A stretch of 37,637 nt of DNA, taken from positions 1 through 37,637 of the forward strand of contig VXPW01000094.1 of NCBI GenBank assembly GCA_009839325.1, read 5' to 3'. The notes under the pieces were generated by a model. That model did no database searches. It had not been told where the DNA came from and saw nothing but the letters and a program-made list of their open reading frames with translations. This DNA comes from Rhodospirillales bacterium. Lineage in GTDB: Bacteria > Pseudomonadota > Alphaproteobacteria > TMED109. The translations under genes were made by a program, and so were the position numbers. Below, piece after piece: positions 1 to 37,637 of the stretch; the stretch's first letter is position 1; every line of letters starts with the position of its first letter.

Positions 1-76
1 GCGCCACCAAGCGGAACGGGATGTACCGCGTACGGGGCGCACGAAGCAACGTCAGAGATTCACTGAATCGAGGCAT
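1..76 (-). CDS. Start of a truncated gene downstream of lptD, probably surA (periplasmic peptidyl-prolyl isomerase)
   Basis: An ATG on the minus strand opens 6 bases after the lptD stop and stays open to the window edge. It gives about 25 residues beginning MPRFSESLTLL and ending in a basic stretch followed by hydrophobic residues, which could be the start of a signal peptide. In alphaproteobacteria the gene after lptD is normally surA, whose product chaperones outer-membrane proteins including LptD. The visible part is too short to show a SurA or parvulin domain and no strong ribosome-binding site is seen, so the name rests on position only. Confidence 0.35.
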   Translation of the reverse strand, partial: MPRFSESLTLLRAPRTRYIPFRLVA

Positions 77-82
77 GGACGT

Positions 83-2206
83 TCAGAATCCGAGCAGGGT
101 GATTTTCAGACCCACCGAGGACGAGGGAGGAATATCCGACGCGCGCGTGGGCTCCCGTTGAAAATTCAAGGACAGATCCAGGCACTCGTTCCGGAAACTC
201 AGGCCGAGCCCGGCCTTCAGCGTCGAAGAATACGCCGCACGGCCCAAATCCCGAAGATGATAACCCGTCAGCTTCCATTCCGGCGTGATCTGCCAGGCGA
301 CATGGTTTCCCACCTGTTCCGAGCTCGCAGTGGACAGCGACGTCGGGTCGTCATGCAGCCGGACGTACGTGAACGCGGTCTCCACCGGGCCCAGACGTAT
401 CTCCGCGCCCAGCTGGTCGTGCCGGACGCCGGAGACCGCCGGAGACCGCCGGAAGCTCCAGTACCCGGCCCCCACTCCTTCGATCCTCACCGCGACCTCG
501 CCCACGAGATCAGAGGACTGGTCCGCCAGGCCGGTATGAGCGTCGAAGTCGCTCTCTTCAGTCAGGCGCAGCACGCGGCCGATGGTGCCCCGCGCCACGA
601 GGCCTCCCATGCCCTGGTACGTCCCTCGCACCCCCATGTTGAGGCGGACACCGCCTTCCACCCGATCCAGACCGGGGAACCGGTTGGGTTCAAACAAACT
701 GGCATGGCTGAGTTCGACATCAACCGAATCCGTATTGGGAACCGGATCGCGGTTGAGGCCTTCGGGAGCGGCAAGCGCCTGGAGCACGGGTTCGACCACG
801 ACCTGCCCGTCCGCGAACCGCCGCACCAAGGGAAACCGCCAGCCGAGCTCCGCCGAGGGCGCGAACCGCGTAATGCGACGATCGCTGATGGGTTCGTCGC
901 TCTCGCCGGCCCGCACGTCAAAGGCATCTGCCCGAACACGCATGACGGCGTCGAACACGTATCCGGCGTCGCGCGGAAAGCTGCGCTCCCATCTGCCTTC
1001 GATCGACAGCCTGCGGTTGCGCCGACCATCGTCCTGCGCCAGCGCCAAGGCATCACCGACGGAAACGATTCGCCCCCCAAACACGGCTGGGCCGCTGTTC
1101 CAGCGGAGTCGGGCGCGCGGGAAGATGAATGGTACCCGATCATCCTCGGAGAGAATGGAGAGGTTCTGGAACCCATAAACCTCGAGGTCTGCGTTCAGCC
1201 GGTCACCTCGCTTGCGCAGGTACCCGTACTGGGACAAGACGTTGATTCCCCTGCCGAGACCGTAACGCGCAAGGTACGACGCGTCGCTGGCGCGCGTCGC
1301 GTCCCAGCCGACGGACCAGCCCTTGGCCAGACCGATGGCCCCCTTGGCGGAAAGGTGGCCCCGTAGTTCCCGGGCACGGGTGCCGTCGGCCCGCGTCCGG
1401 CTGCCGCGGGTCGCCGAAGCCTCGACGCGGTAGTCGGAACTGATCCCGGCGCGGCGCCACGCTCCACCCAGCAGCAGCCCCTCCCGCGTGGCGTAGCCCG
1501 TGCGCAGCACCAAGTCCTGGGAGGGCCCGAGCGGCAGGAAATAGGGGGTTTCCACCACCATGCCCAGAGCGCGATCCGATCGGACTGCAGGCAGTAGGAA
1601 CCCCTTGGCCCGGCGGACAGACGAGTCCTTGAAACGCGCCCATGGCAGATACATGACCGGGACACCGAAGGCCTCAAGCAGGACGTCTCGATAGGTGATG
1701 GTCCGCTGTCGGGTTTCGTGGGTCGCCGCCGTAGCGCGTACGCGCCAGGGCGGGGGTTCGCGGGAGTCGGGGCACGACTCGCAGCGCGTGTACATGACTT
1801 CCCTGAAATCGGTCCGAACGCCACGGGTTCGCCGCGCCGACCGAGCGGACAGCACGCCACCGGCTGCAAACTGCGAACGCAGTGCCGTGAACGCGCCGCT
1901 ACGCAGGTCATCCGTCAGCTCGACCCGTTCCACGGTGTGGACCGTCCCGTCGGCATCGGTCAGGTTCACGTGCCCCTCGGCGAAGATCCGGCCCTCCGCA
2001 TACCGGTACTCGATCCGGTCGGCGGTCAGCGTGCGGGCTCCCGCACGCAGCCGGACATTCCCACTCGCCTCGACGACCGATGTCTCTTCCCAAACGGTGA
2101 ACCGATCGGCCTCGATTTCCGATTCGGCGGCGGCGGTACTGGGCAGGCACAGCGTGAGCAGCACCATGTAACCGGCCAAGCCGACGCGACCGCCCGGCGT
2201 CATCAT
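83..2206 (-). CDS. lptD: LPS-assembly protein LptD (OstA/Imp), outer-membrane beta-barrel
   Basis: LptD forms the outer-membrane translocon, with LptE, that places lipopolysaccharide in the outer leaflet. The 707-residue product starts with a signal peptide (hydrophobic core at residues 11-22, likely cleavage after AAA at 27). An LptA/OstA-like jellyroll follows (about 30-140, with the EASGNVRL-type repeat), then a long barrel domain ending in Phe, as expected for BAM substrates. Cysteines at 142 and 145 (YTRCESCPDS) and one near the end (675) resemble the cysteine pattern of alphaproteobacterial LptD, where disulfides link the jellyroll and barrel. The length is slightly short for the family. 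The start is the first ATG of an ATGATG pair, overlapping the lptG stop by four bases, so translation is probably coupled. The frame is open further upstream, but that part lies inside lptG. Confidence 0.93.
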   Translation of the reverse strand: MMTPGGRVGLAGYMVLLTLCLPSTAAAESEIEADRFTVWEETSVVEASGNVRLRAGARTLTADRIEYRYAEGRIFAEGHVNLTDADGTVHTVERVELTDDLRSGAFTALRSQFAAGGVLSARSARRTRGVRTDFREVMYTRCESCPDSREPPPWRVRATAATHETRQRTITYRDVLLEAFGVPVMYLPWARFKDSSVRRAKGFLLPAVRSDRALGMVVETPYFLPLGPSQDLVLRTGYATREGLLLGGAWRRAGISSDYRVEASATRGSRTRADGTRARELRGHLSAKGAIGLAKGWSVGWDATRASDASYLARYGLGRGINVLSQYGYLRKRGDRLNADLEVYGFQNLSILSEDDRVPFIFPRARLRWNSGPAVFGGRIVSVGDALALAQDDGRRNRRLSIEGRWERSFPRDAGYVFDAVMRVRADAFDVRAGESDEPISDRRITRFAPSAELGWRFPLVRRFADGQVVVEPVLQALAAPEGLNRDPVPNTDSVDVELSHASLFEPNRFPGLDRVEGGVRLNMGVRGTYQGMGGLVARGTIGRVLRLTEESDFDAHTGLADQSSDLVGEVAVRIEGVGAGYWSFRRSPAVSGVRHDQLGAEIRLGPVETAFTYVRLHDDPTSLSTASSEQVGNHVAWQITPEWKLTGYHLRDLGRAAYSSTLKAGLGLSFRNECLDLSLNFQREPTRASDIPPSSSVGLKITLLGF

Positions 2207-3300
2207 CCATCCTCGTGGTGCAGGATGGCCGCGACACCGAAGACCGCCGGCAGCAGCGCCGGCAGCCAAGCCGCGAGCGCCACCGGAATATCCGTGGTTT
2301 CCCCATAGCTGCGGCAGAAATCGCGTACTGCGTAGAACAACACGCCGCCGAGCAGCGTTCCCGAGTACCGGAGCCACGGCGCGGAACGGCCCAGGCTCGG
2401 AACCATGAATGCCGCTCCCAGCAGCATCATGCTGATGAGCGTGACCGGTAGGGACAGCAACGTGTGGAACTGCATTGCATGTACGCGGGCCGAGAAACCG
2501 AACTGCTCCAGCGTTGCGACATACTGCGGCAGTTTCCACAGCGGGATCATGCCCGCTGGCATGAAACCCTCGTTGATCGCGTGGCGATCCAGCGTGCTGG
2601 CGATCGAGTAGGTGGTTACGGGCCTGACTTCGCGTTCCCGGTCGACGACCACGGCGTTCCGCAGATTCCAGTTCCCCCGGCCATCCAGCACGGCCGTGTC
2701 GGCATTGATCCATTCGTCCAGGTGGTCGCCCCGCCCGAATCGAAAGACCACGACGTCGGCCAGCCGCATGGTGGCCGGATCGATCGTCCGCGCGTGGACG
2801 ATCGTCTCTCCTGCGGGACCGGTCTCACGGATCCAAAAGCCGGAACCCAGCAATGTCAGCCGGCCCGTATCGCGGCCGAAGTGACTGGCCTCCAGGCTGT
2901 CCAGGCGCGTTTGCGTAGCCGCGCTGACGGGATTTCCCACGAACAGCCAACCGGCGCCGATGACGGCGGCGATCGCGATGCCAGGTAGGACGAGGTGCAG
3001 CCACGAAATACCCGTGGCGCGCACCGCCACCAACTCGCCATGACGACCCAGGTGGCGGTAGGAGAGCATGGCGCCGATCAACACGATCGCGGGCAGGAAG
3101 TGCTCGATCAGGAAGGGAAAGTGGAGGAGCGACATCCCGCCCACGAGCCCGAGGTCACCGATGTCCCGCGCAACGGCCCGGCGCCAGAACTCGACGAAGT
3201 TTCCGGCCAGAACCAGCGCGGAAATCACCGCCAGCCCGATGGCGATGCCCGCGACGTGGCGCCGGGCCAGATAGGCCCAGATGCGGATCGACGTCGTCAT
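2203..3300 (-). CDS. lptG: LPS export ABC transporter permease LptG
   Basis: LptG is one of two inner-membrane permeases of the LptB2FG transporter, which extracts LPS and pushes it along the LptC-LptA-LptD bridge. The 365-residue product begins MTTSIRIWAYLARRH, a typical amphipathic start. A transmembrane helix follows (about 17-36), then further hydrophobic segments, a periplasmic jellyroll-like middle region and a block of C-terminal helices, the YjgP/YjgQ family layout. The ATG overlaps the lptF stop by four bases (ATGA) and the stop overlaps the lptD start the same way. The middle gene of lptF-lptG-lptD is lptG in this class. Distinguishing it from LptF rests on order and length. Confidence 0.92.
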   Translation of the reverse strand: MTTSIRIWAYLARRHVAGIAIGLAVISALVLAGNFVEFWRRAVARDIGDLGLVGGMSLLHFPFLIEHFLPAIVLIGAMLSYRHLGRHGELVAVRATGISWLHLVLPGIAIAAVIGAGWLFVGNPVSAATQTRLDSLEASHFGRDTGRLTLLGSGFWIRETGPAGETIVHARTIDPATMRLADVVVFRFGRGDHLDEWINADTAVLDGRGNWNLRNAVVVDREREVRPVTTYSIASTLDRHAINEGFMPAGMIPLWKLPQYVATLEQFGFSARVHAMQFHTLLSLPVTLISMMLLGAAFMVPSLGRSAPWLRYSGTLLGGVLFYAVRDFCRSYGETTDIPVALAAWLPALLPAVFGVAAILHHEDG

Positions 3301-4415
3301 GCGCCGCTCCTTGAGAACCGCAGCGAGCGGCGGCGAACGTCGTGCACGTGCACCCAGGCGAGGGTCAGCGCGATCGCCGTGATCAGGGCTCCGTAGGAAA
3401 TCGGGATGAGGACCGGAAACGACGCGTATGCCCACGGCGCGGCAATAAAGATGACCTCCAGCGTCACGGCCGCTACGCTCGCCGACAGCAGCGGGCGCAG
3501 GGGGTGCTCCCGCATCCGGTGTTTGAGGAGAAACGGCGTCACGCCGGCCAGCGCCATCAACAGCAGGAAAAGCGGTGCCTGCAACCGGCGTTGCGCCTCG
3601 GCCTCGAACTGCCGGCGGACGGACGTCGCCGTGTCCGGGGGCGCATCGAGAAGCTCCCACAGCGATCGCTCGGCCACCGAGCGCGTTCGCCGCTTGCCGG
3701 ACGAGCGATCTCCCGCGGTGACCTCAAAGACGTACCGGTCGAAACTCAGCGTATGGATCTGATCGCGATTCGGTCCCATTTCGTGCCGGCTGCCCTCTTG
3801 CACCACGAACCGCGGCAACCCGCCGCTGAACTGGCTCCGTCCTTCCCGCGCCACGATTGAGACCGAGCGGCCGGGGTCGCGGCCGTCGTGAATCAGAAGG
3901 CCCCTGAGCGTCCCGTCGGGCTCGCGTTCGCGCACGAACACGGTGAGCCCCTGGACCGGCGACAGGAACGTCGCCTCCTGCGGCAGCAGATTGGCGTAAC
4001 TGCTGCGGATTTCCTGAATTTGGTCGCGATAGCGATGGTACCCTGCGGGCGCCAGCCAGGTTTCCAGCACCAGGGCCGCGATCCCCGCGAGCAGGCCGAA
4101 GACGAGCGCCGGCGTCATCAACTGCAGGTTGCTCCGGCCGGTCGCCTGTAGCGCCACGAGTTCCGAGTCCAGGCTGAGCCTTCCGTAGGCGCTCGCCGTC
4201 GCGAGAAAGACCAGGAACGGCAGCGCAAATGCCAGATCCCGCGGTGCGTAGGCGATGAGCAGGCCGACAAAGGCCTCGAGTGAGAGGCCTTTCGAGAGCA
4301 CGACGTCGATCAGGCGCAGGGAAGGAATCACGATGATCAGGCTGATCAACGCGAGCAGGACGAACGCATAGGGAGCAGCGAGCTGGCGGGCGATGTAGAG
4401 GGACAACCTGTACAT
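3297..4415 (-). CDS. lptF: LPS export ABC transporter permease LptF
   Basis: This is the partner permease of LptG in the LptB2FG inner-membrane LPS extractor. The 372-residue product starts MYRLSLYIARQLAAPYAF and has the YjgP/YjgQ layout: paired N-terminal membrane helices (about 13-35 and 48-75), the family segment LDSELVALQATGRS on the cytoplasmic side (about 78-95), a periplasmic domain and C-terminal helices. It is the first gene of a minus-strand operon, 44 bases from a divergently transcribed binding-protein gene. The ATP-binding subunit LptB is not in the window. Confidence 0.92.
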   Translation of the reverse strand: MYRLSLYIARQLAAPYAFVLLALISLIIVIPSLRLIDVVLSKGLSLEAFVGLLIAYAPRDLAFALPFLVFLATASAYGRLSLDSELVALQATGRSNLQLMTPALVFGLLAGIAALVLETWLAPAGYHRYRDQIQEIRSSYANLLPQEATFLSPVQGLTVFVREREPDGTLRGLLIHDGRDPGRSVSIVAREGRSQFSGGLPRFVVQEGSRHEMGPNRDQIHTLSFDRYVFEVTAGDRSSGKRRTRSVAERSLWELLDAPPDTATSVRRQFEAEAQRRLQAPLFLLLMALAGVTPFLLKHRMREHPLRPLLSASVAAVTLEVIFIAAPWAYASFPVLIPISYGALITAIALTLAWVHVHDVRRRSLRFSRSGA

Positions 4416-4459
4416 GGCGGGCCGGGATCCTTGCTCGAAGGCGGACCCTGATATGTACC

Positions 4460-5623
4460 ATGGTCGTGGCAGCGGGTGTCCGTCTGGCCACCTGGTCCAC
4501 GCGCTGGCGCGCGCGCCTATCCGGTGAGGCAGTCATCAGACCGACCCTCCTGCTGACCTGTGCAGTGACGCTCCTCACGGTCTCTGCCGCGGTCGCCGAC
4601 ACCGCTGTCGTCAAGGTGTACAACTGGTCCGACTACATTGATCCGGAAATCCTTTCGGGCTTCGAGGACGAAACCGGCATCCGGGTCATCTACGACGTTT
4701 TCGACTCCAACTACACCCTCGAAACTGAATTGCTCGCGGGGAACAGTGGGTATGACGTCGTCGTGCCGAGCGGCGCGTTCCTCGCCCGACAGCGCCTGGC
4801 CGGCGTGTTTCAAGCGCTCGACAAGCGCCTGCTGCCGAATCTCCGGTACATGAGCGCCGAATTCATGACGCAGATCCGCCGGTGGGATCCGGGCAACCGC
4901 CACGGGGTGCCCTACCTGTGGGGCACGACCGGGCTTGGCTACAACGCCCGGCAGATCGCCCAACGCGATGCCGCCGCTCCCACCAACTCATGGCGGATGC
5001 TGTTCGACCCGGCGGTCGTCTCCAAGTTCGCCGACTGCGGGGTGTATGTCCTGGACGAGCCTGACGAAGTCATTCCAGCCGTTCTCAGCTTTATCGGCGA
5101 GAACCCGGACAGCCAGGATCCCGACGTGATCGGACGGGCGGAACCCGTCCTGATGGCCATCCGGCCCTATCTCCGCGGTTTTCACAACTCCGAGCAGATC
5201 CAGGCGCTGGCGGGCGGCGACATCTGCCTGGCCATGGGGTGGTCAGGCGACATGCTGCAGGCGCGTGCACGCAGCCTGGAAGCCGGCAACGAAGCCGAGA
5301 TCCGCTACGCGATCCCGAAAGAAGGAGCCCTCATGTGGATCGACATGATGGCGATCCCGGCAGACGCCCCCAACCCGGAACACGCGCATCGGTTCATCGA
5401 CTACGTCATGCGGCCGGACGTGATTGCGGCGATCTCCAATCATGTGTTCTACGCAAATGCCAATGCCGCCGCATGGCCACACCTCGACGCCGGGCTGATC
5501 GCGGAACCGGGTGTTCATCCGTCCGACGAGGTACGGGCAAGCCTCTACGTCGCAAGCCCGTACCCACCGGAGGTGCAGGAGTTTGTCAGCCATCTGTGGG
5601 CGCGTGTCCGCGCGGCCCGCTGA
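4460..5623 (+). CDS. Polyamine-type ABC transporter substrate-binding protein (PotD/PotF family), orphan
   Basis: The 387-residue product resembles periplasmic spermidine/putrescine-binding proteins. After a signal peptide (hydrophobic core about 28-44, likely cleavage after AVA at 46) it begins VKVYNWSDYID (about 51-61), the characteristic first strand of PotD/PotF. Further family segments are the DVVVPSG stretch, the YLWGTTGLGYN stretch and the GWSGDM stretch. No permease or ATPase gene is adjacent, so it is an orphan binding protein here. The only ATG gives an unusually long basic n-region of about 27 residues with no clear ribosome-binding site, so the true start may lie slightly downstream. 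The neighbouring decarboxylase is convergent and may also concern amine metabolism, but that link is inference. Confidence 0.82.
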   Translation: MVVAAGVRLATWSTRWRARLSGEAVIRPTLLLTCAVTLLTVSAAVADTAVVKVYNWSDYIDPEILSGFEDETGIRVIYDVFDSNYTLETELLAGNSGYDVVVPSGAFLARQRLAGVFQALDKRLLPNLRYMSAEFMTQIRRWDPGNRHGVPYLWGTTGLGYNARQIAQRDAAAPTNSWRMLFDPAVVSKFADCGVYVLDEPDEVIPAVLSFIGENPDSQDPDVIGRAEPVLMAIRPYLRGFHNSEQIQALAGGDICLAMGWSGDMLQARARSLEAGNEAEIRYAIPKEGALMWIDMMAIPADAPNPEHAHRFIDYVMRPDVIAAISNHVFYANANAAAWPHLDAGLIAEPGVHPSDEVRASLYVASPYPPEVQEFVSHLWARVRAAR

Positions 5624-5635
5624 ACGACCGGACGG

Positions 5636-5657
5636 CCGCGGACACGTGTTTCCGCGG
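5636..5657 (+). terminator. GC-rich hairpin after the binding-protein gene
   Basis: A 7-base-pair stem (CCGCGGA with TCCGCGG) with an 8-base loop begins 12 bases after the stop codon, between two convergent genes. There is no T-run, so it would be a weak or Rho-assisted terminator. This is structural inference only. Confidence 0.3.
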
Positions 5658-5755
5658 TGCTGCGCGCTGTAGCCGCGGCGCTGCCAGGACCGATCCCGGA
5701 ACAACCCTCGACCCGGCGGACTACGGGCGCTTGCTTCCGCTTGCCGCGGACGCCG

Positions 5756-7249
5756 TCAAGGTGCGCTGACGTCGCCCGCCGACGCTGGCGGGGCGCAACG
5801 GCTGGCCGTACGCGCGATGTGATCCCAGGCCTCGGCAACGTGTCGAGCTTCTGTCGCCGGTGCCCCGATCGCTAGCCGCAAGGCGACCCGGCCTCGGACC
5901 TCGCACGGACTGAGGTACGCCAGCCCGCCTTCGTTCACCCGCGCCAGCAGGTCCCGATTGACCTGGTCGAGCTGCGCTTCGTCGTCCAGGCCCTCCGGGC
6001 AATACCGGAAGGTGACGAGGGACAGGGACCGCGGTGCGGCCAAGGTGAAACCAGGCGTATTTCGAATCTGCGTCTCGAGGTCCCGGGCCAGGCCGATGTG
6101 GCGACGAACATGCGCCTGCAGCCCGGCGACGCCGTAGTGCCGGATCACGAACCAGAGCTTCAGCGCCCGGAACCGCCTACCCAACGGAACGCTCCGGTTG
6201 CGATAGTCGACGATCTGGTCACCCGTTGCCGTCCTGAGATACGCCGGCGATACCGTGAGAGCTCGTTCGACTTCTCCCATGTCTCGGAAAAACTGGGCGG
6301 AGCAGTCGAAGTTGGTGAGCAGCCATTTGTGCGGGTTGAACACCAGGCTGTCGACGTCGTCGACCCCGGCGAGCATGTGCCGGAACTCCTCGCAAACGAG
6401 GGCGCTGCCAGCCCATGCGGCATCCACGTGAAGGTACAGGCCTTCCCGGCGCGTGATCGCAGCGATGTCCGCGAGCGGATCGATTCCGCCGACGGCCGTT
6501 GTACCCAGGGTGGCCACCACGCACGTAGGGATCAGTCCAGCTTCCCGATCCTGCCGGATCATGTCCGCAAGCGCCTCGGGTCGCAGCGCGAACGACGAAT
6601 CCGTCGGGATCTTCCGCAGATTTTCCCGGCCCAGCCCCGCGACCATCATTCCCTTGTCAATGGAGGAGTGCGTCTCGGCGGATGCGTAGACTGTATGGGC
6701 GCGATGCCCCGCAAGACCGCGAACCGCGGCCGCGCCGTCGGGGGCCCGCTCGCACGCGGCGAGCTGGGCCACCAGCGTGGCGCTTGAAGCGGAGTCCTGA
6801 ATTACGCCTTCGAAGCCCTCGGGCAGGCCCAGCATCTGTCGGAGCCATTCCAGGACCCGCGTTTCAAGTTCGGTCCCCGCGGGCGACGTCTCCCAGGCCA
6901 TGCAGTTGACCCCGAGAACCGCGGTCAGCATCTCCGCCAGCACGGACGGCGGGCTGGCATTCGCCGGGAAATAGGCAAAGAACCGAGGATGCTGCCAGTG
7001 GGTCACACCCGGGAGAATGTCCCTCTCGAAGGCAGCGAAGATCTCCTCCATGGGTTCGCCCTTCGCCGGAGGCTCCGCAGGCAGCAAGCGGAGGACGTCA
7101 CCTGGCCGAACTTGCGCGCGAACCGGTCGCTGCTCGATACCAGCCAGATAATCCGCCATCCAATCGACAAATGCGTGCGCATGAGCGCGGAAGGTGTCCG
7201 AATCCACGATCAGGTCTCCTGGCCGTACTCCCGAACAGCGGCGAGACAT
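5756..7249 (-). CDS. PLP-dependent aromatic-L-amino-acid decarboxylase family protein (group II)
   Basis: The 497-residue product belongs to the group II pyridoxal-phosphate decarboxylases (DOPA/tryptophan/tyrosine decarboxylase type), which convert an aromatic amino acid to its amine. Visible landmarks are the N-terminal [16 protein letters not shown] block (about 87-102), the stacking histidine in AETHSS (194), HVDAAWAG with the aspartate that contacts the pyridine nitrogen (276), and NPHKW with the Schiff-base lysine (308). The start was chosen at ATG 7249 because AGGAG lies five bases upstream; the frame is open 38 codons further but that part looks non-coding. The exact substrate cannot be read from sequence. 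It is divergent from the cox-type cluster and convergent with the polyamine-binding protein. Confidence 0.88.
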
Positions 7250-7421
7250 CGTTCTCCTGCCTCCGTCCGGGTCACGCGCTGATCCTGCCACGGCCGGGAC
7301 GAGGTACGTAGGGGCAAGCGGGAACTGGCGAGGCCATGAAGCGCCAGCTTCGGGGGGCTGCATCCCGACGAGCGGGGGCTGCGCCGTGCGGGACAGCGGC
7401 CCCGCTCCCTGTTCCTGCGAA

Positions 7422-7449
7422 TTGACCCATCGGCCTTTTCACTTCATCT
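7422..7449 (+). promoter_or_regulatory. Possible sigma-70-type promoter of the cox-type cluster
   Basis: TTGACC, a good -35 match, is followed after 16 bases by TCATCT, a poor -10. It lies in the 256-base divergent spacer between the decarboxylase and coxS, about 60 bases before the coxS start. The rest of this spacer holds one loose inverted repeat (CTGGCG...CGCCAG) and no gene. Confidence 0.25.
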
Positions 7450-7505
7450 TCACGGTTCGGAGCCGGCATGCCCGGCGCCCGCCCAGCCCGGTCCGGAGGA
7501 AACCC

Positions 7506-7991
7506 GTGGCAACCGACCAGTCCGCTTCCATTACCTTCCGCGTGAACGGCAAGGATGTTGAAGGCCATGCGGAACCGCGCACGCTGCTCGTGGACTTTCT
7601 GCGTGACACTCTCCGGCTTACCGGCACGCATATCGGCTGCGACACCAGTCAGTGCGGGGCATGCGTGGTGCACCTCGACGGCATCGCCGTAAAGTCCTGC
7701 AGCGTGCTGGCGGTGCAGGCGGCCGGCCGAGAGGTCCACACCATCGAGGGGCTGGCCGACGCCGACGGGTCGCTCCACCCCATGCAGGAGGCGTTCCGCC
7801 AACATCATGGCCTGCAGTGCGGGTTCTGTACCCCGGGCATGGTGATGACGGCAATCGAACTCGCGCAGTCGGCCGAACCGTTGACTCCGGAGCGGGTACG
7901 CGAGGGCCTTGAAGGCAACATTTGCCGGTGTACCGGCTACCACAACATCGTGCAGGCGGTGCTGGCCGGTGCCACCGCCATGCGCCAGTAG
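7506..7991 (+). CDS. coxS: CO dehydrogenase-type small subunit, two [2Fe-2S] clusters (CoxS/CutS)
   Basis: The 161-residue protein carries electrons from the molybdenum site to FAD in xanthine-oxidase-family hydroxylases such as aerobic CO dehydrogenase. The N-terminal plant-type [2Fe-2S] domain has cysteines at 45, 50, 53 and 65. The C-terminal four-helix domain has cysteines at 105, 108, 140 and 142 (CGFC and CRC). Length is typical. The start is GTG 7506, preceded by GGAGGA; a longer frame upstream is not supported. It is complete and is followed after 11 bases by the FAD subunit, with no large-subunit gene between or beside them. It could serve another family member (for example an aldehyde or isoquinoline oxidoreductase), but the downstream coxD, coxE and coxG favour the CO dehydrogenase branch. 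Confidence 0.92.
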
Positions 7992-8002
7992 AGGGCCGCC
8001 CC

Positions 8003-8794
8003 GTGTATCGCTTCACCTACCATCAGCCGGTCACCCTGAACGATGCAGTTCAGCTCGCCTCATCCACGGAAGACGGCAGCTATCTCGCCGGCGGCATGAC
8101 GCTGCTTCCTACGATGAAATTTCGCCTCGCCAATCCCAGCGACCTGATCGACCTCGGAGGCGTGGAGGAATTGCGCGGCATCGCCGAGGAGGATGGACGA
8201 CTCCGGATCGGAGCCTCCTCCACCCACGCCGAAGTTGCCGCCTCCGCACTGGTTGCAGACCGCATGCCGGCGCTGGCGGAGCTCGCCGGCCGGATCGGCG
8301 ATCCGGCCGTTCGGAACCGGGGAACCATCGGCGGATCCATCGCGAATGCAGACCCAGCGGCCGACTATCCGGCGGCATTGTTGGCGCTCGACGCAGAAGT
8401 GATCACCAACCAACGCACGATCGCCGCTGCGGATTTCTTCACGGGCTTTTTCTCGACCGCGCTGGCGCCCGGCGAGCTCGTCACTGCCGTCCGCTTTGCC
8501 ACACCGGCCCAGGCGGCCTACCAAAAGGCCCCCAATCCGGCTTCGCGATTTGCGCTGGTCGGCGTGTTCGTCGCCCGACACGCGGACGGGGTACGCGTGG
8601 CAGTTACCGGCGCCGGGCCATGTGCCGCCCGCTATCCGGCGTTCGAGGCTGCCCTCGACGCATCGTTCACCCCCGAGGCGGCGGCCGGCGTACCTGTGGA
8701 AGACGCGGGCCTCACCAGCGACCTGCACGCGAGCGCCGCTTACCGGGCACACCTCATCGGCATCATGGCGAAGCGGGCCGTCGCAGCCTGCTAG
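8003..8794 (+). CDS. coxM: CO dehydrogenase-type medium subunit, FAD-binding (CoxM/CutM)
   Basis: This 263-residue subunit binds FAD and passes electrons to the external acceptor. It starts at GTG 8003 (VYRFTYHQP), with GAGGG about eight bases upstream. The two FAD signatures are present: AGGMTLLPTMK (about 29-39) and TIGGSIANADPAAD (about 108-121), with the CO_deh_flav_C-type region after about residue 170. In the first signature the usual AGGHS is AGGMT, a small deviation. The length is near the low end of the usual range. It sits directly after coxS in the same operon, an order (S then M) that leaves out coxL. Confidence 0.9.
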   Translation: MYRFTYHQPVTLNDAVQLASSTEDGSYLAGGMTLLPTMKFRLANPSDLIDLGGVEELRGIAEEDGRLRIGASSTHAEVAASALVADRMPALAELAGRIGDPAVRNRGTIGGSIANADPAADYPAALLALDAEVITNQRTIAAADFFTGFFSTALAPGELVTAVRFATPAQAAYQKAPNPASRFALVGVFVARHADGVRVAVTGAGPCAARYPAFEAALDASFTPEAAAGVPVEDAGLTSDLHASAAYRAHLIGIMAKRAVAAC

Positions 8795-8811
8795 CGCGGG
8801 ACGCCTTGACA

Positions 8812-9702
8812 ATGCCGCACGCCGTGCCGGCTACGGTCGACGCCACGCTGGAACTGCTGCAGGCGGGACGCTACGTCGCCGACCGGGCCTTGGCCACGGT
8901 CGTCTACCTGGCCCTGCGCATGGAACGTCCCCTGCTTCTCGAAGGGGAAACCGGTGTGGGCAAGACGGAGATCGCCAACGTGCTGGCGGCCGGACTCGGA
9001 CGCAAGCTGGTGCGCCTTTCCTGTCACGACGGGCTCGATCTCGCGAGCGCCGTCTACGAGTGGAACTACCCGGCGCAGATGCTGGCCCTCCAGTCGGTGA
9101 AGAAGGACGCCGACCCACCCGATCTGTATACCGACCAGTTCCTGGTACGCCGCCCCCTGCTGGAGGCCATGGAATCCCACGAGGGTGGCCCGCCGGTACT
9201 CCTGATCGATGAGGTTGATCGCGCCGACGCCCCCTTTGAAGCGCTCTTGCTTGAATTGCTCTCCGATTTTCGTGTCACCATTCCGGAGTTCGGCACCGTC
9301 GTTGCAGCCAGCCCGCCGCCGGTCGTTCTCACGTCCAATCGGACTCGCGAGGTTCACGACGCTCTCAAACGGCGCTGCCTCTACCACTGGGTGGGATACC
9401 CGGAAGCCGCGCGCGAGTTCGAGATTCTCCGAGTGCGTCAACCCGAGGCACCGCCCGCACTGGCACGGGAAGTCGTTGCCTTCGTCCGAGAGTTGCGCTC
9501 GACCGATCTGTTCAAACCTCCGGGTACCGCCGAGACGCTGGACTGGGCGCATGCATTGATCGCGCTGGACTGCACGCGACTCGAGGACGACTCCGTCGAT
9601 CAGACTCTCGGCGTGCTCCTGAAGTACCAGGACGACATCGACCAGGTCCGGGGGCCCGAGGCCGCGCGCCTCCTGACCGAGGCACAACGGAAAGCAGCCT
9701 GA
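8812..9702 (+). CDS. coxD: MoxR-type AAA+ ATPase CoxD
   Basis: CoxD-like MoxR ATPases act with CoxE as chaperones that mature the metal centre of CO dehydrogenase. The 296-residue product has Walker A GETGVGKT (45-52), Walker B VLLIDEVDRAD (129-139) and a sensor-1 region VVLTSNRTRE (about 171-180). The stretch SCHDGLDLASAVYEWNYP (about 70-87) is typical of the CoxD subgroup. It starts at ATG 8812; upstream codons in the same frame overlap coxM and are not real. The coxE start follows its stop after two bases, consistent with a stoichiometric pair. Confidence 0.9.
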   Translation: MPHAVPATVDATLELLQAGRYVADRALATVVYLALRMERPLLLEGETGVGKTEIANVLAAGLGRKLVRLSCHDGLDLASAVYEWNYPAQMLALQSVKKDADPPDLYTDQFLVRRPLLEAMESHEGGPPVLLIDEVDRADAPFEALLLELLSDFRVTIPEFGTVVAASPPPVVLTSNRTREVHDALKRRCLYHWVGYPEAAREFEILRVRQPEAPPALAREVVAFVRELRSTDLFKPPGTAETLDWAHALIALDCTRLEDDSVDQTLGVLLKYQDDIDQVRGPEAARLLTEAQRKAA

Positions 9703-9704
9703 TC

Positions 9705-10883
9705 ATGGCAACCCCCGGCCCCGCAAGCGGGCGTCGAGGCGGACACATTGCGGCCAATCTGCTCACGTTTATTCGGCTGCTCCGTCGTGCTGGCATGACA
9801 CTCGGGCCCGCCGACGGCATCGCGGCGGCGACCGCGCTCCGAACGGTTGGCCTCCGCCGGCGTGACGACGTCTACTGGGGCCTTCGTGCCACCCTGGTGC
9901 GTCGCGCCGCCGACGTCGACGTGTTTGATGACGCGTTTCGGGCGCTGTGGCAGGGGATCGCCCTTGAACCGGTCGGTCAGTCGAGCGTCTTCGGGAAGCG
10001 ACGTCGCCCTGCCCCCGCCCAACGGCGGGTCGCGGAGGCTCTCGGCGCGCTGCCCCCGTCAAGCGAAGGTCGGGAATCTCCACCGACGGCTACTGCCCTC
10101 AGCGCGTCCCGTCTGGAACGCCTGGGCTCCATCGACGTCGCGGACATGAGTGTGGAAGAGATGCACGCGGCTCAGGAAGCGGTCCAGAAGCTGGTTCGGC
10201 CGCTGGGCGACCTGCCGACGCGACGCTTCCGGACCACGCGGACCGGACGGGACGGCATCGACCGTCGCGGCACCCTTCGGCTGGCGTCGCGAACCGGCGG
10301 CATTCCGCTGCGCCTGCAGCTTCGCCAGCGTCGCACCCGCCCGGTCACCGTGGTCGTGCTGTGCGACATCTCCGGTTCCATGTCCGCCTACACCCGCATG
10401 CTCTTGCACTTCATGCACGCATTGGGCCAGACCCGCCGTCGAGTATTCAGTTTCGTCTTCGGTACACGCCTCACCGACGTCACCCGGGCTCTCCGCCAGG
10501 GTGATCCCGACCGCGCGGTGCAGCGCGCCGTGAGCCAGGTGCATGACTGGTCCGGCGGCACCCGTATCGGAGCGGCATTGCGGTCATTCAATCGGCTTTG
10601 GTCCCGCCGGGTTCTCACCGACGGCGGGGTGGTCTTGCTGGTGACCGACGGTCTCGAACGCGACCCGGGTGTGGATGTCGGGGCCGAGGCCGCGCTCCTG
10701 CGGCGCTCGTGCCGTCGTCTCGTTTGGCTCAATCCACTCATGCGCTACGCTGCCTTCGAGCCGCGCGCCGGAGGAATGGCCGCGATCGCAGCTCACGTTG
10801 ACGAGTCCCGGACAGTCCATACTCTCGACAGCCTCCGTGCCCTGGCAGATTCTCTGGCCACCGGGCCTGTCCGCCACGCCTGA
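9705..10883 (+). CDS. coxE: VWA-domain protein CoxE
   Basis: The 392-residue product is the von Willebrand factor A partner of the MoxR ATPase CoxD. An N-terminal helical region of about 200 residues precedes the VWA domain. Its metal-ion-dependent adhesion site is visible as DISGS (Asp221, Ser223, Ser225), followed by the SGGTRIG threonine and the VTDGLERD aspartate. In characterised systems CoxD and CoxE work together to install the sulfur and copper of the active site, but here the client large subunit is not encoded nearby. It starts at ATG 9705, two bases after coxD. Confidence 0.9.
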   Translation: MATPGPASGRRGGHIAANLLTFIRLLRRAGMTLGPADGIAAATALRTVGLRRRDDVYWGLRATLVRRAADVDVFDDAFRALWQGIALEPVGQSSVFGKRRRPAPAQRRVAEALGALPPSSEGRESPPTATALSASRLERLGSIDVADMSVEEMHAAQEAVQKLVRPLGDLPTRRFRTTRTGRDGIDRRGTLRLASRTGGIPLRLQLRQRRTRPVTVVVLCDISGSMSAYTRMLLHFMHALGQTRRRVFSFVFGTRLTDVTRALRQGDPDRAVQRAVSQVHDWSGGTRIGAALRSFNRLWSRRVLTDGGVVLLVTDGLERDPGVDVGAEAALLRRSCRRLVWLNPLMRYAAFEPRAGGMAAIAAHVDESRTVHTLDSLRALADSLATGPVRHA

Positions 10884-10900
10884 CGTTTACGGGAACAATC

Positions 10901-11275
10901 ATGTCGGATTCCGCCCCGCCGCCACGGGAAGACACCGCCACCCAGGCAACCCCGACGGACGAAGTGCTCGCCCAAGCGCAGCGTTGGCGGGAAGCGGGCC
11001 AACCGGTCGCGCTGGCCACTGTCGTCGCCACGTGGGGGTCCAGTCCCCGTCAGCCGGGAAGTCAACTCGCCGTCAACGCCGATCTCGAAATCGTCGGCTC
11101 GGTGTCGGGCGGATGCATCGAAGGGGCCGTGATCGGCGAAGCCCAGGCGGCCATGGCCGACGGCAAGGCCCGGCTTCTTGAGTTCGGCGTGACGAACGAA
11201 CGCGCCTGGGAAGTCGGACTCGCGTGCGGCGGGCGGATCAAGGTGCTTGTCGAACGGGTCGGCGACTCCCCGTGA
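10901..11275 (+). CDS. XdhC/CoxI family protein, N-terminal half
   Basis: XdhC-type proteins bind molybdenum cofactor, support its sulfuration and deliver it to xanthine-oxidase-family enzymes. This 124-residue protein holds only the N-terminal XdhC_CoxI domain: the WGSSPRQPGSQLAV segment (about 45-58) and GSVSGGCIEGAV (about 66-77), whose cysteine is a conserved feature. GGGA lies about nine bases before the ATG. The C-terminal Rossmann half is a separate gene that overlaps by four bases (GTGA), so the two probably work as one split protein. Both halves look intact, arguing against a recent frameshift. Confidence 0.88.
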   Translation: MSDSAPPPREDTATQATPTDEVLAQAQRWREAGQPVALATVVATWGSSPRQPGSQLAVNADLEIVGSVSGGCIEGAVIGEAQAAMADGKARLLEFGVTNERAWEVGLACGGRIKVLVERVGDSP

Positions 11276-11970
11276 AGGACGCCACGCTGGCGCGGATTCT
11301 CGAGGCACGCGCCGCCCGCACACCGCTTGCCGTAGTCACCAGAGTAAGTGATGGCGCGCAGGGAATCGTGACATTCGACGGCGCGGACTCCTCGCTGCCC
11401 GAGGAGACTGTGGCGGACGCCTCGCGGCGCCTCACGGACGACGAGAGCGGAACCGTCGTGGCCGACGGGGAGACGTGGTTCGTCCATGCCCACACTCCGC
11501 CGTACCGTATGGTCGTCGTCGGGGCCGTCCACATTGCCCAGCCGCTGGTGAAGATGGCGGTTCTGGCCGGCTTCGATACGATCGTGATCGATCCGCGGAG
11601 CGCGTTTGCCACTGCCGAGCGGTTCCCGGGCGTCGAGGTTGTCGACTTGTGGCCCGACGAGGCGATGGCATCGCTCCGGCCGGACTCTCGTACTGCCGTG
11701 ATCACGCTCACCCACGACCCTAAGCTCGACGACGCTGCTCTCGGCGTTGCGCTTCGAAGTCCTGCCTTTTTCGTTGGTTCGCTCGGCAGCACGCGCACGC
11801 ACGCGGCCCGCTGCAAGCGCCTCCGTCGGGAAGGTTTCTCAGAATCTGAGATCGCCCGTATCCATGGTCCGGTCGGACTTGCGATCGGCGCACGGGCTCC
11901 GGCCGAGATCGCCGCTGCCATTCTCGCCCAGGTCGTGAGCGTGCGGCGCGGCGGCGCGGCGGCGAGTTGA
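11272..11970 (+). CDS. XdhC family protein, C-terminal Rossmann half
   Basis: This 232-residue protein carries the XdhC C-terminal Rossmann-type domain. It shows the nucleotide-binding-like stretch VVVGAVHIAQPLVKMA (about 82-97), the IDPRSAFATAERF block and the GSLGSTRTHAAR block. An N-terminal segment of about 70 residues precedes it. Initiation is at GTG 11272, inside the stop of the N-terminal half (GTGA overlap). The downstream MoeA/MobA fusion overlaps its own stop. It probably acts with the upstream half to bind and hand over molybdenum cofactor. Confidence 0.87.
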   Translation: MKDATLARILEARAARTPLAVVTRVSDGAQGIVTFDGADSSLPEETVADASRRLTDDESGTVVADGETWFVHAHTPPYRMVVVGAVHIAQPLVKMAVLAGFDTIVIDPRSAFATAERFPGVEVVDLWPDEAMASLRPDSRTAVITLTHDPKLDDAALGVALRSPAFFVGSLGSTRTHAARCKRLRREGFSESEIARIHGPVGLAIGARAPAEIAAAILAQVVSVRRGGAAAS

Positions 11971-13556
11971 CGGTGGATTTCGGCCTGCAGCCAGCCTCGA
12001 ACTGCGAAGGAGCCATACTGGCCCACTCGCTAAGGGTGGCCGGCACCAAGTTCCGCAAAGGTCGCGTACTGAGCGCTGCCGACGTCGACGCCTTGTGCCA
12101 GGCTGGCATCGATCGGGTGACGGTGGCCCGGCTCGGCCCTGACGACGTGGACGAAGACGCTGCAGCCACCACGCTCGCAATGGGGGCGACCGGCGCAGGC
12201 ACCCAGATTCGCAAGCCATTCGGCGGGCGGGTCAATGTCATGGCAACGGCCGACGGACTGGTCCAAGTCGATGCCGGCGCGATGCAACGCTGCAACCTGG
12301 TTTCGGAGGCCATCACGATCGCGACGCTGGCCGATGGGGCGCGAGTCCGTACCGGTGATCTCGTCGCGACGATCAAGATCATTCCCTTTGCCGTGCCCAG
12401 AGCCGACGTCGAGACGGCCTGCACGTCCGCCGAGGGCCTGCTCTCCGTGGCGCCGTTCCGGCCCCTCTCCGTCGGGCATGTCCTGACGACTCTTTCCGAC
12501 ACGACACCCAAGCTTCTGAAGCTGTCCCGGACCGGTGTCGGCAACCGGATCGTGGAACTCGGCGGCACAGTGGCAGAAGAACGCACGGTTCCGCACGAAA
12601 CGGCACAGCTTGCCGACGCCCTGACTGAGGCACTCCGTGGCAAGCCAGATTTGGTACTTGTGAGCGGCGCCTCGGCAATCGTCGACCGGCGAGACGTGAT
12701 CCCGGCGGCCATTGAACGGGCCGGCGGACAGGTCGATCACTTTGGCATGCCGGTGGACCCGGGCAACCTGCTCCTATTGGGCACCCTGCAGTCCACTCCC
12801 GTCATTGGTCTCCCCGGCTGCGCGAGAGCTCCCGCCCGCAACGGGCTGGACATGGTTCTCGAACGATTTGCTGCCGATCTCGATGTGGACTCGGCCGCTG
12901 TCGTTGCCATGGGAGCTGGCGGCCTGCTGAAGAAAACGGCCGCGCGCCGGCGTCAGAGCCGGGCCCCGCGCATTGCGGCCGTGATCATGGCCGCGGGCCG
13001 ATCGCAGCGAATGCGAGGCGGCAACAAGCTCTTGGAATCAGTCGACGGCCAGCCTCTGGTTGCCAGGGCTGCCAGCGCCGCCATCGCCTCCGAGGCCGCT
13101 CCGGTCATCGTTGTGACGGGTCATCAACCGGACAAAGTCGCTGCGGTACTCGACGGGCTGGACGTCAAGCTCGTCCACAACAGCGATTTCCGGGAAGGGC
13201 TCTCGTCGAGCGTGCATGCGGGCCTTGCGGCGGTTCCCGCAGGCCACGATGGGGCCATTCTGATGCTGGCCGACATGCCGGATGTGGACGCCGGATTGGT
13301 CGACCAAATGATGGCCGCGTTTGACCCGATTGAGGGGCGGGCCATCGTGGTCGCCACGCACAACGGGACCCGCGGCAATCCGGTGCTGTTCGCGCGCCAG
13401 TACTTCGCGGAGATCCTGCGCGTGACCGGCGACACGGGTGCCCGTCACGTCGTGGACTCCAACGACGAGGCGGTGTGTGAGGTCGAGTGCGGCACGAGTG
13501 CCCCGCTGGTCGACCTCGATACCCCCGAGGCCCTGGCGAAGTGGCGCGGTCGTTGA
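11967..13556 (+). CDS. Fusion of MoeA-like molybdopterin-binding domain and MobA-like cofactor nucleotidyltransferase
   Basis: The 529-residue protein has two parts. Residues 1 to about 333 form a molybdopterin-binding domain of the MoeA/MoCF type, including KLLKLSRTGVGNRIVELGG and the LVSGASAIVDRRDVIP region that normally contacts molybdopterin. From about 335 a MobA/MocA-like NTP-transferase follows with MAAGRSQRMRGGNK (the LAAGxSxRMG signature), an MLADMP metal-binding aspartate stretch and a GTRGNPVLF block. Such a protein is expected to make the cytosine-dinucleotide form of the cofactor used by CO dehydrogenase-type enzymes. The start is either TTG 11967 (TTGA overlap with the upstream stop) or GTG 11973. 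The nucleotide specificity is inferred from context. Confidence 0.87.
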   Translation: MTVDFGLQPASNCEGAILAHSLRVAGTKFRKGRVLSAADVDALCQAGIDRVTVARLGPDDVDEDAAATTLAMGATGAGTQIRKPFGGRVNVMATADGLVQVDAGAMQRCNLVSEAITIATLADGARVRTGDLVATIKIIPFAVPRADVETACTSAEGLLSVAPFRPLSVGHVLTTLSDTTPKLLKLSRTGVGNRIVELGGTVAEERTVPHETAQLADALTEALRGKPDLVLVSGASAIVDRRDVIPAAIERAGGQVDHFGMPVDPGNLLLLGTLQSTPVIGLPGCARAPARNGLDMVLERFAADLDVDSAAVVAMGAGGLLKKTAARRRQSRAPRIAAVIMAAGRSQRMRGGNKLLESVDGQPLVARAASAAIASEAAPVIVVTGHQPDKVAAVLDGLDVKLVHNSDFREGLSSSVHAGLAAVPAGHDGAILMLADMPDVDAGLVDQMMAAFDPIEGRAIVVATHNGTRGNPVLFARQYFAEILRVTGDTGARHVVDSNDEAVCEVECGTSAPLVDLDTPEALAKWRGR

Positions 13557-13586
13557 GGGCTCAGCGGCCCAAATCGGAGTCGTCGA

Positions 13587-14192
13587 TCAGCTGAACGACG
13601 CCAGCACCAGGAGTACCGCCAGTATCCCCAAGGCCACCAGCAGCGGAATTTGCCAGCGCGGTCGTGGGCCACGGGATGGAGGCTGTTCTCGCGGGGCGAC
13701 CGAATCCTCCGCCGGCGCATCCCGGGAGGAAGCCTCTGCCGGTGCCGCTTCCGCCGCGACGATGTCGGCGAAGGAATTGAAGAATGAGGTGGAGTACTGG
13801 TCCATCGCGCCGCCAATCAGCCGGGAACCAAGTTGGGCCAAACGGCCGCCGACACCGACCTCCACCGTGTAACTCAGTACGGTGCCGCCGTCGTCACTCT
13901 CGGCCAACGCTACGCGCGCCGATCCCTTCGCGAAGCCGGCGGCCCCACCCTTGCCTTCGCCGACCAGAACATAGCTCTCGGGAGGTTGTACTTCCGACAG
14001 CTTGACTGATCCGGAGAACGCTGCAGATACCGGACCCACCCGGGCCCGCACTCGGGCTTCGAACGCGTCGGGACCCACCGAGGCCAGATGCTCACATCCG
14101 GGAATGCACCGCTTCAGAACCTCCGGATCGTTCAGGGCATCCCAGACCCGGACCCGCGGAGCCGGGATCTGGAATTGCCCGCTGAAGTCGAT
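13587..14192 (-). CDS. coxG: CoxG-type SRPBCC protein with C-terminal membrane anchor; apparent ATC start
   Basis: CoxG recruits CO dehydrogenase to the cytoplasmic membrane. The 201-residue frame reads (I)DFSGQFQIPAPRVRVW, aligning with the canonical M-D-x-[ST]-G start, then ALNDPEVLKRCIPGCEHL (about 19-36), the SRPBCC core, a Pro/Glu-rich linker (about 140-180) and a C-terminal hydrophobic helix (about 183-199). No ATG, GTG or TTG exists between the upstream in-frame TAG and residue 39. ATC at 14192 sits where the family Met should be and has AGGAG nine bases upstream, so ATC initiation or a base error is likely. The first usual start, GTG 14078, would delete the conserved N-terminus. It lies 28 bases after a cytochrome c gene and is convergent with the cox-type operon. 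Confidence 0.85.
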   Translation of the reverse strand: MDFSGQFQIPAPRVRVWDALNDPEVLKRCIPGCEHLASVGPDAFEARVRARVGPVSAAFSGSVKLSEVQPPESYVLVGEGKGGAAGFAKGSARVALAESDDGGTVLSYTVEVGVGGRLAQLGSRLIGGAMDQYSTSFFNSFADIVAAEAAPAEASSRDAPAEDSVAPREQPPSRGPRPRWQIPLLVALGILAVLLVLASFS

Positions 14193-14220
14193 GGTCGGGG
14201 GCTCCTAGCCTGGCGCCCGC

Positions 14221-14607
14221 CTAACCGCCGAACTGCCTGAGGTACGCAATGACGTCCGCGCGGTCGTCAGGCTTCTTCAGGCCCGGAAAGATCATCTTGG
14301 AGCGGGCAACAACCTGTTTCGGATTGGTAATCCACGTGTCCATCAACTCGTCGGTCCAGGTCTTGCCTTCCTCGCCCAACGCCTTCAGGCCCTTGGAGTA
14401 CTTGTAGTCAGGCCGGTTGGTCCCCAGGGCCGTATCAAAGACGCCCCAGAGGTTAGGACCAACGCGATCCTTGCCCCCTTCGTCAACGGTATGACACGCC
14501 TTGCACTTCTGGAAGACTTTCTCGCCATTCGCGGCGTCGCCTGCCGAAGCCATGCTGGAAATGGCCAAGGCGCCAAGAACGGCCGCGACCGTGAGAACTC
14601 GAATCAT
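14221..14607 (-). CDS. Class I cytochrome c (c2/c550-like), exported
   Basis: The 128-residue product has a signal peptide (hydrophobic core about 7-18, cleavage after ASA near 22), a single haem site CKACH (35-39), the GPNLWGVF stretch (50-57) and an axial methionine in SKMIFPG (Met105). The C-terminal DRADVIAYLRQ helix completes the cytochrome c2-like fold. It would act in the periplasm as a soluble electron carrier. The start was chosen at ATG 14607 with GGAGGG about ten bases upstream. It is the first gene of a two-gene unit with coxG, which suggests it may accept electrons from a cox-type enzyme, but this is only contextual. Confidence 0.92.
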   Translation of the reverse strand: MIRVLTVAAVLGALAISSMASAGDAANGEKVFQKCKACHTVDEGGKDRVGPNLWGVFDTALGTNRPDYKYSKGLKALGEEGKTWTDELMDTWITNPKQVVARSKMIFPGLKKPDDRADVIAYLRQFGG

Positions 14608-14679
14608 GGGCGAAAACCCTCCATGAAATGAACGAACCGAGAGCGTGGGGTTTCGGGGCATCGCCGCCGAACTGCCGGG

Positions 14680-14708
14680 AGGATAGTTTTCGAATAGGGC
14701 AACGACAA
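14680..14708 (-). promoter_or_regulatory. Predicted promoter of the cytochrome c-coxG unit
   Basis: Reading the minus strand, TTGTCG (14708-14703) and TATCCT (14685-14680) are separated by 17 bases, each matching four of six consensus positions. Transcription would start about 65 bases before the cytochrome c ATG. Confidence 0.45.
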
Positions 14709-15180
14709 CACCAAATCCATCGAGCGGCCGGGACCAGCCCGGGAGAAACCATGCTGATTCCGAATGCACCGCCCCGTCACGGTTCGACCCGAGCCGTGCC
14801 TCCGTAGCGCTCGCAGGAGGTGGCCGCTGAACCTGCGCTCCGAACGGGACGCGCCGATGCGCGGGATATTGCTCGACGCCAACCGGTTCGACAGATCGAA
14901 CCGTCGTTCACGAACGACCTCCGTGCGGAGTTCGAGCGGGTGTACAAGCGCCGTGGACACCTTGCCACGCTCGGTCAATTCCGGGTGAGGCGCAGTGGAG
15001 TCTCCAGTCGCGAGGCTCAGGGGGGCTGTCTAGGTCAAGCCGCGGGCCAGCGGATTGGCACACTGACCCGTGACGAATCTGGCAAGAAAATCCAAATCAT
15101 CCGGAACTGGACGGCAGACGCTCATCGCAATCCGACCGCAAGCATTGGGGCGGCCCGACCGTCGGCGACGGGTTCGACCA
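14709..15180. other. Stretch without a convincing gene, containing a perfect hairpin
   Basis: Between the cytochrome promoter and the end of the hydrolase gene no frame shows a recognisable protein. The best frame runs on the plus strand from GTG 14820 to 15218; its middle part (IEPSFTNDLRAEFERVYKR, about 26-44) has protein-like composition and high GC at third positions. However, it starts inside an AGGAGG and ends over the convergent hydrolase, so it may be a gene remnant. I could assign no family. Confidence 0.4.
14884..14903. repeat. Perfect 8-bp inverted repeat
   Basis: CGGTTCGA and TCGAACCG are separated by CAGA. With no T-run on either side it is more likely an operator-like palindrome or chance than an intrinsic terminator. 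Confidence 0.4.
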
Positions 15181-16083
15181 CTACACGATTGCCAGCCGTT
15201 CCAGGAACGCACGGGTGACGGCAACGCACTCTGCGGGTTTTTCCAGTTGAAGCAGGTGAGTCGCCTCGGGTACGAAGTCGTAATCCACTGCCGAAACGTG
15301 TTCCAAATCAAACGTGGGCAGATACGTATTTCGGATTGTCGGATCACCGCCGATGACCTTCGTCGGGAACGAAAGCAAATCGAGATTCAGCAGCGGAAAG
15401 AAGCTGCGCCCGTAATCCATGAGTTGGGCCTCATATTCACGTGGACAACGCAGCTCGTAGCCTTCGCCGTCTGCCGATTTTCGTAACGTTGTCAGGGCCA
15501 TCAATTCCCGTACTCCGGGCAGAACCCGAGAAAAAGTTGGCACCAGACGAAGAAAATCGGAAAACTCTTCCCGTGTCTTGAATCGATGTCCCCGCTTCCT
15601 GATCAGCGCAGCAGCACTCTCGGCGGCATCATGAAGCTCCAGCTGACTCGCGCCGGGCTTGCACAGCGGCGGTTCGAACAGAACGAGCGCCGAGTAGCGT
15701 TTGGTGAAGGATAGAAGCGGCACGAGCGTGGAAAGTGAGTGAAAGATGCCCACCGTCGGTTTCATCTCGAAGTTGCGGTCGATGGATTCGAGAATGACGT
15801 CGTGATCGTGAATCAATCTTGGGATGTTGTGATCTCGTCGGGCGCCAACGCTATTCCAGCCGTGATTTCTGAGGTCGTATATGAAGAGGTCAAATTCGTC
15901 CGCAAGCAGCGACCAAAAGGGATAGTAGAGGTCGGCTGCGAGCCCGCTTCCGTGGCTCAAGACAATCCGGACGTCGGCATCAGGATTGCCGTGCTGTCGT
16001 ATGGTCGTCGTTGTCTGGTCGTCTATCTCAACCCGGCAAATTGAATTCGGCTCTGGTACTTCCCACGCTGCTTCAGTCTTCAT
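15181..16083 (-). CDS. Alpha/beta hydrolase (possible thioesterase), beside an acyl carrier protein
   Basis: The 300-residue product has an alpha/beta-hydrolase layout: oxyanion-loop stretch VLSHGSGLAADLY (about 41-53), a strand FDLFIYDLRNHG (about 64-75), a nucleophile elbow FHSLST with Ser116, and a C-terminal ATHLLQLEKPA with probable catalytic His276. The elbow departs from the usual GxSxG: the residue two after the serine is another serine, not glycine. No signal peptide is seen. Codon choice is clearly richer in A/T than in the surrounding genes, suggesting transfer. The gene follows the acyl carrier protein gene on the same strand after a 173-base spacer with no visible gene, so it may release or edit acyl groups on that carrier; this is inference. 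Confidence 0.78.
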   Translation of the reverse strand: MKTEAAWEVPEPNSICRVEIDDQTTTTIRQHGNPDADVRIVLSHGSGLAADLYYPFWSLLADEFDLFIYDLRNHGWNSVGARRDHNIPRLIHDHDVILESIDRNFEMKPTVGIFHSLSTLVPLLSFTKRYSALVLFEPPLCKPGASQLELHDAAESAAALIRKRGHRFKTREEFSDFLRLVPTFSRVLPGVRELMALTTLRKSADGEGYELRCPREYEAQLMDYGRSFFPLLNLDLLSFPTKVIGGDPTIRNTYLPTFDLEHVSAVDYDFVPEATHLLQLEKPAECVAVTRAFLERLAIV

Positions 16084-16256
16084 GGGTTCGAAACTTGCCT
16101 TTCGATAGCATCACTCGGCCGATACGGCAGCCACGCCGGGCAACAATCCGGCTTTCCGTGCAGGCGGTGACTGCCGCCGAACCAAGAGGCGATCAACCTG
16201 GCTCAGGCTGCGGCAAGTACGATATCGAACAGACGTACACGACCGACAAGGAAGCT

Positions 16257-16487
16257 TCAGCCAGCGCGCGAATCGATATGCGCGACCAGATCCCGGAGGG
16301 TCCGGAATTGCAAGCAATCCTCCGCCACCATGTTCAGCTGAAACTCATTGTTCACCAGCTTGTAGAATGCGACCGCATCGATAGAGGAAACCCCGACTTC
16401 ACTGAACGCCCGGTCGAAATCGGGTTCATGATCCAAGTCAAGATTCTCCCTGATGAGGGTCCTAAGGCGGGTTTCCGTGGACGACAT
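16257..16487 (-). CDS. Acyl carrier protein-like protein
   Basis: The 76-residue protein fits a phosphopantetheine carrier: a first helix (about 4-16), then a loop leading to GVSSIDAVAFYKLV (32-45), where Ser35 takes the place of the serine in the usual DSL motif. A short helix and a final helix around LRDLVAHID follow. In fatty-acid ACP the residue before that serine is Asp, and here it is Ser, so this is a specialised carrier rather than housekeeping AcpP. GAGGG lies about 12 bases before ATG 16487. No ketosynthase, adenylation or phosphopantetheinyl transferase gene is nearby, so its partners must be elsewhere apart from the hydrolase downstream. Confidence 0.8.
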   Translation of the reverse strand: MSSTETRLRTLIRENLDLDHEPDFDRAFSEVGVSSIDAVAFYKLVNNEFQLNMVAEDCLQFRTLRDLVAHIDSRAG

Positions 16488-16514
16488 GGGGCGGTTCCCT
16501 CTATGAGTTAAGTG

Positions 16515-16544
16515 AAGGATGATGCACCAAATGTATCATCTTTT
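16515..16544. repeat. Near-palindrome upstream of the acyl carrier protein gene
   Basis: AAGGATGATGCA (16515-16526) pairs with TGTATCATCTTT (16532-16543) around a CCAAA loop. Ten pairs are Watson-Crick and two are G-T. On the plus strand it ends in TTTT, resembling a weak terminator. On the minus strand it lies about 30-60 bases before the ACP start and could be an operator or leader hairpin. Confidence 0.4.
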
Positions 16545-17286
16545 GCCTTCCCGGACGGCGGCCCCGATATTGATAGATAGAGGGGTGCGGAGGGATTGCA
16601 GAGGCCAACCGGCGCAGGCCAGTCGCGCCCGCAAGCCCGATTGACCGTGACGGCAGAATATCGCGGCAGCAAGCGAAGCCAGTTAGTTCCTTGCGCGTTT
16701 GCCCGTTGGGCTGGAGCTTTGGACAGCACACGTCCGTCGGCAGGAAATTCCATCCCATCGCGCGCCCTCCGGACGGATGGCGGCGAAGGCATGCTGATCC
16801 GGAGCCCGCACGATCGGTCCGAGTCGACGGGAACGGGACGTCGACCGGAGAGGAGACCCGGTCAGGCCGCGCCGGGCTCGTGGAAACCGGCTTGCGTGCA
16901 CTCGCGGCCGCGTTGATTGACCCTGTAGATCGTGGGCGAGCCGCAACGGCATCCAGGCCGGGATTAGCGACGACGATTGGCTAGACCGGTGCTCGAGATC
17001 AGAGAGGGCACGGGGCCTCCTGAACCCCCCGCCGGTATCTGCGCAGTCACCAGGACTTCCCTCAGCACCACGATCAGCCGGGTTGCCACTTCCGCGGGAT
17101 CTTGGTGGGCCGTCGACGGCGGACCTGCAGCGAGGTGACGCGAATTCGGCGCCGGCAGGAGGCGGCAACGCGATCCTTTCCGCCAGGTTCCCGGAATCCC
17201 GCACTGGTGCGGGGTTGCTGGCACCCGACGGACAGTACCGGGCCTTCGACGTGCAAGCCGGCGGTACTTACTGATCGTCCCGTCCC
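16545..17286. other. Gene-poor spacer between the ACP gene and prs
   Basis: No frame in this ~740-base stretch gives a recognisable protein. Open frames on both strands are rich in Arg, Pro and Ser, as expected for shadow frames in GC-rich DNA. A short plus-strand frame ending at 17274 (ending in LLAPDGQYRAFDVQAGG) looks slightly more protein-like but starts at a TTG without a ribosome-binding site. Two GTCGAC sites lie 17 bases apart at 16823 and 16840. No tRNA or terminator was found. Confidence 0.5.
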
Positions 17287-17315
17287 TTTACCCCGATGCG
17301 GTGCATGAGTAGATT
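17287..17315 (+). promoter_or_regulatory. Predicted promoter of the prs-rplY-pth-ychF run
   Basis: TTTACC and TAGATT, each matching four of six consensus positions, are spaced by exactly 17 bases. A transcript would begin near 17322, about 50 bases before the preferred prs start. Confidence 0.4.
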
Positions 17316-17371
17316 TTTTGTTGCGCAGGTCGATGACGACGGGCGCGGGTACACCGGGGATGCCGCGGCCC

Positions 17372-18304
17372 ATGCGCCTACTGGCTGGAAACAGCAATGA
17401 GCAATTCGCTAGCGCGGTTGCCGATGAGCTGGGCCTTAGGCTGACAGCTGCCGATGTTCGGCGATTTTCGGACGGCGAGGTGTTCGTCGAGGTGCGCGAA
17501 AACGTCCGGGGCCAAGACGTGTTCGTCCTGCAATCCACATCTCCTCCCGCTAACGATCACATCATGGAGCTGCTGGTCTGCATCGACGCCTTGCGGCGCG
17601 CCTCTGCGGCCAGCGTTACGGCGGTCATCCCTTACTTCGGTTATGCGCGCCAGGACCGAAAAGCGGCGCCCCGTGCGCCGATCTCGGCCAAGCTCGTCGC
17701 GAACCTGATCACGACAGCCGGCGCCAGTCGCGTGCTGACGATAGATCTGCACGCAAACCAGATCCAAGGATTCTTCGATATCCCTGTCGACAACCTGTAC
17801 GCCGCGCCGGTAATCGCTGCCGACATCCGGGAGCGCTTCCAGAACGATTCCTATGTACTGGTTTCGCCCGACGTCGGCGGCGTCGCGCGAGCGAGGTATC
17901 TGGCCGCCCGTGTGGACAGCAGCCTGGCTATCGTCGACAAGCGGCGTGATCGCGAGAACGTCTCCGAAGTCGTCAACATCATCGGAGAGGTCCGCGGGCG
18001 GGTTTGCATCATCGTGGACGACATCGTCGACACCGCGGGAACTCTTTGTAACGCGGCGCAGGCTTTGACGACGGCCGGAGCCAGCCGCGTTGCGTGCTAT
18101 GCGACCCACGGCGTGCTGTCAGGCCCGGCAGTTGAGCGGATCGACGGTTCCACGCTGGACATGCTGCTGGTGACGGACAGCATCGCTGCGCGTGACGAGG
18201 TTGCAAAATCGCCGAAAATCCAGACACTCTCGGTCGTCCCGCTGGTCGCCGAGGCGATCCGGCGGATCAGCGATCATCGCTCAGTATCCAACCTCTTCGA
18301 CTGA
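17372..18304 (+). CDS. prs: Ribose-phosphate pyrophosphokinase
   Basis: The enzyme makes phosphoribosyl pyrophosphate from ribose-5-phosphate and ATP, for nucleotide, histidine and tryptophan synthesis. From ATG 17372 the product is 310 residues, the usual length, and begins [13 protein letters not shown] like its homologues. Visible signatures are [16 protein letters not shown] (about 32-47), the [11 protein letters not shown] flexible loop (88-97), [12 protein letters not shown] (125-136) and the PRPP-binding loop [10 protein letters not shown] (215-224). ATGs at 17333 and 17360 are in frame and would add 13 or 4 residues; the homologous start favours 17372. It heads a plus-strand run with rplY, pth and ychF. 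Confidence 0.93.
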
Positions 18305-18334
18305 GGCGGGCACCGTTCGCCCCGGGACGGATCT

Positions 18335-19006
18335 ATGGAAAACACGTCGATCATCAAAGCCGAGGTGCGCACACCTCGCGGCAAGGGAGGGGCGCGGGAG
18401 CTCCGCCGAAAGGGCCGGCTGCCGGCCATCATTTACGGCAAGGACTTCGAACCCGTCGCCATCGACATCGATCTCGATTTCAGCCGTCGCGAAATCCGGC
18501 GACCGGGTTTTCGAACCAGGTTGTACGACATCGATCTGAATCAGGACTCGGCGATCCGGGTGCTGCCGCAGGCCGTCGCCTACCATCCGGTCACGGATGA
18601 TCCGGTCCACATGGATTTCCTGCGCGTCGGACCAGACACCCGAGTCACGGTGGACGTGCCGGTAGCGTTCCTCAATCAGGAAATCTGTCCTGGCCTCAAG
18701 CGCGGCGGTGTACTCAACATCGTCAGACGCACCATCAACGTGAACTGCCCGGCCAACCTGATCCCGGAAGCAATCGAATTCGACGTCGCGGACCTGGAAA
18801 TCGGCGACAGCCTTCATATCAGCCAAACCGAGCTGGATCCCGCCGTGCAGCCCACCATCGGGGATCGGGACTTCACGGTCGCAAGTATCGTCGCACCTTC
18901 CGCGCTGGTCTCTGCCGCAACCGCTGAAGAGGAAGAAGAAGAACTAGAGGAAGAGGAAGAGCTCGAGGAGACTCCTGAAACGGAAGAAGCGCCGACGGAA
19001 GAGTAG
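18335..19006 (+). CDS. rplY: 50S ribosomal protein L25, general stress CTC form
   Basis: L25/CTC binds 5S rRNA in the large subunit. The 223-residue product has an N-terminal L25 domain (about 5-95, with KGGARELRRKGRLPAIIYG) and a C-terminal TL5/CTC beta domain (about 100-190). It ends in an extreme acidic tail of about 30 residues made almost only of Glu, Thr and Leu. Acidic tails are common in long-form L25, though this one is long and uninterrupted. It follows prs after 30 bases and precedes pth after 24, the usual order in alphaproteobacteria. Confidence 0.93.
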   Translation: MENTSIIKAEVRTPRGKGGARELRRKGRLPAIIYGKDFEPVAIDIDLDFSRREIRRPGFRTRLYDIDLNQDSAIRVLPQAVAYHPVTDDPVHMDFLRVGPDTRVTVDVPVAFLNQEICPGLKRGGVLNIVRRTINVNCPANLIPEAIEFDVADLEIGDSLHISQTELDPAVQPTIGDRDFTVASIVAPSALVSAATAEEEEEELEEEEELEETPETEEAPTEE

Positions 19007-19030
19007 CCGCCCGGTCGCGAGGCCGATCGC

Positions 19031-19621
19031 GTGGACCAGGTTCTCGTCGGGCTCGGCAACCCGGGAGCAGCGCACGCACGCCAGCGACACAACGCCGGGT
19101 TCATGGCGCTTTCCTCGATCGCCGCCGAACACCGTTTCGGGCGTACGAGACAGCGATTCCGCGGCGCCATCCGATCTGGCCGGATTGACGGCGTCTCCGT
19201 GTTGGCGCTGTGTCCCCTTACCTGGATGAACCGCTCGGGCGACTCAGTGAGTTTGGCCTGCCGGTTCTACAAGGTACCCCCGGCGCGGGTAACGGTGTTC
19301 TACGACGACCTTGACCTCGCGGCAGGAAAAGTTCGGGTTCGCCGCGGTGGCGGCAGTGGCGGCCACCGGGGCATCGACAGCATCGACCGCTGTCTCGGAC
19401 GCGACTATCGAAGGGTCCGGATCGGGATCGGCCGTCCCCCCCACGGCGATGCGGCCGAGCGGTATGTCCTCAGGGATTTTGGTCGGGCCGAACTCGAATG
19501 GCTGCAACCGCTGCTGGCCGCGATGGCAGCATCAGCACCGCTGCTGGTCAGCGGCGAGGACGATCGATTCATGAATCGTGTGGTGCTGGATGCACCGCCG
19601 CCCTCGGCGGGGGGAGACTGA
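19031..19621 (+). CDS. pth: Peptidyl-tRNA hydrolase
   Basis: Pth recycles tRNA from prematurely released peptidyl-tRNA. The 196-residue product begins at GTG 19031, with GAGG about nine bases upstream. It shows Asn10 in GLGNPG, catalytic His20 in QRHNAGF, Asn67 in TWMNRSG and Asp92/93 in FYDDLDL. The usual GGHNG stretch reads GGHRG here, so the asparagine that contacts substrate (Asn114 in E. coli) is Arg; I believe this variant also occurs in other lineages, but it is a visible deviation. The gene is 10 bases from ychF. Confidence 0.92.
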   Translation: MDQVLVGLGNPGAAHARQRHNAGFMALSSIAAEHRFGRTRQRFRGAIRSGRIDGVSVLALCPLTWMNRSGDSVSLACRFYKVPPARVTVFYDDLDLAAGKVRVRRGGGSGGHRGIDSIDRCLGRDYRRVRIGIGRPPHGDAAERYVLRDFGRAELEWLQPLLAAMAASAPLLVSGEDDRFMNRVVLDAPPPSAGGD

Positions 19622-19631
19622 GGCACCCGCC

Positions 19632-20729
19632 ATGGGATTCCGCTGCGGCATTGTGGGGCTGCCCAATGTCGGGAAGTCCACCCTGTTCAATGCTTTAAGC
19701 GGAGCGGCTGCCGCGGACGCGGCCAACTACCCGTTCTGCACCATCGAACCAAATGTCGGTCGCGTACCGGTTCCGGATCCACGCCTTGATCGACTGGCTG
19801 ACATTTCCGGGTCCGCTGTCCGTACCCCCGCGGTGATCGACTTCGTGGACATCGCCGGCTTGGTGAAAGGCGCCAGCCAAGGCGAGGGCCTCGGCAACCA
19901 ATTTCTTGCGCGCATCCGGGAAGTCGATGCGATCGTCCACGTGCTGCGTTGCTTCGACGACGATCGCGTCACTCACGTGACAGGACGACCGGACCCCGTG
20001 GCGGACGCGGAAGTCGTGGAAACGGAACTCCTGCTTGCCGATCTTGGAACGCTGGAGAGGGCCCGAGATCGCTTGATCAAATCAGCCCGGAGCGGCGATC
20101 GAAGCAGCCGTCAGCGGCTCGAGATCGTGGAACGCGGCATCCAGCAGCTGGGACACGGTCAGCCGGCACGAGAACTGGCCGACGAGAGCAATGCGGCATT
20201 GTTTCGGGAGCTGGGCCTGCTGACGAACAAGCCAGTGCTGTTCGTCGCCAACGTCGCCGAGTCAGATGTTCACCGCGGCAACGTGCTGACGCAGGCTGCG
20301 GCAGCTCACGCCGCCACGCACGATGCGGACTTGCTGCTGGTGTCGGCGCAACTGGAAGCCGAGCTCATCGAGCTCGAAGCTGCGGAAGACCGCAATGCAT
20401 TCCTTGCGAGCGTTGGGCTCTCGGAGTCGGGGCTCCTCCGGGTGGCGCGCGCCGGCTACGCGCTACTGGGATTGATCACGTTCTTCACTGCCAACCCGAA
20501 AGAGACGCGTGCCTGGACGATCAGCGCCGGGACTGTGGCGGCGAGCGCGGCTGGCGTGGTCCACAGTGATTTCGAGCGCGGGTTTATCGCCGCAGAGACT
20601 GCGGCCCTTGAGACATTTGTGGAAGCGGGTGGCGAACAAGGGGCCCGCGCATCTGGCCAGCTCCGCAGCGAGGGCCGCGACTACGTTGTCCGTGATGGCG
20701 ACGTCATCCTGTTTCGCTTCAATGTCTAG
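19632..20729 (+). CDS. ychF: Redox-regulated ATPase/GTPase YchF (OLA1 family)
   Basis: YchF is a conserved P-loop ATPase associated with ribosomes and stress responses. The 365-residue product has the G1 loop GLPNVGKST (9-17), FVDIAGLVKGASQGEGLGNQFL with the G3 DxxG, the altered G4 region VANVAE typical of YchF (explaining ATP rather than GTP preference), a coiled-coil insert (about 130-200) and a C-terminal TGS domain ending in DVILFRFNV. ATG 19632 directly precedes the P-loop; upstream codons overlap pth. Gene order pth-ychF is the common one. Confidence 0.94.
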   Translation: MGFRCGIVGLPNVGKSTLFNALSGAAAADAANYPFCTIEPNVGRVPVPDPRLDRLADISGSAVRTPAVIDFVDIAGLVKGASQGEGLGNQFLARIREVDAIVHVLRCFDDDRVTHVTGRPDPVADAEVVETELLLADLGTLERARDRLIKSARSGDRSSRQRLEIVERGIQQLGHGQPARELADESNAALFRELGLLTNKPVLFVANVAESDVHRGNVLTQAAAAHAATHDADLLLVSAQLEAELIELEAAEDRNAFLASVGLSESGLLRVARAGYALLGLITFFTANPKETRAWTISAGTVAASAAGVVHSDFERGFIAAETAALETFVEAGGEQGARASGQLRSEGRDYVVRDGDVILFRFNV

Positions 20730-20794
20730 CGAAACTCATTCAATTGCGATGCGCCGCCAAGCGAACGGCACGCAGCCCCTACCCCGTGACGGAG

Positions 20795-21412
20795 CTACGA
20801 AAGTGGTTCCAGCTCTTCGGCCTGCAGTTCGTCGTCGGAAACGGGTCGAAGCAGATCCTGCAATTCTTCCCTAGGTGTCTCAGGATCCAGCCAGGTATCA
20901 AAATCGGCCCGCGTGACGATCGCCGGCATGCGGTCGTGCACGCGGCCCACGAGGTCGTTCGACGCCGTAGTCACGATCACACAGCCGGTAGCCGGGCCAC
21001 CCTCGGTGGCCGAGCGCAGCGGCTGGTAAATCCCGGCAAACGCCAGGTAACCCTCGTCAGCGGCCCTGAATTTCCACGCGATCTGGGCGCCTTCTTCCGG
21101 CATTCCCCACTCATAGAACGCGTCTGCCGCAATCAGGCAGCGGCGGCGCTGGAAGGATTCCCTGAACGACGGGTTCCGGGCCACGTTCTCGGCCCGGGCG
21201 TTCACGACCAATCCAGAGGAATCGGAACGTTCCGACGAAAGGCCCCAGAACAGTATCGCCGCGCGAATCTGGCCCTCGGCACTTCGTCCGCCGGCAAGCA
21301 CCTCCGTACCCGGGGCAATATGGGCGTTCGGTTCAGGCACCGACCCGTTCGGGTCCCCGAACAGGTCACGCCGGGCGGCAGCAGGATCGGTCAGGCTGTA
21401 TCGGCCACACAT
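20795..21412 (-). CDS. SOS-response-associated peptidase family protein (SRAP, YedK/HMCES type)
   Basis: SRAP proteins protect abasic sites in single-stranded DNA by a covalent bond through an N-terminal cysteine exposed after Met removal. From ATG 21412 the 205-residue product begins MCGRYSLTD, giving the required Cys2. The other active-site residues are visible: Asn in LVVNARAE (about 70), Glu in DAFYEWG (about 103) and His in VHDRMPAIV (about 156). An in-frame ATG at 21424 is preceded by a better Shine-Dalgarno sequence but would bury the cysteine. A promoter-like pair upstream would instead give a leaderless transcript beginning at about 21412, which fits. It is convergent with ychF. Confidence 0.9.
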   Translation of the reverse strand: MCGRYSLTDPAAARRDLFGDPNGSVPEPNAHIAPGTEVLAGGRSAEGQIRAAILFWGLSSERSDSSGLVVNARAENVARNPSFRESFQRRRCLIAADAFYEWGMPEEGAQIAWKFRAADEGYLAFAGIYQPLRSATEGGPATGCVIVTTASNDLVGRVHDRMPAIVTRADFDTWLDPETPREELQDLLRPVSDDELQAEELEPLS

Positions 21413-21419
21413 GGCATTA

Positions 21420-21448
21420 GACATAATTGAACTCCGCAGATGGGTCAA
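21420..21448 (-). promoter_or_regulatory. Promoter-like pair giving a leaderless SRAP transcript
   Basis: On the minus strand TTGACC (21448-21443) and TATGTC (21425-21420) are 17 bases apart; the -35 is strong and the -10 weak. The predicted start of transcription is at or within a few bases of ATG 21412. I saw no LexA-type box. The remaining bases up to the monooxygenase stop at 21629 hold no gene. Confidence 0.35.
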
Positions 21449-21628
21449 CGAAATCGGTGCGGCCCACGACGCTGGGACGGGTGTGGACAGCGGGGGTGCC
21501 GGTTGGCGTGTCCTAGCGGCACCTAGCGCCCGTCTGCCTGTTGCCGCTGGCCATCCTCGTACGCTGCTATCGGGATAAACATACCGCGACTGAGAATTCG
21601 TCCGATCGTGGACGCTTGACGGCTTACG

Positions 21629-23323
21629 TCAATTCAATGTCACCTCTGTCCACCTTGTCATCCACGGCAAAGCGCGTGGCGGCGCTACCGGCGCTCCGCC
21701 CTCAATCGCGAAACCGGCGTAGCCAGACTCGGCTTCCGCATTGCATCGGTCAAGGTACGCCGGGAATCCGCCGATGTACGGCATGAACACGCGGGGACGG
21801 CCGGGAATGTTCGCGCCGATGTACCAGGAACTGCACGTTGACCGCAGGGACTCGCTGGCAACGTCGTTGACGTGGCCCACCCAGTCATCCTCGTTGGCCG
21901 CCATGGGCTCGATGGTCCGAGCGCCGGCCTCTTCCATTCGAAGCAGGCAGTGCGTGATCCAGTCCACATGCTGCTCAATCGCCGGCATCATGTTGGCCAA
22001 GACCGACGGGCTTCCCGGCCCCGTAACCGTGAAGAAGTTCGGGAAGCCGGTGGACGTCAGGCCAAGGTACGTTCTGGGACCCGCCTTCCACTTCTCCTTC
22101 AATGTCATGCCGTTCCGGCCGGTGATACGTATGCGGTCGAGCGATCCAGTCATCGCCGCAAATCCGGTGGCGCACACGATGGCATCGAAGTCGTAGTGCC
22201 GGTCCGCGACCGCCAGGCCGGTTTCGGTGAAACGCCGGATCGGTGTCTCGGAAACGTCGACCAGGCTCACGTGCGGCAAATTGAAGGTCTCGTAGTAGCC
22301 GGTATCGACGCACAGTCGCTTGCAGCCGAACACGTTGCTGGGTGACAGCAGCCGGGCAACCGCCGGGTCCCTGACCACCGAACGGATCTTGCCGCGAACG
22401 AATTCGGCGGCGCTATCGTTCGAGGCCTGGTTGAGCAGAAGGTCCGAGAACGCTCCCAGAAATCCCAGTCCGCCGCGACGCCAGTAGTCCTCGTAGTGCC
22501 GTTCGCGGGCCCCAGGCGGGACCTCTAGAGCCGAACGTTTGTCATATTGAAACAGGAAAGCCGGCATGCGTGTGCGGGCCAGGGCACGGAAATCGGGATA
22601 GCTTGCCTTGACCCTGCGCTCATAGTCTCGGTTCATCGGCGTGTTTCGTGCCGGCACCGCGTAGTTTGGCGTGCGCTGAAAGACGACTACCGACCTGGCG
22701 TCCCGGGCAATGACCGGAATGGACTGGATGGCGGAAGAGCCCGTCCCGATCACACCTACGCGGAGACCGCAAAAATCAAAGCCCTGATGCGGCCATTGCC
22801 CGGTGTGCAGGATCGGCACCTGGCAATCGTCCATCCCTTCGAAGGCCGGCAGGTTGGCGGCGGAGAGACAACCCACCGCCGAAACGAGAAACCGCCCGGT
22901 TACGCGGTCTCCACGGTCAGTTTCTACCGTCCATCGATGCGCTCGCTCGTCAAAACTCGCCGTCGTCACACGGGTTCCGAACCGGATATCCCTCCGCAGA
23001 TCGAAGCGATCCGCGACATGCCGGGCATACTCCAGAATCTCGGGCTGAGAGGCATACTTTTCCGACCAGCTCCAGTCCTGCTCCAGTTCCTCCGAAAACG
23101 AGTACGAGTACTGCATGCTCTCCACATCGCATCGCGCGCCGGGGTAGCGGTTCCAGTACCACGTGCCGCCCACATCGTCCGCGGTCTCATAGGCTCGTGC
23201 CGACATTCCGATGCCGCGCAAGCGATGCAGCATGTACATGCCGCCGAAGCCGCCGCCGATCACGATCACGTCGAACCCGACGTCTGTCTCCGGTTGACGA
23301 TCGTTGTCTGCCCGCCAACTCAT
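21629..23323 (-). CDS. Flavin-containing Baeyer-Villiger-type monooxygenase
   Basis: The 564-residue product fits FAD/NADPH-dependent monooxygenases of the cyclohexanone-monooxygenase group, which insert oxygen next to a ketone or oxidise heteroatoms. It has the FAD Rossmann motif GGGFGG (23-28), [19 protein letters not shown] (about 45-63), a fingerprint-like FEG...HTGQWP (about 160-180), the NADPH motif GTGSSA (193-198) and a C-terminal ATGFAAMTG stretch. The family fingerprint is not perfect, so the reaction class is uncertain. The start ATG overlaps the dapE stop (ATGA). A longer frame to 23347 exists but lies inside dapE. The substrate is unknown; coupling to dapE and ptrB gives no metabolic hint. 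Confidence 0.87.
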
Positions 23324-24555
23324 GTCGCGTTCGACGCCTGGCCGCACGACCTGCTCACGACGCCTCCCTCGGTTTCGAAGAAAAGCCCGAGAACCCGTTC
23401 GTACACGTCGGCAAGTGCCCGCAAATCCTCGATCAGAATGTGCTCATTCACCTGGTGCATCGTCTTCCCAACTCCGCCGAACTCCACCACCGGGCAGACC
23501 GACTGAATGAAGCGAGCGTCGGACGTGCCGCCGCTCGTCGATGCCTCCGGCTGCCGCCCCGTCACGTCGGCCACAGCTTGCGAGACCACGTCCGTCAATC
23601 GGCCGGGCTCGGTAAGGAATGCCGGCCCGCTCCACTCCAGTTCCAATCTGTAGGTGCCGGCCGCCGCGAGATCCAGCCGCTCACGCAACCAACGTTCCAA
23701 CGACGCGGGTGAGTGTGCCGGGCTGTACCGAACGTTAAAGCACGCTTTGGCACTTCCTGGTATGACATTGGTGACGGAGTTCCCGACATCCACGGACGTA
23801 ACTTCCAGGTTGGAGGGCTGAAAATGATCGGTCCCGTCGTCCGGCGCCTCGGCCAGGAGGGACGCAAGCAATGCAATCAGCCGGGGGATCGGATTATCGG
23901 CGAGGTCCGGATACGCAACGTGCCCTTGCGTGCCTTCAACCACCAACGTGGCGTTGACGCTGCCTCGACGACCAATTTTCATCATGTCGCCCAGCCGCTG
24001 CGGGTTGGTCGGTTCGCCCACGAGACACGCATCGATGTGCTCATCGTGCCGTTGCATCCAGTCCAGGACCCGAACTGTGCCGTTTCGTGCGTCTTTTTCT
24101 TCGTCGCCTGTGATCAAAAGGCTGATTGAGCCGTACGGATGCGAGCCGTGCAGGAACCTCGAGCACGCCGCAACGAATGCGGCGATGCTTCCCTTCATGT
24201 CCGAGGCACCGCGCCCGTGCAGGATCCCGTTCCGGGTGATTCCTGCGAATGGATCGTTGTCCCACGATTCAATGGCCCCAGGCGGCACGACATCCGTATG
24301 GCCGGCGAAGCAGAAATTGGGTCGGTCGGCGCCGATGCGGGCGTACAGGTTCTCGACCAGCGCATCAGGACCCTGGCCGTCGGGATCCCCGAAGGAAAGC
24401 CGCTTGCACGAGAACCCGAGACCCGTCAGCGATTCCTCAAGAACGCCGAGGGCGCCGGCGTCGGCCGGCGTGACGCTGGGGCAGCGGATCAGCGCCTGGG
24501 CGAGTTGCAGCGGATCGGCCAGACGGCCGTATGGATTTGAGGCCTCGGCGTTCAT
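23320..24555 (-). CDS. dapE: Succinyl-diaminopimelate desuccinylase
   Basis: DapE hydrolyses N-succinyl-L,L-diaminopimelate in lysine and cell-wall precursor synthesis. The 411-residue M20 metallopeptidase has zinc-site residues in [11 protein letters not shown] (His86), [10 protein letters not shown] (Asp119), TGDEEKDA (Glu152/153), GEPTN and a C-terminal MHQVNEH (metal-binding His). The dimerisation lid lies between. The product is about 35 residues longer than E. coli DapE, mostly in the N-terminal third and at the C-terminal tail. Both ends overlap neighbours by four bases (ptrB upstream, monooxygenase downstream), so all three are translationally coupled. Confidence 0.93.
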
Positions 24556-26597
24556 GTGTCTGCAGTCATAAGGGCAAACGCATACACGAGTGCAACTTCG
24601 TCAAGGCGTGCGAACCGGCCGGCCGACCCTCCGTGTCCGGCCTCGAGATTGGTCCACAAGAGGACCGGCGCGGCCGAAGTCGTATGTTCCCGCAGCTTTG
24701 CTATCCACTTGGCTGGTTCCCAGTAGCCGACACGCGGGTCCGTTAGACCGGCGGTCGCAAGTACGGCCGGATACCGGCGTTCCGACACATTTGAGTAGGG
24801 ACAGTACGATCCGATTCGGGCCCGGGCCGCCTCATCGCGGATCGGGTCGCCCCATTCCGACCACTCCGGCGGAGTCAAGGGAAGCGTAGCGTCCAGCATG
24901 GTGTTTAGCACGTCAACGAACGGCACTTCCGCGATCACCCCGCCGAACAATTCGCTTTCCCTGTTTAGCGACGCCCCTACCAACAAGCCGCCCGCGCTGC
25001 CGCCATGCGCAATGATCCGGCCGCGGGCCGTGTACCCCTCCTGCACCAATGCCCGGCCCGCCGCAACGAAATCCGTGAAACTGTTTTCCTTGTGATCCAG
25101 CTTGCCGTCCAAGTACCATCGGTAGCCCAAATCCGTGCCGCCGCGAACATGCGCTATCGCGTATACGAAACCCCGGTCGAGCAGGCTGAAGCGGGTGTGG
25201 GCGAACGAGGCCGGCGTGGCGTGCCCGTATGCGCCATAGCCGTAGAGGAGGAGCGGCGTGCGGCCATCCAGCACCAGGTCTCGCCGATGCACCAGCGAAA
25301 TCGGCACCTCCACGCCGTCGTCGCTCCGCGCCGTCAGCCGCCTGGTAACGTATTGATCTGCGTCATGTCCGCCAGGAATGTGCTGCTCCTTTCGGAGCAC
25401 GGCCGTCCGCTCACGCAGATCGAAATCAAATGTCCTGCTTGGCGTCGTGAGGGAACTGTAGACGTAGCGAACCTCGCTACCCTCGTATTCCATTCCGCGC
25501 ACGAGCTGCAGGTTAAAGGCTTCCTCCCCGCCTGCATCGATCGTGTATTCGACCTCGTCGCGCAGATCGCGGACCACGATCCGGGGCAATCCGGCAACCC
25601 GCTCCACCCGGACAAGCCAGTCTTCGAATACCTGCATGTCGAGTATGTAAACACCGGCACAGTGCGGCACAACATTGTGCGGAACCGTGCGGTCCCCGTT
25701 CATGGGGACCTGAACGATCTTGAAATCCTCCGCCCCGCTGTCGTTCGTGAGAATGAGCAGCTGATCGCCGTGGTCGGACACCGTATAGCGCACGCCCTCT
25801 CGCCGGGACCATACCGGCACGGGTTCCGAAGCCGGCTGAGACGCATCGATCAAGTATGTCTCGGATGAATCAGCATGCTCGTGACAATCAATGCGGATGA
25901 AGCGCCCGCTTTCGGTCCGACTGACAGAGACAAACACCGCCGGAGACGGGCTGGTGAACACCGTGACGTCCGACTCGATGGAGTCGCCCAACCGGTGTCG
26001 ACGCACCTGCCACGGCCGATGCTGATCATCCAAGACCGTGTAGAACAGCTGCCGGGAATCGAGCGACCACGCGAGGTCACCCTGGGTCTCCGGCAAACGG
26101 TCGGCGAGTTCTGCTCTGCTCGGAAGCGCCAGGAACCGGACCTCGTACTTCTCCGAGCCCTTGCGATCGGCCGCGTAGGCCAGGGTTCCGTGGTCGGGCG
26201 AGTGTCGCACACCGCCAATCCTGAAGAAGTTGACCTCGGCTGCCTCTCGGTTCCCGTCCAGCAGGACCTCCTCGGTCGTGCCGCCTGCGGGAACCCGGCA
26301 GAGAATGGGGTACTCGCCGCCCTCTTCAAATCGCTGGTAGTAGGCGTACGCCCCGTCCGGGACCGGAACATCGGCATCCCTGTCCGGCACTCGCGCACGA
26401 AGCTCGCGCGCCAGGTCGTCCTTCAGTGCGTCGACGGGACGAAGCGTGGTCTCCGTCCGCCGGTTCTCCCGCTCGAGGTGGGCACGGATGCCGGGCTCCA
26501 AGGCGGCCGGGTCGCGCAGGACTGCTGGCCAGTCCGCGCATCGAAGCCAGGCGTGCGGGTCAGCCGATCGGGTCACAGCAGGCCACCGTCCATGCAA
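24552..26597 (-). CDS. ptrB: Oligopeptidase B / prolyl oligopeptidase family serine peptidase (S9A)
   Basis: The 681-residue product is an S9A peptidase that cleaves short peptides. An N-terminal beta-propeller (about 70-390) is followed by an alpha/beta-hydrolase domain with Ser534 in GGSAGG, Asp620 in LTDPRVGYW and His655 in AGHGGSAGR, the catalytic triad. The GGSAGGLL and PRVGYWEP segments favour oligopeptidase B (basic-residue specificity) over prolyl endopeptidase. The start is uncertain: an in-frame TAG directly precedes TTG 26597, and the next candidate is GTG 26576. The ATG at 26593 is in another frame. No signal peptide is seen, so it is probably cytoplasmic. Confidence 0.88.
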
Positions 26598-26670
26598 CTA
26601 TTCTCGATCGCGACCGGCTCGATGCGCGCGCCGCCGCCGCTCGACCGCCAGCGCGGAACACACGCCGACA

Positions 26671-27018
26671 TCACAGAATTTCGAGTACCGACTCCGGCGG
26701 GCGGCCCACTCTAGCGCGCCCTCCGTGCAGCACGATCGGCCGCTCAATGAGGATCGGGTCCGCCACCATGGCCGCGATCAGGGCGCTGTCGTCGAGACCA
26801 GGATCAGAGAGATTGCACTCGCGGTAGACAGATTCCCGCTTGCGCATGAGATCTCGCGGCCCGATCCCGAGACGGCGAAGTATCTCTGCGAGCATCAGGG
26901 CATCCGGCGGCGTCTTCAGATATTCCACAATCTCGGGCTCGATCCCGTGCTCACGAAGCAGCGCGAGCGTCGCGCGGGACTTGCTACACTTGGGATTGTG
27001 GTAAATCACCGTGTCCAT
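26671..27018 (-). CDS. arsC: ArsC-family arsenate reductase (glutaredoxin type)
   Basis: The 115-residue product begins MDTVIYHNPKCSKSR with the catalytic Cys11 and carries the C-terminal ERPIVLHGGRARVGRPPE block, both typical of the ArsC/Spx fold that reduces arsenate to arsenite with glutaredoxin. It was started at ATG 27018, where homologues begin. No arsenite pump or ArsR regulator is adjacent, so arsenic resistance is not certain; many such proteins are stand-alone. It is the first gene of the minus-strand chain and is divergent from pgi. Confidence 0.9.
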   Translation of the reverse strand: MDTVIYHNPKCSKSRATLALLREHGIEPEIVEYLKTPPDALMLAEILRRLGIGPRDLMRKRESVYRECNLSDPGLDDSALIAAMVADPILIERPIVLHGGRARVGRPPESVLEIL

Positions 27019-27130
27019 CCTCAGTGCTCCGCAACTTGTTCGAGGGTGATGGCTGCGGTCTTGTATCACTCTGCACGCCTGCGGGGAATGGCACTTACCG
27101 GCCCCGGCAGACGCATCGGCTTACGGCGCG

Positions 27131-28528
27131 GTGCAGAGTGAGCAGGTCTTTGGCCCGACGGTGCCCGTGAACCGCGTCCCACTCTCCAGCCGAACCATCC
27201 CGGACGGGACGCGCACCGAACACCAGGACCTGTCCGACGCCGCCGGCATCAGCGCCGACCTGACGGCATGGTGCGATCATGCGGGCGGGCAAACGAAGCA
27301 CCGGCAAGCGGCCCGGCTCGCGCTCTCGCGGCTGGAAGAACGATACCGGGACGGTGGACTGCCGTTCCTGACGGCCCTGGACACCGGGCCCCCTTCCCGC
27401 GCCTATCTCGACATCGCGCGGCGGTTCTCCCGCGACGCCGATCTCGTGGTCCACGTCGGCTGCGGGGGATCCATGCACGCGGGCAAGGCATTCACCATGG
27501 CCACCGACGGGGGCAGTTCCGCACGACCCGACACCCGGCCTGTGATCACGTTTGCCGGCAGCATTAACCCGGATGAATGCGCGAAGCTGCGGGAAACACT
27601 GAACCACTTCGGCCAGGAACGAGTCTGTTGCGTCTTCGTCAGCAAGTCCGGTCGCACCACCGAGACGCTCGCCCATTTCGCGATGCTCCTCGACTGGTAC
27701 GGGGAGGCGTTGGCTTCCGAAGCGATCCGTCAGCGGACGGTCTGCCTGACTCAAGCTCGACCGTCGCCCCTCCGGACCCTCGCCGAAGCTCGTGGGGTCC
27801 CTGTACTGGACGTGCCTGCCGACGTGGGCGGCAGGTTCGCCGCGTTCACGGTGACCGGGCTCCTGCCAGCGGCGATCGGCCAAGACATCTCTGAGCATGA
27901 CGAGCCCGATGTCCTGGCGGGCGCAAGGGCCGTCCTGGCCCGCGCCTTTCCGAAAGAGGGTTTCAGTCCGGCGGCCCGGTCCGCCGCGGCCATGGCGGCC
28001 TTCCATGAGCGTCACGGGACGGCCACGCTAGTCACGCTCGCCTACGAACCGGCGATGGCGCCGCTGCAAACGTGGTACCGGCAACTGGTCGCGGAAAGCC
28101 TGGGGAAGGACAGTCAGGGCTTTACCCCCGTAACCGCGTGCGGCACCGACGATGAGCACAGCCAGATGCAGCTTTGGCTTGATGGACCGCCGGGGCAAAT
28201 GTTTACGTTGCTGCGTGCCCCGGCCGCGCTTGACCTCCGCATTCCCAAGGAGCCGCTCGGGTATCCCGACTGGTTTCCCAGCCGGCTTGCATCCCTTTGG
28301 AACGCGCATGCGGATGCCACCGGCGCGAGCCTGTCAGCTTCCGGCCGCCCCGTTCGTACCTTTACGTTGGCACGCCGGAGCCAGGCGGCTTACGGTGCCC
28401 TGATGGCGCATCTGATGATTGAAACCGTCCTCCTCGCAGACATTCTCGGAATTGATCCCTTCGGTCAGCCCGCCGTGGAGGGGACCAAGCAGCGCGTCAT
28501 CGAAATCCTGACCCGGGTCGAGCACTAA
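27131..28528 (+). CDS. pgi: Glucose-6-phosphate isomerase, short bacterial form
   Basis: The enzyme interconverts glucose-6-phosphate and fructose-6-phosphate. The 465-residue product is shorter than the ~550-residue E. coli enzyme. It has SIS-type sugar-phosphate sites in VGCGGSMHAGKAF (about 108-120) and SKSGRTTET (about 170-178), the DVGGRFAAFTVTGLLPA signature, TDDEHSQMQL with the catalytic His, and the C-terminal active-site Lys453 in AVEGTKQ. The start is uncertain: GTG 27131 is the longest, with no clear Shine-Dalgarno, and GTG 27161 or 27167 are alternatives. Its stop overlaps the mutL start by one base. Confidence 0.87.
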   Translation: MQSEQVFGPTVPVNRVPLSSRTIPDGTRTEHQDLSDAAGISADLTAWCDHAGGQTKHRQAARLALSRLEERYRDGGLPFLTALDTGPPSRAYLDIARRFSRDADLVVHVGCGGSMHAGKAFTMATDGGSSARPDTRPVITFAGSINPDECAKLRETLNHFGQERVCCVFVSKSGRTTETLAHFAMLLDWYGEALASEAIRQRTVCLTQARPSPLRTLAEARGVPVLDVPADVGGRFAAFTVTGLLPAAIGQDISEHDEPDVLAGARAVLARAFPKEGFSPAARSAAAMAAFHERHGTATLVTLAYEPAMAPLQTWYRQLVAESLGKDSQGFTPVTACGTDDEHSQMQLWLDGPPGQMFTLLRAPAALDLRIPKEPLGYPDWFPSRLASLWNAHADATGASLSASGRPVRTFTLARRSQAAYGALMAHLMIETVLLADILGIDPFGQPAVEGTKQRVIEILTRVEH

Positions 28529-30348
28529 TGCCGATCCGCCGGCTGCCTGAAGGAACGGTCAATCGAATCGCAGCCGGCGAGGTCGTCGAGCGCCCTGCAT
28601 CCGTCGTCAAGGAGTTGGTCGAAAACGCGCTTGACGCCGGCGCCAAGTCGATCTCCGTCGGTATTGCAAGCGGAGGAAAAACCGAGATCACCGTTATCGA
28701 CGACGGACATGGGATGGATGCGACTGACCTGGCTCTGGCCGTGGAGCGACACGCAACCTCAAAGCTCCCCGACGACAATCTGTTCGCCATCCCTACCCTG
28801 GGTTTCCGCGGTGAGGCGCTTCCCTCGATCGGTTCTGTCAGCCGGCTGACGGTGACGTCACGAGCCGATGGCGCCGAGGATGCTTTCGAGATCACGGTAG
28901 ACGCCGGATCCACTGGCACTGTGACGCCAGCCGCCAACCCGCGGGGTACCCGAGTCACGGTCGCCGACCTGTTCCGGGCCACTCCCGCACGGCTCAAGTT
29001 CCTGAAGTCCGACCGTGCAGAAGCGATGGCGGTATCCCAAACCATTCGCGAACTCGCGATGGCTCACCCGCGCACTGCCTTCAAGCTCCAGATCGACGGC
29101 CACACCCGACTCGATCTCCGGATGCCCGCGGCGCCCGACGGTGCCCGCGATCAGCGGCTGCGCGCAGTCATGGGTGACGCGTTCGCAGACAATGCCGTTG
29201 ACGTCAACTTCGAACGGGGAACCACCCGCGTCTCCGGTCTAGCGTCGCTGCCGACCGTCAACCGGGCCAACACCCGCGCGCAATACCTGTTCGTGAACGG
29301 GCGGGTAGTGCGGGACCGCGTCCTCTACGGCGCGCTCCGCGGCGCCTACCAAGGCCTGATCGCGCATGACCGCCAACCCATGGTCGCGCTCTACGTCGAC
29401 GTGGCGATGCGGGATGTGGACATCAACGTCCATCCCGCCAAGACGGAGGTCAGATTCCGCGACCCGCAAACGGTCCGGAGCGCCATCGTGGCAGGTATTC
29501 GGGCGGCGCTGCGCGAGGAGGGACCGCGACCCGCCACTACCATGACCGACCAGACGCTCCGGCGTGCGCGGGCCGCGCCGTGGCTGCATTTCGACCGTCC
29601 CTCCGAAGCACCGCCGGCGCCCGGCCTCCCATCCGCGCCACCGGGTCCTGATGCCCCGTCCGGGTTGCGCCCGGCGGGGAAGACGGAAGGCGTCCGCTAC
29701 GAACCAGCTGCGTCAAGCGCCGGGGACGTGCGATCCGAGACTGAAGCACCCTTGGCGGCCGTAACCGAGCCGCCATTGGGTCGCGCCCGAACACAACTCC
29801 ATCGCATGTTCATCGTGTCCGAGACGACCGACGGGCTCATCCTGGTTGACCAGCACGCCGCCCATGAGCGGATTGTTCTTGAAAGCATCAAGGCTTCTCT
29901 CGACAAGGGTGAACCGCAAAGCCAGATGCTGCTGACACCTGAGGTGGTGCGGCTCGAACCGGCGGCGGCGGAAATACTGAGCCACCGTGCCGAGGAGCTG
30001 CAATCGCTGGGCCTCGTGCTGGAGGCCAGCGGAGATGGGGCCATAGCCGTTCACGCGACCCCGGCGATCCTCGGTCATGTGGCCGTCGCCGACCTCCTGC
30101 AGGACCTGGCCGACGAACTGCTCGAGCACAGCACGGCAGGCACGCTCCGTGACCGGATCGAACAAGTGTGCTCAACGATGGCGTGTCACGGTTCGGTCCG
30201 GGCTGGTCGTGTCCTGACCGTCGAGGAAATGGATGCACTCCTGCGCGACATGGAGAAAACCCCGAACGCGGGGCAGTGCAACCACGGCAGGCCGACGTTT
30301 GTGGAACTAAAGCGGATGGATCTCGAGCGCCTGTTCGGGCGGCGTTGA
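28528..30348 (+). CDS. mutL: DNA mismatch repair protein MutL
   Basis: MutL links mismatch recognition by MutS to strand nicking and removal. The 606-residue product has the GHKL ATPase domain at the N-terminus (IAAGEVVERPASVVKELVEN at about 14-33, DDGHGMD, GFRGEAL), a Pro-rich linker (about 355-420) and a C-terminal dimerisation domain. The nicking-endonuclease motif DQHAAHERIVLE (from Asp441) and CNHGRP (from Cys584) are intact, as expected for bacteria without MutH. The start ATG overlaps the pgi stop (TAATG), so it is coupled to pgi. It ends 17 bases from the convergent folD. Confidence 0.94.
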   Translation: MPIRRLPEGTVNRIAAGEVVERPASVVKELVENALDAGAKSISVGIASGGKTEITVIDDGHGMDATDLALAVERHATSKLPDDNLFAIPTLGFRGEALPSIGSVSRLTVTSRADGAEDAFEITVDAGSTGTVTPAANPRGTRVTVADLFRATPARLKFLKSDRAEAMAVSQTIRELAMAHPRTAFKLQIDGHTRLDLRMPAAPDGARDQRLRAVMGDAFADNAVDVNFERGTTRVSGLASLPTVNRANTRAQYLFVNGRVVRDRVLYGALRGAYQGLIAHDRQPMVALYVDVAMRDVDINVHPAKTEVRFRDPQTVRSAIVAGIRAALREEGPRPATTMTDQTLRRARAAPWLHFDRPSEAPPAPGLPSAPPGPDAPSGLRPAGKTEGVRYEPAASSAGDVRSETEAPLAAVTEPPLGRARTQLHRMFIVSETTDGLILVDQHAAHERIVLESIKASLDKGEPQSQMLLTPEVVRLEPAAAEILSHRAEELQSLGLVLEASGDGAIAVHATPAILGHVAVADLLQDLADELLEHSTAGTLRDRIEQVCSTMACHGSVRAGRVLTVEEMDALLRDMEKTPNAGQCNHGRPTFVELKRMDLERLFGRR

Positions 30349-30365
30349 CACGTCGCGTCTCAACC

Positions 30366-31271
30366 TCACGCCTGCGCGGCTTCGTCCGCACGCCGCCGGT
30401 GAAAAAGCTCCACCGTGTTGTGCAGGAGGTAGGCGACGGTCATCGGCCCCACTCCCCCGGGCACGGGGGTGATCGCGCCAGCCACGTGCTGCGCCTCGTC
30501 GAAGGCAACATCGCCGACCAGTCTGCTGGCGCCACCACGCTCAATCCGATTGATCCCGACGTCGATCACGGTGGCTCCGGGCTGAATCCAGTCTCCCCGC
30601 ACCATCTCCGGGCGACCGGTCGCGGCCACGAGGACGTCCGCCTGCCGGCAGACCTCCGGAAGGCTGCGGGTACGCGAATGCGCCAAGGTGACCGTGCAGT
30701 TCTCGGCGGTGAGCAGCGCGGCCATCGGACGGCCCACGATGCTGCTCCGGCCCACGACCACGGCGTGCAGTCCGGCCAGTTTGCCGAGCCCTCCGCTGTC
30801 GTCATCGCCATGGGCATGTCGCAGGAGCGCGAGGCATCCGCGCGGGGTACACGGAACGGTCTCGGGCCTCCCGACAGCCAGAAGCCCGGCGTTCCGCGAA
30901 TGAAACCCGTCGACATCCTTGCCCGGCAGCACGGTGTCGAGAACGCGATGCGACGCGATATGTCCGGGGAGCGGCAGCTGTACGAGAATTGCATCCACGG
31001 TCTCGTCGCCGTTCAGCGCGTGGACGAGCTTGATCAGGTCGGCCTCGGTCGTATCTGCCGCCAGATGGTGTGCCGTCGAGCGGATTCCGCATTCGGCGGC
31101 CTGCCGGCGCTTGGTCCGAACGTAGGTCTCGCTCGCCGGATCATCGCCCACCAGAATCGCGGCGAGGCCGGGCGCGGCGCCGAAGTTCTCGGTGACCGCA
31201 GCCACATCGCCCGCCAGGCGTGCGCGCGTGCGCCGCGCCAGCTCCTTGCCGTCGATGATCATGGCCGACAT
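30366..31271 (-). CDS. folD: Methylenetetrahydrofolate dehydrogenase/cyclohydrolase
   Basis: FolD converts 5,10-methylene-THF to 10-formyl-THF in one-carbon metabolism. The 301-residue product shows [14 protein letters not shown] with the catalytic Lys, the VQLPLPGH and PGKDVDGFH signatures, the NADP-binding [17 protein letters not shown], and C-terminal [16 protein letters not shown]. The start is ATG 31271 (GAGG about nine bases upstream) or ATG 31262; an upstream extension is not supported. It is divergent from korA across a 138-base spacer. Confidence 0.94.
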
Positions 31272-31324
31272 GGACACAGCCTCGGGCGGAAGGCGGCGAC
31301 AGCGATGCGGGCGGCAATCACCCG

Positions 31325-31352
31325 TTGACGTGCCTGCGGGGCCGCATACTGT
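31325..31352 (+). promoter_or_regulatory. Possible promoter of the korAB operon
   Basis: TTGACG and TACTGT are separated by 16 bases in the folD-korA divergent spacer, about 58 bases before the annotated korA start. CTGTA and TACAG around a T-rich loop (31349-31366) overlap the -10. Confidence 0.35.
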
Positions 31353-31409
31353 ATCCTTTTTTACAGGCTTCCTCGACTGTCCCACCCCACACGCGGTTCC
31401 GCACCGCCG

Positions 31410-33290
31410 GTGCGCTTCCGCTTGAGAGAAACGACCCTGCAGCCTCCAGCCAACCTGACCCCGAGTACCGGCGGCGTCGTCGTCCGATTTGCCGGTGATT
31501 CCGGGGACGGCATTCAGCTATCCGGTATGCGTCTGACCATGGCCGCCGCCCTGGGCGGCAAGGGAGTTTCCACGCTGCCCGACTTTCCCGCGGAAATCCG
31601 GGCACCCGCCGGAACCACGTACGGGGTGTCCGCATTTCAATTGCGGGTGGGAGAGGGCGAGGTCCTCACTCCGGGCGACACGCCCGACGTGCTGGTTGCC
31701 TTCAATCCCGCCTCTCTCAAGACCAACCTCAGCGACCTGGACCGCAACGGTCTGCTCGTGGTCGATTCCGGCACGTTCACCGCGCGCTCTCTGAAGAAAG
31801 CGGGCTACGACGACAATCCGCTGGAGGCGGATACGCTGAACGGAGTTCGCACCCTCGCTCCCGACATCTCGCGGCACACCATCGATGCGGTCAAGGAGTT
31901 CGAACTCGGCCAGAAGGGATCGCTGCGCTGCCGCAACATGTGGGCCGTGGGCCTGACACTGTGGTTGCTGGATCGGGACACGTCCGAGGCCGAACACTGG
32001 ATTCGCAATCGCTTCGGCGACACGCCGGTCGGCAACGCGAACCTCGCGGCGTTGAAGGCCGGCCATGCCTACGGAGAGACCACCGAGGTGCCCGGCCTTG
32101 ATCTCCTGCAGACGCGCGAGACACCACACGACTGGGCACCGGGCGAGTACCGTACGATCACCGGTGCGGAGGCCCTGGCGTTTGGCCTTGCCGCGGCAGC
32201 GGAACGCACCGGCTTGGATATCGTGTTCTGCGCCTATCCGATTACGCCGGCGTCCACCTTGCTGCATCAACTGTCGGCCATGCGCCGCCGCAACGTCTTG
32301 ACGTTTCAGGCCGAGGACGAGATCGGCGCAGCCTGCGCCGCGATCGGAGCCTCCTACGGCGGGGCGCTTGGCGTCACGTCGAGCTCCGGACCGGGAATCT
32401 CTCTCAAGGCCGAAGCGCTCGGCCTCGCGGTCGCCGTGGAGCTGCCGCTCGTGGTAGTGAACTCCCAGCGCGCCGGGCCATCGACCGGCATGCCCACCAA
32501 GACGGAGCAGGCGGATCTGCTGCAGGCCTTGTACGGTCGGCACGGCGAAGCCCCGCTGGTGGTGCTGGCCCCCAGGAGCCCGAGCGACTGTTACACGACG
32601 GCCATCGAGGCCGCCGGCATCGCCGTCCGGCACATGACGCCGGTGATGATCCTTTCGGACGCGTTCATTGCGAGCACCTCTGAACCCTGGCGCCTGCCGG
32701 AGCCCGTGATTCCGGGTGCCGAAGCGGCTGAGTTTCGGACCGACCCGGAACACTACGAGCCCTTTGCCCGCGATCCCGACACGTTGGCCCGCGCCTGGGT
32801 CAAGCCCGGCACGCCCGGTCTCGAGCATCGAATCGGCGGGCTCGAAAAGAGCGCCGGAAGCGGTGGCATCTCCTACGACCCCGACAACCACCAGGTCATG
32901 AACGACGCCCGTATCGCCAAGGTTGCCCGGGTCGCGTGTGCGCTGCCGCCGGCAGCGGCGGACGGCCCCGAAGACGCGTCGCTGTGCGTCGTGACATGGG
33001 GATCCACGTTCGGAGTTGCGCGGGAGGCACTTGCCCACTGCCGGGCCACGGGAACCGTGGCCGCGCATATCCACTTGCGCCACCTGCACCCCCTGCCGGC
33101 GAATCTCGGTGACTTGCTGGCGTCCTACCGGAAAGTCCTGGTGCCCGAGGTCAACTCCGGGCAGCTCGTGCGCGTGCTCCGGGACCGCTTCCTGGTCGAT
33201 GCCGAAAGCCTCCCCAAGGTAACCGGGAAGCCGTTTCGGGTCGATGAGCTGGTCGGTGCGATCGAAAGCCGGGCGAAGATCGTTTCATGA
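31410..33290 (+). CDS. korA: 2-oxoacid:acceptor oxidoreductase subunit alpha (KorA-type, gamma-alpha fusion)
   Basis: The 626-residue subunit fuses the gamma domain (about 22-210, [17 protein letters not shown] at the start) to the alpha pyrimidine-binding domain (about 235-460, [48 protein letters not shown]) and a C-terminal swivel region. With KorB it oxidatively decarboxylates a 2-oxoacid, most likely 2-oxoglutarate, passing electrons to ferredoxin. The start is unsure: GTG 31410 is the longest option and TTG 31422 is another; neither has a strong Shine-Dalgarno. Its stop overlaps the korB ATG (ATGA). FdxA, encoded about 3 kb downstream, is a plausible acceptor. Confidence 0.92.
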
Positions 33291-34291
33291 ACGCTCCGGT
33301 TCGAGTTGCACGGGATTACGAATCCGGACAGGAAGTTCGCTGGTGTCCGGGTTGCGGTGACTACGCGATCTTGCGGGCAGTGCAGAAGACGCTCGCAGAA
33401 CTCGACGCGGACCCGTCGAACACTGTCTTTGTCTCCGGTATCGGCTGCGCGGCGCGGCTTCCGTACTATCTCGCGACGTACGGTTTTCACACCATTCATG
33501 GCCGGGCACCGGCGATCGCGACCGGCCTCAAGCTGGCCAATCCGGAACTCGATGTCTGGCTGGTGACGGGCGACGGTGACGGCCTTTCGATCGGTGCCGG
33601 TCACCTGATGCACCTGCTGCGCCGCAATCTCAACTGCCAGGTCCTGCTGTTCAACAACGAAGCCTACGGGCTGACCAAGGGGCAGTACTCGCCCACGTCG
33701 CGAATCGGAACCGTGACGCCCTCCTCCCCTGCGGGCTCCGTCGGCGACCCCGTGTCCGCCTGCCGATTCGCGCTGGGCAGCGGAGCGCGGTTCGTCGCCC
33801 GCGGTATCGATACGCGCATCGCCGAACTGCAGGCAACGCTCAGCGCGGCCCATGCGTTTTCCGGAACTGCGTTCGTGGAAATTCTGCAGAACTGCATCGT
33901 CTACAACGACGGGGTCTTCGCCGACTTCACGGAGCGTTCGGTCGCGGTGGAACGCCAGCTTCACGTCGTCCACGGGGAGCCGCTGCGCTTTGGCCCGGAC
34001 CTGAACCGAGGGCTGATCCTGGATCGCGACGCGTTCGCGCTCCGAGCCGTGTCGGTCGGTGCGGATGGCGTGCCGGAAGAGGAAGTTCTCGTCCACGACC
34101 AATCGAACCGGGCCCTCGCCACGCTCCTCGCCACCATGGAAGGCCCGGATCTGCCCTTGGCCGTCGGCGTCCTGTTTGCCGAGGAAGGGCCGGTCTTTGA
34201 AGCGGAAGTCCGAGATCAAGTGGAGGAGCGCGGCCAACTTCCCCTGTCCGACCTGTTGCGTCGAACTTCAACCTGGAAAGTCTCGCCCTGA
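33287..34291 (+). CDS. korB: 2-oxoacid:ferredoxin oxidoreductase subunit beta (KorB-type)
   Basis: The 334-residue beta subunit binds thiamine pyrophosphate and a [4Fe-4S] cluster. Cysteines 20 and 23 (WCPGCGDY), 54 (GIGCAAR) and 203 (NCIVYND) can ligate the cluster. The TPP/Mg2+ motif GDGDGLSIGAGH starts at about 95 and continues to the Asn pair near 123. The LTKGQYSPTS stretch is typical of this group. ATG 33287 overlaps the korA stop; its TGA overlaps the next start (TGATG). Confidence 0.93.
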   Translation: MNAPVRVARDYESGQEVRWCPGCGDYAILRAVQKTLAELDADPSNTVFVSGIGCAARLPYYLATYGFHTIHGRAPAIATGLKLANPELDVWLVTGDGDGLSIGAGHLMHLLRRNLNCQVLLFNNEAYGLTKGQYSPTSRIGTVTPSSPAGSVGDPVSACRFALGSGARFVARGIDTRIAELQATLSAAHAFSGTAFVEILQNCIVYNDGVFADFTERSVAVERQLHVVHGEPLRFGPDLNRGLILDRDAFALRAVSVGADGVPEEEVLVHDQSNRALATLLATMEGPDLPLAVGVLFAEEGPVFEAEVRDQVEERGQLPLSDLLRRTSTWKVSP

Positions 34292-34683
34292 TGTGTCATC
34301 GACGACTGCCAGCAATCCTTGTCGTATCGCTGCTGGCCCTGGGCCTCGTCAGCCCCGCCCAAGCGGACCCGACTCCACAGCTCATCGAGGTCTTCAAGCG
34401 GAGCATGCTGAGTTGGAGCATCGATTACGACACGCTGCGGCCCAATCGCGCGGGTGCTGCCTGCATTCCCTGGGATTCGCTGGACGAAGCGTTCCTGGAC
34501 GAGGGGATTTTCGAGGCCCTGGGCTACGCCTGGCAGGTGGCTGGCGAACCCGTTGCCGCCCGAGCGGCGATGGAGGGCTGCGAACGGATGCGGCGTGGCA
34601 ACCAACTGGGCAAGACTTGTACCTGCGAATTGCTGCTCTATAACGATGACGTACGTCTGGTTTTGCCCGAGGCAGCAGAGTGA
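34291..34683 (+). CDS. Small exported protein with four cysteines, function unknown
   Basis: I do not recognise a family. The 130-residue product has a clear signal peptide (basic start MCHRR, hydrophobic core about 7-20, cleavage after AQA near 25). The mature part of about 105 residues has cysteines at 58, 97, 110 and 112, enough for two disulfides or a metal site. It starts within the korB stop (TGATG), and its stop overlaps the tldE start (GTGA), so it is translated between an iron-sulfur enzyme and a maturation protease. The tight coupling suggests a real, expressed gene. Confidence 0.72.
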   Translation: MCHRRLPAILVVSLLALGLVSPAQADPTPQLIEVFKRSMLSWSIDYDTLRPNRAGAACIPWDSLDEAFLDEGIFEALGYAWQVAGEPVAARAAMEGCERMRRGNQLGKTCTCELLLYNDDVRLVLPEAAE

Positions 34684-36023
34684 CCCATGTCTCCCCGCAC
34701 CCGTTGGCTGCGCAACTGGTCGAGACCGCCATCCGATCGGGCGCTGACGAAGCAGATGCCCTGATTGCCGCGGGCACGGCTCTGGATGTGTCGGTGCGCA
34801 AGGCGGAGACGGAATCGATTGAACGTTCTGAAAGCCTGCAGGCCGGGCTGCGGGTGATCATTGGCGGACGCCAGGCATCCGTCGGGATGTCGGACGTCAC
34901 GGACGAGGCTGCCCGGACGGAACTCGTGGAACGGGCCGTCGCCATGGCTCGAGTCACCCCTGAAGACCCGCATGCCGGCCTGCCTGAGGTGGGCAGCCGA
35001 CCCACCGATCCGGTGGCCGTGCCCTTGAGTGATGCCGCCATTCCCACCACCGAGACCCTTGGCGAGTGGGCGGCCGCGGCGGAGGAAGCGGCGCTCGCGG
35101 TCCCGGGAATCACCAATACCGAGGGCGGACACGCGGGCGCAGCCGACACCACGCTCACCCTGAGTGCGAGCGACGGGTTTGACGCCGCCTATCGGCGCAC
35201 CCATCACTCCCTGTCGGTGAGCGTCGTGGCCGGCACCGGCACGGGCATGGAGCGGGATTACGACTACTCCAGCGCTGTGCGCCAGGCTGATCTGACCAAT
35301 CCGGCCGAAGTCGGCCGCCGCGCGGGTGCCCGGACAGTCGCTCGACTCGAACCCCGCAAGGCGCCCTCGGCCCAGGTGCCCGTGGTGTTCGAACCGCGCG
35401 TGGCGTCGGGCGTGCTGTCTCTGCTGGCGCGAGCCATCTCCGGGACTGCCGTCGCGCGAGGGACCACGTTCCTCAAGGATCGAATGGGGAGCCGCCTGTT
35501 TCCCCAGGGCATCAGCATCACGGATGATCCGCTGCGGCCCTTCGGTCATCGTTCCCGCCCGTTCGACGGCGAAGGCGTTGCCGTCGCGTCGCGGCTGGTC
35601 GTCGACGATGGCGTGCTCCGGACCTGGCTGCTCGATTCGCGCTCGGCGCGGAAACTGGAACTTGCCTCCACCGGATCCGCCGCGCGGGCGCCAGGCGGTG
35701 TGCCGGAGCCGGGCCCGAGCAACCTGTTCCTTGCTGGAGGCGCCGTCACGCCGGACGAGCTGCTGAGCGATATCCGAAACGGGTTCTACGTCACCGAAAT
35801 GCTGGGCATGAGCTTCAATCTGGTGACCGGGGACTACAGCCGAGGGGCGACCGGGTACTGGATTGAGAACGGCGAAAAGACCCACCCCGTGAGTGAGGTG
35901 ACCGTCGCCGGCAACCTCGCAGACATGTTCCTGAACGTGACACCCGCCGACGACCTCACGTTCAGGACGGGAATCGACTCCCCCACCATTCGCATCGACG
36001 GCATGACGGTGGCTGGCATCTAG
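34680..36023 (+). CDS. pmbA: TldD/PmbA family protein, TldE (PmbA) type
   Basis: TldE pairs with TldD in a metalloprotease that processes small peptides, classically microcin B17 leader peptides and CcdA. The 447-residue product has the PmbA layout: an N-terminal domain containing RKAETESIERSESLQAGLRV (about 40-60) and a C-terminal domain with RNGFYVTEMLGMSFNLVTGD and YSRGATGYWIENGEK. It lacks the HExxxH motif of TldD, as expected for the non-catalytic TldE partner; tldD is not in the window. The start is GTG 34680, overlapping the upstream stop by four bases. A weak hairpin follows the stop. Confidence 0.9.
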   Translation: MTHVSPHPLAAQLVETAIRSGADEADALIAAGTALDVSVRKAETESIERSESLQAGLRVIIGGRQASVGMSDVTDEAARTELVERAVAMARVTPEDPHAGLPEVGSRPTDPVAVPLSDAAIPTTETLGEWAAAAEEAALAVPGITNTEGGHAGAADTTLTLSASDGFDAAYRRTHHSLSVSVVAGTGTGMERDYDYSSAVRQADLTNPAEVGRRAGARTVARLEPRKAPSAQVPVVFEPRVASGVLSLLARAISGTAVARGTTFLKDRMGSRLFPQGISITDDPLRPFGHRSRPFDGEGVAVASRLVVDDGVLRTWLLDSRSARKLELASTGSAARAPGGVPEPGPSNLFLAGGAVTPDELLSDIRNGFYVTEMLGMSFNLVTGDYSRGATGYWIENGEKTHPVSEVTVAGNLADMFLNVTPADDLTFRTGIDSPTIRIDGMTVAGI

Positions 36024-36052
36024 ATTCTTTTCGTCCTAACTCCATCACCCCC

Positions 36053-36073
36053 AGGTGGACGCCCCCACCTTTC
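36053..36073 (+). terminator. Weak terminator-like hairpin after pmbA
   Basis: AGGTGG and CCACCT form a 6-base-pair stem with a 6-base loop, followed by only two T residues. It lies 30 bases after the pmbA stop and 35 bases before the terB start. Confidence 0.35.
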
Positions 36074-36107
36074 ACTGGTAGCGGAATCATCACGTGCAAG
36101 GGGCAGC

Positions 36108-36605
36108 ATGCTATTTGACCGTATTCGAGCAGCGCTCGCCGGATCTCTTCCCAAGGCCGACAAAGCCGCTGAACCGGAAGAGGAGGGCAGCCCCGTGGAG
36201 ATCGCCTGCGCAGCGCTCCTGGCCGAGGCGGCGGGAATGGACGAGCAATTCGATCCAGTGGAACGATCGACCATCCTGACTCTCTTGCAGCGCCGATTCG
36301 AACTCGACGGCCCCGCGGCGGAACGGTTGCTCGAGCAGGGAAAGGCGGCTGGTGACGAAGCGTCGTCGTACTACCGATTCACGCGCGCAATCAACGATTC
36401 GTGGGACGATGAGGCTCGCACCGAACTCATCTACCTGTTATGGTCGGTGGTCTGCGCCGACGGACGGATCGATCCTTACGAGGACATGCTTGTCCGTCGG
36501 ATCGCCGGACTCTTGCACGTACCGGATCGCGCCCGGGGCGAAGCCCGGAGACGCGCAGTCGCATCATTGCCAGACCATTCCAAGCCGACCGAGGATTGTC
36601 CATGA
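36108..36605 (+). CDS. TerB-like tellurite-resistance-family protein
   Basis: The 165-residue product has a TerB-like all-helical domain (about 28-148). The paired acidic turns typical of the fold appear in [11 protein letters not shown] (about 44-54) and [12 protein letters not shown] (about 113-124), the positions where TerB binds divalent metal. The basic N-terminal 20 residues may form an amphipathic helix. AGGGG lies about seven bases before ATG 36108. Its stop overlaps the fdxA start (ATGA). It is not near other ter genes, so tellurite resistance should not be assumed; stand-alone TerB proteins are common in alphaproteobacteria. Confidence 0.85.
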
Positions 36606-36943
36606 CCTATGTCGTCACCGAAGCCTGCATCAAATGCAAGTACATGGACTGCGTCGAAGTCTGTCCTGTCGACTGCTTCTACGAAGGCGAGAACATGCTG
36701 GTGATCAACCCTGAAGAGTGCATAGATTGCGGGGTGTGCGAGCCGGAATGCCCGACCGAAGCCATTCTTCCCGACAGTGAGGACGAGGCGAGGAAATGGC
36801 TCGATCTGAACACCGAGTACTCGAACGTCTGGCCGAACATCATTCGGAAAGGCGACTCTCCCGAAGACGGGCCGACATATGAGGGAATGGAAGGAAAGTA
36901 CGAGAAGTTCTTCAGCAAAAATCCCGGCGCTTCAGCCGGATAG
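36602..36943 (+). CDS. fdxA: Seven-iron ferredoxin FdxA ([3Fe-4S][4Fe-4S])
   Basis: The 113-residue product is closely similar to Azotobacter-type ferredoxin I. Counting from the residue after Met, cysteines 8, 16 and 49 match the [3Fe-4S] ligands and 20, 39, 42 and 45 the [4Fe-4S] ligands. Cysteines 11 and 24, also seen in relatives, are present. The motifs [17 protein letters not shown] and [11 protein letters not shown] are visible, and the C-terminal [14 protein letters not shown] tail is typical of FdxA. ATG 36602 was chosen because homologues begin MTYVVT; the longer open frame overlaps terB. It could accept electrons from KorAB, though this is inferred only from proximity. Confidence 0.94.
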
Positions 36944-37043
36944 TGCGGAGCCCGGTCCCCAGGTCCGGGCCAGCCGTCCCGGCCCATACGGCCGCCTCCC
37001 GCTCCGCCGACCGGTTTGATCCGCCATTCGGAAGCCGAGACCA

Positions 37044-37586
37044 ATGACCGCTACCGCATCGAAGACATCGTCGTCCAAGTCGAAAACCGCCAAGGCGCGG
37101 CGCAAACCGCCCACCGCTTCCAAGCCGGCGTCCGCCACCCAACGCTCGGCGAAGAGGGCAGCTGACCGCACCGACAGCAAGTCAACGGCGGCGGCAACGA
37201 AAAGCGCCAAGACTGCTCCGAAGGCAACCGCAAAGACGGCACCACGGTCGAAGGGCGCGGGCGCCGCCGCATCGAAGAAGACGACCACCGCCAAGGCGGC
37301 GGCAACACCGTCCAAGCCGAAATCCAAGGCAGCGGCTGCACCATCAACGACGGCCAAACCCAGCAAGGCCGCGGCCGACACCCCCAAGAAGGCCAAGGCG
37401 GCGGCAAAGGCGAAGGTTGCGACCAAGGCTCCGGCGAAAACGAAGGCTGCGCCGAAATCGACGGCCCCGGCCAAGACCGCCCGCAAGTCCACCGCTTCGA
37501 AGGCTGCGAGCGGAGCGGCGGGCGCCCCGCCCGCGGGGGGGGGTGGAGCGGGGGTGGGGTGGGGGGGGTGTCTTATTAAAAAATGA
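37044..37586 (+). CDS. Lys/Ala-rich basic protein, 3' end unreliable
   Basis: The readable protein starts MTATASKTSSSKSKTAKARR and continues as a low-complexity Lys/Ala/Thr/Ser/Pro sequence of KAxAKxx and KTAPK-like units, strongly basic and without a fold I can recognise. It looks like a histone-H1-like tail. In alphaproteobacteria the gene after fdxA is commonly a CarD-family RNA-polymerase-binding regulator, and some CarD proteins may carry such an N-terminal extension, so this may be the front part of a longer gene. After about 37530 the sequence collapses into G-runs, so the last ~20 residues and the apparent stop at 37586 are probably not real. Confidence 0.6.
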   Translation: MTATASKTSSSKSKTAKARRKPPTASKPASATQRSAKRAADRTDSKSTAAATKSAKTAPKATAKTAPRSKGAGAAASKKTTTAKAAATPSKPKSKAAAAPSTTAKPSKAAADTPKKAKAAAKAKVATKAPAKTKAAPKSTAPAKTARKSTASKAASGAAGAPPAGGGGAGVGWGGCLIKK

Positions 37587-37637
37587 CGCTGACGCCCAAC
37601 TTAAGCCGGTTAGTAGAGGGGGTGGGCGGTAAATTAA
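37530..37637. other. Low-quality contig edge
   Basis: Long G-runs with scattered T are followed by an A/T-rich stretch and G-runs again, unlike anything else in the window. This resembles read-end error rather than biological sequence. Confidence 0.7.

Follow-up and report, generated by a model that had tools for sequence, protein, structure and literature searches.

The window, by which we mean the whole 37,637-nucleotide stretch of DNA analyzed here, contains a CoxS-type [2Fe-2S] subunit gene (S; 7506..7991, plus strand) that encodes 161 residues between a GTG start and a TAG stop, with a nearly whole match to the Pfam model Fer2_2 (1-74 of 75) and a partial one to Fer2 (2-53 of 77). It is separated by 11 bases (7992..8002) from a CoxM-type FAD subunit gene (M; 8003..8794, plus strand; 263 residues, GTG start), which covers nearly the whole of FAD_binding_5 (2-167 of 170, E 6.5e-50) and has a C-terminal match to CO_deh_flav_C of 23.8 bits, slightly under the cut-off of 25.5. 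Both genes are intact and have their own ribosome-binding sites, GGAGG 5' of S and AGGG 5' of M, as the first-pass annotation of this DNA had described.

On the same strand follow genes for a CoxD-type MoxR-like AAA ATPase (8812..9702; Pfam AAA_5) and a CoxE-type VWA protein (9705..10883; VWA_CoxE, E 2.1e-61), both with a maturation role by homology, for a protein with the XdhC/CoxI N-terminal domain (10901..11275; XdhC_CoxI) and one with the XdhC C-terminal Rossmann domain (11224..11970; XdhC_C), the real start of which is probably nearer 11272 than 11224, and for a fusion of a MoeA-like domain with a MocA-type cytidylyltransferase domain (11967..13556; MoCF_biosynth and NTP_transf_3) assigned to cofactor maturation by homology. 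The minus strand bears CoxG (13587..14078; COXG) and a cytochrome c (14221..14607; Cytochrom_C), the open frame of which extends to 14769. These Pfam matches agree with the genes first listed for the cluster, as does the PLP decarboxylase at 5756-7363 with the flanking amino acid decarboxylase. The XdhC protein does lie in two frames, but its description as split is unremarkable, given that the N- and C-terminal domains are in separate frames at 23 of the 24 named loci in which either was found. The best NCBIfam models are all below cut-off, namely glyceraldehyde dehydrogenase gamma for S and beta for M, the MadB family for the CoxD-type ATPase and TIGR03310 for the fusion. The cytochrome c, coxG, S and M genes are co-directional in four members of the family (G007, G010, G014 and G020).

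Absence of a large-subunit gene from the locus

No CoxL-type gene lies within the window. A tblastn search of the whole window with the large subunits L1, L2 and L3 and one IorB-type protein gave no match at E ≤ 1e-3, and a genome-wide search with both large-subunit Pfam domains gave none on contig C8, which confirms the absence that had been reported. The genome is a metagenome-assembled one in 111 contigs and 92% complete, as would suit a coxL gene dropped or collapsed between S and M during assembly, but the 11-base spacing is identical in all four other records of the genus examined (L104-L107), and S-M without L also occurs in another lineage on the single-record chromosome OY282363.1 (G064). 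Hence we rejected an assembly gap, to which we give practically no credence, and the earlier judgment that a collapse at this junction was unlikely holds.

It is also very unlikely that the cluster is decaying, with L lost and S-M left as remnants. The L-less state did emerge repeatedly in a tree of S+M (10 changes, at least four of them forced by well supported branches, in a count that omits 15 edge rows), but the full set of S, M, CoxD, CoxE, XdhC, MoeA/MobA, CoxG and cytochrome c genes is present in four further records from the genus, and DNA 93% identical to the entire stretch occurs in a fifth genome (G003). Entry to the S+M tree required an M more than 38% identical to that of the window and an S no farther than 4 kb away. 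The tree places the window S+M with AAP38 and with Azospirillum S-L-M (support 93) and sets the window genus apart from the low-GC members of the family, which have long branches.

Large-subunit genes in the genome and its relatives

Elsewhere in the window's own genome we found two CoxL-type genes unlinked to S-M, L1 (contig C99:113089-115395) and L2 (contig C56:36688-39027), together with one complete and separate L-S-M set. Neither L1 nor L2 has an S within 1.6 kb or an M on its contig, and the only FAD-subunit genes of the genome are the window M and one on contig C81 that is accompanied by its own L and S. These genes support the proposal that the large subunit is encoded elsewhere. L1 has the form II-type loop AYRGAGR, L2 differs from it by one residue (AYRGAGK), and the form I loop AYXCSFR is found in neither. 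Homology justifies the label "CO-dehydrogenase-type" given to the cluster, but the loops of its candidate partners resemble that of form II and not that of form I; CO is therefore not indicated and, judged by these sequences, would not be a likely substrate of the window system. For both proteins the best NCBIfam models are glyceraldehyde dehydrogenase subunits, below cut-off.

The catalytic Glu of the GxGExG motif is present in L1 and is a Gln in L2. Throughout the L2 lineage Gln replaces this Glu (17/17 genomes covering the site, from five families), and among the titles and abstract openings of the open-access literature searched we found no description of such a natural Glu-to-Gln change. 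L2 is found in 7/7 genomes of the genus, in one of which (G004) it is broken into two frames.

In three genomes of the window genus (G000, G003 and G006) L1 is flanked by a PrpD gene and by one for a class V aminotransferase; Pfam matches for the G003 copies also show an intervening cyclophilin-like gene. The corresponding neighbors in the low-GC relative G013 are ribonucleotide reductase, YccV-like and cytochrome c' genes, and hence a conserved L1 neighborhood across the family was sought and not found. In a tree of 139 of the 145 L rows (five IorB-type rows and one L of <700 residues were dropped), L1 lies inside a 36-row clade without operonic rows, separate from a 38-row clade that is all operonic. 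Two rows of the 36-row clade are so near the end of a contig that they do not count as unlinked.

An L1-type L occurs together with an M at E ≤ 1e-50 in 13 of the 21 genomes of the same family, the two being on separate contigs in 13/13, and L was absent from all seven of the M neighborhoods examined among these family genomes. Beyond the family, neither S nor M stands beside any of the four unlinked L genes examined in G064, and AAP38 (G069) has S-M without L and one unlinked L at E ≤ 1e-60. S-M loci without an adjacent L also occur in G070-G072 (L182, L177 and L115, of which L177 has an L 4.5 kb off and L115 sits at a contig edge), where other L genes come with an S and M of their own.

Most of the genomes with M but no L, or with L but no M, are incomplete. 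In four genomes of the same family, G008 (79% complete), G015 (91%), G019 (61%) and G024 (55%), an L1-type L is accompanied by no M at E ≤ 1e-10. The 92% complete G006, of the window genus, keeps L1 and L2 and has no window-type M, which was likely on a lost contig because the adjoining stretch 1-5700 is absent too. Conversely, M is present without an L1-type L in G009 and G014, S-M is present in G068 (locus L155) with no L at E ≤ 1e-60, and in the 98% complete G089 S-M has no L next to it, nor does the genome contain any at E ≤ 1e-150.

In a survey of 115 alphaproteobacterial genomes, all 53 that bear L also have M, and 61 of the 62 L-less genomes are without M. M is single-copy in 53 of the 54 genomes that have it, and the totals are at least 179 L against 55 M, the L count being a lower bound, since for most genomes no more than nine candidates were scored. 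On these lower bounds L genes outnumber M in 45 of the 53 L-bearing genomes, and one single-contig genome has at least nine L and one M. Extra L genes examined with their flanks had no S or M adjacent in any case: 8/8 in G100, 3/3 in G149 (four extra found), 6/6 in G125 (seven found) and 6/6 in G127 (eight found). In relatives of other families coxL is often between or beside S and M, and L adjoins S or M at 59 of 80 named loci, when scored only on the same strand and within 1.5 kb. Such ordinary operons in relatives, which had been named as grounds for refutation, are thus numerous and weigh in part against the first-pass reading, but they stand alongside the excess of L over M.

Some of the genes around the eight unlinked L of G100 were searched in Pfam. 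L266 has GntR, glyoxalase, FAA-hydrolase and CMD-family genes as neighbors, and genes for LigB-type dioxygenase and GMC oxidoreductase lie in the vicinity of L264, a relative of L2; others gave no clear pathway.

Possible partners of the S-M pair

Together these data suggest that S-M is probably a constant electron-transfer module common to interchangeable, unlinked L subunits, and such sharing is apparently common in Alphaproteobacteria, as far as gene content indicates. The first-pass annotation had offered a large subunit encoded elsewhere and several large subunits sharing one set as separate readings; the survey totals support the latter, and the two amount to one answer. Counting against sharing are the genomes with only one of L and M, the G070-G072 genomes with L genes that have their own S and M, the different L1 neighbors in G013, and the separation of the window genus from the low-GC family members in the S+M tree. 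We infer the physical assembly, electron path, acceptor and substrates of the system as follows. The invariant part of a xanthine-oxidase-family enzyme would be encoded in the window, namely the S-M pair together with one set of maturation proteins. Unlinked genes, L1 and probably L2, would supply the catalytic part, and a single S-M pair would assemble with every L. From the substrate, electrons would then pass to the molybdenum-pterin of L, through the two [2Fe-2S] clusters of S to the FAD of M, and on to an acceptor, for which the cytochrome c adjoining coxG is perhaps a candidate.

It is possible, if rather doubtful, that S-M works with L1 only, as one enzyme from a split operon, and that L2 has another partner or is a non-functional oxidoreductase. 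The 13 family genomes that each combine a single L1-type L with a single window-type M would fit this, as would the single L of AAP38 and an L2 that lacks the catalytic Glu and is split in G004, but the own genome has just one S-M without an L, L2 persists throughout the genus with one broken copy, and many other genomes carry several L per single M. An unrelated and unrecognised partner, or a role for S-M alone as an electron carrier, is improbable; at the thresholds applied, G089, G009, G014 and G068 do show M but no L1-type L, yet 53 of the 54 M-bearing genomes of the survey have L, and the cluster retains maturation genes of a type that serves to insert the cofactor into L. Such a partner, also raised at the outset, is not needed to explain the cluster.

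Extending the shared-module reading, we hold with moderate confidence that the form II-type "CO dehydrogenase" across Alphaproteobacteria is a plug-in system, in which one S-M chassis with its maturation genes would serve many unlinked L for different substrates, including the Gln-bearing L2 lineage. We found no description of shared S/M subunits or of form II Cox sharing in bacteria among the open-access titles and abstract openings searched. A plug-in system would account for the lack of any one substrate that can be assigned to form II clusters, and if S-M is shared, many catalytic genes would escape an annotation based on counts of coxSLM operons. If one S-M serves many L, a strain from which M is removed would lose the activity of all these enzymes together, and the question is therefore directly testable.

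Comparison with known systems

Form I CO dehydrogenases are marked by the AYXCSFR loop and the gene order coxMSL. The window system shares with them the superfamily and the subunit plan, but L1 and L2 lack this loop and the order at the locus is S-M without L. The likeness to the form II CO dehydrogenase-like coxSLM systems extends to the S, M, CoxD, CoxE, XdhC and CoxG homologues of the window and to the loops of the candidate partners (AYRGAGR and AYRGAGK), and the difference is that no L stands between S and M, L being unlinked and more than one.

A precedent for sharing is GAOR2/GAOR3 of Sulfolobus tokodaii, in which one M/S pair is biochemically proven to serve in two enzymes with L from distant loci (PMC4726530). 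In the window genome, too, M and S adjoin each other with no L, and L genes lie at distant loci; for the window S and M and for L1 and L2 the highest-ranking NCBIfam models are those of glyceraldehyde dehydrogenase subunits, none of which reaches its cut-off. The GAOR2/GAOR3 system is archaeal, with two L per shared M/S, and was shown biochemically, whereas the window system is bacterial and is proposed from genome content. In contrast to GAOR2/GAOR3, the window S-M has a maturation cluster attached, and at least nine L accompany one M in one of the surveyed genomes.

The S-M cluster and its counterparts

The small-subunit gene S (7506-7991) and the medium-subunit gene M (8003-8794) lie 11 bases apart, each behind a purine-rich site, and are followed 3' by CoxD, CoxE, two XdhC-domain genes and a MoeA-like/MocA fusion, with CoxG and a cytochrome c gene on the strand opposite to the S-M genes. 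No homologue of the large subunit (L) was found anywhere in the window, which bears out the first-pass annotation of closely spaced S and M genes lacking a CoxL-type gene. That annotation had also considered a collapsed assembly at the S-M junction unlikely, and the same 11-base gap is indeed present in all four named window-genus records (L104-L107). With the cluster itself shared by the same-genus genomes G001-G005, and an L-less S-M locus (L168) lying on OY282363.1, a one-piece 3.4-Mb record titled chromosome, an assembly artefact was rejected. In G006, a further genome of the genus, the window-type M is absent together with the adjacent stretch 1-5700, a gap that a missing contig would explain, though the loss may be genuine.

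A search with M gave 80 named loci. L adjoins S or M in 59 of them, and 14 have no same-strand L within 1.5 kb, both flanks having been read for 2.6 kb or more; the remaining seven are cut short or gave no M match when annotated here. Four of the 14 belong to the window genus, S was detected in 13 and not in the other one, and one (L177) has an L at a distance of 4.5 kb. G068, one of 12 genomes reached by way of named loci, has S-M and no L at E<=1e-60, and G070-G072, of the same set, also carry L genes with their own S and M. Directly 3' of M in the L-less cluster of L168 is a long gene (L168:10903-14046) matching PF11739 (YdbH-like), and long frames occupy the same place in further clusters without L (L113, L143, L172 and L173). 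Three MAG records titled Bordetella parapertussis (L161, L162 and L176) contain S-M-L clusters with M 54-57% identical, and these titles look like mislabelled environmental bins.

Large subunits encoded apart from S and M

The window's own genome encodes three L proteins: L1 (contig C99:113089-115395), L2 (contig C56:36688-39027) and a third on contig C81, where an S and an M accompany it. There is no S within 1.6 kb of L1 or L2, and no M on the contigs of either; three IorB-type proteins are each accompanied by an S. Both L1 and L2 were found in all seven genus genomes searched. The L2 of G004 (L284/L291) is divided into two overlapping open frames of different phases, which is a frameshift or sequencing error. 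In the window-genus genomes read (the window's own, G003 and G006), L1 has an MmgE/PrpD gene on one side and a class V aminotransferase gene on the other (L008:6857-12277), and the L1-type L of the low-GC relative G013 is flanked by other genes.

Across 21 same-family genomes, an L1-type L (>600 bits) was detected in 18 and M (E<=1e-50) in 15, with a partial M match in G023 besides. The two occur together in 13 genomes (14 counting the G023 fragment), on different contigs every time. The exceptions, with L and no M (G008, G015, G019 and G024), M and no L1-type L (G009 and G014) or neither (G012), are seven genomes of 55-91% completeness. The seven family M neighbourhoods read (G007, G010, G011, G013, G014, G020 and G026) have coxG-S-M, then XdhC and MoeA/MobA genes, and no L.

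We also surveyed 115 genomes of the class, evenly drawn with 95% completeness requested and including the window's own (92%); most G-numbered genomes of the whole analysis are MAGs or of unstated origin. L (E<=1e-150) is present in 53 and M (E<=1e-50) in 54, with M in every L-bearing genome (53/53) and G089 the only genome with M and without L. M is single copy in 53 of the 54 and duplicated in G110, and L ranges from one to at least nine copies per genome, at least 179 in total. The single-contig genome G100 has at least nine L against one M, arranged as one S-L-M set and eight L without adjacent S or M, and G127 has an S-M-D-E cluster without L and eight L, of which the six read are all unlinked; this neighbour check of extra L genes applies to the genomes read. 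G056 carries three tandem L genes with no S or M beside them (L259:8469-15643), and its S-M cluster without L lies on another contig.

History of the unlinked lineage

A FastTree phylogeny of 139 L proteins, which drew a program warning about long branches and about odd letter composition in low-GC rows, has a 36-row clade (support 98) made up of the genus L1, the family L and 12 others, with no operonic row, and a separate 38-row clade (support 100) that is operonic throughout. Because these clades stand apart, recent displacement of an operon gene does not seem to be the origin of the unlinked lineage. The combined S and M tree requires 10 changes between L-adjacent and L-less states, at least four of them forced by well supported branches, and S-L-M order is common outside the window family. 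Unlinked L subunits may initially have borrowed the S-M pair of an S-L-M operon, the operonic L then being lost in several lineages, the window genus among them.

Active-site residues and the archaeal precedent

L2 (L010:7686-10028) has glutamine at the family's catalytic glutamate position (GVKGAGQAG). Alignments made with phmmer place this position opposite the glutamate of 4ZOH, CO dehydrogenase and quinoline oxidoreductase; PMC4726530 identifies Glu672 as the catalytic residue of the archaeal enzyme GAOR2. Glutamine occurs in 17/17 distinct genomes in which a sequence of L2 type, matching L2 better than L1, spans the site; the count comes from 19 rows, with two genomes read twice, and takes in families f1, f60, f61, f69 and f90. 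Of the remaining L rows, the 156 that have a residue at the site all carry glutamate; three rows have a gap. In one search, which covered 17 genomes, three (G226, G258 and G387) gave proteins nearer L1 with glutamate, one of which combines it with an AYRGAGK loop.

The loop is AYRGAGR in L1 and AYRGAGK in L2, and on these motifs neither would be expected to oxidize CO. AYRGAGR and coxSLM order mark form II Cox, whose role PMC13203968 calls unclear. Against NCBIfam, the window S and M, and likewise L1 and L2, match models of glyceraldehyde dehydrogenase subunits best, every one below its cut-off.

According to Wakagi et al. (PMC4726530), GAOR2 and GAOR3 were purified from S. tokodaii, and differ in their L subunits while having an identical M/S pair, with the L genes far from M/S. 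Judged from the genomes, the window's S-M pair would probably assemble with unlinked L in a comparable way.
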